A stretch of 64,000 nt of DNA from Candidatus Aenigmatarchaeota archaeon (GTDB taxonomy: Archaea > Aenigmatarchaeota > Aenigmatarchaeia > CG10238-14 > SCSR01). Under the pieces are notes generated by a model that was not told the origin of the DNA, made no database searches, and worked only from the letters and a program-made list of their open reading frames with translations. Both the position numbers and the translations under genes were made by a program. Of the stretch, positions 1-64,000 are shown piece after piece. The first letter of the stretch is position 1, and each line of letters opens with the position of its first letter. Where the stretch lies: contig JAUWZS010000002.1 in the NCBI GenBank assembly GCA_030615205.1, positions 286,476 through 350,475 of the forward strand, read 5' to 3'.

Positions 1-2
1 TA

Positions 3-668
3 GAGCTTTCACCAACACTGATAGAAAGTCTTAATGTTATAACCGTTATGATACATGCTAGAGAAAAGGGTAAATCTGCCAGACGAATTCGAGAGGTTGT
101 TGAAATAGAGAGCGTTGTTCCAAAAACGGGTGAAGTAAAGACGAATGTTATTTTTCAATGGGATCCTATAACCGACACGTTTGAATGGATTAACCCTAGC
201 ATAATAGTAGAACGTTTGGTCAAAGCAAAAGGAGGTACAGTAGAAGAAGCCTACGCTGAAATCGAAAGAAGAAGACAAATACTTGAGTGGATGTATAAAA
301 ACGAAATAACCGACTACAAAGAAGTCACAAAAATAATAAACAGATACTACAAGGAACCTGCAAGTCTGATCAAAGAAATAGGTCTCCCTATCAAGTTGCC
401 TGTAGCTGTAAAGATTCCGAAGTCTGCTAAAGAAGCTATTGCAAAACCCGTTGTTAGATTTGGTCCCCCAGCTAGACCAGTAGCGCCCCCAAAACCAACT
501 ATAAAACCTCCGAAATCCGTCGTAGAACTCCCAAAACCAATCATCGAGGCTGAGGTTAAAGAACGTAAAAAAGAAAAAGAAAAAATATCACGACTCAAGT
601 CAGAGGAAATGATGTCAATTTTGAAATTATTCGACTTTAAGTTCATAAAGAAAAAACAAAAGGTATAA
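3..668 (+). CDS. Type IV pilus/archaellum assembly ATPase (GspE/FlaI/VirB11-like), C-terminal part, truncated by window start
   Basis: Open frame extends upstream of the listed ATG (ELSPTLIESLNVITVMIHAREKGKSARRIREVVEIE), typical of archaeal secretion ATPase C-termini; followed by two TadC-like genes. Confidence 0.8.
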   Translation, partial: ELSPTLIESLNVITVMIHAREKGKSARRIREVVEIESVVPKTGEVKTNVIFQWDPITDTFEWINPSIIVERLVKAKGGTVEEAYAEIERRRQILEWMYKNEITDYKEVTKIINRYYKEPASLIKEIGLPIKLPVAVKIPKSAKEAIAKPVVRFGPPARPVAPPKPTIKPPKSVVELPKPIIEAEVKERKKEKEKISRLKSEEMMSILKLFDFKFIKKKQKV

Positions 669-701
669 AACATTTTCTTACATAGAGACTAATAATATTT
701 A

Positions 702-1574
702 ATGGTAAATATCAAATCCTTGGCTGTATCAATGTTTGGTCGGGTTGTGGACAAATATGGAGATCTTTTTTCGATAGTGAGGACTAGCTTACCAAAGGCT
801 GAAATAAGGATGACTTTCCGCACCTATGTTAGTATAGTATTTTTAATAGCAACTATTACATACATCGCTAGTCTCTTTGTATTAATTTTTGCTTTAACAA
901 TTGTGGAAATTTCACTCATGATGAAAATCGTTTATCTGTTATTTGTTCCTTTTATGAATTCAATCGCATGCATAGCCATATTTATTTTTTATCCTTATAA
1001 CAAGGCGAGTAGCAGAAGAAAGAATATAGAAAGCAACTTACCATTCGTTCTTACTCATATGGGTGCGATAGCTGAGTCTGGAGTTCCACCCTATGTCATA
1101 TTCCGGCTCATTGCTGAGTTTGAAGAATATGGCGAAGTGTCAAAAGAAATGAAAAAAGTTGTGAGAAACATAGAGACCTTTGGCCTAAACCCGCTTAAAG
1201 CCGCTAAAGAAGTTGCAGAACGTACACCATCAGACAAGTTGAAGCAGATCCTTCTCGGTTTTGTGACAACTACCGAGTCTGGTGGCGATGTGAAACTTTA
1301 TTTGAAAAATGCAGGGCAGCAAGCACTTTTTGATTGGCGGATAAAGCGTGAAAAATACTTACAGCAACTATCTGCATACGCTGAGTTCTATACGGGTATT
1401 CTTATCGCAGCTCCATTATTTATCATAGCCTTGTTTGCAGTGATGGCGATGATACAGCCAACCGTAGCTGGATACGACATTTTATTTTTGACTAAAGTAA
1501 GCATCTATGTAATAATCCCGGCATTAAACGGTGGATTTTTATTGTTCCTGCGTGGGACAGAAGTGGAGATGTAA
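702..1574 (+). CDS. TadC/FlaJ/GspF-like pilus assembly membrane protein
   Basis: Multi-TM protein with T2SS-F-like segment (NLPFVLTHMGAIAESGVPPYVIFRLIAEFEEYGEVSKEM), directly downstream of ATPase. Confidence 0.8.
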   Translation: MVNIKSLAVSMFGRVVDKYGDLFSIVRTSLPKAEIRMTFRTYVSIVFLIATITYIASLFVLIFALTIVEISLMMKIVYLLFVPFMNSIACIAIFIFYPYNKASSRRKNIESNLPFVLTHMGAIAESGVPPYVIFRLIAEFEEYGEVSKEMKKVVRNIETFGLNPLKAAKEVAERTPSDKLKQILLGFVTTTESGGDVKLYLKNAGQQALFDWRIKREKYLQQLSAYAEFYTGILIAAPLFIIALFAVMAMIQPTVAGYDILFLTKVSIYVIIPALNGGFLLFLRGTEVEM

Positions 1575-1602
1575 CAGAATGGGAATATAGCAGAGTGAGG
1601 AT

Positions 1603-2475
1603 GTGCACATGATCAATATTGAATTTAAACTATGGAAGTTCAAATTCCGAATAAGAACTAAAATGCTGATGTTGCTCATACTAAACTCTATTCTTGTCAG
1701 CTCAATAATGATCATAAACTTCCTGATATTAAGGGAATCGGCTTCCCTCTTTTCTTCGATCAGCTTTATCGCTATGTTTATTTTCGCCTTTCCGATAATA
1801 CTGATTAAATATACTGAATACAATAAAAAGAAACAGCTAGAAGAGATGTTTCCCATATTTTTGCGTGATTTTGTCCAAGCTATCCGTGGAGGGATGAGTG
1901 TTCCGCATGCCCTAAAAGCCATCAGCCGGAATGACTATAAAGCACTCAATCCATATGTGAAAAAGATGTCCGCGCAATTGGATTGGGGAATACCTGTTGG
2001 AACAGTTTTAATGAAGTTTGCTGAAGGATCGAAATCAAAACTTATAACTAGGATAATTTCCTCGGTTCGTGAGAGTCACCGATTCGGAGGTAACCTTGCA
2101 GACACGCTTGAGGCTCTGAGCAATACAGCAGTGGAAATAGAGCAACTAAGGGCAGAGCGAAGACTCTATCTACACTCACAGATGATAACAGGGTACATCG
2201 TCTTCTTTGTATTTCTAGCAGTGATGATTGGCCTTGAAAAATTCCTAGTACCAAGCCTCTCCGAGGCCTCAACTGGGCTAACAGGACCTACATCAACACC
2301 CCCACAAAATCTTGCCGCAGAATATAATATCATCTTCCGAAACCTTATCCTCATACAGGGGTTCTTCGCCGGTCTTTCTACTGGAAAAATGGCTGAAGGA
2401 GCTGTCATAGCTGGTTTAAAACACAGTCTCTTCATGATGGCCGTAGGATTTATAGTATTTACTATAGTTGGATAA
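1603..2475 (+). CDS. Second TadC/FlaJ/GspF-like pilus assembly membrane protein
   Basis: MFPIFLRDFVQAIRGGMSVPHALKAISRNDYKAL...LADTLEALSNTAVEIEQLRAERR, T2SS-F signature; GTG or ATG (1609) start. Confidence 0.8.
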   Translation: MHMINIEFKLWKFKFRIRTKMLMLLILNSILVSSIMIINFLILRESASLFSSISFIAMFIFAFPIILIKYTEYNKKKQLEEMFPIFLRDFVQAIRGGMSVPHALKAISRNDYKALNPYVKKMSAQLDWGIPVGTVLMKFAEGSKSKLITRIISSVRESHRFGGNLADTLEALSNTAVEIEQLRAERRLYLHSQMITGYIVFFVFLAVMIGLEKFLVPSLSEASTGLTGPTSTPPQNLAAEYNIIFRNLILIQGFFAGLSTGKMAEGAVIAGLKHSLFMMAVGFIVFTIVG

Positions 2476-2580
2476 ACTTCTCAATAAATATCAGGTTTTT
2501 ATAAATAGAATCTGATTATCATTTGATTATCAATAGAACGTGATTAAGACCAACAATAATCTATAACATCAACAAGTACA

Positions 2581-3066
2581 CTAACAAGCTGTGACATAGT
2601 CACTTGTCGCGTCATCGTAGACGTTCGAACAGTTCGTATAAACATGTATCGTGTCATAGTTGTCACCACCTATAGTCACATTGAATGAGGCGAGCTCCCC
2701 TGGTGTTAGAGCCATTACCCTCGTCGGGCACACACTACCATTTTGACACAAATATCTTTGTTGTGATGTAGCATTACTAAAAATTATTTGAACTGTTATG
2801 TTACCTAAATCTACTAAATTTGTGTTCTTAATTCTCCCAGAAAGATAATTACTGCAATATTGTAAATTGGAAACAGATATTCCACCGTATGTGCAGTAGA
2901 TCTCGGTCTCAGTATAGTCACTAACCTCGCTGGTAGTGCTCATGATAAAACTCCTAATCCATGGGCTCATAATTGCCCCAACAGCTACTGCGAACGATAT
3001 CAATAAAACTGTTGCAATCATCGGCGATATACCTTTTTTTGAAACTACGATAAATCTCGGCATCAT
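2581..3066 (-). CDS. Type IV pilin-like secreted protein
   Basis: N-terminal KKGISPMIATVLLISFAVAVGAI class III signal/hydrophobic helix; Cys-rich C-terminal half. Confidence 0.75.
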   Translation of the reverse strand: MMPRFIVVSKKGISPMIATVLLISFAVAVGAIMSPWIRSFIMSTTSEVSDYTETEIYCTYGGISVSNLQYCSNYLSGRIKNTNLVDLGNITVQIIFSNATSQQRYLCQNGSVCPTRVMALTPGELASFNVTIGGDNYDTIHVYTNCSNVYDDATSDYVTAC

Positions 3067-3089
3067 GTACCCACCGATTTTTAAATAAA

Positions 3090-3578
3090 CTAGGCCTTCG
3101 TACAGACCTTTTCTTTACTCACTTCAGGACAGTGTGTTGCAATCATTATCTTACTAAAGTCCTCTGCTACGTTTTGTATCTGGTAAGATTTGAGCACGCC
3201 ACCAGCAGGGAGCGTGCCATCTAAAATGATTGGAGCAGATACTGATGTATTTGGGAAAATAAAGAACGCCTTCAAACTTTTCAGTTCTATATTTTTATAA
3301 TTTTCGAGTATCAAACTCACTACTTCTGTTGAGTTGGAATATGTACAAGAATAAATTGAAAAAGCAGCAAACCGGCATTCGGCCTCTGTCTCATTAATTT
3401 CAGGCAAAGATGTTTTAACAAAACCAGTCGCCCAATAGGTAAGGAGTGCAGCTATAGTCATTGTCACCGCAATCAGCAAAACTGCGGCAACAAGTGGAGA
3501 TATACCCAGAGATGGTTTTGAAGTTTTTTTACCTCTGTAATTTTGAATATAATCTAAGGCTTCCATAGGCTCACTCAT
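3090..3578 (-). CDS. Type IV pilin-like secreted protein
   Basis: LGISPLVAAVLLIAVTMTIAALLTYWATGF pilin-type N-terminus. Confidence 0.75.
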   Translation of the reverse strand: MSEPMEALDYIQNYRGKKTSKPSLGISPLVAAVLLIAVTMTIAALLTYWATGFVKTSLPEINETEAECRFAAFSIYSCTYSNSTEVVSLILENYKNIELKSLKAFFIFPNTSVSAPIILDGTLPAGGVLKSYQIQNVAEDFSKIMIATHCPEVSKEKVCTKA

Positions 3579-3736
3579 TTACTCAGTGGTGTTTATCTCA
3601 TCTGTGCTTATATCAGCAGTGTTTAGTATACACTTCTAAATTAAATTTTCATTTTTCAGTAAATAAACATTATCAAACGTACTACCAAACAACCGACGAA
3701 CCACCATAAAAGAAAAGTCTAAAAATCACAACTTCT

Positions 3737-3765
3737 ATTACAACTTCTTGCAGTTGTAATTTTTT
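3737..3765. promoter_or_regulatory. Inverted repeat ATTACAACT-TCTTGC-AGTTGTAAT followed by T-run; operator or terminator-like hairpin
   Basis: Perfect 9-bp stem, 6-nt loop, T-run, 29 bp upstream of ORF 3794; overlapping direct repeat ACAACTTCT at 3728 and 3740. Confidence 0.5.
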
Positions 3766-3793
3766 ATGAGTTCATCCAGAGTACTAAGATATA

Positions 3794-4246
3794 ATGAATA
3801 AAAACGCCATAAAAGCCAGAGTCGATACAAGATTGAAAGCAAGAAAATATGGTGTTGCTAGTCAAAAGTACATATCTTTTTTGCGGTCTGAAAAGCTATT
3901 GCGTACAAATGGTGTTGTTCTGAACGAGAAGAACAAAAACTGTCTTTTCATGCACAGCAGCAAAGAAAGTGTAAAACATTGGGTGATAAAGTCGATTCTT
4001 TTTAAACTCCTGCGCGAACGTGGCCGGACAGTTGGAACCGAAATAGAAGTACGAGGCGGTATTGTTGATGTTTTAGACGTGGATAATTTTATAGGTTATG
4101 AGGTTGAATCGAGAATCAACAATAAATCGGTCCAGCAAAAGCTCAAGCGTCTTTGGCGATTGCATGATATAATCTTTATTGATCTGAAGAAAGTTCCAGA
4201 TTCCATCAAAGCTGCTGAAGAATATCTCAGAAATATTGTTGTCTAA
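3794..4246 (+). CDS. Hypothetical protein, possible PD-(D/E)XK-like nuclease fold
   Basis: TEIEVRGGIVDVLDVDNFIGYEVES resembles E...GxxDVxx...(E)xE core of that superfamily. Confidence 0.45.
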   Translation: MNKNAIKARVDTRLKARKYGVASQKYISFLRSEKLLRTNGVVLNEKNKNCLFMHSSKESVKHWVIKSILFKLLRERGRTVGTEIEVRGGIVDVLDVDNFIGYEVESRINNKSVQQKLKRLWRLHDIIFIDLKKVPDSIKAAEEYLRNIVV

Positions 4247-4305
4247 GAGAGCTTTGTTAAAAAAATCTTATTATAAAATCTTATTATATATTAGTTGAAT
4301 TTGAT

Positions 4306-5415
4306 TTGTTTGTGGTTAAAATGTGGAATCTGGCGAAATTCGACAGCATAGAGAGCTTAAAAGTTCCTATGGTCAAACGAATACTGCCGCGTTACGTAAA
4401 GATTATTACTAAAGATTTGCCGGCAAAATTCCAAATATCAAAGCGAATTGTTTTCGATTTCGAGAGCAACATGACCACCAAAAAAATGTGGGAGGAGCAC
4501 GACCGACTGTTGGAAAAGCTTCATCAGACACAGCTTATGATAGACAAAGACAAGCTGAGTTTGGATGAACTCGAAGTCCCAAGGTTCTCTCTTCTTGACT
4601 TGAAAATAATGCTGGGCAAGGAAATTTTAAAGTCTTGTGAACTTTGCGAGCGGCGGTGCAGAGTGAACCGGATTTCCGGAGAAATGGGGGAATGTAAAGT
4701 CACACAAACTAAAAATTCTTTGATATCGTCTGAAGGTATACATTTGGGCGAGGAAGCACACATAATTCCAAGCCATACGATTTTTTTCATGGGATGTAAT
4801 TTTCACTGCCAATTCTGCCAAAACTTCACAATATCCCAGTGGTATGAGAGCGGCACAAACGTCCATCCGAAAATACTAGCAGAAGTGATAAAAGGGCGGA
4901 AGCGTGAAGGTGCAAGGAATGTAAATTGGGTCGGCGGAGAACCAACACCGAATTTGTTACCGATCTTAAAAACAATAAAACTTATTGAAGTAAACACTCC
5001 GCAGATATGGAACAGCAATTTCTATATGAGCCCAAAAACTATGAAGCTACTCGACGGTGTTGTTGATATGTATCTCTCTGATTTCAAATACGGCAACAAT
5101 GAATGCGCAAAGCATTTATCAAAAATCGATAACTATTTCGAAATTTGCACAAGGAACCACACACTCGCAACTGAACAGGCAGAAATAACAATAAGACATT
5201 TAATGCTTCCAAATCACATCGAATGCTGCACAAAACCAGTGTTGAAATGGATCGCAAAAAACATGAGAACAAAAGCAATAGTAAACATAATGGACCAATA
5301 CAGACCTGCATACAAGGCAAAAGAACATATGGATATAAGCCGGGCTGTTAGCGAAGCTGAGATAGAAGAAGCAATTAATTATGCAAAGAAACTAAAATTA
5401 AATTACGTGAGTTGA
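4306..5415 (+). CDS. Radical SAM protein, PflX/pyruvate-formate-lyase-activase-like
   Basis: FFMGCNFHCQFCQNFTIS (CxxxCxxC) and N-terminal CELCERRCRVNR...GEMGEC Fe-S motif. Confidence 0.85.
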   Translation: MFVVKMWNLAKFDSIESLKVPMVKRILPRYVKIITKDLPAKFQISKRIVFDFESNMTTKKMWEEHDRLLEKLHQTQLMIDKDKLSLDELEVPRFSLLDLKIMLGKEILKSCELCERRCRVNRISGEMGECKVTQTKNSLISSEGIHLGEEAHIIPSHTIFFMGCNFHCQFCQNFTISQWYESGTNVHPKILAEVIKGRKREGARNVNWVGGEPTPNLLPILKTIKLIEVNTPQIWNSNFYMSPKTMKLLDGVVDMYLSDFKYGNNECAKHLSKIDNYFEICTRNHTLATEQAEITIRHLMLPNHIECCTKPVLKWIAKNMRTKAIVNIMDQYRPAYKAKEHMDISRAVSEAEIEEAINYAKKLKLNYVS

Positions 5416-5424
5416 AATGATGGG

Positions 5425-6036
5425 ATGATTCTATTGGCGTATGCATATAAATATAAAAGAAAAAAGGCGGAATCTGGGAGATCCAAATTCAGAAGAAAAA
5501 GAAAAACTTTAGAGAAAAATAAATTGTTTTTAATTGGAGTTTTAATTCTTGCTATAATTTTGGCAAGTGGCTATTTCTTATTGGTTATCTCCCAAGACCA
5601 AATCGTAATAGATCCAGCCACAATAATAACCGGGCTTTCCACAATTGGTTATAAGCAAGTAGCAGTTAACGCTGCTGTAGTAGAGAACTATGGTATCGTG
5701 TCTCTGAGTAGTGAATGCTATCAAGTGATTGCATATGTTGAAAAACACCAGGCTGAGAGTATAATCATGGGTCTCGAAGGAACAGTCCCGCCTAGACCGG
5801 GCTCGCACGACATCATCGCAGACGCTTTTGAGAATTTGGGTATTGAATTGCTTATGGTTAAGGTGACAGAGCTGCGCAACAACACCTTTTACGGAAAAAT
5901 TATCTTAAAAAATGGCAACAGAATTGCAAACTTGGATGCCAGACCTAGCGATGCGACTGCAATCGCCGTCCGCATGAACGTTCCGATATATGTAAAAGAA
6001 GATTTACTAAAAACATATGGAGATTATATTTGCTGA
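5425..6036 (+). CDS. Membrane-anchored bifunctional nuclease (DUF151) family protein
   Basis: MGLEGTVPPRPGSHDIIADAFENLGIELLMVKVTEL...NLDARPSDATAIAVRMNVPIYV; N-terminal TM helix. Confidence 0.8.
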   Translation: MILLAYAYKYKRKKAESGRSKFRRKRKTLEKNKLFLIGVLILAIILASGYFLLVISQDQIVIDPATIITGLSTIGYKQVAVNAAVVENYGIVSLSSECYQVIAYVEKHQAESIIMGLEGTVPPRPGSHDIIADAFENLGIELLMVKVTELRNNTFYGKIILKNGNRIANLDARPSDATAIAVRMNVPIYVKEDLLKTYGDYIC

Positions 6037-6062
6037 TTGATTTGTTTCTGCTGATTATTTTT

Positions 6063-6341
6063 TTATTTCTTCAAAGCCTTTTTTAGTTCCACTGCAAATT
6101 CTTCTGTCTGTTTTATAATTCTGTCAGCTGCTTTGTTCAATGCTGTTTGGGGTTTTCCGCGAGATGTTTTAACAAATACTTTCGGCTCGGCAAGATATGG
6201 GTGCTCCTTTATTTGCGCTGCTTCTCTCACATTCCTATCTTCCCAAAGTTCACCCCGCAGAACGTTCGTAATTGTAACCGTCTCGCCTGGCACTTCCAAA
6301 ACAAGTGTCTTATCGTCCTGTTTTACAACTTTCAACTCCAT
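6063..6341 (-). CDS. rpoL: DNA-directed RNA polymerase subunit L (Rpb11-like)
   Basis: GETVTITNVLRGELWEDRNVREAAQIKEHPYLAEPKVFVKT. Confidence 0.85.
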   Translation of the reverse strand: MELKVVKQDDKTLVLEVPGETVTITNVLRGELWEDRNVREAAQIKEHPYLAEPKVFVKTSRGKPQTALNKAADRIIKQTEEFAVELKKALKK

Positions 6342-6363
6342 TCAATTCCCACTCTTTTTCCTT

Positions 6364-6996
6364 TCAACCGACCTTTTCAATTACAAATAAGTCTATGTTA
6401 TAAGTAACTTTTGGTTTTTTGTGGAATTTAAACATATGTGGTATGTCGAATTTAAATTCTTTAATGTTCAGCACGTAGCCACCGTTTTGCTCAATGAAAT
6501 TTTTTATGAACCGCCTTGTCTTTTTGAACTGTTTTGTTTCTCCATAACCGCCTCGATGCAGACTGTAAATTTTCTTTCCGCACTCGAGGGCTTTTTTCAA
6601 AAATATTCTGTCTGTGTGCTTTTCTCCGCGCATCCCAAAAGGTGGATTTTGCACTATTGTGTTGCATTCGCCACTAAAGTTTTCTATATCCTCGCAAATG
6701 AATTCAACAGTCGCATCAACGCTCTCAGCATTTTCTTTCGCAAGTTCTGTCACATTTTTGTCCACATCAATACCAACAACTTTTTCCGCACCAAGAAGCG
6801 CAGCACCAATCGCAAGCCTGCCACTTCCACAACCAAAATCGAAGACTGTTTTGTTTTTAATGTCACCACCGAGATTCGCCAAATTTAAAATTTTCGCTGC
6901 CAAATTAGACGGTATAGTATACTGCTCTAGACTTTCCTTCGGCCTTTCCGGACTTTTCAGCTTCGAGAGAATTATTTCCAATTGTTTTTTATGCAT
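6364..6996 (-). CDS. METTL5-like RNA N6-adenine methyltransferase
   Basis: MHKKQLEIILSKL...LEQYTIPSNLAAKIL; DFGCGSGRLAIGAALLGA; NPPFGMR. Confidence 0.85.
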   Translation of the reverse strand: MHKKQLEIILSKLKSPERPKESLEQYTIPSNLAAKILNLANLGGDIKNKTVFDFGCGSGRLAIGAALLGAEKVVGIDVDKNVTELAKENAESVDATVEFICEDIENFSGECNTIVQNPPFGMRGEKHTDRIFLKKALECGKKIYSLHRGGYGETKQFKKTRRFIKNFIEQNGGYVLNIKEFKFDIPHMFKFHKKPKVTYNIDLFVIEKVG

Positions 6997-7008
6997 CTAA
7001 ATAACCAA

Positions 7009-7956
7009 TCACAAACCAATCTGCTTTAAATTCAATAACGGTATTTTATAACGCTCCAAGTCATCTATTCCTATGCGAGGGCACGCAAGGTTAACAATAG
7101 CATCTATCTTCAAACCCATAAGCTTCTCTGGCGTAATCTCGTCCATCGCAAATATGTATACTTCCTTGCCTTTGGTTTCCAGTTTCTTCTTAACCTCGAA
7201 CGGCAGCTTTACCTGACCGCGTTTCCAGCTGACCAAAATTGCAACTGTCCGCGCATCCTCGAACTGCGACTTGTTCCAAGCAATGATTTTTTGTATCTTT
7301 TTCTTCAATCCCTTCAAATCGTATATCTCGCCGCTTTCCAAATCCAAGCACAGCATAGGTTTATCTGTTTCTAACACAAGCCCAAGTCCGTAGAATTTTC
7401 CAGCACTTATACATAAAAAGCAATCAACGTCCGGCTCGATTTTTGTCGCAGCTTCCAACTGGCATCCGAGAATCTGCGCAGCGTGTTGCAACGCTGTATG
7501 TGTTAGAACTTTCTTTCCTTTACTCTCCAAAAATTGCTTGACTTTTTCGATAGTGTCGACAAACTGTATGCTTGTTGCGAGGCCTATGCACTCGTACGGT
7601 TCAAGCTTTGAGAATTCTTTTTCTAGAATCGGCGTAGGGTCAGATGGTATAAAATACTCCCAAAAAACAACTGGCAGATCGCTCTCTGCACCGTAATCCT
7701 CGTGGCCGATGTGCAGAATCGTATCACAACCTAGCCTAGTAGCCTCAAAATCACGGATATCGCACGCGCCGAAGCATGGTTCTGTGCAGACTACGACTTC
7801 GTAACCGGTAGCCTCTATGTCTTTCGCAATCTTCTGTATCCGCAGCTTAATGCCTTCTGGGTATTGCACAAATACACGCTTTGCTTTGTAACTTTTTAGT
7901 TTCTCTAACGCACGTTTGAAATCTTCTCTCATAAAAGCCACGCTCATGCAAAACAA
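7009..7956 (-). CDS. dph2: Diphthamide biosynthesis enzyme Dph2
   Basis: FVQYPEGIKLRIQKIAKDIE...EPCFGACDIRD...ISAGKFYGLG...LVSWKRGQ. Confidence 0.85.
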   Translation of the reverse strand: MFCMSVAFMREDFKRALEKLKSYKAKRVFVQYPEGIKLRIQKIAKDIEATGYEVVVCTEPCFGACDIRDFEATRLGCDTILHIGHEDYGAESDLPVVFWEYFIPSDPTPILEKEFSKLEPYECIGLATSIQFVDTIEKVKQFLESKGKKVLTHTALQHAAQILGCQLEAATKIEPDVDCFLCISAGKFYGLGLVLETDKPMLCLDLESGEIYDLKGLKKKIQKIIAWNKSQFEDARTVAILVSWKRGQVKLPFEVKKKLETKGKEVYIFAMDEITPEKLMGLKIDAIVNLACPRIGIDDLERYKIPLLNLKQIGL

Positions 7957-8017
7957 ATAGAATTAGTTATATTAAAGTTTAATTAAAGTTGAGAAGTCTA
8001 AAAAAGAACTGACTTCC

Positions 8018-8365
8018 TTAAAACTTCATTAAACTTTCTACAAGTTTCTTTGTTGCTTGCTCGGATGGAACATCTGTCGGTCTGACGATCTCCCGTACTA
8101 GTCTCTCTACAGCTTTACGCTTTTCTGCATCGCCTACTTCCACTATTGCGCGGAATGGCTCTTCTAGTACTGTTTGAACCTTCTGCATCTTATCGAGCAT
8201 CTTTTTCAGTTCAACCAATGCGCACCAAAGCTGAGAAACTTTCACATCGTCACCTTGGCAGTAAGCGCATTTGTGTCTCTTTGTCATGCTTAAAATTTCT
8301 GCAAGGATTCTCTGATCCTCAGGTTGCAAGCATTCTTTCCAATCTTCGATTTCCTTTTCAAACAT
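8018..8365 (-). CDS. Hypothetical protein
   Basis: ORF 115 aa, charged, no recognised domain. Confidence 0.55.
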   Translation of the reverse strand: MFEKEIEDWKECLQPEDQRILAEILSMTKRHKCAYCQGDDVKVSQLWCALVELKKMLDKMQKVQTVLEEPFRAIVEVGDAEKRKAVERLVREIVRPTDVPSEQATKKLVESLMKF

Positions 8366-8473
8366 TTTTATCCTCTTTTCGTTCTGTTCTATTTTTTGTC
8401 TCTATTTTCCACGTCTTTTCTTATTTACCAATTAAAAGTAATATTTAAATACTATACAGTAGTAACACTACAC

Positions 8474-9820
8474 CTACATTTTGATAGCTTGCCTTGTTTT
8501 GAATTCCTCTGGTCTAGACTCTGGCTTTCCTTTGGGTCCGAATGTTAACCTGTCTAATCTAAACCACCCGCTTTTAAAAACAGCAAACGCAGCAACGAAG
8601 ACTACAAATATTATAACTACCATTGCCAGATAATTCGCAAAATCAGTTGTGAATAATCCTTGTTCCTCAGGTATCCTTATTACACCAACCCGTGAATCGG
8701 TTGTTTTGCTTGAAGCTGTTATTGTAAATTCATGCTCTCCGGCTACCGCGCTGCATGGCACAGACGCATATGCTGTTATAACTTTCGTTTCTCCTTTTTC
8801 AATAGTAACGCTTGGAGGCATCTCTATCCAACTAGCAGCATTGCCACCTGTTTCTATGCTGAAAGTATCTGTTTCGCCCGTATTGCGAACAGTGAATGTA
8901 AAGCTCGAAAGCTTGCATTTTTCCATTTCATATCGCATGCGCATGAAAATCTCTGGCTCCCCGACTTTCGGCAACACAGTCGGCTGAACGCACGCAGCGC
9001 TTTCACAACCATATGGACAATATTCTACGATTTTCCATCTGACATCGCAATCTTCGTCAATATATTTTTGCTGTCTGTATTTCCCAAAACACCTGTAATC
9101 GCCTTCTGCCCCAGCACTGCATTCATCACGGACTTCAAAGACGTCGGAATAAACTGTCCTTCTTGTGCTGTAGCTGTCAGCCCAAAAAACAACCTTAATC
9201 CTATAGTTGCCAGCATTTTTGACAAACCTTGAGCATTTTACATATTTCCTTCCGCCACCAGTCACATAAATGTTAATATCATCACACCTCATTTCTCTGC
9301 AATTTCTGGCAAATGTATCGTCGTTATCACAGTCATCGTTATCACAGTCGTGATAGTCATAGCACGATTCATGGCACGTATCACACTCGGTTTCGCAGCT
9401 GGATTCACAACTCCTACAATCTCTACCTGCTTCGCATAAATAGACTTTAAGATTGAACCAATCGCCACGATCGTCCAAATTTCGAATCTTTATCGTAGTA
9501 TAGACTGTTTCTTCTTCAAAACGATCTGAAGGCTTGGACGGCGAAACTTCCACCCTGGGAGGCGCGCATTCCGAACAAGAACCATCCTCGCAGTCATATG
9601 AGCATGTTTCGATTGTCCTCCATTCACGCCTGCAATCTGAGAATTCCCAAAGTCTTTGCCTCTCTCTGCCCACGCATCTGTAATAATCTATATACCCTTC
9701 ATCGCAACAATCTGTGCAATCTGCGAATACTGCATGAGCTGTTCCAAAAACTGTTATCAGCACTAGAGCAGACAATATCGATAGTTGTAAAAATGTTTTA
9801 CGTTTCAGCATCAATATCAC
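8474..9820 (-). CDS. Cys-rich secreted protein with NEW3-like C-terminal domain and C-terminal TM anchor
   Basis: Signal peptide; two Cys modules (YYRCVGRERQRLWEFSDCRREWRTIETCSYDCEDGSC / DYRCFGKYRQQKYIDEDCDVRWKIVEYCPYGCESAAC); TM before C-terminus. Confidence 0.7.
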   Translation of the reverse strand: MILMLKRKTFLQLSILSALVLITVFGTAHAVFADCTDCCDEGYIDYYRCVGRERQRLWEFSDCRREWRTIETCSYDCEDGSCSECAPPRVEVSPSKPSDRFEEETVYTTIKIRNLDDRGDWFNLKVYLCEAGRDCRSCESSCETECDTCHESCYDYHDCDNDDCDNDDTFARNCREMRCDDINIYVTGGGRKYVKCSRFVKNAGNYRIKVVFWADSYSTRRTVYSDVFEVRDECSAGAEGDYRCFGKYRQQKYIDEDCDVRWKIVEYCPYGCESAACVQPTVLPKVGEPEIFMRMRYEMEKCKLSSFTFTVRNTGETDTFSIETGGNAASWIEMPPSVTIEKGETKVITAYASVPCSAVAGEHEFTITASSKTTDSRVGVIRIPEEQGLFTTDFANYLAMVVIIFVVFVAAFAVFKSGWFRLDRLTFGPKGKPESRPEEFKTRQAIKM

Positions 9821-9873
9821 ACATAGAAAAGATGAATAGAAAAAGATAAAAAGGCTTCGTAAAACTAATTATT

Positions 9874-10122
9874 ATGGCATTTCTGAGTGGCAGTCCGTCA
9901 AAGGACGTTCGTGATAAAGGACTCCGTCTTTTTAGAACTGGTTGTGTGAAAAAAGAACTCGATACAGATAGACGTGCACATTTTGTTGTGCAGGGAGAGA
10001 CTGATAAACATTCTGTTATTTTTGACAAAGCACGCGGAATGTGGTCGTGCGACTGTAAGTTCAGCTCGATGAAAGGAAGAAACTGTAGCCATATCTACGC
10101 ATGTAAATTGAGCATTAAATAA
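9874..10122 (+). CDS. Small SWIM zinc-finger protein
   Basis: MWSCDCKFSSMKGRNCSHIYACKL matches CxCx(n)CxH SWIM motif. Confidence 0.65.
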   Translation: MAFLSGSPSKDVRDKGLRLFRTGCVKKELDTDRRAHFVVQGETDKHSVIFDKARGMWSCDCKFSSMKGRNCSHIYACKLSIK

Positions 10123-10208
10123 AGTTATCAATTTAAGTTATTCTGTGAGGGACAGTAATATGCATAACGCCCAAAATGTTTATATAATTCTACTTTAAAG
10201 CAGTTAGT

Positions 10209-10829
10209 ATGTTGACGTCCCCTAGATTCAAACCAGATGAAGAACAAAAAAGAAAGATTAGGACTTTTCATAGATTATCATCAGTGGTTAGAGAACTTGA
10301 TTATGAGGCATTTCCTGATACGCTTTACGCTGATTTGAATCTGACATTGACTGATAAAGATTTGGCAATGTGTATGCTTAGACATTTGGACAAGGATATA
10401 GAAAAAGCTGCTGAAAAAATAATAAAAACAGATGAATCTAGAGCAGATAAAGTAAGATCAATAGCAAAGTGTGTTAAAGGTAAAACATTGGTAGAGCTAA
10501 TCGAGGCTTCTAAAAAAGCCGTAGATGAAATCAATGTTCCAACTTACATAAGAGAAGAGCTCAAGAGGTTGAAACCAACAACTGACCTCGTAATCTATAC
10601 GCATATACCAATGGAAACTGCTAGAATTTACATCAGAAGGAGAATAGACCCATTGTATAACTACGATGGTGAGACTAAAATCATTATTTTTTATGCTACT
10701 GTGTTGCAACATAGAAATGAAGTGCTTACTGGCGAAATTTTGTTCATGCCAGACGAAAATTTCAGGCGTAAACTAAAAAGTCGAAGAAAAGAGTATTTCC
10801 AGAGCAAAATCTCCGGTCGAAGTGTATAG
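10209..10829 (+). CDS. Hypothetical protein
   Basis: 206-aa ORF, coding-like composition. Confidence 0.55.
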   Translation: MLTSPRFKPDEEQKRKIRTFHRLSSVVRELDYEAFPDTLYADLNLTLTDKDLAMCMLRHLDKDIEKAAEKIIKTDESRADKVRSIAKCVKGKTLVELIEASKKAVDEINVPTYIREELKRLKPTTDLVIYTHIPMETARIYIRRRIDPLYNYDGETKIIIFYATVLQHRNEVLTGEILFMPDENFRRKLKSRRKEYFQSKISGRSV

Positions 10830-10841
10830 ACGTCTCGATTG

Positions 10842-12167
10842 TTATGGCATTATTCTATTGCGATCTCGTGGGAACATTGTGACTTCGCGTATGTTGCTCT
10901 TTCCTGTTATTTGCATAGTGAGTCGCTCGAGTCCGATCGACCATCCGGAGTGAGGCGGTGCGCCATATCTGAAGAAATCTATATAAAATTTGAAATTTTC
11001 TGGATTAAGGCCTTTGGATTTGAGTTGCTGTGCCAAAAGCTCTGGTGTATGTATCCTCTGCGTACCTGAGCATATTTCCAATCCATTATAAAGAAAATCG
11101 AAAGCATGACATATTTTTGGATTTTTCTCGTTCGGCATAGCATAAAAAGCCTTTAGCTCAGTCGGCCAATCCTTTATCACAAAGGTGTCTTCACCAACAA
11201 GCTTCGCTGTGAGCTTTTCCTGCGTCTTTGAAAAGTCCTTTCCCCATTTTATCTTTTCGCCTGCGTTTTGCAGTAACTTTATAACTTCTGTATAAGTCAC
11301 ACGTTTCAAAGGAAGCTTTGGTATTTTTAAATTCGAGTAACGACGAATTGTCTTAAGTTCGGCCGCGCAATTCTTTTTCACATCCTTCAAAATATACACA
11401 AAGCAGCTTTCAAGAACTTTTATTACGTCTTCATCGGTCGCAAAAGCCTGTTCTATATCCATCTGTCTGAGCTCATTAAGATGCGTAGGCTGATCAAACT
11501 TCTCTGCACGAAAAACTGGAACTACTGTGAAGACCTTCTCAAACGAAATAGCACATAGCTGTTTATAGAGTTGTGGAGATTGGGCCAAGTATGCTTGCTT
11601 TTCAAAATATGGAATTGAAAACAGTTCAGCCCCACCTTCTGATGCAGATGCAATTATAACTGGCGGTTGAATCTCCAGATAGCCATGGCTCACTAAAAAT
11701 TCTCTAAAGGATTTCAAGATTTGTGACTGTATTTTAAAGATTGCATATGCCTCTTCTGTGCGCATATGTAACACACGCCAATCTAGTTGTGTATCAAGAT
11801 TTGTCTTTGTCACACCTCGCGGATCAAGCGGCAATGGAGTTTCTGATTTATTTACAATCTCGATTTTTTCCGGCACGAGCTCAACACCAAGTTTTGCAAT
11901 TTTGCTTTTCACAACCTTTCCTTCTACCGCAATCACATCTTCTTGCCTGAGGCTTTCAACGATTTTCAGAATAGCATCAGAAACTTTTTTCTTTGGTGCA
12001 GTTATTTGGCCTATGCCAGTCCTGTCGCGAAGCAGGACGAAGTTAATCCCGCCGAGAATACGCGTATCGTGAACCCAGCCAGCAAGGATCACAGTCTTTC
12101 CCACGTTCTTTTTTAATTCTTCCACATACTTTCTATTTTCAAACATTTTCCAAACCCTATAATCCAT
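10842..12167 (-). CDS. aspS: Aspartyl-tRNA synthetase (archaeal type)
   Basis: GWVHDTRILGGINFVLLRDRTG; class II motifs PVFRAEKFDQPTHLNELRQMDIE; SIGLERLTMQITG. Confidence 0.95.
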   Translation of the reverse strand: MDYRVWKMFENRKYVEELKKNVGKTVILAGWVHDTRILGGINFVLLRDRTGIGQITAPKKKVSDAILKIVESLRQEDVIAVEGKVVKSKIAKLGVELVPEKIEIVNKSETPLPLDPRGVTKTNLDTQLDWRVLHMRTEEAYAIFKIQSQILKSFREFLVSHGYLEIQPPVIIASASEGGAELFSIPYFEKQAYLAQSPQLYKQLCAISFEKVFTVVPVFRAEKFDQPTHLNELRQMDIEQAFATDEDVIKVLESCFVYILKDVKKNCAAELKTIRRYSNLKIPKLPLKRVTYTEVIKLLQNAGEKIKWGKDFSKTQEKLTAKLVGEDTFVIKDWPTELKAFYAMPNEKNPKICHAFDFLYNGLEICSGTQRIHTPELLAQQLKSKGLNPENFKFYIDFFRYGAPPHSGWSIGLERLTMQITGKSNIREVTMFPRDRNRIMP

Positions 12168-12185
12168 TTACAAATTATAAATTAT

Positions 12186-12446
12186 CTACAAATTATAAAG
12201 GAATACCCATATCATTATCCAAACCAGAAAGAACGTTATTAAACTGTTTGAGATCAGCATACGAAACCTACGCTCTTTCACGATTTTTATAAGCGGAAAA
12301 AGCGTGACAAAATAGCATGCGACTGGCACAAGTAAAGCTAATGCCAAATTAATTGAAGTTAAATAATTAGAAAGAAGGCCGCACAGAATCCCGACAAATA
12401 AATAAACTGTAACTATTTTTTGCTCCAGCAGCATGTTAAATTTCAT
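12186..12446 (-). CDS. Small membrane protein, hypothetical
   Basis: 86-aa ORF with three hydrophobic segments. Confidence 0.45.
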   Translation of the reverse strand: MKFNMLLEQKIVTVYLFVGILCGLLSNYLTSINLALALLVPVACYFVTLFPLIKIVKERRFRMLISNSLITFFLVWIMIWVFLYNL

Positions 12447-12464
12447 ATTCTATTCTTCACCTAT

Positions 12465-13205
12465 TTAATTTTCTTTATTTCCAAAGATAAAATCTTTTAT
12501 TTTTCTCTGCCAGTTCTTTTCCTGCAACAGTTGCGTAGTAATCCAGCTCTTTCGCACATAGGAAGGCAATCTCTTACGCTTTTTTATGAGCATGTCGACA
12601 AACTTGATCGTGCGCTCGTCATGAGGATAACCAACGCCAAAATCAACACCAACACGTTTTTTAATCTCTTCGATAGCCCGATCGCGCTCCACCTTAGCGA
12701 TTATAGATGCTGCCCCAACTATTGTATATTTTTTATCCGCTCCATTCTCAGCAATTATCTTTACGTTTTTATCGTTTAAGTGACTCATAACAAGCTGTTT
12801 GAATTTTTCAGGTCTAGAAGTCAACGCATCGAGATAAATTTCATCGCCGCCACCAATGTCTATTATCTCTGCCATTGTCCTGGCTTCAATCATGTTTAGA
12901 TTTATTTTTTTACCTCTATAATTATCGATTTTACACGACGGGATTGATATCGGTATTATGCTGGACACGATGCTGTGCTTTTGTATGATTTTTTTTATTT
13001 TTTTGTAGAGTTCTTCACGTTTTTTTGGCGTCAGCAACTTGGAATCTTTCACACCAATTTTCGCCAATTTTTTCTCAATACCTTTTTCAAAAGTTATCCC
13101 GCAGATTACCATCGGTCCTAACAGTGCACCCCTGCCTGCTTCATCAATACCTGTTATCAAAATTCGCTTTTTCCTGCTTCTTTTTTTCTTTTTCATATCC
13201 AACAT
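12465..13205 (-). CDS. rnhB: Ribonuclease HII
   Basis: GIDEAGRGALLGPMVICG; KDSKLLTPKKREELYKKI; GSIIAK-like AASIIAKVERDRAIEEI. Confidence 0.95.
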   Translation of the reverse strand: MLDMKKKKRSRKKRILITGIDEAGRGALLGPMVICGITFEKGIEKKLAKIGVKDSKLLTPKKREELYKKIKKIIQKHSIVSSIIPISIPSCKIDNYRGKKINLNMIEARTMAEIIDIGGGDEIYLDALTSRPEKFKQLVMSHLNDKNVKIIAENGADKKYTIVGAASIIAKVERDRAIEEIKKRVGVDFGVGYPHDERTIKFVDMLIKKRKRLPSYVRKSWITTQLLQEKNWQRKIKDFIFGNKEN

Positions 13206-13209
13206 TTTT

Positions 13210-13617
13210 TTATATCCAATGCCCGTATCCCATCTTAAAAACCACTAAATCCTCAAAAATATCCCACAGAAGATGCAAAGCCACTGCTGAGAAAAATAAA
13301 CCTATTAAGAAATAATCGTTTACTAGAATCAGCAACGAGCCTCCGAAAGCACCGAAAAGAACTAAAAAATTATGAAACTTGTATTTTCTTCCCTTGCCGG
13401 ATTCTACCACAGTTCTTAAATATAGATAACCAGACATGCCTTTTTCTTTCCAAAGTATAAGATGATCCAAATCCACTACTGCTGTGCCTAAGCCTATTAA
13501 AACTAATTTTGTAAAATTAATCGCCAGATTTGGTTGAACTGCAAAATAGAACAACCCAGCCAGCAATAGATGTACAGCTACATGAATCATAGCATAACCA
13601 TATTTAATATTTTCCAT
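13210..13617 (-). CDS. Membrane-bound protein, possibly metal-dependent hydrolase-like
   Basis: His/Asp-rich TM protein: AVVDLDHLILW, KFHNF, ALHLLWDIFED. Confidence 0.5.
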   Translation of the reverse strand: MENIKYGYAMIHVAVHLLLAGLFYFAVQPNLAINFTKLVLIGLGTAVVDLDHLILWKEKGMSGYLYLRTVVESGKGRKYKFHNFLVLFGAFGGSLLILVNDYFLIGLFFSAVALHLLWDIFEDLVVFKMGYGHWI

Positions 13618-13664
13618 TTAATCACTGAACACTCAATTTATTTATTTACTCCATACTACTTTAT

Positions 13665-14153
13665 ATGGTTGATTTAGAAAAAATAAAAATTCAGATTCTT
13701 GAAGGAACATCCATTGAAAAAATATTATCTAGATTTGACTGGTCTGGATTTGAAAAAGCTGTGGCAGAAATATTCTTAACGAATGGTTTCACTGTAGAGA
13801 GAAATTTCCGTTTTAAGACTAAGCAAAGATATGAGATTGATATAATCGCGTCTAGAGCTGGAAAAATTATTTGTGTAGATTGCAAGGGATGGAGAGAAGG
13901 CAGAAACAAAAAGCATGCCATTGTAAAAGCAGCTGAAAAACAAAAAGAACGTGTAAAACAGCTTAAAAACTTTGTATCAAAAAACCCGATAGCGCAGAGC
14001 TCATTGAAAATATTAAAAATTAGCGAAGCACAGCAAACTTACATCCCAATGATTGTAACTCTGCTCGAAGAAGATTTAAAAAAGTATGACAGTAACACAT
14101 TTGTTGTGCCTGTTTGGAAGCTGAATTCGTTCTTAAACTCCACCTCCTTTTAA
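13665..14153 (+). CDS. Mrr/PD-(D/E)XK-like endonuclease domain protein
   Basis: FEKAVAEIFLTNGFTVERNFRFKTKQRYEIDIIASRAGKIICVDCKGW. Confidence 0.7.
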   Translation: MVDLEKIKIQILEGTSIEKILSRFDWSGFEKAVAEIFLTNGFTVERNFRFKTKQRYEIDIIASRAGKIICVDCKGWREGRNKKHAIVKAAEKQKERVKQLKNFVSKNPIAQSSLKILKISEAQQTYIPMIVTLLEEDLKKYDSNTFVVPVWKLNSFLNSTSF

Positions 14154-14276
14154 GCCATGTCTAGTTTTTAAATTCTTTTCGAAAAGAATAAAATTCTAGT
14201 ATTTAAATGTTTACGTTAAATTTATTTGTAGAAAATTTTAATGAACTACGCTGAAAAGTGAGCCGGAGGTTGAAAA

Positions 14277-14876
14277 ATGTCTGCAAAAAGATCTGTAAAG
14301 AAAACTGAAAAGAACCCGTTTTGTATAAGAATTGAGAATATCGTGGCGTCTGCTGCGTTCGGTGTCGACATACCACTTGAAAGTGTTGTTTCAAAGCTCG
14401 AGGGTATGGAGTACGAACCAGAGCAGTTTCCTGGATTGGTGTACAGAATTAAAAAACCCAAAGCCGCTGCACTGATTTTCGGCTCTGGTAAGGTAGTGTG
14501 CACAGGAGCACATAGCCTAACTGACGTGAGGACTGTTTTTAAAAAGGTTGTTAGTGTTGTCCAAAAAGCTGGTGTTAAAGTGCCAAAGGGATTCAAAATA
14601 CAAGTGGAGAACATCGTTGCGTCAGCGAAGCTAGATGGGAGGCTAAATCTTGACACCATTGCATTTAATTTAGAAAATTCTGAGTACGAACCAGAGCAGT
14701 TTCCTGGATTGGTGTACAGGATGAAAAAACCTAAAGTGGCTTTCCTTCTATTCGGCTCTGGTAAGGTAGTGTGCACAGGAGCAAGGAAAATAGAGGATGT
14801 TAGTGTAGCAGTTGCTAAAGTATCAAGAATACTCAAAAAACTTGGCGCTATGGTAAAAGTAAAAAAAATAAAATGA
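14277..14876 (+). CDS. tbp: TATA-box-binding protein
   Basis: Two repeats of EYEPEQFPGLVYR(I/M)KKPK...FGSGKVVCTGA. Confidence 0.95.
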   Translation: MSAKRSVKKTEKNPFCIRIENIVASAAFGVDIPLESVVSKLEGMEYEPEQFPGLVYRIKKPKAAALIFGSGKVVCTGAHSLTDVRTVFKKVVSVVQKAGVKVPKGFKIQVENIVASAKLDGRLNLDTIAFNLENSEYEPEQFPGLVYRMKKPKVAFLLFGSGKVVCTGARKIEDVSVAVAKVSRILKKLGAMVKVKKIK

Positions 14877-15084
14877 AAAAATAAAACTGTTAAGAAGATT
14901 TATTTGATGGACAATTTTCTCTAATTTTTTAATTTTTTTCGATTTCTAACTTCTGTGAATTTCTAATCTCTTCGGAAGTTTGGTCTCATAAATAAGAAGT
15001 TATTTAAACTCCAACTTCTTTTGGAGAGTTTGCAGAATTTGGTTACTAATAATACTCTCAAAAACGTAGAAAAGTTTGAGGACC

Positions 15085-17091
15085 ATGGAGCGTGAAGAGC
15101 TTACTGAAAAATTTTCTGAATTTTTGAATGAATTCTATATGGACGAGCTAGTCACAGCCCTAACTGAAAACAAAAAATCAGTTTCGATAGATTTCTCTCT
15201 ACTCGACAAATTCGATGTGGAACTTGCAGACTGTATTTTTGAAACTCCAGAAGAGCTAATGGAGGCAGCAGAAGAAGCAGTTAAACAAATAGATACAGGG
15301 CTGGGAGAAGCCAGACTACGAGTACGGTTTTTCAATTTACCAACGAGCAAGGAAATAAGAATAAGAAACATCCGTGCAGAACATATAGGAAAGCTGCTTG
15401 TTGTTGATGGTATAGTGAAGAAGGCGAGTGACATTCGTCCAGAAGTATCCGAGGGGATCTTCTCATGCCCGGAATGTGGAGCACGAATATCAGTAATCCA
15501 AACAGACCAGATGATGCGATCTCCAGGAAGATGCGGTTGTGGTTGTAAGCACGGCTTTAAGCTCATCGACCAACGTATGTATGACGCACGGTGGATTACA
15601 ATAGAAGAACCGTTTGAGATAACAACAGGCGAACAACCATCAAATATAACGGTATTTCTCAAAGAAGATTTAACATCACCACTTGTTCAGAATAGAACCG
15701 ACCCTGGGAATAGGATAAAGATTGTTGGAGTCCTAAAGCAAATGCCTAAACGTGTTAAAGGCACGAAATCTAGGCAGCTTGAGATCTACATAGATGCGAA
15801 CTATGTTGAACCTATAGAGGTCGGTTGGGAAGAGCTTCAAATAACACCAGAAGACGAGGGAAAGATTATCGAACTTTCGAAAGATCCTCTTATATATGAA
15901 AAACTTGTCAAATCTCTTGCACCAACAATATATGGGTTGAATGAAGTAAAAGAAGCAGTTATTCTTCAAATGTTCGCTGGTGAGCAGCATATACTTAAAG
16001 ATAAAACAAAGGTACGTGGTAATATCCATGTCCTGTTAGTTGGTGATCCAAGTACCGCGAAGAGCCAAATAATGAAACTTTCTTCTACGCTTATACCAAG
16101 AGGTAAATATGCATCTGGCACTGCTGTCACAGGCGCTGGTCTTACGGCCACTGTAACACGTGATGAGCAATTCTTTGGTGGATGGGTCTTAGAAGCCGGT
16201 GCGCTCGTTCTTGCGAATAAATCCATATGTGCCATTGACGAGTTCAGCCATGTCTCGCCTAGTGACATGGTAAAACTGCAAGAAGCAATGTCTCTCGAGA
16301 CGATTTCAATCGCAAAAGCATCCATAGTCGCGAGCCTGCCAGCTCAGACCGCTATATTGGCAGGAGCGAATCCAAAATTCGGTCGATTTGACCCATATAT
16401 CCCAATAAGGGAGCAGCTTGATATAAACGAGGTTTTGCTAAGCCGATTTGATCTTCGTTTTGCCTTGCGGGATGTTCCAAACCCAGAGACGGACAAGAAG
16501 ATAGCCGAGCATATACTAAAAATGAGACATTTTGAATCAGATGCTGCAGTGCCAGAGATCGATCCGTTACTGCTTAGAAAATACATAGCATACGCACGCG
16601 CGAATATAAGCCCAGTGTTGACAAAAGAAGCAGGTGAGAAGCTCAAGGAATTTTATTTGCAGATGAGAAGCAGAAGTGGGGAAGATTCGCCGGTGTCAAT
16701 AACGCTTAGACAGTACGACTCCTTGATACGCCTCTCAGAAGCATCAGCAAAAATACGCTTATCCGAAACGGTTGACTCGGAAGATGCACAACGCGCGATA
16801 AGACTCATGAGTTTCTCGCTCAGACAGTTCGGATTCGAGCCTGAAACCGGAAAGATAGACATAGACCGAGTAGAAGGACAAAAAATGACATCCGTGCAGC
16901 GTAGCAAAACTAAAATAATGATAGATATTATAAACGCGCTTGAAGCAGAAGTTGGGAAAGACATACCAAAAGAAGAAGTTATAAGACGTGCGAAAGAAGA
17001 AGGACTTGACAACGCAGAAGATATGTTGAACATGATGCTACGAGAGGGTGTGCTCTACCAACCAAATCCAAATATTGTAAGAAAAATTTAA
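15085..17091 (+). CDS. mcm: Replicative DNA helicase MCM
   Basis: HVLLVGDPSTAKSQIM (Walker A), CAIDEFSHV (Walker B), LLSRFDL arginine finger, N-terminal Zn motif; start set at ATG 15085. Confidence 0.95.
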   Translation: MEREELTEKFSEFLNEFYMDELVTALTENKKSVSIDFSLLDKFDVELADCIFETPEELMEAAEEAVKQIDTGLGEARLRVRFFNLPTSKEIRIRNIRAEHIGKLLVVDGIVKKASDIRPEVSEGIFSCPECGARISVIQTDQMMRSPGRCGCGCKHGFKLIDQRMYDARWITIEEPFEITTGEQPSNITVFLKEDLTSPLVQNRTDPGNRIKIVGVLKQMPKRVKGTKSRQLEIYIDANYVEPIEVGWEELQITPEDEGKIIELSKDPLIYEKLVKSLAPTIYGLNEVKEAVILQMFAGEQHILKDKTKVRGNIHVLLVGDPSTAKSQIMKLSSTLIPRGKYASGTAVTGAGLTATVTRDEQFFGGWVLEAGALVLANKSICAIDEFSHVSPSDMVKLQEAMSLETISIAKASIVASLPAQTAILAGANPKFGRFDPYIPIREQLDINEVLLSRFDLRFALRDVPNPETDKKIAEHILKMRHFESDAAVPEIDPLLLRKYIAYARANISPVLTKEAGEKLKEFYLQMRSRSGEDSPVSITLRQYDSLIRLSEASAKIRLSETVDSEDAQRAIRLMSFSLRQFGFEPETGKIDIDRVEGQKMTSVQRSKTKIMIDIINALEAEVGKDIPKEEVIRRAKEEGLDNAEDMLNMMLREGVLYQPNPNIVRKI

Positions 17092-17113
17092 TGTTTAAAC
17101 AACAAGTGATAAA

Positions 17114-17842
17114 ATGGTAAAACGATTGATTGCAAAAAAAGTGCAAATATCCGACATTACAAATGGGAATTATTTTGCAGGCAGAAGAGAGGGCATGGAG
17201 CCGTCGTATGTTATAACACCGCTCGGTGAAAAACTATCGCGCATAAATATAATTGCAACTATTACCGACAAATTTTTGAGCGAAGATAGTAATTATTCGA
17301 GCATTACGATAGATGATAGTACTGACGTTATTCGCGCCAAGGCTTTCAGGGAAGACGTAAAAATATTCAAAGGCCTGCAAAAAGGCGAGCTTGTTATTGT
17401 TATAGGAAAAATAAAGGAGTATCAAAATGAGGTTTACATAAATGCTGAGATTGCCAGAGCAGTCGAGCCGAATTACGAGGCTCTGCGCAGGCTTGAGATT
17501 TTAAATCAAATAAACGAACGGAAAAAATTAATAGACAACCTGAGAAAGATTAAAGCCCGTATGACAGATGAGAACCTCAAGGAATATGCAAAGAAAATGG
17601 GAATAGAAAAAGAGGCACTGGAAGTTATTTTCGAAAAGAAAGAGCCCGATTACAAACCGAAAATACTCGAAATTATCGCAAGCTTAGACGATGGCAGCGG
17701 TGTTGAGATTGTGAAACTTTTTGAATTATCAAAGCTTCCTGATAATGTAATAGAGCGTACTGTGGATGAGCTGCTTGCAGATGGTTATCTGTTTGAACCG
17801 TCGGTTGGGAAGTTCCGTGCAATTAAATCTACTAGTTCTTAG
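17114..17842 (+). CDS. RPA-family single-stranded DNA-binding protein (OB fold)
   Basis: RINIIATITDKFLSEDSNYSSITIDDSTDVIRAKAFRED...GELVIVIGKIKEYQNEVYI. Confidence 0.75.
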   Translation: MVKRLIAKKVQISDITNGNYFAGRREGMEPSYVITPLGEKLSRINIIATITDKFLSEDSNYSSITIDDSTDVIRAKAFREDVKIFKGLQKGELVIVIGKIKEYQNEVYINAEIARAVEPNYEALRRLEILNQINERKKLIDNLRKIKARMTDENLKEYAKKMGIEKEALEVIFEKKEPDYKPKILEIIASLDDGSGVEIVKLFELSKLPDNVIERTVDELLADGYLFEPSVGKFRAIKSTSS

Positions 17843-17922
17843 TTACTTTTTTATTTAAGAGTGTTTGGAGGTGGAAGAGTTAAAAAATCTTGTTTAATTA
17901 TATTTTATTTGATATTATAATT

Positions 17923-19365
17923 ATGAAATTGATCAGTTTGAGAAGAAACGTTATATATCTATTTTTATTTTCTCTTTTTCTATTTTTTGTATACTTAAGT
18001 TTTTATGACAACGTTTTGTGGTGGGATGAAGCAGAATACATGACCTTAGCTAGAAATTTATTAAAAGATTTAACACAATTTACTTTGTTTGAAAAATATA
18101 CAGCACTTTTTAAACCACCTCTATTACCTTATCTTTTAAGTATAGTTTTTAGATTTACAGGATTTAATGAAATTGTAGCAAAGCTAATACCTCCTCTTTT
18201 TGGAGTTTTAACTTTATTCGTTCTATATGTTTTTTCAATAAAAATTTTTAGAAAAGAATCGTTAGCCTTTTTAACAGTTATTTTTTTGGCAATTAACCCT
18301 CTTTTTATAAGAATGAGTACGCTGATTCTCAGTGATATACCTTTCCTTTTCTTTACTACACTTAGCTTGTATTTCTTCTATGAAGCTTTGAATAAAAAAA
18401 ATTATTATTTCATTTATTCTGGAATTTTTGGTGGTTTATCTGCTTTAGCAAGATACCAAGGATTCATAATTTTAATCATATACGCCGTTTTCATCTGCTT
18501 GTATACATTAGTTAAAAGAAATAGAGACTTGATAAAAAACAAATATGTTTGGTTTCTACCAATTGTGTTTATATTAACATTTTCACCTTGGATTCTTTTT
18601 TCTTATTTTACAAGAGGGAATCCATTACAATTTTATTATGATCAAATTTGGGCCGGAAGTTGGCACGGATCACAACCAGTTACATATTATTTATTTAAAT
18701 TTTCTTCTGGTATATTAACGCCACCACTTTTTATTTTATTTATAGTTGGAGTCTTAATCGGTGTTCGAAAATATTTTAAACAATATTCACTCCTTCTTTT
18801 ATGGATTTCCGTATTTTTTATAATTTTCTCTTCAGTAGGGCATAAAGAAGAAAGATATCTTATTGAGATTCTGCCACTATGCAGTATTTTCATCACTTTG
18901 GGTATCAGTAAAATTTGGAAGTTAAAATTATTAAATGTGAAATCCTCAAATACAAAATGGTTTATATTATTTTTTATTATAATTTTAGCATTTACATATC
19001 AAGGCTCAATTTATTATTTTAAAAATGCAAATCTATCATCAAGGCTAGCAATTAAAGAAGCTTCATTATATTTGAATGAAAACACGCCAGAAGACAGTAT
19101 AATCATAACCAATTCCCTCGGTACACTTGGTTATTATTCTGAAAGAAAATCCATCAGATATTTGGATTACCAAAATAGAAATGAATTTTTTTGTCGCGTG
19201 AAAAATGAAAATGTTAGTCATGCATTAGTTAATCAATTTGACACTTCACCAGAATATACATATACTCTTGAGCGGACACCATATTTCGAAACTTTTCATT
19301 TGAGCTCAGATAAAAGCGCGAAAGTATACAGAGTTAAGAATGAGATTGTAGAGGTGCTTTGTTGA
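17923..19365 (+). CDS. GT39/ArnT-like membrane glycosyltransferase
   Basis: LWWDEAEYMTLARNLL...FKPPLLPYLL, many TM helices; start at ATG 17923. Confidence 0.8.
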   Translation: MKLISLRRNVIYLFLFSLFLFFVYLSFYDNVLWWDEAEYMTLARNLLKDLTQFTLFEKYTALFKPPLLPYLLSIVFRFTGFNEIVAKLIPPLFGVLTLFVLYVFSIKIFRKESLAFLTVIFLAINPLFIRMSTLILSDIPFLFFTTLSLYFFYEALNKKNYYFIYSGIFGGLSALARYQGFIILIIYAVFICLYTLVKRNRDLIKNKYVWFLPIVFILTFSPWILFSYFTRGNPLQFYYDQIWAGSWHGSQPVTYYLFKFSSGILTPPLFILFIVGVLIGVRKYFKQYSLLLLWISVFFIIFSSVGHKEERYLIEILPLCSIFITLGISKIWKLKLLNVKSSNTKWFILFFIIILAFTYQGSIYYFKNANLSSRLAIKEASLYLNENTPEDSIIITNSLGTLGYYSERKSIRYLDYQNRNEFFCRVKNENVSHALVNQFDTSPEYTYTLERTPYFETFHLSSDKSAKVYRVKNEIVEVLC

Positions 19366-20117
19366 AATATAGAAAAAACGTAAAAATCGCAGTTATAGTA
19401 CCAACTTATGAAGAAGAAGAGATTATTGACAAATTCATTATAAAATTGAAAAAAAGCTTACGAAACAAAAATTTCAGATTGATTTTAGTAGACGATTCAC
19501 CTAATATGCTAACCGTTAAGAAGGCGAGATTAATTGCAGATGAATTAGATGTAGATATCTCTATCCACCATAGAACCAAAAAATTTGGAAAAGGCTCTGC
19601 TGTAGCTGATGGACTGAAAATGGTAAATAAAGAAGATGTTATTGTGATTATAGATGCTGATCTTGAATATGACCCAAAAGAAATTATACCTATGATGGAA
19701 AAACTGAAAGAAGCGGATATTATTGTATCTGTAAGAAAAAGAAAAGATATATTTTATAGACAAATACTTGCATTTGGTTTTAAGATACTAACAGCTGTTT
19801 TGTTCAATCTAAATTTCGATACGCAAAGCGGACTGAAAGTTCTGAAAAAGGGAGTAGGAAAGAAACTTAAGATAGAAACTAAAGGCTGGGCTTGGGACGT
19901 TGAGTTTCTATATAAAATTAAAAAGAAAGGGTATAAAATTCTATTACATCAAATTATTTTTAAACCTAGAAAATATGGTCATTCAAAGATACATCCATTT
20001 AGCTCAAGTATAAAAATGTTTATTAATCTTTTTAAATTATTCATTAACCTACGTCTTGAGAATTTCATACAGAGGAATTTCAAATATAATAAAAATAAAT
20101 GCAAATTGCTTAAATAA
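19359..20117 (+). CDS. Family 2 glycosyltransferase (dolichyl-phosphate mannosyltransferase-like)
   Basis: VPTYEEEEIIDKFI; DDSP; IIDADLEYDPKEI. Confidence 0.85.
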   Translation: MLKYRKNVKIAVIVPTYEEEEIIDKFIIKLKKSLRNKNFRLILVDDSPNMLTVKKARLIADELDVDISIHHRTKKFGKGSAVADGLKMVNKEDVIVIIDADLEYDPKEIIPMMEKLKEADIIVSVRKRKDIFYRQILAFGFKILTAVLFNLNFDTQSGLKVLKKGVGKKLKIETKGWAWDVEFLYKIKKKGYKILLHQIIFKPRKYGHSKIHPFSSSIKMFINLFKLFINLRLENFIQRNFKYNKNKCKLLK

Positions 20118-20156
20118 TTACAAAGAATAGTTACATAGAGTAAAAAAACTGGGATT

Positions 20157-20579
20157 GTGATAAAAATGGGATCAGAAAACTACGAAAAGATGCTAAAGTC
20201 TGCAATGGAAAAACTGCCAAAAAAGAACGCAGAGAAGAAGAGATTTGAAATGCCTCGGATCGTTTCTTTCATACAAGGCAATAAAACTATCATCAAAAAT
20301 TTCAGTGAAATACTTTCAGCATTGCGTAGAGACAAAAGACATCTATCAAAGTTTTTATTCAAACAGCTGGCCACGCCAGGAAACGTAGAAGGCGACATGC
20401 TTGTTCTGCAAAGAAAAGTACAGAGTTCACTGCTCCAGAAAAAGTTGGGAGATTATATAAAAGAATATGTTCTTTGTAAAGTTTGCGGCGAACCTGATAC
20501 GATAGTTATGAAAGAAGATAGAATTACATTTATGAAATGTGAAGCATGTGGCGCAAGGTCGCCTGTTATGGAAATTTGA
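20157..20579 (+). CDS. Translation initiation factor aIF2 subunit beta
   Basis: YEKMLKSAMEKLP...FIQGNKTIIKNFSEI...CKVCGEPDTIVMKEDRITFMKCEACGARSPV. Confidence 0.95.
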   Translation: MIKMGSENYEKMLKSAMEKLPKKNAEKKRFEMPRIVSFIQGNKTIIKNFSEILSALRRDKRHLSKFLFKQLATPGNVEGDMLVLQRKVQSSLLQKKLGDYIKEYVLCKVCGEPDTIVMKEDRITFMKCEACGARSPVMEI

Positions 20580-20595
20580 ATGATGAAAATAAATT

Positions 20596-20922
20596 GTGAT
20601 GGAAATAAACTGTGATGAAATGTTCTGGGGAAGGGTCTTTGGTGTTAAGCGGGAAATAGTCCTTGCAATCTGCGACGATGATATCCTTGACAAAGAAATA
20701 AAAACAAAAAAATTTAACGTAAAGGTCAGCAAAAATTTTTACGGCGAGAAGATTATCGAAGACGAAGCTACTGCTTTGCGTATGATGAAACGCTGCACTA
20801 TTGCAAATCTAATTGGAAAGCGAATCGTCAATCTCGCAAAAAAACATGGTTTTATTACTGAAGAAAATATTATTTCTATTGGTGGCATCCCCCATGCGCA
20901 GTTCGTCAAGCTCGAAGTCTAA
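20596..20922 (+). CDS. DUF424 family protein
   Basis: ICDDDILDKEIKTKKFNVKVSKNFYGEKIIEDEATALRMMKRCTIANLIGKRIVNLA. Confidence 0.8.
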   Translation: MMEINCDEMFWGRVFGVKREIVLAICDDDILDKEIKTKKFNVKVSKNFYGEKIIEDEATALRMMKRCTIANLIGKRIVNLAKKHGFITEENIISIGGIPHAQFVKLEV

Positions 20923-21346
20923 AAAGTCCCTATTGAATTCGCGAAAAGCACAATTTATGATTCTTACTGCTTTTGCGATGGTCAGCATCTTCTATCTTAT
21001 AAGCAAATGGGTGGAACCTTATAATCTTCTCGATACTGCCGAGGTCGTATTGATAGAAGAGCCTTTTGTTTTCAACAACATAAAAGAAAAAGCACTTGAT
21101 GTTGTAAACACGAGCACAAGCTGCGAGGAGCTTGTAAGCAATTTGGGAGAGTATAAAATCTTTATAGAGGATTATGCTTTCAAAAAACTAATTGTTTATT
21201 TCGACTATACAGTTGGAACGCCATGCTATGAATATGATCCGAATTTCCCGATTCTTGTAGTTTTTGATATGAAACTGCGTTCAGAAAAAATAATAATAAG
21301 AGACAAGTTCTATGGCTTCTGGCCACCAGGATCCGCACCGTCTTGA
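20894..21346 (+). CDS. Pseudopilin-like small secreted/membrane protein
   Basis: NSRKAQFMILTAFAMVSIFYLISKW class III-like signal; start at 20894 overlaps DUF424 end. Confidence 0.5.
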   Translation: MRSSSSSKSKKSLLNSRKAQFMILTAFAMVSIFYLISKWVEPYNLLDTAEVVLIEEPFVFNNIKEKALDVVNTSTSCEELVSNLGEYKIFIEDYAFKKLIVYFDYTVGTPCYEYDPNFPILVVFDMKLRSEKIIIRDKFYGFWPPGSAPS

Positions 21347-24300
21347 TCAACTTGTGCACTGTATATGATAACCTTTTCTATCCTCTAATGAAGAAACTTC
21401 TTTCCAGCTCTGAGCTACTGGATCGTACCATAAAGTTTTCATAGTGCTACAGCTTCCTGCTGTTCCACCAGAACCACAATTCATACAAGTATTTTTCATC
21501 AAATCAACAGCAGCCGAGCTCATACCACCTGTAGGCGATCCCACTTGATTCCATCCGGAGTATATGGTTATATCGTTCGATGTCACATCGCCTGAACCTC
21601 CAATTGTAACTGTACAGCTCTTTGAAGAATAGAACCAGTATCCAATTCCTTTCTGCAGATTGAGTATGCCTACAGTATCTACGACCCATTTGCTAGTTTC
21701 AACATTATAATAATAGAAGTTTGCGTTAGTGGCGCCGCATGTGTCTTCTGTTATGCTCTCTATATTTGCGATAGGTGAAGAAATCAAATTCCATCCTCTG
21801 TAAATGTTAAAAGTTGTTACCTTACAATTAGGGTCTAGTTCACACCGGTAGGCATCTTTACAACCATAACTGTCAATTCTTTTCTGGCATTGCTTATTCC
21901 CAGCACATGTACCAGCTGTTTCACAATCAGCAGCACATCCTTGGTCTATCCAACTGCCAAGATATTCCGGTCCAACACATTGAGACAGTATTGGCTCACA
22001 ACCAACAGGTGTACAAGTCCTTGTCTGCCTCATTTGTGTATCCAGGCACGTGCCCGCTCCACAAGCGTCGTTTGCCCAATCATCGCAAGTGCATGGAGTA
22101 TAAAAGGTGAAAGAACCAGACACGTCCCATGTATCATCCACTACAGTACCGGTTCCGCCGCCGTTCTTTACAGAAGCATAAGTTGCTGATACTGTTTTGC
22201 CAGAGCAGTCAGAAGCTATAGCTGGTATAACCCAGCTTCCAGAAACACTTCCGCCTGCAACAGTTATAGTCGAATCCCATATTCCGCTCATATCTCCGCC
22301 TGAGTATTGGATGTCACATGTCAGATCAGCAGATATAGCATCTATCTGGAAGAAGTCTGCTGCTGAGCAATCACCTGTATAAGTGCCTGACATTGTAATG
22401 CTCTCGCCTTGTTCGCAATATGTAGAACTGCCGCCAGCGCAGTTTGCTGTAACAGATGCAGAAGTTAGCTCACAAGGCACAATGCAAGCAGGATCTAAAT
22501 CACAATCACCATTTGTATCATCACAATCTACGCCTCCATCGCAATCATTATCAAATCCGTCATCACATGCAGTTTCTGGACCAATAAAAGTGTCCCATGC
22601 CCATGCTCCACTATTGCTCCAGTGGCATGTATATCCTGTGCCCGCACATGACGCAGGTTGGCACTCCATTGGAGGACCACATGAAGAGATACCAGCACAA
22701 TTTTTTGACCCGCTTATTGCGCAGTAATCTGGATTCGAATCTGAGCATATGTAATCATCTCCGTCTCTGGTTAATGTTGAAGTCCCAGCTCCAGTGCAAC
22801 TACTTGCCAGACCGGTTGTACAATCATAATCATTACACTCATAAGGTGTAACAGGTGTGGTGCAACTGGTGCCAGCGCAATAGTATTCTGTTAATTCAGA
22901 ACCTGAACATGAATCTTGATTGTCTCCACCTGTATCTGTGCATGTGCCGGCTGTTAGTGGGTTATCGCCGGCGTCTGAATCTGAACAACTAGCGGTATAT
23001 TCGCATTTTCCTAAATTGCATGTCCACCCAGCTCCATAATCCCCACAATTTTTATCTGTATAAGTATAATCATTGCCAGAGCAATAGTATTCTCTAAGAG
23101 TGCTTGAAGAAAGGCATTCATCTGGTTTCACTATATCGGTAGGGCAAGAAGTTTGGCCTGCAGAACATAGATTTTTATCCGTAACGGTTCCTTTGGTTGG
23201 ATAATCTTCACCTCCATCCGTCTCTGTGCATGTATTTACACAATCATCTATCAATGTATCTGTCGCTCCATCATTACAATATCCTGGTGAAGCAGAGCAG
23301 CGCCATTCATTTCTGTAAATGTCTCCACTAGCTCCGTCACAATATAAAGTTTCATAGTCTTCACAATTTTTTGTTGTAGATGTGCAGCTTGTGCCAGAGC
23401 AATAGTATTCAGTCAAACTCGAGCCTGAACATGAGTCTTGGTGGTCTGTTGAATCTGTGCATATGCCGGCTGTCAGTGGATAATTGCCACCGTCTGAGTC
23501 GTCACATGCTGCATCTGTGTAACAATTGATTATATCAACATCAACTCCCCAGTACACTAACGAAGAGTCTGACCAGAATCTGAATTGGACCTTCCTTGTG
23601 TCTGGATGCTCCACCCATACATGACCTCCCGAGTCGCCACTCCACATATCATAGGTATAATCTTGATCGTTGTAGATGTAGAAGAAATCGCAACAAGACT
23701 CTGTAACATAATCCACATAAACCTTAGCTTTGTACCCATCTGGACAGCTGTAGACCTCGGACCAACAACTAAGATCGTTTGTATAATCATGCGGAGTTTG
23801 AAAATCAATCGTGTTATCGCCTGGAACTAAGTCAGAGGGTCCTGGGGAATATGAACATGGCCCTGGAAGAGTTGTTGTAGTTGTTGTGGTGGTTGATGGA
23901 CAGTCCCAAATCTCTGTTTTGTCGTTATTCGTTTCGTCACTCTCGATTATTCTGTTTGTCCCATCAGCGCGAACCATTATAGTATCGCTTGTGCCAGAAC
24001 ATGTCCACGTATAAGTAGAGAAAGACTCCCATCTAAAGGCGCCAGCAGCTAAAGCATCAACGTAATCGGGAGCTTTATAAGAGCCGTCCACGTATAAGTG
24101 TGAATAGCTATAGTATTCAGTGCTCCCACCCCCCACATTATCTATTCTGTATAGAATCTCACTTCCGCTGCTCGAGATATCTGTTATAATCAAATCTGGT
24201 TCTTCTCCTGGTATTGTTGTAGTTGTTGTGGTGGTTGTTGGTAGGGTTGTAGTGGTTGTTGTAGTTGTGGTGGTTGTTGGTAGGGTTGTAGTGGTTGTTG

Positions 24301-24925
24301 GTGCTGTGTATGAAAAGGAAACTCTTGCACTACCAGGATCTTCATAATAATCTATTCTAAATTGGTGGTTGCCTGCAGTTAGGTACACATCTGTTGATGT
24401 GGTGTCATAACCTGTATTATACCATCTGTTTATCTTTTCTATTCCATCTATCCAAAGCATAGAACCGTCATCAGAACCAAGAGTAAATGTATACGTACCT
24501 GTTGTTGGAATGGATATTGTTCTACTCGAGTTGAATTCTATATCATCGCTTCTGCTGTACTCTATCACTCCTGTACTCCAATCAGTATCAAAAGTTATAG
24601 CAGCTTCGTCTGGACCATCGCCCAAACAGGCGCCAGTGCTGTGGACGTACCACACGCGCTGCCATCTATCGCTTGGATAGTTAAGATCTGAACAGCAGGA
24701 TCCAGGAGTCCAACCAGTCGACTTACAACAATATGTAGAACCTCCAAATTCTACTTCTTCTCCAGGTGAGTAATCACATTCAGAATCGCAACAAGAAAGC
24801 CATATATCAACACCACCAGCCGAAACAAAATCTGGAACTAGAATAATACTTGGAATTAAAATTAAAGAGATAATAATTGATGAGATTATAATAGACGAAA
24901 TTAAAATCAAAAGTTTTTTTAACAT
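21347..24925 (-). CDS. Large Cys-rich surface protein: PA14-like domain, Thr-rich linkers, CARDB-like and CUB-like segments, repeated EYYC modules, Asp-rich CDDGxDNDCDG motif
   Basis: Signal peptide; ISIPTTGTYTFTLGSDDGSMLWIDG (PA14-like); TTTTTLP linkers; repeated DSDGGxxPLTAGTCTD...LTEYYCSG; duplicated WNxISxP/GW segment at C-terminus. Confidence 0.75.
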   Translation of the reverse strand: MLKKLLILISSIIISSIIISLILIPSIILVPDFVSAGGVDIWLSCCDSECDYSPGEEVEFGGSTYCCKSTGWTPGSCCSDLNYPSDRWQRVWYVHSTGACLGDGPDEAAITFDTDWSTGVIEYSRSDDIEFNSSRTISIPTTGTYTFTLGSDDGSMLWIDGIEKINRWYNTGYDTTSTDVYLTAGNHQFRIDYYEDPGSARVSFSYTAPTTTTTLPTTTTTTTTTTTLPTTTTTTTTIPGEEPDLIITDISSSGSEILYRIDNVGGGSTEYYSYSHLYVDGSYKAPDYVDALAAGAFRWESFSTYTWTCSGTSDTIMVRADGTNRIIESDETNNDKTEIWDCPSTTTTTTTTLPGPCSYSPGPSDLVPGDNTIDFQTPHDYTNDLSCWSEVYSCPDGYKAKVYVDYVTESCCDFFYIYNDQDYTYDMWSGDSGGHVWVEHPDTRKVQFRFWSDSSLVYWGVDVDIINCYTDAACDDSDGGNYPLTAGICTDSTDHQDSCSGSSLTEYYCSGTSCTSTTKNCEDYETLYCDGASGDIYRNEWRCSASPGYCNDGATDTLIDDCVNTCTETDGGEDYPTKGTVTDKNLCSAGQTSCPTDIVKPDECLSSSTLREYYCSGNDYTYTDKNCGDYGAGWTCNLGKCEYTASCSDSDAGDNPLTAGTCTDTGGDNQDSCSGSELTEYYCAGTSCTTPVTPYECNDYDCTTGLASSCTGAGTSTLTRDGDDYICSDSNPDYCAISGSKNCAGISSCGPPMECQPASCAGTGYTCHWSNSGAWAWDTFIGPETACDDGFDNDCDGGVDCDDTNGDCDLDPACIVPCELTSASVTANCAGGSSTYCEQGESITMSGTYTGDCSAADFFQIDAISADLTCDIQYSGGDMSGIWDSTITVAGGSVSGSWVIPAIASDCSGKTVSATYASVKNGGGTGTVVDDTWDVSGSFTFYTPCTCDDWANDACGAGTCLDTQMRQTRTCTPVGCEPILSQCVGPEYLGSWIDQGCAADCETAGTCAGNKQCQKRIDSYGCKDAYRCELDPNCKVTTFNIYRGWNLISSPIANIESITEDTCGATNANFYYYNVETSKWVVDTVGILNLQKGIGYWFYSSKSCTVTIGGSGDVTSNDITIYSGWNQVGSPTGGMSSAAVDLMKNTCMNCGSGGTAGSCSTMKTLWYDPVAQSWKEVSSLEDRKGYHIQCTS
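22701..22833 (-). repeat. Inverted coding module, copy A (pairs with 25871-26003)
   Basis: Reverse complement is about 90% identical by eye to 25871-26003. Confidence 0.8.
24212..24302. repeat. GT-rich tandem repeat (about 39-nt period) encoding Thr-rich linker on minus strand
   Basis: gtggtggttgttggtagggttgtagtggttgttgtagtt repeated; encodes TTTTTLP-type linkers. Confidence 0.8.
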
Positions 24926-25085
24926 TAATTAAACTTTAGGTTTTCGGAATAAAAAGCTAATGTTATTTATACCTTCTGTCAAAATATCACCAGTTGAAGC
25001 TGATGAATGCATGCAATGTGAATGAATTCGTATAATGTAAAGCAAAACTATATTTTAAAAGAAAGAAATATTAATAATAGATTGT

Positions 25086-26576
25086 ATGGATAAAAAAATC
25101 ATATATGCGATTACTCAAAATTATTGGAAATTTTTTCTGAGCATAAGTCTTATGGTCATTTTTATTTCTCTATTTTCAACAAATGTTCTTGCTACTTGTT
25201 ATCAGGAGAGTTACGGGGACACAAGAACATTTGGAGCCTGTGGAATATTTAACGTTTGTTATGTAGTAGGGGACTCCCACCATACTTATAAATGTGAAGA
25301 CGCGAGGTGGTATTGTTGTGGATGGCTCCCAGGTGGGATTTGTGCTTCTGCATGTGATTGGGCAAAATCTACAGCCATATGCGATGGTTCGCCGTGTTAT
25401 CCTGATGGAGTCTGTGATGGAGTATGGATGCGACATGCTTATTGTTCTGGAGGGACTTGCATAGCCGCGCCAAGCCTATGTGACCAGAGTTGCGGTGCTG
25501 ATCCTGCATGCGACCAACACACTGAAGGACAGAGCTGCGGAACAAATATGATATGTGTAGGGTGTAATTGCATCTCAACTACTTGTACGGATTCAGATGA
25601 CGGCAACTATCCACTAATAGCCGGCACATGTACAGATTGGGCAGATCAGTGTAGTGAGATTGGTGGATTTTGTGATCGCGCTCTCGATTGTTATGGTGGT
25701 TATGAATGCTTTGGATCTTCATTAGATTGTGTGTCTCCAACTCCGTGTTGTTGTGTTCCTGCAGGCACAGTAGGAGGTACAGTGGACCAACAAGACTCAT
25801 GCTCAGGCGTAACTTTGACTGAATATTACTGCTCTGCTGACAGCTGTATTTCCACAACAAAAAACTGTAATGATTACGACTGTACAACTGGTTTGGCAAG
25901 CAGTTGCACTGGAGCTGGGACTTCGACATTGACCAGAAGCGGAGATGATTACATATGTTCAGATTCGAATCCGGATTACTGCGCAATAAGTGGATCAAAA
26001 ACGTGTGAAAGCTACACATGCGGCTCTTCAAGATCTTGCGATCTCCAGTCCTGCGCTGGCACAAACTATATGTGCTACAGGAGCAATGCTGGATCATGGA
26101 AATGGGACACTTCTGCCGAGGCCACAGAAACTGACTGTGATGATGGATACGACAATGATTGTGATGAAAATATAGATTGTTATGATGATGATTGTGTGGG
26201 AGAAACTGGAGCTAGTGGAGATATTTGTTGCCAAGTAGACCTCGATTGTAAAAATGCTGGTGTAACATGTGAGAGTCATGTCCCACCTTATCCAAATAGG
26301 TATGCTCAATGTGCTGCTGACTATACATGTACTGAATGCGGTCCATGTGAGACTGGACCAGACTGTACAGATGATCTTTGTTGTAATCGGGAGGTTGATT
26401 CTTCTTTTGATGGACAATGTCCATCATCACCGAAAGGGACTATAGTTTCTTATGGAGGAAAATCTTATCTTTGCGACCCACCTTCTGGTTTTTCTGTTAC
26501 TGATAGCCAAACAAAGTCCAATCCCATACTAGAATTCTTTAATTTTATTCTTTCAGCTATTAAGAACCTTTTCTAA
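25086..26576 (+). CDS. Cys-rich surface protein paralogous in part to the 21347-24925 product
   Basis: Signal peptide; LTEYYCSADSC...NDYDCTTGLASSCTGAGTSTLTRSGDDYICSDSNPDYCAISGSK shared nearly verbatim; CDDGYDNDCDENIDC. Confidence 0.75.
   Translation: MDKKIIYAITQNYWKFFLSISLMVIFISLFSTNVLATCYQESYGDTRTFGACGIFNVCYVVGDSHHTYKCEDARWYCCGWLPGGICASACDWAKSTAICDGSPCYPDGVCDGVWMRHAYCSGGTCIAAPSLCDQSCGADPACDQHTEGQSCGTNMICVGCNCISTTCTDSDDGNYPLIAGTCTDWADQCSEIGGFCDRALDCYGGYECFGSSLDCVSPTPCCCVPAGTVGGTVDQQDSCSGVTLTEYYCSADSCISTTKNCNDYDCTTGLASSCTGAGTSTLTRSGDDYICSDSNPDYCAISGSKTCESYTCGSSRSCDLQSCAGTNYMCYRSNAGSWKWDTSAEATETDCDDGYDNDCDENIDCYDDDCVGETGASGDICCQVDLDCKNAGVTCESHVPPYPNRYAQCAADYTCTECGPCETGPDCTDDLCCNREVDSSFDGQCPSSPKGTIVSYGGKSYLCDPPSGFSVTDSQTKSNPILEFFNFILSAIKNLF
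25871..26003 (+). repeat. Inverted coding module, copy B (pairs with 22701-22833)
   Basis: tgattacgactgtacaactggtttggcaagcagttgcactggagctggga... same frame as copy A. Confidence 0.8.
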
Positions 26577-28841
26577 TTGGTCATAGTTAAATCTCTTCGA
26601 TATCCTATCTGAGACTACCATCAATTTAATAAAAGGTTTTACATCTGGGTTTGCATATGGATTCTTTTCTGGATCATAGTCATCTAAAAATGTATCCAGT
26701 TTATACCAAAAACCTAAAGGCTCTCCATTTTTGCCTATAGGGAATGGCTCATTATGTTTATATGGATGATCTGGGTTTATAGATCCAGGATATGGTGCAC
26801 CCAAGACAATTGTTGGCCTGTTTAACATTGCCCCGATAATCTTTGAATAATATGGAGAAGCCTGCTCGGTTATGTAAAAATTAGGATTAGCTGGCGGGTC
26901 ATAAATTTTAAGAGCTATTGGAAAACCTTTAACTAGTGCAATTTCAGATGATGCATTAATATGTTTTTCAGCTTCGATATGCCAAACATCCCATGAATTT
27001 GGCCAAGGCTCTCTTGGATATGAATATTCAAAAGCATTAAATGCTCTTTGATATCTCTCACTCTTAGTTTCTATGTCATCTAATAGCAGTCTATAAATGT
27101 ATTCAAATGGAGAAGCACCAATTGTTCCATTATGCTTTATGTTTACAATTCCTCTCTCTAATGCTTTGTCAAAATTTTCATCGTGAAAATATCTTTCAGA
27201 ATTAGAACCTAACAAATCATGGTCCATTAATTCATCAAAAGGATATAAGCTTCTTGCAGCAGCTTCAACAACTTTTTTATCAGCCCATTTAGAAAGTTCT
27301 GCTAATTCTCCGTATAGCAATTTCTGGCCTAAACTTTCAAAAGTCCCGTTTTCAAGTCTTTCAAATCTCCATTCGCTATATGGAACGACCAATCCAGCCC
27401 ATACATAATCTTTTCCTTTTATTTTGTCGATCTCAAAAAGGTATATAGCATCACCAACTTGTAATGCAAGATATTTTGTTTCCTGAGGGTACTTGAAAAT
27501 TTGTGGAAAGTGGGCCCCTGTATCCGCTAAGGCTGAGTGGGAAAGAGTATTTTCAAAATTAAGGCTTACATTATTTCCTTCTGAGAATTGCAAAGCCTTC
27601 TTTAACCCTTCTAAATCTTTAAAGCCATTTCTGGTTGCATTATTAATTAACCATATAGAGTCGATTCTATCAAATCCATAAGTTTCTAATTCGGCTAAAT
27701 TATCGAATACATTTTTTGCAAGAGTTATTTTGTTGCTTACTCTACTATCTTTCTCGATCTGCTCTAAAACTTTATAAGCAAGATTCTTTGGCAAATCAGT
27801 AGCGTTGTTTGAAGCAATCTTTAGAACGTTTGCTAAAGTAGCTCTGTCTTCATCAAATAGTTGCCTTGTTAGATTTGAATTATCATAAAGTTTCCCAGCA
27901 AGCTCGGTCGAATAACCTTTTTTGAAAGCAAAAGTTATGAAAGCGTCTTTGCTGCTCCAATCTATTTCTGCTGTCGTTGAACTAGTTTGATTAAATGGAT
28001 CTTTAACGTAAACCTTTACTGACATATCTGCCGGATTCTCAGGCATTGTTATGTTATAGCTGAAGAGCCCGTTAGGAAGTCTGACCATGTCTTCTTTATT
28101 TCCATTAAATTCTATTTCTGCTTTGGCCACCCCGCTTGTATCGCTTGCATTGACTAAAATCTTTGCTAAACCTTTGGATGGAATTTTTTCCAGAGAAAAA
28201 GAATGTATCGCTGGATTGTCCCCAACATCAAAACTCCCGTGCTTTATTGCCACGTTGCCGGCCTTGTCCTCTACTATTGCTCTTATTTTGTAATTCCCTT
28301 CTTCTGTTGTTTTATTGAATTGGGCGGAAAATAAGTGATTCTCTATATTTTCTAGTCTTCTTGCTGTTTCATTTGCGCTATGTCCACTTGGGTTTGTCAC
28401 TTCCACTAGCGCTTTGGCAATATTTCCTGGTATAGTAGCATTATTTGTACCAACATCTACTGCTGTGAAATTGATATTTTGTACGATGCCGGGACTGATT
28501 TTAGGTTTGTACTTTAGCTCTGAGATTTGTGGGTTACAATTGTCTACTAGATTTGTCTGATTCTGCTTCGATAGATACCAAGTCACTCCGAGTGTAGTGA
28601 CAAGGGCCAATGCCATTCCAGCTATTATAAGTTTCCGTTTTGTTGACAAGTTCCTTGGAGAATAAGCGCTCATGAAGTTTATGATATCGTTTAAATCCAC
28701 CGAGCTTAATTTTTTCAATTTCTTCAAGATCTTTCTTCGGCCTCCATTGCGCGTTTTTCTTTGTTTTGCAGGAAACTGGTTACCTAAATGGTGACCTGTG
28801 TGCTGTCTGTAGTTGCTCGAATGGTAATGCATCTTCTGCAC
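26553..28841 (-). CDS. Membrane-anchored extracellular protein with Ig-like segments, function unknown
   Basis: N-terminal basic region then TM (KLIIAGMALALVTTLGVTWYL), beta-rich extracytoplasmic segments, 762 aa. Confidence 0.65.
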   Translation of the reverse strand: MQKMHYHSSNYRQHTGHHLGNQFPAKQRKTRNGGRRKILKKLKKLSSVDLNDIINFMSAYSPRNLSTKRKLIIAGMALALVTTLGVTWYLSKQNQTNLVDNCNPQISELKYKPKISPGIVQNINFTAVDVGTNNATIPGNIAKALVEVTNPSGHSANETARRLENIENHLFSAQFNKTTEEGNYKIRAIVEDKAGNVAIKHGSFDVGDNPAIHSFSLEKIPSKGLAKILVNASDTSGVAKAEIEFNGNKEDMVRLPNGLFSYNITMPENPADMSVKVYVKDPFNQTSSTTAEIDWSSKDAFITFAFKKGYSTELAGKLYDNSNLTRQLFDEDRATLANVLKIASNNATDLPKNLAYKVLEQIEKDSRVSNKITLAKNVFDNLAELETYGFDRIDSIWLINNATRNGFKDLEGLKKALQFSEGNNVSLNFENTLSHSALADTGAHFPQIFKYPQETKYLALQVGDAIYLFEIDKIKGKDYVWAGLVVPYSEWRFERLENGTFESLGQKLLYGELAELSKWADKKVVEAAARSLYPFDELMDHDLLGSNSERYFHDENFDKALERGIVNIKHNGTIGASPFEYIYRLLLDDIETKSERYQRAFNAFEYSYPREPWPNSWDVWHIEAEKHINASSEIALVKGFPIALKIYDPPANPNFYITEQASPYYSKIIGAMLNRPTIVLGAPYPGSINPDHPYKHNEPFPIGKNGEPLGFWYKLDTFLDDYDPEKNPYANPDVKPFIKLMVVSDRISKRFNYDQLEKVLNS

Positions 28842-28944
28842 CTGGTTATTTCTATTTTAAGACTTGCTCTTCTTATTTATCACTACTATAAAGTGGTATA
28901 TAAAGATTGCGATTGCCTGTTTTATGTGGATTCAGACAAAAAAA

Positions 28945-30087
28945 TCAAAACAGCTTTAAATAAGGCAGGAATTCTGTCCTGACTTTTCTAGTCGAGCAGT
29001 GCAGCTGCTTTGCAAGTCCTAACAGATGCTCGTGCTGCTCTTTGCGCATGCGCTTTGTGCGGCCAAGCGTTGCAATGAGCGTTGGATATTGGTAATGGAC
29101 ATGCTTGAAATATTTTTTGCGACGAGCTACTGCAACGCCCCCTGCCATAAAGTCTATCATATATGCAAGAAAGCGCCAATTATGCGTGTTGCGTATGCGC
29201 TGCCTGAAAACATCTGCTATGCTCAGTGCATCAAACGCAGCTGCGAGCTCTTCGGCTTTGCTGTATTCGCGCATGACATTGCTCTCAATCCACCAGAACA
29301 GTTCGTCAGGAGGTTTATCCACAGTGCCTATCACTCGCCGGGCTTCGAGAACTGTATCTGCTTTAAAGATTTTGCTGAGCGCTTCATAAACGGTTATTGC
29401 TTTCTCGCGTTTGCCGAGAAGTTGTATGTCATCAGCAGTTATTTTTTTCTTGTGGCTTAAGCTCTCCAAATCATTCATTGCTGCGCGCAGATCACCGCCT
29501 GCCAGCTTTGCTAACTCGCGCAAGGCATCGCGCTCAATCTTCATTTTCTCTTTTTTCACTATTTTCTTCAGTTGTTTTTCTATGTCCGATATGGCCAGTT
29601 TGCGGAGCTCCACTAACTTGCAGTATTTGCGTAGATTGCGGAGTTTCGACTGAAATGGTTTGTTTGCTGTAAACACAATCGGGTGCCCTGTTGCTCTGAT
29701 AAGTTTGATCATTTCTGAGATGCCTCCTCTGTCTGCGCTGCCGGATAGGCTGTCTATCTCATCTATCATAAAGATTTTTCCACGTTTGAAAAGGCTTTGT
29801 TGCGCTACAGATTGGCCGATGGTCTCGCGTATCTGCTTTGCTGAACGGTAGTTTGATGCATTCATTTCTATAAAGTCGATGCTTTTCTCAAGTGCAAGAG
29901 CCTCTATTATCGATGTCTTACCTACGCCTGTTGGTCCGTGCAGAAGAAGTGCTTTGTCGCCTGGTTTCCACGAATCGAACCATTTTAATATTGCATAGAG
30001 TGCATCTTTCTGACCTATAATGTCTTCAAACTTCTCCAGCTTGTATTTTTCGGTAAACATAGCATGCAACCAATTGTTCTTAATCAA
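28945..30087 (-). CDS. rfcL: Replication factor C large subunit
   Basis: TEKYKLEKFEDIIGQKDALYAILKWFDSWKPGDKALLLHGPTGVGKTSIIEALA. Confidence 0.9.
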   Translation of the reverse strand: MIKNNWLHAMFTEKYKLEKFEDIIGQKDALYAILKWFDSWKPGDKALLLHGPTGVGKTSIIEALALEKSIDFIEMNASNYRSAKQIRETIGQSVAQQSLFKRGKIFMIDEIDSLSGSADRGGISEMIKLIRATGHPIVFTANKPFQSKLRNLRKYCKLVELRKLAISDIEKQLKKIVKKEKMKIERDALRELAKLAGGDLRAAMNDLESLSHKKKITADDIQLLGKREKAITVYEALSKIFKADTVLEARRVIGTVDKPPDELFWWIESNVMREYSKAEELAAAFDALSIADVFRQRIRNTHNWRFLAYMIDFMAGGVAVARRKKYFKHVHYQYPTLIATLGRTKRMRKEQHEHLLGLAKQLHCSTRKVRTEFLPYLKLF

Positions 30088-30115
30088 AAATCACAACTCA
30101 ACCTCAATCTTAACA

Positions 30116-31144
30116 TCAACCTTTAGCAAAAAGTAAAAATTGCGCAAGCAGTGCCTCAAGCTGTATAAGATCATTGCCTCCTTGTGTAAGTCTATACTCA
30201 TACTCACCAGTTTTTTCTATAAGTTCGATCTTTGCTTGTTCAGTGAGATCAAGGCTGTAAATTTGTTTGTGTATCTCGCGTATGATGTCCTCGCCAGATA
30301 GGCCTTGTTTAAGCAGCATATCGTGTAACAGCTTTCTGGCTTCGTCAAATTGACCTTTCAAAGTCAGCTCGACCATTGTTTTGACTTCACCAGGCTTTGC
30401 TTTTGATGCAACATCGTATACAATCTGTTCAGTTATTTTTGTTTTAAGCGCAGCACTTGCCTGCAGCAGGTTAGCAACTTTTCTGAGATCGCCCTCTGCC
30501 AGATAGATCAGCGCAGCTTTTGCATCATCGTCGATTTTCAATTTTTCTTCTTTTACAATCCGGCCTAGGAATTTCATCTGGTCTGGCTCGCTTAGCGTAC
30601 GAAAGCGGAATATAGCACAACGGCTTTGTATTGGCCCGATTATGCGCGAACTCCAGTTGCAAACAAGAATAAAGCGTGATACTGCAGCATAAGTCTCCAT
30701 AGTCCTGCGAAGTGCCTGCTGTGCCTCAGATGTGAGCGCGTCTGCTTCATCAAGAATTATTATCCTGTAGCCGACTTTGCTGATTGTTTTCGTGCGCGCG
30801 AAATTCTTTACTTTATTCCGTATAATATCGATGCCCCTCTCGTCGCTCGCGTTTAGTTCAAGAGCATTGCCCCGCCAAGTCTTTCCATATAGCTCGTGTG
30901 CAATTGCCAATGCTGTAGCTGTTTTGCCAACACCAGCCGGACCTGCGAAGAGCATATGCGGAATGTTTTTTGCAGCAACAAATGCCTTTATCCTCTTGAT
31001 TGCATGCGTTTGATTAATAACTTCATTAAGCTTCTGCGGTCGGTACTTTTCAGCCCAAACAACAAGCTCGTTGTTTTCAGTTGTACTTTTTGCATCTTTT
31101 GCATTCTTAGCCATAAAAATCCTCACATTGCTTTCTTTCCCCAT
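30116..31144 (-). CDS. rfcS: Replication factor C small subunit
   Basis: WAEKYRPQKLNEVINQ...HMLFAGPAGVGKTATALAIA...ELNASDERGIDIIRNKVKNFAR. Confidence 0.95.
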   Translation of the reverse strand: MGKESNVRIFMAKNAKDAKSTTENNELVVWAEKYRPQKLNEVINQTHAIKRIKAFVAAKNIPHMLFAGPAGVGKTATALAIAHELYGKTWRGNALELNASDERGIDIIRNKVKNFARTKTISKVGYRIIILDEADALTSEAQQALRRTMETYAAVSRFILVCNWSSRIIGPIQSRCAIFRFRTLSEPDQMKFLGRIVKEEKLKIDDDAKAALIYLAEGDLRKVANLLQASAALKTKITEQIVYDVASKAKPGEVKTMVELTLKGQFDEARKLLHDMLLKQGLSGEDIIREIHKQIYSLDLTEQAKIELIEKTGEYEYRLTQGGNDLIQLEALLAQFLLFAKG

Positions 31145-31226
31145 ACTTTTCTTTTTTCATCGCATTTTCCTTATAACATTAATTAATACTACTAAATTTT
31201 AACTTTTAAAAGATAAAATAAGCTTT

Positions 31227-31790
31227 ATGATTGTTTCGATAAGCGGGGTAGGTGGCACAGGTAAAACTAGTGTTGCGGAAGCTCTTGTAAAGGCTTTGAA
31301 TAAAAAAATCAAACCGCGTAAGCAAAAGTACAAGCTTATTATTCTTAATAAACTTGCTGAGCGCTTGAAAGCATATAGCGGGTATGACAAAGCCCGTAAA
31401 TCAAAAATTGTGAAAATGAGCAAGTTGAAAAAGGAAATGAAAAAATTGTCAAAGAAGCCTGAAAACATGATTTTGGAAGGACACTTCGCGCATGAATTCC
31501 CTGCAGATATTGTTGTAATCCTGCGTTGCGAACCCAAAGTGCTTGAGCAGCGGCTGCGGAAAAAATACAAATGGCCGACAAAGATAACAGAGAATGTAGA
31601 AGCTGAAATGATAAGTTTAATTACAGAAGAGACGCTGCTATTGCATAAGCCAGGAAGCATTTTTGAGATTGATACGACTAAAAAACCAGCTAATCGAACA
31701 GCGAAAATAATCGAAAAAATAATAAACAATGAAGGCAACGAGCGTGCAAAATACATTGCCGGGAAAATTGATTGGTTAAGAAAGATATAG
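31227..31790 (+). CDS. Adenylate kinase-like protein (AK6/Fap7 family)
   Basis: MIVSISGVGGTGKTSVAEAL...LEGHFAHEFPADIVVILRCEPKVLEQRLRKKYKWP. Confidence 0.85.
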   Translation: MIVSISGVGGTGKTSVAEALVKALNKKIKPRKQKYKLIILNKLAERLKAYSGYDKARKSKIVKMSKLKKEMKKLSKKPENMILEGHFAHEFPADIVVILRCEPKVLEQRLRKKYKWPTKITENVEAEMISLITEETLLLHKPGSIFEIDTTKKPANRTAKIIEKIINNEGNERAKYIAGKIDWLRKI

Positions 31791-31861
31791 AAAAATTATA
31801 GAGCTTAGAAAAATTATAGAAAGATTAAAGAAAGATTAAATTTAAATGTGCTGTAATCAAA

Positions 31862-33538
31862 TTGTTCTCTATGTCAGCAAAATTAACAAAGGTACGCAAA
31901 ATGGTGAGCAAAAAGGCAAGCATAAAACCTAGCAAAAAAATGAAAAAAGAGAAAAGTAAGAACTCGAAAATAAGCGTACCCAGCAGAGAAAATAAAAATA
32001 TAGAATTTAAGGAAATACTTAGTCCGAGCATTCATCTTAGCGAAGATAAAAGGCAACATCTTGCTACGCAAATGAAATACAGGCTTGAGATTGGTAAAGG
32101 GAAAGCAATATACATCATAGGTGTTGATGACAATGGACAGACAAAGGGTCTTACAGATTTCGAGCTTGAACAGAGCATGAATGTGCTTCGTGCAATAGCG
32201 ACTGAAAATGCTGCAGAGATAACTAAGTTTGAAAAGTTTGTTGAAAATGGAAAATCGATTGCAAAAGTCCTTATAACAAAAGTTCCAGGCAAACCAACGA
32301 AGAAGCATATAATACTTGCGACTGCTGGTCATGTCAACCATGGTAAAAGCACATTAGTTGCCTGCCTGATGACAAACAAACCGGACAAAGATGGAAAAGC
32401 CTGGTTGTTCTTGGATGTACTACCGCATGAAATCGAACGCGGGTTAAGCGCGGATTTGCACTATGCTTTGTATGGATTCAAAGATGGTGAGCCGATAAGG
32501 CTAAAAAATCCTCTAGACAAGAAAGAGCGCTCACGCGTTGTTGCAGAAGCCAACAAGTTAATAAGTTTTGTAGACACAGTCGGACACGAGCCCTGGCTGA
32601 AAACGACAATCCGCGGAATTGTTGGTCAGAGCATAGACTACGGACTTGTTGTAGTGGCAGCAGACGACGGACCTACGCACATAACACGCGAACACCTCGG
32701 CCTGATGCTGGCAATGGACTACCCGATAATTATATGCATTACAAAGATCGACAAAGTCCCGAAGAAGCGTGTGGAAGAGACAGAGCACGAAATCGATGAG
32801 CTTTTAAAAAATGTCGGCCGTGTGCCGTACAAGATAAGAGAAAAAAGCGATATACACGTAGTAATCGACAAGCTTGGGACAATTGTACCATTGATAAACA
32901 CCTCTGCGACCACGCTTGCAGGATACGATCTGCTGAACGGCCTTTTGCAAGCATTGCCAGAGCGTAAAAAAGATGTTGACAAGCCGTTCCTTATGTTCGT
33001 GGATCGTGCGTACAATATAACAGGCGTAGGCACAGTGGTCAGCGGTACTGTAAAGCAGGGCCGCCTCAAACCTGGAACAGATCTAATTATCGGCCCGGAT
33101 AGCGCAGGCAGTTTCAAACGCGTAAAAGCAAAAAGTATTGAAATGCACTACCATCGTCTGGCAGAAGCAAATGCAGGTCTCGTTGTCGGCATAGCGCTTC
33201 GTGGCATAAAGCACGAAGCCGTTGATCGTGGAATGATACTTTGTGATAGCGCAATCAAACCGCGTGCTGTAAAAAGCTTTGAAGCAGATATTCTTGTGCT
33301 CAACCACCCGACACGTATAGCAACTGGCTACGAACCGATAATACACAACAATACTATAGCCGAAACAGTCAAGCTCACTCTAGTCAACAAAAAATATCTA
33401 AAGTCAGGCGAATCCGGTCGTGTACGCATGACTTTTCGCTACCGACCGCAATTCGTGCAAGAAGGCGACCGCTTTGTTTTTCGTGAAGGGAAAACAAAAG
33501 GCATCGGCACAGTCACAAAGATTTTAAAATATGCATAA
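31862..33538 (+). CDS. GTPBP1-like translational GTPase
   Basis: ATAGHVNHGKSTLVACLMT; DTVGHEPW; CITKIDK; EF-1A-like domains. Confidence 0.85.
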   Translation: MFSMSAKLTKVRKMVSKKASIKPSKKMKKEKSKNSKISVPSRENKNIEFKEILSPSIHLSEDKRQHLATQMKYRLEIGKGKAIYIIGVDDNGQTKGLTDFELEQSMNVLRAIATENAAEITKFEKFVENGKSIAKVLITKVPGKPTKKHIILATAGHVNHGKSTLVACLMTNKPDKDGKAWLFLDVLPHEIERGLSADLHYALYGFKDGEPIRLKNPLDKKERSRVVAEANKLISFVDTVGHEPWLKTTIRGIVGQSIDYGLVVVAADDGPTHITREHLGLMLAMDYPIIICITKIDKVPKKRVEETEHEIDELLKNVGRVPYKIREKSDIHVVIDKLGTIVPLINTSATTLAGYDLLNGLLQALPERKKDVDKPFLMFVDRAYNITGVGTVVSGTVKQGRLKPGTDLIIGPDSAGSFKRVKAKSIEMHYHRLAEANAGLVVGIALRGIKHEAVDRGMILCDSAIKPRAVKSFEADILVLNHPTRIATGYEPIIHNNTIAETVKLTLVNKKYLKSGESGRVRMTFRYRPQFVQEGDRFVFREGKTKGIGTVTKILKYA

Positions 33539-33620
33539 TCGAATATGCATAATCACATACAAAATTCTACACAAATCCTTAAGTTAGAGAAAATCCAAAT
33601 TTAATTTTACGTGATAAAAG

Positions 33621-34499
33621 ATGATCGGAATATCTAGTTCTTGGTTTGCTATAAAAGGAATGCCGATAAAAGAATCTATTGAAAGAGGATTCGAGCTTGG
33701 GTTTGAGCTTGTTGAAATAGGGGCTGCCCACAAATGCGAAGATGGGGCAATCGAAACTGTATTGCAACTGAGGAAAAAATATCCTAACAAAAGTTTCACA
33801 CTACACGCGCTCTTTCCACCTTTTAAAAACAAAAATGGCAATTATCCGTTAAACCTGGCAGATCCCAAAGAGCACGATAGAACAATAAAAGTCGTAAAGA
33901 AGATGTTCGATATCAGCGATAGGATTGGAGCAGAGGTTATAGGGATACATGGTGGTTATGCGGCTAAAGTAAAATGGGTCGAGGGAAAATTTGGATTTAG
34001 AGATCTTGAAGTTGAAGAGCCGATAGCTCTCAGAACTGCAAAGCGTAACATGGACGTAGTAATAGAAGATCTTGCGGGACTTGCAGAAGAAAGGAACATA
34101 AAATTAGCAATAGAAATAAGCCCACCAGGAGACTGTGCACCACTAATGACAAAGCCGCAAATTTTTGAGCAGATATTTTCAAATTTTAACTCCCATTTGG
34201 GCCTGCTGCTTGATATTGGGCATCTTCACCGATCGGCCCGTGAAGAGCATTATAATCCGTATGAGTTTGTGAAAAAATTCAAAAACAAAATATTTGAGCT
34301 TCATCTGCACGATGTTAAAGATAGCCAAGACCACATCGCAGTTAGCACAGGTGAAATAGATTTTGAAAAATATCTCAAAATAATTGGTCGCCCTATTTTG
34401 GAAAAAGTGCCGATAGTTTTTGAATACAACAACTTAGTAACCGAACAAGAGGCACTGATTGGAAAAGCATTGATTGAAAAGATGTTAAGTGAGTTGTAG
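33621..34499 (+). CDS. Sugar phosphate isomerase/endonuclease IV-like TIM barrel protein
   Basis: GFELVEIGAAHKCEDG; GLLLDIGHLHRSAREEH; ELHLHDVKDSQDHIAVSTGEIDF. Confidence 0.75.
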   Translation: MIGISSSWFAIKGMPIKESIERGFELGFELVEIGAAHKCEDGAIETVLQLRKKYPNKSFTLHALFPPFKNKNGNYPLNLADPKEHDRTIKVVKKMFDISDRIGAEVIGIHGGYAAKVKWVEGKFGFRDLEVEEPIALRTAKRNMDVVIEDLAGLAEERNIKLAIEISPPGDCAPLMTKPQIFEQIFSNFNSHLGLLLDIGHLHRSAREEHYNPYEFVKKFKNKIFELHLHDVKDSQDHIAVSTGEIDFEKYLKIIGRPILEKVPIVFEYNNLVTEQEALIGKALIEKMLSEL

Positions 34500-34507
34500 T
34501 ATTATAG

Positions 34508-35794
34508 TTAAATCAATGCTGCTGTCCCGCCAGCATGCCATGAAAGACGTGGTCGGATTTGAATCGTGAAAACCTTCTCCAAATTATCATCGAGTATTAT
34601 AGCTGCTCCAGGCCAACGTGGCAATGAGTTTATGTAATTCCAGAGCTCCTTAGCCATGTACGTTTGCATTACACTATGCAGAGCTTCGAGGTCGTCACGG
34701 CTTGTTAAACGATGTGAGAAAACAAGATCGCACTGCGAAAGAATGTCTTGATGTACCTTATTTGGCATTTGCGTCATTACAACCAAGCTCACGCCAGGTT
34801 CGCGACCCTGCTTCGCAATCATTGTAAGCGGTTCTGTAGACACCGTGCGTCTGTCTGCTGGAGCGAAATTATGTGCTTCATCAATTATCAGCCAAACCAT
34901 AGGAAAAGATTTTTTCGATTGCTTTTGCAGCTCGGATTCACCGCTTATTTTAGCAAGTTCTTCCCCCTTTCTAGCAATCAGCCTTCGATGATAAATCTTT
35001 CTCGCAATAATCGCTACAATGAAATTCCGTACGCTCCATGCTTCGGTCGCACGCAAATGAGAGACGTCAATTACTGTAATCTCGCCAGACGAGACTATAT
35101 CATCTATATCTGTGCCTTCTGTGCCAAAAACGCCCCACTGCGCTGCTACAGTAAGCATGTTTTCGAGTCCGTCTTTTACTTCGTCCGCAGTTTCTTTATC
35201 ATCTCTTATCTTCGCAATCAAATCCTCAATCGTAAACTTTTCTTCGCTCTCAACAAGCTCATTCACATTTTTTTCCAATGCAATACCAGCTGGCTCGGTA
35301 GGTTTCAGATTAAAAGCAAGCCGCCACTCTTCTGCAGAGAATTCGTATGGTGCTATGGATATGCCGCCATCTATAGGTATACCAGCTTGCTCGAATTCTT
35401 CTTTCTGAGCATAGGGCACGTAGACTTTAACATTTCCCATTCCAGCCGGCTTCAGTTGCCATTCATTCAGCAGCTTAATCTGTTGGTCATTCGGGTTTTT
35501 CATGCTCCAAAAAATACCCATAGTATCGATAAAAACTACAGCCAGATTTCTGCGGTGCTCTTCAGGCAGCGATGCAATCTCTTCTGCAATTATGCCTGCA
35601 TCGTATGATTTTCCACAACCCCTCTTCCCAGTAATCAAAACTATGTGCGGGCTCATCAAATCTAAAAGTACACGTGTAGTCAGATGGGCATCTTCGCCAG
35701 TACCAACTATATGTTTGCCTATAAATCCTGCTGCCTTCCGACCGAACTTTTCAAAATCCTTTCTGTTGCGCCCTACAACTGTTTCATAAACCAT
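34508..35794 (-). CDS. HerA-like ATPase (DUF87)
   Basis: HIVLITGKRGCGKSYDAGIIAEEI; VWLIIDEAHNFAP; AKQGREPGVSLVVMTQMPNKVHQDILSQCDLVFSHRL. Confidence 0.85.
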   Translation of the reverse strand: MVYETVVGRNRKDFEKFGRKAAGFIGKHIVGTGEDAHLTTRVLLDLMSPHIVLITGKRGCGKSYDAGIIAEEIASLPEEHRRNLAVVFIDTMGIFWSMKNPNDQQIKLLNEWQLKPAGMGNVKVYVPYAQKEEFEQAGIPIDGGISIAPYEFSAEEWRLAFNLKPTEPAGIALEKNVNELVESEEKFTIEDLIAKIRDDKETADEVKDGLENMLTVAAQWGVFGTEGTDIDDIVSSGEITVIDVSHLRATEAWSVRNFIVAIIARKIYHRRLIARKGEELAKISGESELQKQSKKSFPMVWLIIDEAHNFAPADRRTVSTEPLTMIAKQGREPGVSLVVMTQMPNKVHQDILSQCDLVFSHRLTSRDDLEALHSVMQTYMAKELWNYINSLPRWPGAAIILDDNLEKVFTIQIRPRLSWHAGGTAALI

Positions 35795-35836
35795 ATAATT
35801 AAGAATGGAATTTTTTCAGTATAAATTTCAAGAATT

Positions 35837-36697
35837 TCACGCGAAATCAAGTTTTTCCATTTCAGCTCTCATGCTTTCTATTGATTTTGTGAGGAATTGC
35901 TCATATGTTGGTTCAACTATTTCTACAGCTTGCTTTATGAGACCTTTCAATGCATCTTTAGATACCATCTTCTCTATCATATCGCCCATACGATTTGAAA
36001 CAGTGACTACTACTTGATCCGGAATTATCCCCTGTATGCTCTTGTCTGGAATATTCGAAAGCATTCTTGCTAATATTTTTGGATATGTTTCGACTATGCC
36101 TTCCAATGTAGTGAATTTTTTGGGCCTGAAGAGTTTGTAAAAATCTCTTATATCCTGCTCGTCTGTACTACCTTTGAAAAAACCAGATAAATATTCAGCA
36201 ATTGTTTTCAATTGTATATTAGTTAACTTATATATTGTGTTCTCGAACAACTCAATAGTTTCTGGGTGGTCTTTAGCTACTAGGATCTCAACTCCCATCT
36301 CAATGAAATTATGTGCTATCTCCTCGTCTGTAAGCGGTGATCTTATGCCAGGTGGGGTCAATCGTTCACGCAGTTTTTTTACTTTCTCCAACAACGGCTG
36401 TCCATGTTTGTAAGCATAACCTAGTTTTTCGTTATCAAACCTAGAATGTGTATAGAAATCCAGCCCTGTTGGAGTACTACCATGAAGCATCATACCTGTT
36501 GCTAGAGGTACGTACAGTTTGTCTCTTTTTTCAAGATATTCTTTAAATTCCAAACCTCTACTATGTAACTCCTTCTCGTCTAATGTACTTCCAAAGAGTG
36601 GTAGATCGGGAATACTAAGACCTGTCACTAAAAAATGATCTTTATATGTTATTTTCATTATTTTCGTCGCTGCATAAGTATGCGTGATATAAAACAT
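35837..36697 (-). CDS. Conserved-looking hypothetical protein (possible metal-dependent hydrolase, HD/ACP-phosphodiesterase-like)
   Basis: HTYAATKI, SIPDLPLFG, MMLHGSTPTGLDFYTHSRF His/Asp spacing. Confidence 0.5.
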   Translation of the reverse strand: MFYITHTYAATKIMKITYKDHFLVTGLSIPDLPLFGSTLDEKELHSRGLEFKEYLEKRDKLYVPLATGMMLHGSTPTGLDFYTHSRFDNEKLGYAYKHGQPLLEKVKKLRERLTPPGIRSPLTDEEIAHNFIEMGVEILVAKDHPETIELFENTIYKLTNIQLKTIAEYLSGFFKGSTDEQDIRDFYKLFRPKKFTTLEGIVETYPKILARMLSNIPDKSIQGIIPDQVVVTVSNRMGDMIEKMVSKDALKGLIKQAVEIVEPTYEQFLTKSIESMRAEMEKLDFA

Positions 36698-36754
36698 ATC
36701 GATTTAATCTCAGTCTATATTTAAGTAATTAATATATGTGCATAGGATTAGTTG

Positions 36755-36870
36755 GGGGTTGTAGTCTAGTTTGGTTTAGGATTCCGCCTTGAGATTAATT
36801 GAGACTAAAATTGAAATCAATAATCAGGTAGGGGTGGCGGCGGTCGCGGGTTCAAATCCCGCCAATCCCA
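36755..36870 (+). tRNA. tRNA-Pro(GGG) with 40-nt noncanonical intron (36792-36831) after position 34
   Basis: Acceptor GGGGTTG/CAATCCC, T arm GCGGG-TTCAAAT-CCCGC, anticodon stem CCGCC/GGCGG; spliced loop TTGGGGT; bulge-helix-bulge around GCCT/AGGT. Confidence 0.85.
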
Positions 36871-36934
36871 TCATCTCAAATTTTCAAAAAGTTAAATATT
36901 ATATACTTTAAATTAAACCTTGTATAATGAGCAA

Positions 36935-37009
36935 GGGGTCGTCGTCTAGTTTGGTCTAGGATCGGGGCTTTGGGAGCCTCAGACAGGGGTTCAAATCCCC
37001 TCGATCCCA
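36935..37009 (+). tRNA. tRNA-Pro(TGG)
   Basis: Acceptor GGGGTCG/CGATCCC, anticodon stem GGGGC/GCCTC, loop TTTGGGA, T arm AGGGG-TTCAAAT-CCCCT. Confidence 0.95.
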
Positions 37010-37060
37010 CTTTTAGTTTTCTCCGTTCTATTTTTCTTTTTCTAAATCGAATATTATCTC

Positions 37061-37405
37061 ATGGTAAAAAGAATGCAAAGGACGCGGGGAAAGAAACCGG
37101 TGTATCAGCTTAAAATCGCGAAAGAGAGAATCGAAATTCTACTAGGCTTAGCAGAGAAGGAATTCCGTAAGCATCCGAAGCGTAGCGTGCGCTATATCGA
37201 ACTTGCGAGAAAAATTGGCATGCGGTACAATGTGCGATTGACAAAGCAGCAAAAACGTAAATTTTGCAAGAGCTGCAGCACAGTACTTAAACCTGGCATT
37301 ACATCTGAGCAACGAATACAAAAAGGTATGATAATTATAAAATGTCTAAAATGCAATAAAATCTATAGGTATCCTCTCAAGAAATCGAAGAAAAATATAA
37401 AGTGA
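37061..37405 (+). CDS. rnp4: RNase P protein component 4 (Rpp21)
   Basis: AKERIEILLGLAEKEFRKHPKRSVRYIELARKIGMRYNVRL...CKSCSTVLKPG...CLKCNKIYRYPL. Confidence 0.85.
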   Translation: MVKRMQRTRGKKPVYQLKIAKERIEILLGLAEKEFRKHPKRSVRYIELARKIGMRYNVRLTKQQKRKFCKSCSTVLKPGITSEQRIQKGMIIIKCLKCNKIYRYPLKKSKKNIK

Positions 37406-37408
37406 TAA

Positions 37409-37675
37409 TTGATGACAAATTGGCGTATGTACCTTGGATTCGCAACGATATTCATTGCTGCTTTTTTACTTTTCTTTATATTCCATAGCTTAGAGCAGCT
37501 CTCGTTGCAGTGCAAAGCCGATCCGTCTTTCTCTCCGGTCTGTACCCAATTGACTGGATTTTCGATGTCCATGATCATAGTTCTTCTCATAATCGGCGGG
37601 TTTGTATTAATGATCAGCGCAACAGCTTACATACTGCTCTCTCAACCAACAGTAACGCATATTAAAGAATATTAA
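37409..37675 (+). CDS. Small membrane protein, hypothetical
   Basis: Two TM helices, 88 aa. Confidence 0.5.
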   Translation: MMTNWRMYLGFATIFIAAFLLFFIFHSLEQLSLQCKADPSFSPVCTQLTGFSMSMIIVLLIIGGFVLMISATAYILLSQPTVTHIKEY

Positions 37676-37775
37676 CCGAGGTATAGTAAGTAAAGCCGTG
37701 CTTGTGCTTAGCATTCTTAAATATAATAGATTAATAAAAATAAAACCAATTAACTTTTCCAAAAGAACAGAAAAT

Positions 37776-38051
37776 CTATTTGATTCGGGTTGATTTCATT
37801 TTCTTCTTGAATTTTTTATACCAAAATATCAAAACTATAAAACCGATAACAATTGAGATTATAAAAGATGGTCCAAAAACATTTACAAATTCAGGAAGAA
37901 TTTGAAATTTAAATATAAACCACTGACATTGCCAATAATGAGGTCCAGTAACACCACCTAATAAAGCTTGACATGGAGGACTAAGAACACCAATAAACCC
38001 ATACAAAATAAATAAAATACCAATTATCCATGAATATTTCCCCCAACCCAT
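37776..38051 (-). CDS. Small membrane protein, hypothetical
   Basis: Two TM helices, 91 aa. Confidence 0.5.
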   Translation of the reverse strand: MGWGKYSWIIGILFILYGFIGVLSPPCQALLGGVTGPHYWQCQWFIFKFQILPEFVNVFGPSFIISIVIGFIVLIFWYKKFKKKMKSTRIK

Positions 38052-38242
38052 AATCTATATTTCTCTCCCCAGAATAAAAATCCATCTAATTCGGGATAAT
38101 ATATTAGCTGAAATTTTAATCTTACATCCATCTATATAAATGAAATGTTTATAAAAATTAATAAACTAAGATATTGGTATAGTAAATGCGCTAAATGAAA
38201 AAAATCTAAAAAATCAATGTATAAAAAACAAAAGGTGTAAAA

Positions 38243-38662
38243 GTGGTAACAGTTAGAGATGTAGATGCCAGAAAGCTTGTCTGGGCCGCAAAAGAAGAAT
38301 TGAAGCAAGTCAAAGACATAAAACCGCCTGATTGGAGTAGGTATGCAAAATCAGGCGTCAGCAGGCAGAGACCGCCAGAACAACCTGATTTTTGGTATAT
38401 TCGTGGTGCGAGTCTTATGAGGCGCATTTATCTTGATGGGCCTGTAGGCGTGGAAAAACTCAAGACTTTTTATGGCGGACGCAAACGAAGGCGGACTAAA
38501 CCAGCGAGGTTTAGAAAATCGTCTGGTTCAGTGATAAGAAAATTGCTTCAACAGCTGGAAACAGCCGGATTCGTAGAAAAAGACAAGAAGAGTAGCGGTA
38601 GAAAGATAACACCGAAAGGAAGAAAATTCCTTGATAATACTGCTAATAAAGTGGCAAAATAA
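38243..38662 (+). CDS. rps19e: Ribosomal protein S19e
   Basis: PPDWSRYAKSGVSRQRPPEQPDFWYIRGASLMRRIYLDGPVGVEKLKTFYGG. Confidence 0.95.
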   Translation: MVTVRDVDARKLVWAAKEELKQVKDIKPPDWSRYAKSGVSRQRPPEQPDFWYIRGASLMRRIYLDGPVGVEKLKTFYGGRKRRRTKPARFRKSSGSVIRKLLQQLETAGFVEKDKKSSGRKITPKGRKFLDNTANKVAK

Positions 38663-38699
38663 GTGGCAATGATAGTGGCAATAAAGCGGGGACAATCAG

Positions 38700-38984
38700 T
38701 TGATGAAAATGACAAATGGATCTGTAAGCGGAATCACGCCAGCTGAAATGCAAAAATTTGAAGAAATAAAAAAAATGATTTTAAGGAACATACTGACAAA
38801 AGAGGCGAGAGAGCGCCTGAACAGAATAAAACTTGTTAAACCTGACCTTGCTTTGCAACTTGAACTTTATCTCGTCCAACTGTATCAAAAGGGTAAGTTG
38901 CGTGGTCAGATGAACGACGAACAGCTGAAAACCATACTGGAGACGCTCGCTTCAGGAAAGAAGTTTAAAATAATAAAAAAATAG
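38700..38984 (+). CDS. PDCD5-family DNA-binding protein
   Basis: ILRNILTKEARERLNRIKLVKPDLALQLELYLVQLYQKGKLRGQMNDEQLKTIL. Confidence 0.85.
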   Translation: MMKMTNGSVSGITPAEMQKFEEIKKMILRNILTKEARERLNRIKLVKPDLALQLELYLVQLYQKGKLRGQMNDEQLKTILETLASGKKFKIIKK

Positions 38985-38995
38985 ATTGTAGGTAA

Positions 38996-39226
38996 GTGGT
39001 TGTTATGACAAAGAAAAAAAAGGTTGGTCCCGCAGGTCGCTATGGCCCGCGTTATGGAAAGCGCATAAAAGTTCTGGTCAGCGAAATTGAGAAAGTAAAA
39101 AAAAGTCGGCACATATGTCCCAAGTGTAAGATGCGCTACGTAGTCCGTGAGGCTGCAGGAATTTGGAAATGTAAAAAATGTGGGACAAAATTCGCCGGAG
39201 CTGCGTATAAACCAAAGTCCGATTAA
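38996..39226 (+). CDS. rpl37ae: Ribosomal protein L37ae (L43e)
   Basis: [26 protein letters not shown]...[31 protein letters not shown]. Confidence 0.95.
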
Positions 39227-39258
39227 TTAAAAAAGGTAATTTATTTAAGAGTGGTTTT

Positions 39259-39387
39259 ATGTATAAATGTGTTAAATGCAAGCGTATAGTAACGAAGATA
39301 GAAGGAGCTGTTAGATGCCCATATTGTGGGGCTCGAGTCCTTTTGAAGCTAAGGCCTGAAGTTCTAAAAAGGGTTCACGCAAGATAG
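39259..39387 (+). CDS. rpoP: DNA-directed RNA polymerase subunit P (Rpb12-like)
   Basis: Not in ORF track; translates [42 protein letters not shown]. Confidence 0.9.
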
Positions 39388-39462
39388 CAAAACAGTACAG
39401 CTTCCAGCATATCTCGTTTAAAAGTTCAATCCTTTTAATTCTTTTGAGACCAATCTTATTTT

Positions 39463-39714
39463 ATGACGCATGAAGTAACTCTCAGGCTTGACTGCAAAAG
39501 GCCAGAAATCATAAAGAAAAGTTTAGAGCCAGATATAAAAAACACTGAAAGTTTGCATACAGAAATAAAAGTAGGTAAAGACGTAGATAAAGAGACAGGT
39601 AAAAAGTTTGTAGAGATACATGTTAAAGGTAAAAAATTAAGCCATTTGAAAGCGATTATAAATTCATACCTTTCGATTATTTCAACGCTAAATGAAATCG
39701 AAAATATCAAATGA
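39463..39714 (+). CDS. KEOPS subunit Pcc1-like
   Basis: Position after rpoP and before prefoldin; KGKKLSHLKAIINSYLSIISTLNEI matches Pcc1 C-terminus. Confidence 0.75.
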   Translation: MTHEVTLRLDCKRPEIIKKSLEPDIKNTESLHTEIKVGKDVDKETGKKFVEIHVKGKKLSHLKAIINSYLSIISTLNEIENIK

Positions 39715-39723
39715 GGATGTCAT

Positions 39724-40089
39724 ATGGCAGAAAAAGAAAAGAAAGCTGAAGCCGGAAAAAGTACAGCAGAGAACCCAAATACGCTTGTTGCGCAATTCCA
39801 AATCATGCAGCAGCAGTTGCAGAATGTGCTAATTCAAAAAGAAAGTTTGAGACTAAACATCATGGAAATCGACCAAGCTGTCGAAGAGCTTGAGAAAAGT
39901 AAGGATGGAACCGCTTACAAAATAACAGGGGCCATTATGGTCAGAAAGCCTGCAGAAGACATAAAGAAGGATTTGAAAGATACAAAAGAAGCGTTGAATG
40001 TCCGCATGACAAGCCTGAAAAAGACTGAAAAGCAATTGACAAACAAGCTGAATGAGTTGCAGGAGAAATTAAAGGAAATGCTCAAATAA
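39724..40089 (+). CDS. pfdB: Prefoldin subunit beta
   Basis: VAQFQIMQQQLQNVLIQKESLRLNIMEIDQAVEELEK...YKITGAIMVRKPAEDIKKDL. Confidence 0.9.
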   Translation: MAEKEKKAEAGKSTAENPNTLVAQFQIMQQQLQNVLIQKESLRLNIMEIDQAVEELEKSKDGTAYKITGAIMVRKPAEDIKKDLKDTKEALNVRMTSLKKTEKQLTNKLNELQEKLKEMLK

Positions 40090-40127
40090 AGATTGGGTAA
40101 AGGTAAAGAATTTGTGGTTGCGAATCG

Positions 40128-40403
40128 GTGGTTGCTATGGCAGAAAAAGCAAGAATAGACCTTACGCAAATCAGTGAAATGCTTGGGACGATAGTAAACG
40201 ATAGGACAGTTCCGAAAAACATACGCGCGGCTGTAGAGGAAGCAGAAACAGTAATAGAAGGAACAGCTGCAGTGGAGCTTAAAATAAGCACAGCCATAAG
40301 CACGCTTGATGATATAATAAACGACCCAAACATGCCAATGTATACAAGAACGCAAATATGGAATATTGTCAGCATGCTTGAGCAGATTAGGAGGAATCTT
40401 TGA
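40128..40403 (+). CDS. UPF0147 family protein
   Basis: MLGTIVNDRTVPKNIRAAVEEA...ISTLDDIINDPNMPMYTRTQIWNIVSMLE. Confidence 0.85.
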   Translation: MVAMAEKARIDLTQISEMLGTIVNDRTVPKNIRAAVEEAETVIEGTAAVELKISTAISTLDDIINDPNMPMYTRTQIWNIVSMLEQIRRNL

Positions 40404-40463
40404 TTAATTTATTTAAGTTTAAAACACGACCTAATTATTATAGCTATTTAATCGGTGGTGAGA

Positions 40464-40817
40464 ATGGTTTTAGAAAAGATCTTTAAATTCAAAGCAGAAG
40501 AGGAAAAAACGGGAGAACCTGAAAGTGAGTGGCTTGAGCTTGACAGTTCAGCATTTAAAGATAAGACCAGTGTCGATGTTCGTGTGGAAATTTTGAAAGA
40601 TTTTGCAGGTATTACCCGAATACAGGGAATGCTGCGCGAGGGGAATATAATATTTCTGAAGATTAAGGATTTGAGGCAGAAGGATCTGACCGAACTAAAG
40701 CGTGCTGTCGATAAACTGAAAAAGACATGCATTGCCATGGACGGAGACATTATCGGTATTGATGAAGATTTCCTTGTCCTAACTCCAAACTTTGCAAAAA
40801 TCTGGAGAGGCCACTAA
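40464..40817 (+). CDS. sepF: SepF-like cell division protein (archaeal)
   Basis: VRVEILKDFAGITRIQGMLREGNIIFLKIKDL...IAMDGDIIGIDEDFLVLTP. Confidence 0.8.
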   Translation: MVLEKIFKFKAEEEKTGEPESEWLELDSSAFKDKTSVDVRVEILKDFAGITRIQGMLREGNIIFLKIKDLRQKDLTELKRAVDKLKKTCIAMDGDIIGIDEDFLVLTPNFAKIWRGH

Positions 40818-40825
40818 AACTAATT

Positions 40826-42322
40826 CTACTTAGTTTCTTTACTGAATTTTTCAAAACTTTCGCCAGTGTGCACTAAACTCCACAAAACATTTGGAAGCTC
40901 TTTGATTTTGACTCTTATCTGTTTTGTTGTATCCCGATTGCGAAGCGTTACGCTATTATCTTTAAGCGTGTCATAATCTATTGTTATGCAAAATGGGATG
41001 CCAATCTCGTCGGCTCTTGCATACCGCTTACCGATGCTACCACTTTCGTCATAAAATGTATCCACGCAGTTCTTGATTGATTCGTAAACTTCTTTTGCTT
41101 TTTCTGGCAACTTTTCTTTTTTCATATGAGGCATTACCGCAACTGCATATGGCGCAATTTTTGGCGGAAAAACAAACCAGTTCCAACCACGTTCTTTGTC
41201 TTCACGGAAGCAATGCATCATCACCAAGAACAAAGTCCTATCAATGCCCTCTGAAATTTCCCAAACATGCGGCACAATTTTATTCCCATTCTCCACAATG
41301 CTAAGATCTTTCCCACTTGCTTTCATATGGCATTTCAGGTCATAGTCCGTCCTGTAGTGGTTCGCAGCGACCTCTATCCATCCTTCGGTTGTCTTAATAT
41401 CACAATCAAATGCTTGTTTAGCGTAGAAAGGTCTTTCATCTTTTGTATGCTCCCTCAGTCTTATAGCATCTAAAGGAATTCCGAGAGAGTTTATAAACTG
41501 TTGCAACTTTGCAAGATAATATGCTATAATTTTTAATTCTACAAGTCCTTTTTCAACAGCTTCTTTTGCTGTAATCTTTTTTGGCTTTTTGTCTTTAACC
41601 ATCTGGATGTTTAACTTATAATTTTTTACTTCATCAAATCTCGAGAAATCAATACTCTCTTTGTTAAAAAATATTTCTGCTTCAGCTTGTGTGAATTCTC
41701 TCTGCCTAAGCAAAGTTTGCCGAGGTGATATCTCATTCCTGAATGACCTACCAATCTGAACAATACCAAAAGGCAGCTTTGCTCGCATAGTTCGGTAGAC
41801 ATTAAGAAAGTCGACAAAAATTACCTGACAAGTCTCTGGCCGTAAATAAGCAACTTCACCCTCCTCGGTCGCGCCTGTACGAAGCTTGAACATCATGTTG
41901 AAAAATTTTGTTTTTCTAAGTTTACCACCACAATTTGGGCATGTTATTTTCTTTTTTTTGATAATTTCATTGAATCTCTCAAGTGACGAGTGTTCAGGAA
42001 TAGATATACCGGCCTGTTTTTCTACCAATTTATCAGCACGGTGCAAACTCTTACATTTTTCACATTGTACCAACGGGTCAGAAAATCCTTTAACATGACC
42101 AGATGCAACAAACACAGCTTCAGGCATTATATTCGTACCTTCTACCTCATAGAACCCTTCATCCTTTACAAACATCTTTCTCCACGCATCTTCTATCTTT
42201 TTCTTCAGCATGAGTCCAACAGGCCCATAATGCCAAAATCCAGCTATCGGATTGTAAATATCAGAACTTGGCCAAAAGAATCCCCTTCTTTTTGCGAGTT
42301 TTACAATTTTTTCCATACTCAT
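40826..42322 (-). CDS. glyS: Glycyl-tRNA synthetase
   Basis: KRRGFFWPSSDIY...AGFWHYGPVGLMLKKKIEDAW; LRPETCQVIFVDF; FRNEISPRQTLLRQREFTQAEAEIF. Confidence 0.95.
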   Translation of the reverse strand: MSMEKIVKLAKRRGFFWPSSDIYNPIAGFWHYGPVGLMLKKKIEDAWRKMFVKDEGFYEVEGTNIMPEAVFVASGHVKGFSDPLVQCEKCKSLHRADKLVEKQAGISIPEHSSLERFNEIIKKKKITCPNCGGKLRKTKFFNMMFKLRTGATEEGEVAYLRPETCQVIFVDFLNVYRTMRAKLPFGIVQIGRSFRNEISPRQTLLRQREFTQAEAEIFFNKESIDFSRFDEVKNYKLNIQMVKDKKPKKITAKEAVEKGLVELKIIAYYLAKLQQFINSLGIPLDAIRLREHTKDERPFYAKQAFDCDIKTTEGWIEVAANHYRTDYDLKCHMKASGKDLSIVENGNKIVPHVWEISEGIDRTLFLVMMHCFREDKERGWNWFVFPPKIAPYAVAVMPHMKKEKLPEKAKEVYESIKNCVDTFYDESGSIGKRYARADEIGIPFCITIDYDTLKDNSVTLRNRDTTKQIRVKIKELPNVLWSLVHTGESFEKFSKETK

Positions 42323-42347
42323 ACTAATCCATTTTATTTGCTACTTT

Positions 42348-43376
42348 TTATTTCTTTTCCAACCAGCCTGATAAACTTGATTGCCGGCCTTTTGTCCACG
42401 CGTTTTGCAATCGTTCTATTACTTTCTCCATACGCTCAGATGAGAAATCGTGTTCTTCGACCATAAATTCCTTCAACTTGTCCGCATCTGGCTCTTTCCA
42501 CTCGATGTCGTATTTTTCTGTTACAGGCGGGCTCAAAAAGAAATCGTATATCTTTTCAGCCTGCACATCAGATTCCCACGCAACGCTCTCCAACACTTTA
42601 TCAAGAGTTCTATGTTCTTTCACAATCTTCAACGCTGTCTTCGGCCCGACGCCTTTTACACCACTCGAGTAATCCGTGCCTATAAGTATGCCTACGATTA
42701 TAAGCTGCTCTTTTGTTATACCCAATGCGCTGAGCATTTTATCAAGCTCTATCAGTTCTGGTTTCACTTGGACATATGACTCCTTTTTTGGTATTTTGCG
42801 CCTTCCTGTTATCGAAAGGTTGCGTACCAGCCTAGGAGAGCCTGCGAGTAATGAATCGAAGTCCTGTGATCCGCTTGCCCATACATCGCCGCGCCCACAC
42901 ATAAATGCACACTGTATCTCGCCTTCGCTTGGAGCCTGTACCCATGGGATGCCCATATAATCGAGCAGCATCTTAGATCGTTCTACCATCTCGTCTGTAA
43001 GCTTGGCCGCTGCCTGCGCATAAGTTATCGCCCGCTCACCACGTTCAACAGCTTCTTTCCACTTCTTTTCCGCCTCTTTTTTCCTTTCTTTCCGTGCTTC
43101 AATTGTAGACTGTTTGAATTCGGGTGGCTTACCATCAAAAACAAAAACTGGTTTTATTCCAATCTCAAGCAGATTAGAGTTTCTATAAAGAAGACCGGAA
43201 AGATGTGATGTCACACGGCCTTTACTGTCTCTAAGCGGCTCTCCTGTCATCCTATCGCGGATTATTGAAAGGAATTGAAAAAGTATGTTGAACGCATCAA
43301 TCGCAATCGCCCGGCCAGAGAGCTCAATTAGCTCTATTTCTTTTGCTTCCACAAGACTCGATATATCTACTCCCAT
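42348..43376 (-). CDS. fen: Flap endonuclease 1
   Basis: GVDISSLVEAKEIELIELSGRAIAIDAFNILFQFLS; PVFVFDGKPPEFKQ; APSEGEIQCAFM; GTDYSSGVKGVGPKTALKIV. Confidence 0.95.
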   Translation of the reverse strand: MGVDISSLVEAKEIELIELSGRAIAIDAFNILFQFLSIIRDRMTGEPLRDSKGRVTSHLSGLLYRNSNLLEIGIKPVFVFDGKPPEFKQSTIEARKERKKEAEKKWKEAVERGERAITYAQAAAKLTDEMVERSKMLLDYMGIPWVQAPSEGEIQCAFMCGRGDVWASGSQDFDSLLAGSPRLVRNLSITGRRKIPKKESYVQVKPELIELDKMLSALGITKEQLIIVGILIGTDYSSGVKGVGPKTALKIVKEHRTLDKVLESVAWESDVQAEKIYDFFLSPPVTEKYDIEWKEPDADKLKEFMVEEHDFSSERMEKVIERLQNAWTKGRQSSLSGWLEKK

Positions 43377-43553
43377 TTGGCTCCCTCTTAAGCTCTATCT
43401 TAAGCTCATATCTCATTTTAGTTCACATCTCATAAATGTATAAATCATCCTATTTAATCATACAGAAATCTCAGATAAAAGTTTTTTCAACATTCAATTT
43501 TTGATATTTGATTTTTGATATTTGGGCTTGGCTTTGCTTATCTTTTTTTTAGC

Positions 43554-43784
43554 TTATCTTTTCCTCTTAGGTCTTCTGCTGCTTTTCTGTATCTCTTTTT
43601 TCACTTTCAATTCATCTAATTCAAGCCAGATTATGAACAGGCCCATCAACGCGACGAATGGTGGAACTATCCCGTTCACTACTGTGAGAAAATCACTCCA
43701 CGCACCGTACTGATTACTGTATATGTAAGTAATACTCCCTATCAGAAGAATAGCCCCGAATATAATCTTTATTATTGCGTGCAT
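43554..43784 (-). CDS. Small membrane protein, hypothetical
   Basis: 76 aa, two TM helices. Confidence 0.45.
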   Translation of the reverse strand: MHAIIKIIFGAILLIGSITYIYSNQYGAWSDFLTVVNGIVPPFVALMGLFIIWLELDELKVKKEIQKSSRRPKRKR

Positions 43785-43905
43785 TTATTTACCACCTTAA
43801 AACAATTTTAAAAAGATAAATATAAATCTTTAATACAAGGAAGTGAATTATTAAAAGCCGGGTATAAACTTATTAAAAAAATTATTAAAAATGTAAGTGA
43901 ATATA

Positions 43906-44406
43906 ATGCCAAAAATACCAAAGACGAAATTAGAAACGAAAGCGATTTTAAGAAACCGTCTCATCAAATGGAGAAAGCAGTACACTGTAGAAAGAATTGA
44001 AAGACCAACAAAGCCTGCAAGAGCGAGGAGGCTAGGCTATAAAGCAAAGAAGGGCTTTGTTATGGCACGCACTCGTGTGAAGAGAGGCGGCCGGCGTAGG
44101 CGCCTATACGGCAGAGGTGGAAGAAAACCGAAAAAAGCAGGTCTTGTAAAGTTCACGTCTGGAAAGGGCTTACAATGGATAGCTGAAGAGCGTGCTGCAA
44201 AAAGGTTTCCGAATTTGGAAGTACTAAACTCATATTATGTGGGAGAAGACGGCAAAAGCAAGTGGTACGAGATTATCTTCGTGGACCCTCAACACCCAGC
44301 AATAAAGCGTGATAAAAACATAAAGTGGATAACCACGCCAGCGAACAAACGGCGTGTCCTTCGCGGTCTGACATCAGCCGGCAAAAAAGCAAGAGGATTA
44401 AAATAA
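43906..44406 (+). CDS. rpl15e: Ribosomal protein L15e
   Basis: [48 protein letters not shown]; start at ATG 43906. Confidence 0.9.
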
Positions 44407-44435
44407 TCTATAACCTAATTCTTATTTAGATTGCC

Positions 44436-45149
44436 ATGAGATTTTTCGACTTGCACGTGCACAGTGCTTTCAGCGAGGGGGAAAGTACAATCGGACAGCT
44501 AGCAAAGCGGGCCAAGGAGTTAGGCTACAGCGGTATATGCTTTTCTGAGTATTACGAAGGTCGTGCACAGCTTGAAAAGCTGAAAGCTGAAATTGCAAAA
44601 GCCCAACGAAAAACAAAGATTGAAATTCTTCTGGGATTTGAAGCAAGAAACACCCGCGAACTTAAGCGGCTGGCAGACATAAAACGAATGTTTAATGTGT
44701 TGCTTGCGCGCGGCGGAGATTTAAGAATGAACCGCGCTGCTGTAGAGACGAAAGAAGTGAACATACTCACGCATCCTGAGCACGGTAGATATGATTGTGG
44801 AATGAATCATGTTATGGCAAAGCTTGCAAAAAAGAACAATGTGGCAATCGAAATAAACTTCCGAGAGATCTTGACATCAACGAAAAAAACACGTAGCAGA
44901 ATTTTAGCAAGTATGCGCGACAACATAGCACTAGCAAAAAAATACAAAATGCCGATTATTTTATGCAGCGGAGCAATAAGTCACTGGGAATTATGTGACC
45001 CATTAAACATGGCTTCAATGGCTGAACAGCTAGGAATGACATTAAAGCATGCAAAAGAAGCTGTGTCGAAAGTTCCGGAGAAGATTATGAAATTAGCAAA
45101 AGAAAGAAAAGGTGAAAAATGGATAATGCCTGGAGTAAAAACAAGGTGA
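44436..45149 (+). CDS. rnp3: RNase P protein component 3 (Rpp30)
   Basis: FFDLHVHSAFSEGESTIGQLAKRAKELGYSGICFSEYYEG...INFREIL...CSGAISHWEL. Confidence 0.85.
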   Translation: MRFFDLHVHSAFSEGESTIGQLAKRAKELGYSGICFSEYYEGRAQLEKLKAEIAKAQRKTKIEILLGFEARNTRELKRLADIKRMFNVLLARGGDLRMNRAAVETKEVNILTHPEHGRYDCGMNHVMAKLAKKNNVAIEINFREILTSTKKTRSRILASMRDNIALAKKYKMPIILCSGAISHWELCDPLNMASMAEQLGMTLKHAKEAVSKVPEKIMKLAKERKGEKWIMPGVKTR

Positions 45150-45157
45150 AAAGTAAA

Positions 45158-45544
45158 ATGAAAAAAATTCGCGTGGCAGTGGATGGTGTTATAAAAACCA
45201 ATAAAGGTGTGTTGCTAATGAAAAGAGAAATTAAGCCGTTTAAAGGTACGTGGGTAATTCCAGGCGGTGCTGTAGAACCTAATGAAAGATTAGCAGATGC
45301 TGTCAAGCGTGAACTAAAGGAAGAGACTAGTCTGACTGTGAAAGTTGTTAAATATGTTGGATACTATGATACTCCAAAAAGAGATCCTCGTTCTCATAGT
45401 ATAGCTCATGTATTTTTGTGCAAACCGATTGGAGGAAAAATGCAAGGAAGTTTTGAAGGCAAAAAATTAAAGTTTTTCAAAAAATTACCCGGAAAAATGG
45501 GATTTGACCATAGAAAAATTTTGAGGGATTTGGGATTCAAATGA
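45158..45544 (+). CDS. NUDIX hydrolase
   Basis: GGAVEPNERLADAVKRELKEET matches Nudix box; start ATG 45158. Confidence 0.9.
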   Translation: MKKIRVAVDGVIKTNKGVLLMKREIKPFKGTWVIPGGAVEPNERLADAVKRELKEETSLTVKVVKYVGYYDTPKRDPRSHSIAHVFLCKPIGGKMQGSFEGKKLKFFKKLPGKMGFDHRKILRDLGFK

Positions 45545-45855
45545 CGTATTGTATAATTTTTGTGACATGCCCGAATAAAAAAGCTGCAAATAAAATTGTC
45601 GGCACACTACTGAAGAAGAAGTTAATTGCATGCGCAAATGTGTTGTCTGGCGTGAAAAGCAAATACCGTTGGAAAGGAAAAATTAAAAGCAGCAGTGAAG
45701 TGCTAATAATAATGAAAACTAAATCCAAGCTCTTCAATGCTGTGAAAAAGGAAATTAAATCGTTACACTCGTACAAAGTGCCAGAAATAATTTGTGTAAA
45801 AATCGATAAAGGGTTGAAGAATTATTTGAAATGGATAAAGGATGTGACAATATGA
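45541..45855 (+). CDS. cutA: CutA-like divalent cation tolerance protein
   Basis: VTCPNKKAANKIVGTLLKKKLIACANVLSGVKSKYRWKGKIKSSSEVLIIMKTK...YKVPEII. Confidence 0.9.
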   Translation: MTYCIIFVTCPNKKAANKIVGTLLKKKLIACANVLSGVKSKYRWKGKIKSSSEVLIIMKTKSKLFNAVKKEIKSLHSYKVPEIICVKIDKGLKNYLKWIKDVTI

Positions 45856-46223
45856 AACAAAAAAATAAATCGAAGAAAAAAACTGTGAAAATGAAAATAC
45901 TGCCACCGACCGCACGGAAGAAACACCGTTATGTGAAATTTCAGGTGCTATCTGATGAGCCGATTGTTTATTCTGATTTGGATGCAGCGATTTGGAATAC
46001 TGCGCTGGATTTTTATGGAGAATTTGGCGTGGCTGCTATGGATTTATGGCTTGTAAAAAACTTATACAATAGAAAGCAACAAATAGGTATATTGCGTTGC
46101 GTGCATACTGCTGCGCCGGCTGTTATCGCTTGTTTGGGTTTGATTAGGCGGCTGGGGGATACGCGCATTGCAATAAAAATATTAAAAGTCTCAGGAACAA
46201 TTAAAGGATTAGGGAAAAGGTGA
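45852..46223 (+). CDS. rnp2: RNase P protein component 2 (Pop5)
   Basis: KKHRYVKFQVLSDEPIVYSDLDAAIWNTALDFYGEFGVAAMDLWLVKNLYNRKQQIGILRC. Confidence 0.8.
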   Translation: MKQKNKSKKKTVKMKILPPTARKKHRYVKFQVLSDEPIVYSDLDAAIWNTALDFYGEFGVAAMDLWLVKNLYNRKQQIGILRCVHTAAPAVIACLGLIRRLGDTRIAIKILKVSGTIKGLGKR

Positions 46224-46227
46224 AAAT

Positions 46228-46932
46228 ATGGAAATCATGCCAGAATATATGGGATATGATAGAACAATTGCAGTTTTCAGTCCTGACGGCCGGTTGTTCC
46301 AAGTGGAATACGCTAAAGAGGCTGTCAAACGCGGCACTACATGCATTGGTATTGTATTTAAAGACGGCGCGCTTCTAGCCACTGTCAAACCACAGGGTGG
46401 TTTGATTGTCAATAATTCAGCAGAGAAAATTTTTCAAGTAGACGAACATATAGGGGCCGTGGCTGCTGGTTTGCTCGCTGATGCGCGTATAATTGTAAAT
46501 CAAGCGCGTGTTCGAGCGCAAGTGCATAAAATAACATATGAAGAGTCAATTGATGTGTGGACGCTTGCACGTGTAATTGGAGATAGGCTGCAACTAAGCA
46601 CTCTCTATGCTGGTTTGAGGCCGTTCGGAGTATCACTTTTGGTAGCTGGAGCAGATAGCACGGGCGTACATTTGATCGAATCTGACCCATCTGGGATGCT
46701 GTATGAATGGAAGGCTTATTCAATTGGTAAGGGTGCAATAATTGCAAACAAAATATTGAACCAAAAATGGAAACCGAATATGAACGACTCGGACGCAATA
46801 AAACTTGCGGTAAACATAATATCAAAGACTGAAAAAGAAAAGAAAGAAAGTGTTTTAGATATAGCAGTCATAAAAAGTGGTGGCAGGTTCAGAAAGCTCG
46901 GCAGTGATGAATTGAAAAAATTGCTCAAGTAG
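46228..46932 (+). CDS. psmA: Proteasome subunit alpha
   Basis: GYDRTIAVFSPDGRLFQVEYAKEAVKRGTTCIGI. Confidence 0.95.
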   Translation: MEIMPEYMGYDRTIAVFSPDGRLFQVEYAKEAVKRGTTCIGIVFKDGALLATVKPQGGLIVNNSAEKIFQVDEHIGAVAAGLLADARIIVNQARVRAQVHKITYEESIDVWTLARVIGDRLQLSTLYAGLRPFGVSLLVAGADSTGVHLIESDPSGMLYEWKAYSIGKGAIIANKILNQKWKPNMNDSDAIKLAVNIISKTEKEKKESVLDIAVIKSGGRFRKLGSDELKKLLK

Positions 46933-46994
46933 AAAAATTGCAAATAATAATTATTGGGTTAACAAGTAATAATTGTTGAATTAATCATTGAATT

Positions 46995-47717
46995 TTGTGT
47001 GATATATTGAGTGTAGACGTTGACAAAGCTGTGGTTTGTAGATTGAAACGTTCTGGCCAAAAGTTTGAAATACTGGTCGACTCAAAAAAAGCGCTTGAGT
47101 TCAAAAAAGGCGCCAAAGTAAATCTTAATGACATACTTGCATATCCTTCTATATACAAAGATGTAAGTAGCACAGACGTTGTTGCTGAGCAGAATTTACA
47201 GAAAGTCTTTGGTACAACTGATGTTATCAAAATCTCTGAGAAAATTTTACGAGATGGAGAGCTCCAGCTAACAACCGAGCAGCGTAGGGAGATGGTTGAA
47301 CAGAAACAGAAGCAAATCGCAGAGATTATATCAAAACGTGGCATAAACCCGCAGACGAAGAGCCCACACCCTATGCAAAGAATAACAAACGCTATGGAGA
47401 AGGCTGGAATTGCTGTGGACCCGTTCACAGACGCAGAGTTGCAGGTTAATGCTGTAGTAAAAGCTTTAAAAGTATTGCTACCCATAAGTTTTCAAAGGGT
47501 TACAATCGCTATACGGGTTCAGCCACAGTACGCTGGCCGTGTATATTCGATTCTGAAAGGAATAGGAACTGTTAATAAAGAACAATGGTCGAATGATGGA
47601 AGCTTGAATGTTGAAATAGAAATTCTTGCTGGGATGCAGGATGATCTTTTTGACAAGATGGGGAAGCTGACACATGGAAATTTCGAGTCCAAAATTATAA
47701 AAAGGATCCGTATTTGA
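46995..47717 (+). CDS. sbds: SBDS-family ribosome maturation protein
   Basis: Alternative TTG start; VFGTTDVIKISEKILRDGELQLTTEQRREMVEQKQKQIAEIISKRGINPQTKSPHP. Confidence 0.9.
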   Translation: MCDILSVDVDKAVVCRLKRSGQKFEILVDSKKALEFKKGAKVNLNDILAYPSIYKDVSSTDVVAEQNLQKVFGTTDVIKISEKILRDGELQLTTEQRREMVEQKQKQIAEIISKRGINPQTKSPHPMQRITNAMEKAGIAVDPFTDAELQVNAVVKALKVLLPISFQRVTIAIRVQPQYAGRVYSILKGIGTVNKEQWSNDGSLNVEIEILAGMQDDLFDKMGKLTHGNFESKIIKRIRI

Positions 47718-47733
47718 AAAAAAGTGTAGAGAA

Positions 47734-48567
47734 ATGGAAAAGAAAAAAAATGATTTGAACCAAAAATCAACCGGAGAAGTTGGAGCTGAAAAAAAGAAAT
47801 ATAGAGAGGTTGTTCTACCTGGGGAGCTCCTAGGAGAAAGAAAAGGCAGGAAATTAAGCAATGGTGTTTATGCTGAAGGTGATAAAGTCTTTGCGAAGGT
47901 CATGGGCGTACCGGTCACCACGGAAAATGAGGTAAGAGTCGTACCCATGTCTGGGATTTACATACCAAATATAAACGACAAAGTAATAGGAACAATGACA
48001 CAAGTAGAAATTTCTGGTTGGCTTGTAGATATTAATTCTCCTTATATTTCATTTTTGCCTGTATCTGATGGTGTGGATGAGTTTGTAGACACGCATAGGA
48101 TGGATATAAGTAGATTTTTTGATGTTGGTGATGTGATATTTTGTAAAGTCTCCAAAGTAACAAAAAATAAAACAATACGCGTGACCATGAGGAGCCTGGG
48201 CGCAAGGAAACTATATGGTGGAGTTGTTTTGAAGGTTAAACCGACCAAAGTCCCACGGATAATTGGTCGTGGTGGAAGTATGGTGAATCTCATCAAATCC
48301 AAAACAGGTTGTTTGATATACATTGGGAAGAATGGAGTTATCTGGATAAGAGGAGATAACAGAGCAAAAGCAATTGAGGCGATTTTAACAGTAGAACGCG
48401 AATCGCATACCATCGGATTAACAGAAAAAATTGAAAAAATGCTCGAAGGAGAAGAAGAGAAAAAAGAAGGAGAAGCAAAGGAAAAGCCGAAAGAAACTAA
48501 AAAAACTGAGAAGAAAAAAAATGCGAAAAAAAGTGCAAAGGTTGTAAAAAATGGTAAAGACAAATGA
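47734..48567 (+). CDS. rrp4: Exosome RNA-binding protein Rrp4
   Basis: VVLPGELLGERKGRKLSNGVYAEGDKVFAKVMGV; IIGRGGSMVNLIKSKTGC (KH). Confidence 0.9.
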   Translation: MEKKKNDLNQKSTGEVGAEKKKYREVVLPGELLGERKGRKLSNGVYAEGDKVFAKVMGVPVTTENEVRVVPMSGIYIPNINDKVIGTMTQVEISGWLVDINSPYISFLPVSDGVDEFVDTHRMDISRFFDVGDVIFCKVSKVTKNKTIRVTMRSLGARKLYGGVVLKVKPTKVPRIIGRGGSMVNLIKSKTGCLIYIGKNGVIWIRGDNRAKAIEAILTVERESHTIGLTEKIEKMLEGEEEKKEGEAKEKPKETKKTEKKKNAKKSAKVVKNGKDK

Positions 48568-49264
48568 AAAATTAATAGTAAAAGGCAAGAGGCTAGATGG
48601 TAGGGCGATAGAAGATCTAAGACCTGTAAAGATGGATGTTGACGTTATCGAGCGAGCGGACGGTTCTGCACAAGTAGCTTTTGGCAACACCGAGACCATA
48701 GTTTCTGTTTATGGACCTAGAAAACTTTATCCCAGATTTTTACAGAAATCTGATACTGGAATATTAAGATGCAGATATAATATGGCACCGTTTTCTGTGG
48801 AGGATAGGAAAAGACCAGGTCCCGGTAGAAGGAGCATAGAAATTTCAAAAGTAACTAGGCTTGCACTAGAACCTGCGACTTTCTTGACCGACTTTCCAAA
48901 AACAGTAGTAGATGTTTTCATAGAAGTCCTTCGCGGAGATGGTTCGACAAGAGTGGCTGGAGTAAATGCAGCATCGATCGCACTCGCGACTGCTGGCGTA
49001 CCTATGCGTGATTTGGTGGTCGCGTGCTCTGTCGGAAAAATAGATGGAAAGCTTGTCGTTGATTTGAATGGATTAGAAGACAACAACTCTGAAGCAGATA
49101 TTGCATTTGCTATCATGCCTTCAAAAGAAAAGGTAACTCTGTTGCAGATGGATGGCCGTCTTACAAAAGAAGAGCTTTTTGAATCGCTGGACCTTGCGAA
49201 AAAAACCTGTAAAAAAATATACGAAATGCAAAAATCTGCCCTAAAGGAGAGTTTTAAAGACTAG
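48551..49264 (+). CDS. rrp41: Exosome exonuclease Rrp41
   Basis: KRLDGRAIEDLRPVKMDVDVIERADGSAQVAFGNTETIVSVYGPRKLYPRF. Confidence 0.95.
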   Translation: MVKTNEKLIVKGKRLDGRAIEDLRPVKMDVDVIERADGSAQVAFGNTETIVSVYGPRKLYPRFLQKSDTGILRCRYNMAPFSVEDRKRPGPGRRSIEISKVTRLALEPATFLTDFPKTVVDVFIEVLRGDGSTRVAGVNAASIALATAGVPMRDLVVACSVGKIDGKLVVDLNGLEDNNSEADIAFAIMPSKEKVTLLQMDGRLTKEELFESLDLAKKTCKKIYEMQKSALKESFKD

Positions 49265-49279
49265 AGAGGTGAAAAATAT

Positions 49280-50041
49280 ATGGAAAATTATGCATCAAAC
49301 CTTTTATTGAGTGGTAAAAGGATCGACAACAGGAAGCTAGACGAGTTTAGAGAAATCGAAATAAAACAAGGTATAATAGATAAAGCTGAAGGTTCAGCAA
49401 TGGTGAAACTCGGAAAGACCAAAATACTAGCAGGTGTAAAGATAGGGTTGGGCACGCCGTTTCCAGATACCCCAAATGAAGGGATGCTTATTGTTAATGC
49501 TGAGTTTACGCCTCTTGCCTCGCCGGATTTTGAATCAGGACCGCCTGGAGAGGATGCAACAGAGCTTGCAAGAGTTGTTGATAGAGGTATACGCGAATCA
49601 AAATGCATAGACTTGAAAAAACTCTGCAAAACTCCAAGAGAGATGGTTTTGTGTGTTTTTGTAGACATACATATAATCAATCATGATGGCAACCTGATAG
49701 ACTGTGCGTTCTTGGCGAGTTTAGCCGCACTTATGGATACAAAGATACCAAAAATAAAAGACGATCGAATAGTAAGAGGGAAATTTGAAAAAGATTTGCC
49801 GGTTTTGTACAAACCTATAGAAGTTACTGTATGTAAAGTTGATGATAAATTCGTCCTCGATCCAATGTTCAAAGAAGAAGCCGTAATAGAGTCCAAGCTT
49901 ACTGTATGCGTGAGGGATGATGAAAAAATATGCGCATTACAAAAACAGGGCTCAAAAGAGCTTACAATGGATGATATTAAAAAGATGATTGAAATCGCAA
50001 TCGATAAAAGCAAGGAACTAAGAAAATTGTTTGAGCGATAG
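49280..50041 (+). CDS. rrp42: Exosome complex protein Rrp42
   Basis: KRIDNRKLDEFREIEIKQGIIDKAEGSAMVKLGKTKILAGVKIGLGTPFPDTP. Confidence 0.95.
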   Translation: MENYASNLLLSGKRIDNRKLDEFREIEIKQGIIDKAEGSAMVKLGKTKILAGVKIGLGTPFPDTPNEGMLIVNAEFTPLASPDFESGPPGEDATELARVVDRGIRESKCIDLKKLCKTPREMVLCVFVDIHIINHDGNLIDCAFLASLAALMDTKIPKIKDDRIVRGKFEKDLPVLYKPIEVTVCKVDDKFVLDPMFKEEAVIESKLTVCVRDDEKICALQKQGSKELTMDDIKKMIEIAIDKSKELRKLFER

Positions 50042-50062
50042 TTAAATGTAAGGTGTGTTTTA

Positions 50063-50227
50063 ATGGCCAAAAAAACTCTGTCGAAGAAAATAAAACTTGC
50101 AAAAATAAAAAAAGTACGCACTGCCCCACGGTGGGCCGACATCAGAAAGTTCGGATTAAAGCGTGCAAGAACGAGGAGAATAAACGTTACAAAGAAAAGA
50201 TGGAGACGCACGCAGGTAAAAGTATAA
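50063..50227 (+). CDS. rpl39e: Ribosomal protein L39e
   Basis: Not in ORF track in this frame; MAKKTLSKKIKLAKIKKVRTAPRWADIRKFGLKRARTRRINVTKKRWRRTQVKV*. Confidence 0.9.
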   Translation: MAKKTLSKKIKLAKIKKVRTAPRWADIRKFGLKRARTRRINVTKKRWRRTQVKV

Positions 50228-50239
50228 AAAGCCAATGAC

Positions 50240-50653
50240 TTATTTCCAACAGAATTGTCCTACTCTACACTCGCCACTTACCCCGATGTTTAGGCAACTT
50301 CCTGTGCAGATAACAGTGCTTTGATTACCACGATTCTTGACTGAGCTATTAATCGCCCCAGGAACTAATGCATTACCAAAATTATCAATAAGGGTTCCGT
50401 TACCCCAATAACATGTAGGACTAGTTATATTCTGAGATCCTCTGTTTGTAATCATCACTGCATTAGATGATACAGAAATAACATCTATGTAAGTCCCTAC
50501 GCATTTTGTCTGGTTTAGAGCTACTGCTTCAACACTACTTGTAGTGATTGTTGTAAAAGTGGTCAGCCATAGGCTTAGTATGCCGCCTACTGATACCGTG
50601 AAGGCGATCAAAAGAACTACTGCTATCAGTGGGCTTATTCCCTTTGATTTCAT
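50240..50653 (-). CDS. Type IV pilin-like secreted protein
   Basis: MKSKGISPLIAVVLLIAFTVSVGGILSLWLTTF. Confidence 0.75.
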   Translation of the reverse strand: MKSKGISPLIAVVLLIAFTVSVGGILSLWLTTFTTITTSSVEAVALNQTKCVGTYIDVISVSSNAVMITNRGSQNITSPTCYWGNGTLIDNFGNALVPGAINSSVKNRGNQSTVICTGSCLNIGVSGECRVGQFCWK

Positions 50654-50701
50654 ATCTATCTTTATAGAATTTATGATTAGGAACTTATAATTTTTAACAA
50701 G

Positions 50702-51001
50702 CTAGGATTTTTGCTCTTTGGGCTTGGATTTGTTGCTCGATTCATTACTTGCCTCACTACTTGCTTCACTGCCAACTATTTTATCACTGCTAATTGTTTC
50801 ATCAGCCGGTTTACTATCGCTCGGTTTGTTGTTCTTCCAAATAGTCATACTGCATTTTCCACAATACCATCTGTCTTTATGCTCGGCCATAAAAGTACCA
50901 TCACCGCATCTATCGCAAATTCTTTTGACTCTTTCGACTTTATCTCCGCTGACTTTGTAGAATTCATTACGCTTTACTGGTTTGTGTTTCAGTTTCACCA
51001 C
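50702..51001 (-). CDS. rps27ae: Ribosomal protein S27ae with low-complexity C-terminal tail
   Basis: [32 protein letters not shown] then Ser/Lys/Glu tail. Confidence 0.85.
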
Positions 51002-51380
51002 CTTCTTTCTTTATTTCTTCCTTTACTTCTGGTGCTTTAGCATCATGTTCTTTCTCATGCTCTTTAGGCTTTTCTCTAGCTTCTTTAGGCTCTCCCTTGG
51101 TTTCTTCTCCTTTTTTCTCTGTTGGCTTCTCAGCTGATTTTTTAACAATGACTGGCTTTTCGTTTAAAATTTTAATCTTGGCTATTGATTCGCCAATGCC
51201 CCTTTTTGTCAAGATATAATCAACAGAAACCTGGGACTCATCGACTTTGTACATTTTACCAAGTTCTTTTTTCAAATCGTCTGTTTTCGGTGTTGGTGCC
51301 CCTCTATGAATAATATCTATCCGGAGGTCTTTCCTCTTGAAAAATGGGTTATCTATTTTCTTTATGATTTTTATTTCCAT
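50967..51380 (-). CDS. rps24e: Ribosomal protein S24e with charged C-terminal tail
   Basis: [56 protein letters not shown]; start set at 51380. Confidence 0.85.
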
Positions 51381-51417
51381 ATTAAAACACCGTTTTCCAA
51401 TTAGCTTCTGCAAAGAT

Positions 51418-51606
51418 TCAACCAACATAAAGTGCGTATTTTCCCGGCTCGTTTATCTCCAGCGTTTTTGCAATCTCACTTTCTGTATTGATTATTACAA
51501 CTATGCCTTTCCAACTAGTCGAAAGTTTTGTTGATTTGCACACTGGACAGACCTTTTCTGTTGTAAATCGTCTGCAATTCCTGCACACTTGCGTCCGCCT
51601 TGCCAT
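51418..51606 (-). CDS. spt4: Transcription elongation factor Spt4 (RpoE2)
   Basis: CRNCRRFTTEKVCPVCKSTKLSTSWKGIVVIINTESEIAKTLEINEPGKYALYVG. Confidence 0.9.
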   Translation of the reverse strand: MARRTQVCRNCRRFTTEKVCPVCKSTKLSTSWKGIVVIINTESEIAKTLEINEPGKYALYVG

Positions 51607-51645
51607 CTACTCACTTCTTTACCTTTAATTTTTTTATCTTTATAA

Positions 51646-52290
51646 TCAGTTATCACTCTTTTTATTTTGTTTTTGTTTCAGTTTTTGCTTTAGTTTCTTT
51701 CCTTTTTCTGCTTTTCCAGCGGCTGCTTCTGATTTAGGCCCGCCAGTCTTTTTCCTCTTTTTATCTTCTATAATCCACGCCAGTCCCCCAAGACCTGGCT
51801 GTCTCATGGTAAGCCCTATTTTATTTTCTCCGCGTTTAAGACTTATTGATATTACCCTCGCACGCACTAGGTCTCCCTCTTTCAAAGTACGCTTGCTTTC
51901 TCTGCCGAGGAACAAGGAGTTTTTGTTATCAAAGCTGACAAAATCATCCATCAATTGCGATATGTGTATCAGACCGTCCATTGGGCCCATCCGGATGAAT
52001 GACCCAAACTCGGTATTGTCTATAACTTTACCATACACTATCTCATGAATCTCTGGTTTAAAAGTCATGAGTTTGAACTCGCAGTCATAATATACACCAG
52101 GATCATTGGGAACTATCTTGCCCTCGCCGACTTTGTCTATCGATATCAAAGATAGTATCACACCTAATCTTGAATTTACAACACCTTCGAATTGGTCTGC
52201 TATCGCTGATTTTATAGCTTTTTTAACATCTGTGCCGAGTTTTTCCGGTGGCACCCTTATTTTATCTTCAACTGTTGCTATTCGATACAC
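51646..52290 (-). CDS. rpoE: DNA-directed RNA polymerase subunit E (Rpb7-like)
   Basis: MYRIATVEDKIRVPPEKLGTDVKKAIKSAIADQFEGVVNSRLGVILSL; S1 domain. Confidence 0.9.
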   Translation of the reverse strand: MYRIATVEDKIRVPPEKLGTDVKKAIKSAIADQFEGVVNSRLGVILSLISIDKVGEGKIVPNDPGVYYDCEFKLMTFKPEIHEIVYGKVIDNTEFGSFIRMGPMDGLIHISQLMDDFVSFDNKNSLFLGRESKRTLKEGDLVRARVISISLKRGENKIGLTMRQPGLGGLAWIIEDKKRKKTGGPKSEAAAGKAEKGKKLKQKLKQKQNKKSDN

Positions 52291-52447
52291 ACCTACACCT
52301 CTTTAATCTTTGTTCTTAATCTTTTTAATTTCATTACTCTTTAATTTATATGTAATTTCTATGCCACAACCTATTATTTTTATTGCTTGTTTAGTATTTT
52401 TATTGACGTGTCTAAAAATTAAAGTTTATTTTAGTTTATAGTAGGGT

Positions 52448-54547
52448 TCATAGTAGGGCGTATTTCACAATGATGGGAGCTATTACCAAAGACACCATTG
52501 TCATAAGTTTCATCAACCCATCAAGCGATGGGCCAGATGCGTCTTTTAATGGATCGCCAACTGTATCGCCGACCACAGCAGCCTTATGCGCATCCGAGCC
52601 TTCTCCACCATATCTTCCAGATTCTATATATTTCTTTGCGTTATCCCACGCTGCACCGGCATTTGACATCATAAGTGCCATTGCAAAAGCGGATATGAGA
52701 GTTCCTACAAGCAAAGCTATGCTCGCTTTTGGGCCTAGAACTAACCCGACAACTATAGGAGATATTATCGCGATTAGGCCTGGCTTTATCAACTCCTTCA
52801 ACGCGGTTTTTGTCACAATGTCAACGCATCTCGCATAATCTGGCTTAGCCTTTCCTTTCACAAGGCCTGGTATTTCTTTGAACTGCCTGCGAACCTCCTC
52901 TATAATCTTTTCCGCACCTTTTCCAACAGCACGGATAATCATAGAGCTAAACAAGAAAGGCAGCATACCTCCTATAAAAAGACCTGTAATAATTACCGGG
53001 TCCGTAAGGCTTAGTGTAAGCACGCCTGGCGTAATTAATCGATTTACCAAAACCGTATAAGCTATTATAAGCGATAAAACAGTCATAGCGCCTGAAGCGA
53101 TAACGTAGCCTTTTCCTGTAGCTGCTGTTGTATTCCCAATAGCATCAAGCATGTCCAATCTATCTTTTACTACCTGTTTTTGATTAGACATTTCTGCGAT
53201 GCCTGTGGCATTATCAGCAACCGCTCCATATGCGTCTGTTGCCAAAGTTATGCCCAGAGTGCTCAGCATCCCAACTGTAGCCAGTGAAATTCCATATAAC
53301 CCGAAATCAGGATTCACTGCGCCACCTGCAATAAAATAGCTGAGTGTCACGACAATGCTTACAACCGCTATGGGCACTGCAGTACTCATCATCCCAACAG
53401 ACATTCCATTTATTACAAGAGGTCCAGCACCGCTAAGTGAAGAGTGCGCAATACTTTTAGTAGGAGCATATGCAGATGATGTAAAATATTCGCTAACGGC
53501 TCCAATTACAGCCCCTGCAACAAGGCCTGCCAGCATAGCGACAAAAAATCCAATGTACTGAATCCCGAATAAGAGATAGATTATAATGAATGAGGATATA
53601 GCCGACAAAACAGACGCACCGTAGACGCCTTTTCGTATAGCAGATAAAAGCGCTGCTTGTGACGCTTTTCTTTTTTTCAGTTTCACTAGAGTTGTTCCAA
53701 TAACAGATGAAATAATACCAGCAAACATGATCAACAAAGGTGCGACCATGCCGTTGAAGCTCATGCCACGAGTAGCAAACGCGAATGCTCCCAAACACAT
53801 AGCCGCAAGAATTGCACTTGCATAAGATTCATGCAAATCAGCGCCCATGCCAGCCACATCGCCGACATTGTCACCAACCTGATCAGCAATAACAGCAGCA
53901 TTTCGTGGGTCATCCTCTGGAATGCCTTTCTCAATCTTTCCAACAAGATCTGCACCAACATCAGCAGATTTTGCATAAATCCCACCGCCCACACGTGAAA
54001 AGAAAGCCATAAAGCTGGTACCAATAGCGGATGAGACCATTACGTTAGTTATTAACAGAAAATCGCCAAGATAAAAATGATTCAGTATAAAATACCACAA
54101 GCTTATATCAAAAAGAACTATACCGACAACGAAAAGCCCCATGACTGCACCGCTGCTGAACGCAATGCGCAGCGCCGGATTGAGCCCCCTCCTTGCAGCG
54201 TTCGTAGTTCTCACATTGGCGTAAGAAGCTACCATCATACCTATGTAACCTGCAAGTGCACATGTTACCATACCATGCACAAAAGCGTATGGTGTGAAGA
54301 ACGAGATTTCACCAATATATGCAAGTCCGACAAAAATCAAAGTTACAAACGCTCCAACAATTGCAACGGTTTTGTATTGCCGCTTGAGGAAAGCTTTTGC
54401 TCCTTCTCGAATAAAATCAGAGATATCGGACATCTCCGTTGTTCCTTTGCTCTGCTTCAAAATCTTGAAAATTGTAAAAGCTACGAAGAGCAAAGCAATA
54501 GCAGAACCTGCAGGTGAAACCCACAAAAGATAGGACAAGTCAGTCAT
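52448..54547 (-). CDS. hppA: Membrane-bound (H+ or Na+) pyrophosphatase
   Basis: GGGIYAKSADVGADLVGKIEKGIPEDDPRNAAVIADQVGDNVGDVAGMGADLHESY; SNAGAAWDNAKKYIE; GDTVGDPLKDASGPS. Confidence 0.95.
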   Translation of the reverse strand: MTDLSYLLWVSPAGSAIALLFVAFTIFKILKQSKGTTEMSDISDFIREGAKAFLKRQYKTVAIVGAFVTLIFVGLAYIGEISFFTPYAFVHGMVTCALAGYIGMMVASYANVRTTNAARRGLNPALRIAFSSGAVMGLFVVGIVLFDISLWYFILNHFYLGDFLLITNVMVSSAIGTSFMAFFSRVGGGIYAKSADVGADLVGKIEKGIPEDDPRNAAVIADQVGDNVGDVAGMGADLHESYASAILAAMCLGAFAFATRGMSFNGMVAPLLIMFAGIISSVIGTTLVKLKKRKASQAALLSAIRKGVYGASVLSAISSFIIIYLLFGIQYIGFFVAMLAGLVAGAVIGAVSEYFTSSAYAPTKSIAHSSLSGAGPLVINGMSVGMMSTAVPIAVVSIVVTLSYFIAGGAVNPDFGLYGISLATVGMLSTLGITLATDAYGAVADNATGIAEMSNQKQVVKDRLDMLDAIGNTTAATGKGYVIASGAMTVLSLIIAYTVLVNRLITPGVLTLSLTDPVIITGLFIGGMLPFLFSSMIIRAVGKGAEKIIEEVRRQFKEIPGLVKGKAKPDYARCVDIVTKTALKELIKPGLIAIISPIVVGLVLGPKASIALLVGTLISAFAMALMMSNAGAAWDNAKKYIESGRYGGEGSDAHKAAVVGDTVGDPLKDASGPSLDGLMKLMTMVSLVIAPIIVKYALL

Positions 54548-54604
54548 TCTCCAGCCCCTTCAATCTCTTCTTCGATATCCTCTTCAATCTCTTCTTCAAT
54601 CTAT

Positions 54605-55009
54605 TCAATCTATTATTTCCAAATATTTTCTTGCTCTTAAATAAATTACTTTTACACCTAAAGTATGTATTCTTTTTCTCAGTTTTGCATCATTCGTTGC
54701 AACAAAAATATTTTTTATATCCTTTTTATTATTTTTCAAAAAAGATATTATCGCATCATCAGCTGTCTGCCCAGAGGCGCTGACAACTTTTATCTTCGAG
54801 GAATCTATAAATTTCAGACCCAACTTCGCATACTTGTCCTTAATCTTTTTTAACTCGCCTATCGATTGCTGAACCATCAAAAAAACACACGGTGCACCAA
54901 CAATATCTATAATATCATCAAATCCCAATCTGAAACGAAACAAGTCTATAAGAAAATTAGTGTCCAGAATTATTCTCTTGATATTCATTGTACTCTTAAC
55001 ATTCTCCAT
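54605..55009 (-). CDS. PIN-domain nuclease (Fcf1/VapC-like)
   Basis: IILDTNFLIDLFRF...TADDAIISFL...IFVATNDAKLRKRIHTLGVKVIYLRARKYLEI. Confidence 0.85.
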   Translation of the reverse strand: MENVKSTMNIKRIILDTNFLIDLFRFRLGFDDIIDIVGAPCVFLMVQQSIGELKKIKDKYAKLGLKFIDSSKIKVVSASGQTADDAIISFLKNNKKDIKNIFVATNDAKLRKRIHTLGVKVIYLRARKYLEIID

Positions 55010-55064
55010 AAATTATATTCTATTATCTTCTGATTTAAGATATAATTTGAAAGATAATTTCGAA

Positions 55065-55202
55065 TTATCTTCTTCTTTTTATCCTATTTGACGCTTTAGC
55101 GAGCAAACCGTTAGTCTCCATTGTTATATACAAGCATCCGACAGTAAACGCCAAATTCACCAATATTAACATCACTATTGGATCCGCAATAGCTATTGTC
55201 AT
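55065..55202 (-). CDS. Putative tiny membrane protein
   Basis: 45-aa ORF MTIAIADPIVMLILVNLAFTVGCLYITMETNGLLAKASNRIKRRR with one TM helix. Confidence 0.3.
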   Translation of the reverse strand: MTIAIADPIVMLILVNLAFTVGCLYITMETNGLLAKASNRIKRRR

Positions 55203-55311
55203 CTAATTATCACCTAATTAATTTTATTTTCTTTATAAAATAAACATATGGCTATCGTAGATAATGTTTATAACCTCAAATCACATAATAATATTTAAGG
55301 TGAAATTAAAA

Positions 55312-55725
55312 ATGAGGAAAAATACTAAAGGAGTATCGGCAGTAATAGCTACGATATTGATGCTGATGATTACTATTGCAATGGCAGGACTAGCATATGG
55401 ATTCATTTCAGGAGCATTCACAACAAAAACAGGAGTTGTAATAGAGATCGATGCAACTAGTACTAGGTGCTCAGGAGTTATAATAACTGTATGGGTGAGA
55501 AATACTGGAACTATGGCAACAACTGCGAATCTAGTGAGTACTTCAGGTACGAACTCGCAGGGCGGCACAATCGGCAGTGTCGTATGTGGTGCATCGACAG
55601 TCAATTTATACGCGGGTGGTGGTGCGGTATCATGCGCTACGCTCACGGGAACAGCAGGAACTAATACAATAATAGCGAGTGGTCCGGCAAATTCAGTACC
55701 AGGAACAGTGTATTGTCCAGGTTAA
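55312..55725 (+). CDS. Type IV pilin-like secreted protein
   Basis: MRKNTKGVSAVIATILMLMITIAMAGLAYGFISGAF; start set at 55312. Confidence 0.75.
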   Translation: MRKNTKGVSAVIATILMLMITIAMAGLAYGFISGAFTTKTGVVIEIDATSTRCSGVIITVWVRNTGTMATTANLVSTSGTNSQGGTIGSVVCGASTVNLYAGGGAVSCATLTGTAGTNTIIASGPANSVPGTVYCPG

Positions 55726-55755
55726 ACTAAATCCGACAAAAGAAATCGAATCTGA

Positions 55756-57009
55756 TTAACAAATAATGCCGTAGCCTATTAGACGCCAACGACCGGAAAT
55801 TTGCCTTGATATCACTATTCTTTCTCTTTTTTCTACGCATAGTGGTATCTTTAGTTTTAATTTTACAGCTTTCTTTATTGATTCTATCGAGCCTACAGAC
55901 CGAGCTGTACCAACATTTACCATCAGAGTCTCACCAGGTTTTAGCGGCTGGACTGTTCCCATTTCCTCTGAGCCAACAACACGCTTCATAAGATTCACTT
56001 CGAACTCGATCTCATCTTTGGTCTCTGGCAGCCTGCCTGGCAGACCAACTACATTTCCAACAAGAGAATCAGACTTTGTCAGCGATGGATCAAGCTCTGT
56101 CATAACACCAAGCAACCCACCGGGCACAGCTTCTTCCAAATCGATCCCGGCTTTTTGCAATCCGATTATTTTTGTTTTCAGTGGCTGATACTTTTCGCCA
56201 TGCTTTACACCAGGCTTGATCTCTATTTCATCACCCACTCTCAGCTTTCCGCTTATTATTCCACCGCCGATGGTCCCGCCCATTATTTTTTTCGGCGCTA
56301 TGCCTGGTTTGTTTATGTCAAAGCTTCTAGCTACGAGCATCCTTGGCTCTTTATTGATTCTATCGGCGAGATCAGGCGTGGGAATTATATTTTCTATTGT
56401 ATCCAAAATTAGGTCTATGTTTATTCTCTTTTGCGAAGATACAGGGATTATTGGCGCGTTTTCCAAAATCGTTCCTTTTACAAAATCTTTTATCTCCTTA
56501 TAGTTTTTCATTGCCTCTTTTTCATCCACAAGGTCTATTTTACTTTGTACAATCACCACATTTTTTATTCCAACAACATTCAACGCAGTAACATGCTCTC
56601 TGGTCTGCGGTTGCGGACAACGCTCGTTCGCAGCAATAACGAGTATTGCACCATCCATCAATCTTGCGCCTGTAAGCACAGTGGCCATAAGCGTCTCGTG
56701 CCCGGGTGCGTCAATAAAACTAACCGTCCGTTGCAGTTCAGCATCGCCAAAGCAATATGGGCATTTCTCAGTCGAAACATATTTTTTGCATTTTTCACAT
56801 TTGTATATGCTCATGTCTGCATATCCAAGCCTTATTGTTATCCCACGTTTGAGCTCTTCAGAATGAGTAAGCGTAAGTTTGCCTGTGAGTACCTCAGTAA
56901 GCATTGTTTTGCCATGCCCGACGTGACCGACCATCCCTATATTAGCAGAAGGAATGAGTCTTTCATCAATTTTTTTATTATTATCAGTTTTCGTCTTTAC
57001 TTTCGCCAC
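55756..57009 (-). CDS. Translation initiation factor aIF2 subunit gamma
   Basis: NIGMVGHVGHGKTMLTEVLTGKLTLTHSEELKRGITIRLGYAD; FIDAPGHETLMATVLTGARLMDGAILVIAANE. Confidence 0.95.
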   Translation of the reverse strand: MAKVKTKTDNNKKIDERLIPSANIGMVGHVGHGKTMLTEVLTGKLTLTHSEELKRGITIRLGYADMSIYKCEKCKKYVSTEKCPYCFGDAELQRTVSFIDAPGHETLMATVLTGARLMDGAILVIAANERCPQPQTREHVTALNVVGIKNVVIVQSKIDLVDEKEAMKNYKEIKDFVKGTILENAPIIPVSSQKRINIDLILDTIENIIPTPDLADRINKEPRMLVARSFDINKPGIAPKKIMGGTIGGGIISGKLRVGDEIEIKPGVKHGEKYQPLKTKIIGLQKAGIDLEEAVPGGLLGVMTELDPSLTKSDSLVGNVVGLPGRLPETKDEIEFEVNLMKRVVGSEEMGTVQPLKPGETLMVNVGTARSVGSIESIKKAVKLKLKIPLCVEKRERIVISRQISGRWRLIGYGIIC

Positions 57010-57646
57010 CTCCAGCTTTTTCAGTTTTTATTTCCGTTTCTACAGCCTCCTTCTTTTCTATCTTTGCTGCTTTTTCTTTCTTTACTTCTTTCTTTTCTTC
57101 TTCCTTTATTTCCTCTTTGGGTTTCTCTGTTGGCTTTTCAACTGGTTTTTCTTCGGGTTTTTCCTTTTTCAGCGTTTCTTTTGGGGTTTCTTTAGGTGCT
57201 TCTTTCGGTGTTTCCTTTGGTTTCTCTTCTTTTTGGACTTGTTCCTCTTTCTTCTCTTTCTTTTCTTTTTTCGGTATCAGTTGCTCAAGAGGCTTTTCGC
57301 CTGCTTTAATAATTTTAGCATTAATCTGCATAATCGAATCGGATATTGTGTTGCCACGAACTGTTTTTCTCCTGCGCTGGCCTTTTAATCTTGGATGAAA
57401 TCCGGGTGGCGCTGCGAGCAACATTTTTTTGCGTCCGCTGCCTTTAAGCCCGGGATACATTGGAAATCCGTCTTTGTCTGTACCGCCAGTTATTTGCAGA
57501 GCATATCCCGCAAGATTGACCAAATCACCGTTAAATTCATCTCCGATTTTTTTGCCAACCAGCCCGACTGCCTTTGACTGGTCAACTTCAATCTGAAAGC
57601 TCTTCCTGCTCTTTGGATCGCTTATTACAACTTTGAATACTGCCAT
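56984..57646 (-). CDS. rps6e: Ribosomal protein S6e with long K/E-rich C-terminal tail
   Basis: MAVFKVVISDPKSRKSFQIEVDQSKAVGLVGKKIGDEFNGDLVNLAGYALQITGGTDKDGFPM. Confidence 0.9.
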   Translation of the reverse strand: MAVFKVVISDPKSRKSFQIEVDQSKAVGLVGKKIGDEFNGDLVNLAGYALQITGGTDKDGFPMYPGLKGSGRKKMLLAAPPGFHPRLKGQRRRKTVRGNTISDSIMQINAKIIKAGEKPLEQLIPKKEKKEKKEEQVQKEEKPKETPKEAPKETPKETLKKEKPEEKPVEKPTEKPKEEIKEEEKKEVKKEKAAKIEKKEAVETEIKTEKAGGGESKDEN

Positions 57647-57753
57647 TTTTCACTACCTCTCCTTTTTATCCACATAACAATTGAATCTTAAATTATACTT
57701 ATATTTTTAAATACTTCTTATAAAGAAAAAACAAAAATAAAAATAAGGTGTTT

Positions 57754-57795
57754 ATGTGGCAGAGATGGCTGGTAAAGACAAAGATTTCATTGTGA
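57754..57795 (+). promoter_or_regulatory. Candidate leader mini-ORF MWQRWLVKTKISL upstream of trpS
   Basis: AGGTG motif 3 nt upstream of ATG; two Trp codons in 13; ends 22-31 nt before the trpS start. Confidence 0.4.
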
Positions 57796-57816
57796 CTCTG
57801 GGGAGTAAGCGGTAAA

Positions 57817-58926
57817 GTGAAAAATATGAAAAAAGCAATAATAGACCCTTGGGGAACTGTGCTGATCGAAGACTATCAAAGGGCTATAAAAGAGTTTGGT
57901 ATAAGCCCGTTCGATAAAAAGATCTTGAAAAAACTCCCGAATCCGAACAGATTGATGAGAAGATTGGTTGTGTTTGGCCATCAGGATTTGGGTAGAATTG
58001 CGGATGCTATTAAAAATAAAAGCGATTTTGCAATACTAACAGGTATAATGCCTTCTGCGGAAAAACTCCATCTCGGAAACAGGATGGTTGTAGAAATGGT
58101 CCAATATTTCCAAGAGCAAGGTGGTGAAGCTTATGTCTTGGTTGCAGACTTGGAAGCATTGGCAACTAGAGATATTAGCCTAGAAGAAGCTGAAAGAAGA
58201 GCTATGAACTTCCACATCCCGGCTTATGTCGCACTTGGCTTGGATCCTAAAAAAACTCATTTTTATTTTCAGTCAAAGAATAAAATTGTAAGAGATCTTG
58301 CATATGAATTTTCAACAAAGCTAACCCTAAACGAATTCAGGGCCATATACGGCAATTTGGATGCTGGAAAAATAATGTCTGTTCTAACTCAAATCGCTGA
58401 TATTTTATATCCTCAAATTAAAAAACCAAGGCCTGTTGTTGTGCCTGTTGGCCTGGACCAATCGCCTCATATGAGAGCATGCAGGGACGTAGTGAGAAGA
58501 TATAAAAAATATAATTTCATACTCCCATCAGCAACTTACCATAAATTCACACCAAGTTTAGACGGGAACACGAAAATGAGTAAAAGCAAACCAAATAGTT
58601 ATATATCGATACCAGAAGATCCTGAGATTGCTGGGAAAAAGGTGTTAAACGCAGTGACAGGAGGCAGAAAAACAATAGAAGAACAGAAAAGACTTGGTGG
58701 TGAACCGGAAAAATGCATGATATTTGAAATCTACAAGCAGCATTTGATAGAGAATGACAAAGAACTGGATGAGATCTACAGACGATGCAAGTCTGGCGAA
58801 CTGCTCTGCGGGGAAGATAAAGCAAGAGCGTGCAAATTAATGAAAAAATTCATAGAAGATTTCAACAAAAAGTTCAAAAAAGCCAGAAGCAATGTTGATA
58901 AACTAAACATTATTTCACACTTCTGA
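57817..58926 (+). CDS. trpS: Tryptophanyl-tRNA synthetase
   Basis: TGIMPSAEKLHLGNRMVVEMV; PVGLDQSPHMRACRDVVRR; KMSKSKPNSYI. Confidence 0.95.
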   Translation: MKNMKKAIIDPWGTVLIEDYQRAIKEFGISPFDKKILKKLPNPNRLMRRLVVFGHQDLGRIADAIKNKSDFAILTGIMPSAEKLHLGNRMVVEMVQYFQEQGGEAYVLVADLEALATRDISLEEAERRAMNFHIPAYVALGLDPKKTHFYFQSKNKIVRDLAYEFSTKLTLNEFRAIYGNLDAGKIMSVLTQIADILYPQIKKPRPVVVPVGLDQSPHMRACRDVVRRYKKYNFILPSATYHKFTPSLDGNTKMSKSKPNSYISIPEDPEIAGKKVLNAVTGGRKTIEEQKRLGGEPEKCMIFEIYKQHLIENDKELDEIYRRCKSGELLCGEDKARACKLMKKFIEDFNKKFKKARSNVDKLNIISHF

Positions 58927-58933
58927 TGTTATC

Positions 58934-60244
58934 GTGAATGGCGAATCATATATGAGAAAAGGGAAGCGTATAGAATTGACCGAAGAGGGAAAAACATATT
59001 TGAAAAAAGGTTTGCCAGAGAGAAATCTTGTCAAACTTCTTAATAGTTCGCCTCAAAAATCTCTTTCAATAGAAAACGCGAGAAAAAAAGTAGGAAATTT
59101 CCCAATAGCCTTAAAGTGGGTTTTGGAAAAAGGATGGGTCGAAAAAAAAGCTGGCAAATTGACTTTGATAAAGCTCCCTAGGAAAACTGAAGAAGAAAAA
59201 GCTTTGAAAAATATTGAACAAGGAAAGGAAGTTGACGGAGAAATTTTGAAGATTTTGATTAGTAGGAACCTTGTTCTAAGAATTACTGAAACTTATATTA
59301 AAACTGAGGAAGCGATAAAAAAAGCTGGCAATGTTATCGGAGAATTGACTCACGATATTATCATCACAGGTTTGTGGAAAGGAAGGAAATTCAAGCCAGT
59401 AAATATCAAAGCTGTGAAAAAGTTTGATGAATTAAAAATAGCTCCTGGAAAAAGGCACCCCTATAATTATTTCCTGATGCAGGTCAGGAAGAAGATGGTG
59501 GAACTTGGATTCCAGGAAATGACCGGACCTATGATCGAAACTGAATTCTGGAACTTCGATGCTTTATATCAGCCACAAAACCATCCTGCAAGAGATTGGT
59601 CATCCACATATTCATTGAAACATCCAAAATATGGGAAGCTCCCCTCAAAGAAAATTGTCAATAATGTCAAAGCAGCTCATGAAAATGGGTGGAAGACTGG
59701 TTCAACTGGCTGGGGATACAAATGGGGTGAAAAAAAAGCTTCAAAACTAATGCCAAGAGCACATGACACTGCAATAACTCCAAGATATCTAGCAAAAGGG
59801 GTAAAAATACCAGGAAGATACTTCAACATGGTCAGATGCTTCAGACCAGATGTGATTGATCCTACGCATGGGGTTGAGTTCATTCAGACCGGGGGAATAG
59901 TTGTAGCAAAAGACATTGATTTTAGACACTTACTTGGATTGCTCAAACAGTTTGTAAATGTAATTGCCGGAGTTGAGGAAGTAAAGTTTTACACAGATTA
60001 TTATCCATTCACTGAACCATCAGTCCAAATATCTGGCAAGCACCCTGATTTGGGATGGGTTGAATTAGCAGGAGCTGGAATATTTAGAACCGAATTAACA
60101 GAACCTCTTGGAATTAAAGAGCCGGTAATTGCTTGGGGATTTGGTATAGACAGATTAGCTATGCATTCATTGAATATACGCGACATCCGATTTTTGTTCA
60201 GCAGGAAGTTGGAATGGTTAAGACAACAAAAGGTGGTGAGATAA
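58934..60244 (+). CDS. pheS: Phenylalanyl-tRNA synthetase alpha subunit
   Basis: KRHPYNYFLMQVRKKMVELGFQEMTGPMIETEFWNFDALYQPQNHPARD. Confidence 0.95.
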   Translation: MNGESYMRKGKRIELTEEGKTYLKKGLPERNLVKLLNSSPQKSLSIENARKKVGNFPIALKWVLEKGWVEKKAGKLTLIKLPRKTEEEKALKNIEQGKEVDGEILKILISRNLVLRITETYIKTEEAIKKAGNVIGELTHDIIITGLWKGRKFKPVNIKAVKKFDELKIAPGKRHPYNYFLMQVRKKMVELGFQEMTGPMIETEFWNFDALYQPQNHPARDWSSTYSLKHPKYGKLPSKKIVNNVKAAHENGWKTGSTGWGYKWGEKKASKLMPRAHDTAITPRYLAKGVKIPGRYFNMVRCFRPDVIDPTHGVEFIQTGGIVVAKDIDFRHLLGLLKQFVNVIAGVEEVKFYTDYYPFTEPSVQISGKHPDLGWVELAGAGIFRTELTEPLGIKEPVIAWGFGIDRLAMHSLNIRDIRFLFSRKLEWLRQQKVVR

Positions 60245-60478
60245 ATGAAAGAAATAAAATTTGATGAATTGTTAAAAATAGCAGAAGAATTTTACAAAAA
60301 CAAGACACCTTGGCATTTCCATATACTAACACCGAAATGCATTTTCAATAAAAACAGAAGTAAGTTCTGCATCATCTTAGAGAACGAAAATACTGGAGAG
60401 GTTTTTGTAACATTCTATGGAGAGAAACCGTTAAAGGATGGAGAAAAGTTGGAGAAATTGTTTTATGGGAGGGTGTGA
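60245..60478 (+). CDS. Small hypothetical protein lodged between pheS and pheT
   Basis: ATG directly abuts pheS stop; stop directly abuts pheT ATG; 77 aa. Confidence 0.75.
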   Translation: MKEIKFDELLKIAEEFYKNKTPWHFHILTPKCIFNKNRSKFCIILENENTGEVFVTFYGEKPLKDGEKLEKLFYGRV

Positions 60479-62128
60479 ATGCCGACAATTGAAGTATCAT
60501 ATTCAGATTTGTGTGAATTGATCGGAAAAGAAATCCCGATTGAGAAACTGAAACAGCACATACTTTTTGCCAAAGCAGAGATTGATGCAGTGAATGGGGA
60601 TTTACTAAAAATTGATTCAAAAGATACGAACAGGCCGGATCTATGGTCAGCAGAAGGGATCGCAAGAGAATTGAGAGGTAGATTGACAGATGATAAAGGA
60701 TTACCTGAATACAAGATTGAAAAATCAAATGTTATAGTAAAAGTTGATGAAAAAGTTTCTAAATTTAGGCCTTTAACTGTTTGTGCTGTTGCTAAAAATC
60801 TGAAGATGAATAAGACAAGTTTGTCGCAACTAATCCAATTGCAAGAGAAAGTCTCTGGAACTTTTGGTAGAGGGAGGAATGAAGTCGCAATTGGTGTATA
60901 TGATTTATCGAAGATTAAATCTCCAATAACATATACAACTGCTAAACTGGATAAGAAGTTTGTTCCGCTTGATTTTGAGGAAGAGCTGACAATAAAGGAA
61001 ATTTTAGAGAAACACCCTAAAGGCAAAGAGTTTGGTCATTTGGTTAAAGGATTCAAAGAGATTCCAATATTCATAGATTCTGCGGGAGAAGTGCTATCAA
61101 TACCACCTATAATCAACTCAAATCATACTGGAAAGGTTACAGAGGATACAAGAGAAGTATTCATTGAATGCAGTGGGTTTGATTTCAAATTCCTGATGCC
61201 TGCCTTGAATGTGATAGCCGCTGCTTTAATTGACAGGGGAGCGAAGGTCGAAAGTGTAAAAGTGGTTTATGGAAAAAAACCTATTCATACTCCAGACTTT
61301 ACTCCAAAGAAAACATCAGTAGACGTAGATTTTGTAAACAAGGTTTCTGGTTTAAACTTATCAGCAAAAGATGTAGCAAAGTTGCTAGAACAGGCGAGAT
61401 ATAAAACTAGCGTAAAGGGGAGGAAAATCGAACTGTTTTATCCTGCTTACAGACAGGATATAATGCATCAGAGAGATGTTGTGGAAGATGTGATAATTTC
61501 TTATGGCTACAACAAGATTGAACCTGAAATCATAAGTAAGAAGACAAAAGGAAGAATAAATGACTTGGAAATCTTCTGTGAAGGTATAGCTAAGAAGATG
61601 GTGAAACTTGGATTCCAGGAAATTCTTTCTTATACATTAACAAATAAAGATTTCCTTTTCAATAGAATGAATTTGAAAGAAGAGAAAATCGTAGAGATTG
61701 AGAATCCTATTTCTGTCAATTGGAATGTCTTTAGGAATTGGCTGCTTCCAAGTCTCATGGAATTCTTTTCACATAATCAGCATGTCAATTATCCACAAAA
61801 AATCTTTGAAATCGGGGATGTCATCTTGATTGATATGAAAAAAGAGACTAAGACCAAAGATGTAAGGAAGGTCTCTGCTGCGATTGCGGATTCGAGGATT
61901 AGTTATAGTGATCTAGCTTCTCTTCTTGATGCTTTGCTATCTAACCTGCATGTAAATTATGAACTAAAAAAATCAAAACATCCAAGTTTCATTGATGGTA
62001 GAGCTGTAGATGTGATAATGAATAATAAAAGAATTGGTTTTATTGGAGAGATTCACCCTATTGTTTTAAAGAATTGGAAATTGGAAATGCCTGTTGTTGC
62101 ATTCGAAATTAATTTAGATGAATTGTAA
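60479..62128 (+). CDS. pheT: Phenylalanyl-tRNA synthetase beta subunit
   Basis: MPTIEVSYSDLCELIGKEIPIEKLKQHILFAKAEID...DTNRPDLWSAEGIARELRG. Confidence 0.95.
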   Translation: MPTIEVSYSDLCELIGKEIPIEKLKQHILFAKAEIDAVNGDLLKIDSKDTNRPDLWSAEGIARELRGRLTDDKGLPEYKIEKSNVIVKVDEKVSKFRPLTVCAVAKNLKMNKTSLSQLIQLQEKVSGTFGRGRNEVAIGVYDLSKIKSPITYTTAKLDKKFVPLDFEEELTIKEILEKHPKGKEFGHLVKGFKEIPIFIDSAGEVLSIPPIINSNHTGKVTEDTREVFIECSGFDFKFLMPALNVIAAALIDRGAKVESVKVVYGKKPIHTPDFTPKKTSVDVDFVNKVSGLNLSAKDVAKLLEQARYKTSVKGRKIELFYPAYRQDIMHQRDVVEDVIISYGYNKIEPEIISKKTKGRINDLEIFCEGIAKKMVKLGFQEILSYTLTNKDFLFNRMNLKEEKIVEIENPISVNWNVFRNWLLPSLMEFFSHNQHVNYPQKIFEIGDVILIDMKKETKTKDVRKVSAAIADSRISYSDLASLLDALLSNLHVNYELKKSKHPSFIDGRAVDVIMNNKRIGFIGEIHPIVLKNWKLEMPVVAFEINLDEL

Positions 62129-62143
62129 AAATTTTATAGAAAA

Positions 62144-62509
62144 TCAAATTAATTTAGAAACATAATTTTCCAATTTTTTCCTTGCTTGTCTATACATTAT
62201 ATAAACTATCGGTGTTGTACTGCCAAGTTTAAACATTTCTATACAAATTCTGCCCCATAATACTCCGGATATACCATAACTTTCTACTGCATCAACGAAT
62301 AAACCAAAATCTCTGTAGATTGACAAATCAGTTCCTAAAGTGTACATAACAGCGTCAGCTATCAGATGAATCCCAAACCAGAGAGGTATACCATATTTTA
62401 ACCATTTTCGCCCAGCCTCATAATCATCAATTAAATTCTTTAATTCCTCATCATCTGGATATTTTTTAGAAATTTGCTCCACATTTTTATCAAGAGCTGA
62501 CTTACCCAT
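62144..62509 (-). CDS. Hypothetical membrane protein
   Basis: 121 aa with hydrophobic segments. Confidence 0.5.
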   Translation of the reverse strand: MGKSALDKNVEQISKKYPDDEELKNLIDDYEAGRKWLKYGIPLWFGIHLIADAVMYTLGTDLSIYRDFGLFVDAVESYGISGVLWGRICIEMFKLGSTTPIVYIMYRQARKKLENYVSKLI

Positions 62510-62579
62510 AGCAAATATTTTGAAAATAAATGATTTAAGTTCGAATTCTTGTTTCCTTATTACGTTTTCTTATTTAGAA

Positions 62580-63353
62580 TTAGCCGCTCATCCATCCGAC
62601 AAGCCAATCAAGAATCCTCATATTCACTGGCTTCTTGTGTCTGAATTTTCTTCCAGTCATTTTGTGAGCAAGCCTATTTATTTCAATTGCTGCATCCGAG
62701 TCTGGAGCATATTCAATTATCGGCTGCTTAGCTGCTATGCTCTCGGAGACCAGTTTGTCCTCTGGGATTTGGCTAATGATCGGCAACTCAAGTATATCTT
62801 TAATCCCTTTCAAGCTCAGCTCGTGCTCCTCTCTTTTCCTTCGATTCACAACGACTCCTATTATGCTTTTGCGCATACGCTTTGCTATACTCGCTGTTTT
62901 AAGTGCATCAGCCACACTTGGTAAATCCGGATTTGTTATCAAAAGTATTTCATCCACAGCATCTATAGCAGAAATAGCTTCGCGGCCTAATCCTGCGGCA
63001 CAATCCACGAGAATATAGTCGGCTTTACCTGTTAAATTAAAAGTAACATTCGACAGCTTTCCAGCGTCTACGCCCGTTAAAGCATTAACAGATATGCTAG
63101 CTGGTATGAACTTGAATCCAAACGGATGGTGGTAAAGCGCTCTTTCCAACTTTGTCTCTCCTTTAAGCACATCATGAAGCGTTTTTGATGCAAGGTGCAT
63201 TCCAACATGCATGCCCAGATTCGGTGTTGTCATGTTAGCGTCAATTGCAATTACATCCTCGCCCAGTTCTGTAAGTGCATAAGCAAGATTAGAAGTGAGC
63301 ATGGTCTTACCGACACCACCTTTGCCACCTATAATAGCAATTTTACGCGTCAT
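62580..63353 (-). CDS. minD: MinD/ParA-like P-loop ATPase
   Basis: MTRKIAIIGGKGGVGKTMLTSNLAYAL; DYILVDCAAGLGREA; start set at 63353. Confidence 0.9.
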   Translation of the reverse strand: MTRKIAIIGGKGGVGKTMLTSNLAYALTELGEDVIAIDANMTTPNLGMHVGMHLASKTLHDVLKGETKLERALYHHPFGFKFIPASISVNALTGVDAGKLSNVTFNLTGKADYILVDCAAGLGREAISAIDAVDEILLITNPDLPSVADALKTASIAKRMRKSIIGVVVNRRKREEHELSLKGIKDILELPIISQIPEDKLVSESIAAKQPIIEYAPDSDAAIEINRLAHKMTGRKFRHKKPVNMRILDWLVGWMSG

Positions 63354-63402
63354 TTTCTCACAAATAATATCTGGTTTCAATATAAGAAATACCCACAAAT
63401 AA

Positions 63403-63540
63403 ATGCCCGAAATGCCCTAGATGCCCCCGGTGAGAGCGCGAACCACTAGGTCTAATCCCACTATCCACAAGTCTGTGAATAAATTAAGTTGGTAACACAA
63501 TAAATAATTAGCGTCAGACGGTGGGGCTCTCCCCCCTTAT
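63403..63540. other. GC-rich intergenic island with 3x ATGCCC at 9-bp spacing and several complementary segments; candidate structured RNA or operator region
   Basis: ATGCCC at 63403, 63412, 63421; GAGAGC (63432) complementary to GCTCTC (63526); GGGG-CTCT-CCCC hairpin followed by a T-rich tract. Confidence 0.4.
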
Positions 63541-63556
63541 TTTGAGGTTGAAACAC

Positions 63557-63877
63557 ATGGAAAACTTAACACCTGAACAGAAAGTGGTGCAATCTTGGAA
63601 AATAGATAGGCGTGTTTTTAGAAGCAGCGAAAGAAAGGTTGGCATTTTAGTAGCTGACAAGATCTTACGATACTTGGCTTTTGTGCCAAGCGCTACGATT
63701 GAGGATCTGGTAGAAGTAACAGGTGCGAATAAAAGCACCGTAAAGTCTGCTGGTTTCAGGCTGCTAGCTAAAGGCATGATCACAGCGAAGTATGAGAAGG
63801 TTGAGCTAGCGCCTTTTGGTCTGATAAGCAGATGCACGATCAAGATTACAGACAAAGGCAGAGGGGCAGTTAGGTGA
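63557..63877 (+). CDS. Winged-helix DNA-binding protein
   Basis: LADKILRYLAFVPSATIEDLVEVTGANKSTVKSAGFRLLAKGMI; start set at ATG 63557 with GAGGTTG upstream. Confidence 0.65.
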   Translation: MENLTPEQKVVQSWKIDRRVFRSSERKVGILVADKILRYLAFVPSATIEDLVEVTGANKSTVKSAGFRLLAKGMITAKYEKVELAPFGLISRCTIKITDKGRGAVR

Positions 63878-64000
63878 AGTTTGTGAGCGATAAATGGCGA
63901 GTTGCGCTAACAGGGCTTTGCGAAGAGGCGGAGCTCAGACGTGCAATCAAGAAGAGACAACAGCTAGCTGAAGCGAGTAGAAAAACTATCAGATGCCCTG
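63874..64000 (+). CDS. Partial ORF running off the window end
   Basis: GTG start overlapping previous stop; VKFVSDKWRVALTGLCEEAELRRAIKKRQQLAEASRKTIRCP. Confidence 0.4.
   Translation, partial: MKFVSDKWRVALTGLCEEAELRRAIKKRQQLAEASRKTIRCP

Follow-up and report, generated by a model that had tools for sequence, protein, structure and literature searches.

Short ORFs with cognate codons ahead of trpS, ileS and valS: probable leader peptides in an archaeal lineage

The presence of two tryptophan codons in a mini-ORF located immediately upstream of trpS, the gene encoding tryptophanyl-tRNA synthetase (TrpRS), raises the question of whether an archaeon may control a synthetase gene by means of a leader peptide. 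Control by leader peptides on which the ribosome stalls at specific codons is a textbook bacterial mechanism; no archaeal case was found in the one open-access library searched, where reviews on archaeal translation initiation and on the coupling of transcription and translation make no mention of it. The mini-ORF lies in the 64-kb stretch of DNA analysed here (the window), which belongs to a draft genome of 1.17 Mb for which close relatives are few. From the comparison with related genomes described below, it is probable that the mini-ORF is a trpS leader peptide, and that this lineage sets near-leaderless ORFs with cognate codons before trpS, ileS and valS. The features of the locus are the following.

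57706-57713, + strand: candidate TATA-like box TTTAAATA, matching TTTAWATA at 8 of 8 positions, 48 nt from ATG 57754 and 42 nt from GTG 57748
57717-57724, + strand: candidate TATA-like box CTTATAAA, preferred, 37 nt ahead of ATG 57754
57746-57750, + strand: AGGTG, Shine-Dalgarno-like, where the transcript is predicted to begin
57748-57795, + strand: putative leader ORF, GTG version, MFMWQRWLVKTKISL and stop, Trp at codons 4 and 7
57754-57795, + strand: putative leader ORF, ATG version, MWQRWLVKTKISL and stop, Trp at codons 2 and 5
57757-57759, + strand: first Trp codon, TGG
57766-57768, + strand: second Trp codon, TGG, after Arg AGA (R-W, to be compared with the R-I and R-V of the ileS and valS leaders)
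57769-57825, + strand: remaining leader ORF and spacer to trpS, which may hold a diverged copy of AGATTTTATTTACTTCT
57817-58926, + strand: trpS, start at GTG 57817 or ATG 57826
58934-60244, + strand: pheS (NCBIfam NF003210 and TIGR00471 pheT_arch are cited for the pheS-pheT block, 58934-62128)
60245-60478, + strand: 77-aa ORF between pheS and pheT
60479-62128, + strand: pheT, archaeal type (NCBIfam TIGR00471 pheT_arch)

Inspection of the sequence recovers the mini-ORF (ATG at 57754, TGA at 57793-57795), its two TGG codons, the AGGTG motif and the two alternative trpS starts exactly as the preliminary description gave them, and the NCBIfam models TIGR00233 and NF008926, both above cut-off, confirm that the downstream gene is trpS. 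The genes for aIF2 gamma, S6e and archaeal PheT are also recognised by NCBIfam and, with TrpRS, mark the genome as archaeal; the S6e gene is divergent from trpS, and trpS, pheS, the 77-aa ORF and pheT would, judging by their spacing, likely be co-transcribed as one operon. An in-frame GTG at 57748 extends the mini-ORF upstream. The ATG version begins at the position of the ATG of the MFQW, MLQW and MSQW leaders of relatives, and a start at the GTG would make the second Trp codon 7, the position of the cognate codon in many relatives; GTG starts also suit ileS leaders in the window's genome and in other genomes. The stop of the mini-ORF lies about 21-30 nt from the trpS start, the spacer being short and not U-rich (T 0.22), and a visual alignment weakly suggests that AGATTTCATTGTGACTCT at 57782 may be a diverged form of the element AGATTTTATTTACTTCT present in relatives. 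On its own, the window ORF is weak and decides nothing, since 5000 dinucleotide shuffles of the window intergenic region yield an ATG mini-ORF containing one or more TGG codons in 15.5% of cases and two or more in 1.2%. An overlapping ORF at 57765-57815 (MAGKDKDFIVTLGSKR and stop), which stops one base ahead of the trpS GTG start, was rejected as the true leader: it lacks Trp, and no counterpart was seen in relatives. A repeat or transferred element was also rejected, no second copy having been found in the genome and none in plasmids, and ARAGORN found no tRNA near the mini-ORF.

The DNA upstream of trpS was then read in the available draft genomes, 36 of the same order and 156 of the phylum. 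In six genomes of one family (f1) the sequence ATG-[TTC, CTC or TCC]-CAA-TGG is found about 75-90 nt upstream of trpS, giving the putative leaders MFQWITL, MFQWIV, MLQWFAFQ, MSQWCTFN, MSQWFTFQ and MLQWNALQ. Trp leaders with differing sequences are spread over five families, the others being MEWDRLQFI and MEWDILQFA (f7), MVYQWISMQ and MPYQWIQRF (f15), MPYQWAGKD (f29), and MPRNWEKMR and MPSNWMKGF... (f30). The leaders of f29 and f30 (L182, L181, L183) are divergent from a conserved SAIEVYxRETNG gene, whose product may be an MPN/JAB-type protein. When the 17-nt motif GTGRTATGYYCCAATGG was searched in the 156 phylum genomes with up to two mismatches, exact matches occurred only at five trpS loci, and single-mismatch matches at a sixth trpS locus and elsewhere in G123, the last of which looks like chance. 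Moreover, of the 61 codons tested at positions 2-6 of ATG mini-ORFs in the DNA upstream of 134 trpS genes, TGG shows the strongest enrichment, being found at 23 of the 134 loci against 5.6 ± 2.2 in shuffles (none of 200 shuffles reaches 23 and none exceeds 14, in counts that ignore kinship), and the runner-up is enriched 2.25-fold; about 14 of the 23 loci are convincing leaders. At the level of the peptide, W is the only clearly enriched residue among the 20, and [RQN]-W occurs 12 times in the short ORFs upstream of trpS, against 2.6 expected. According to the preliminary description the proposal would fall if relatives lacked any Trp-containing leader; these loci show that relatives do have them. 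Some features count against the leader reading: most trpS genes of the phylum have no such leader, the Trp leaders are built on CAA-TGG and similar sequences and not on the GGTG-N5-YGG geometry of the ileS and valS leaders, and in G013 (L003) a leader-like ORF without Trp (MLLACSYFCLFFYQHKF) occupies the same locus. The G013 sequence looks as though the CCAATGG block had been deleted.

Other synthetase genes were first inspected in seven genomes, in which leuS, metS, thrS, serS, proS and glyS showed no such leader. Before ileS, by contrast, the putative leaders MSGLRIAA, MSGLRIAC, MSDSRIAC and MSGTRIVE were found, and before valS MSGGLRVAG, MSGELRVLG and MKGECRVLH. In the window's own genome the ileS leader is GTG-AAA-GGC-GAT-GCA-CGG-ATC-TTT-GCA-TAA (G000:C29:375979-376008, locus L275), encoding MKGDARIFA from a GTG start, 145 nt before ileS and with the TATA box TTTAAATA 39 nt upstream; downstream of it lies a T-rich stretch with CTCAG-TT-CTGAG. 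The collection of ileS and valS across the order served as a test of the pattern seen in the seven genomes, and new leaders of the predicted make appeared: MSGCRIV, VGVDRIVF, VGVDRIGI, VGANRIAS, VGVCRIAF, VGVSRIISF, METEGVYRIV and MRSEGACRIF before ileS, and MGESRVLQY, MNGERWVQF and MHGESWVQN before valS. In codons 4-8 of short ORFs, R-I is found at 9 of 24 ileS genes (1.3 in shuffles), where R-V is found at none, and R-V at 5 of 28 valS genes (0.9 in shuffles); none of 300 shuffles reaches either count, in sets that include the discovery genomes. At the nucleotide level, the codon that follows the motif GTG-N5-YGG is Ile in 15 of 19 ileS matches, nine of the 15 being new, and Val in 6 of 7 valS matches, two of which (G034 and G017) are not independent tests, the TGG form of YGG having been added after they were viewed. 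Cognate codons are therefore well above shuffles and gene-specific at trpS, ileS and valS, and chance as the source of the leader family was rejected by the shuffles and the cross-gene controls.

The behaviour of these ORFs with respect to the reading frame is a further piece of evidence. Among the cognate GTG-N5-YGG matches, a stop is present within four codons of the cognate codon in its own frame in 20 of 21 cases, against 1 of 42 for the other two frames. The spacing of the cognate codon from the start and from the stop differs solely by whole codons, the specifier being codon 6 or 7, and each of the three stop codons is represented. Synonymous variation is seen inside the leaders (GCT/GCC/GCA, GTC/GTA, TTA/CTA, TGC/TGT), and the Ser codon is AGT in ileS leaders and TCT in valS leaders. 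This pattern of frame, stop and synonymous change is that of reading frames under selection, frame and synonymous change being sequence signatures of translation. Directly ahead of the cognate codon of the ileS and valS leaders, CGG or TGG is nearly invariant, with GTG five bases upstream (L275-L315); CGG is a rare Arg codon, used twice in the 1769 codons of four window genes. This nucleotide conservation of CGG, and that of CCAATGG, goes beyond the needs of a peptide and counts against the leader-peptide reading, as does the finding that most leaders hold a single cognate codon, with two Trp in the window leader and no run of the cognate codon, so that the stall would be weaker than on bacterial runs. 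GGTG is the Shine-Dalgarno core in these genomes, its spacing to the start of real genes peaking at 5 nt (12 of 28), and in most relatives GTG or GGTG is found at the leader start or directly before it. A mixed MAFFT alignment of the trpS, ileS and valS leaders failed to line up the specifier codons, and no model was built from it.

The position of the ORFs relative to the predicted promoters is also kept. A TATA-like box lies exactly 37 nt ahead of the ATG of the trpS leader in G002, G004, G005, G006, G008, G067 and G111, as for the preferred box in the window, and 37-41 nt ahead in most other trpS leaders, G055 having no clear TATA box upstream of its trpS leader; over all leaders, the predicted box lies 28-41 nt ahead of the start in most cases. 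The interval between the box and the ORF is kept in length and is not conserved in sequence. Archaeal TATA boxes sit about 25-30 nt ahead of the transcription start, so the spacing observed would place the start of the leader ORFs no more than a few bases from the predicted 5' end, and these leaders are thus predicted to be near-leaderless. In the window the boxes predict a transcription start at about 57737-57748, and not downstream of 57754, where, according to the preliminary description, it would have spoken against the mini-ORF. Taken with the codon data, the comparison shows conserved, cognate, in-frame ORFs close to predicted promoters.

A search for RNA structure gave a negative picture. 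The window leader RNA folds as would be expected from shuffles (z -0.07), structure in 15 leaders does not exceed that of their shuffles (mean z +0.58), RNAalifold found no conserved hairpin in four genus relatives (-3.1 kcal/mol), and no terminator-like site was found in the window region; in these analyses, mutually exclusive terminator and antiterminator hairpins were not found. An Rfam search of 57500-58000 of the window gave no match, and no T-box, at E up to 5. The absence of conserved hairpins speaks against switching of the trpL type and against unmasking of the start. The part of the preliminary description that assigned the Trp leader to the control of trpS is well supported by the comparison, while the part in which stalling exposes the trpS ribosome-binding site has no support, there being no structure and no conserved hairpin. 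What is conserved downstream of the trpS and valS leaders of one genus (L006, L009, L010, L011, L195, L196) is a U-rich element, GATTTTATTTACTTCTATYCCTAAAT, better conserved than the flanking DNA; among the matches listed, those to its core in that genus with at most one mismatch all lie at trpS and valS genes. When the downstream element TTTACTYCTAWYYCTAAA was searched at three mismatches, noise prevailed, and the exact and one-mismatch matches were kept together with one inspected ileS locus.

The leader codon is, in addition, kept while the enzyme changes. The leaders of G039 and G037 are nearly alike and stand before TrpRS enzymes that are 70% and 32% identical, respectively, to that of the window; in G008 the leader and spacer are those of the genus, but its TrpRS shares only 35-37% identity with those of G004-G006; and in G007 the genus ileS leader, MSGLRIA, stands ahead of an IleRS of another type. 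Such persistence fits a leader that senses tRNA charging, and does not fit one that is bound by a particular synthetase. It bears on the proposal of autogenous control, in which TrpRS would bind YYCCAAU in its own leader by likeness to the anticodon loop of tRNA-Trp. E. coli ThrRS does bind thrS mRNA, and YYCCAAT, conserved in the six f1 leaders, presumably resembles the Y-U-CCA-A loop of the tRNA-Trp anticodon, but the sequence is absent from the window, G037, G039, G118 and G131, the leader persists when the TrpRS type changes, the ileS and valS leaders hold codons and not anticodons, and no stem closes the loop; we regard this explanation as extremely improbable. A DNA operator at the transcription start, bound by a tryptophan-responsive regulator, would account for the fixed TATA spacing and for the conserved DNA around the start, but would not be expected to show codon-position behaviour, a kept frame and cognate specificity across three genes, and is very improbable. 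Likewise quite unlikely, if somewhat less so, is a T-box-like RNA, in which uncharged tRNA would pair with an untranslated specifier triplet and the look of an ORF would be incidental. Such an RNA would suit the single specifier triplet in a conserved context (GTG-N5-YGG-Z; CCAA-TGG) and the cognate specificity; against it stand start and stop codons that stay in frame though their distances in codons vary, the synonymous changes, the three stop codons, the lack of an Rfam match for the window and of stable or conserved structure, and the fact that no second conserved tRNA-contact site was recognised.

Two further explanations were considered. The window ORF itself may be a chance ORF or a decayed relic: its sequence is unlike that of the neighbouring f1 leaders and its spacer is short and not U-rich, both of which count against the leader reading, shuffles give one Trp in 15% and two in 1.2% of cases, and the nearest TrpRS relative, G039 (70% identical), carries a different leader, MEWDRLQFI. 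The window ORF has, however, the 37-nt TATA-to-ATG distance of relatives, a divergent S6e gene as in f1, and two Trp codons, including an R-W pair, and its genome holds an intact ileS leader; a chance ORF or relic appears unlikely. A leader peptide with an output at the ribosome-binding site, where stalling would alter how accessible the synthetase start is or whether reinitiation occurs there, is a less remote but still doubtful alternative. The window leader stop is only about 21-30 nt from the trpS start, and archaeal termination-reinitiation operates at short distances (PMC12548453); no structure hides the synthetase start, though, the gap in relatives is about 40-115 nt, beyond the coupling range, and reinitiation after stalling would lower and not raise expression. 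Reinitiation is unlikely for most leaders, because coupling in Haloferax reporters is little or none beyond 30 nt (PMC12548453).

For the leader-peptide reading that we prefer, translation of the leaders, stalling on them and the direction of the response to low charging are inferred from the sequences, and the following course can be envisaged. The ribosome would initiate nearly at the 5' end of the transcript and soon reach a codon for the amino acid of the synthetase. Where charged tRNA is available it would pass, terminate a few codons on and depart; where charging is low it would wait at the cognate codon, and synthetase expression would rise. In the ileS and valS leaders, the internal GGUG five bases ahead of YGG may pair with the anti-Shine-Dalgarno sequence and hold the ribosome so that YGG occupies the P site and the A site presents the Ile or Val codon, acting as an internal brake. 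As for the output, the step may be transcription termination, protection of the mRNA or an effect at the ribosome-binding site; occlusion of factor-dependent termination, in the manner of tnaC and Rho, is favoured because no hairpins are conserved. The waiting ribosome would cover a U-rich region of FttA/aCPSF1-dependent termination between leader and gene, and a ribosome that finishes the leader would leave the RNA free for the termination factor. aCPSF1/FttA binds U-tracts and terminates archaeal transcription (PMC8716108, PMC8116511), and archaeal polarity has been attributed to FttA (PMC12548453). The window copy may work differently, because its gap is 21-30 nt and its spacer is not U-rich. 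That these leaders form an archaeal class of their own, defined by an internal GGUG hold on the anti-Shine-Dalgarno sequence, YGG in the P site and a ribosome blocking FttA termination in a hairpin-free U-rich spacer, is put forward as a tentative possibility.

Several known systems can be compared with this arrangement. Bacterial ribosome-mediated attenuators, which include candidates at Streptomyces trpS2 and leuS (PMC1262725), share with it a short upstream ORF with codons for the amino acid of the downstream gene, also at synthetase genes; the leaders described here differ in being archaeal, in lying near the predicted 5' end, in having one or two cognate codons and in lacking terminator and antiterminator hairpins, so that of the trpL type the cognate-codon upstream ORF is found and the hairpin pair is not. 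Mycobacteria have leaderless sORF attenuators that respond to cysteine (Canestrari et al., 2020, as cited in PMC9094748); as far as that citing paper describes them, these too are very short leaderless cognate-codon ORFs acting on downstream genes, but they are bacterial, contain cysteine runs and belong to cysteine-controlled operons. In the archaeal leaders, single Trp, Ile or Val codons, without a run, stand before synthetase genes, and the ileS and valS leaders have in addition a nearly invariant YGG codon and the internal GGUG. tnaC, when acting with Rho, resembles the mechanism proposed here in that a waiting ribosome on a short ORF blocks a factor-dependent terminator; tnaC senses free tryptophan through its nascent peptide, and the archaeal termination factor would be FttA/aCPSF1. 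T-box riboswitches likewise have one specifier codon that names the amino acid, as found here, and lie before synthetase genes, whereas our leaders are unstructured and have a frame that looks translated, and Rfam gave no T-box match for the window region. In contrast to tRNA mimicry of the thrS type, there is no closing stem, and the leader is kept with a different type of TrpRS or IleRS. Within Archaea, Ribo-seq of Methanosarcina mazei has revealed translated small ORFs in 5' UTRs (PMC11456600), in a paper that is silent, in its main text, on tRNA synthetases and on attenuation.

The cognate leaders suggest that these archaea sense amino-acid shortage through ribosome stalling, as bacteria do. 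If confirmed, they would mean that archaea couple the position of the ribosome to gene output, would offer a natural assay for archaeal transcription-translation coupling and for FttA, and would explain how synthetase levels are balanced in archaea with small genomes. The rule of GTG-N5-YGG, a cognate codon and then a near stop can be used to search any archaeal genome.

With regard to the synthetase genes themselves, three apparent replacements by distant homologues under an unchanged leader were noted (L075/L179; L006 vs L009-L011; L260). Furthermore, TrpRS is encoded twice in each of G008, G009 and G032, by full or nearly full genes that differ in type, and in G008 (L006, L017) the Trp leader is found at one of the two only.
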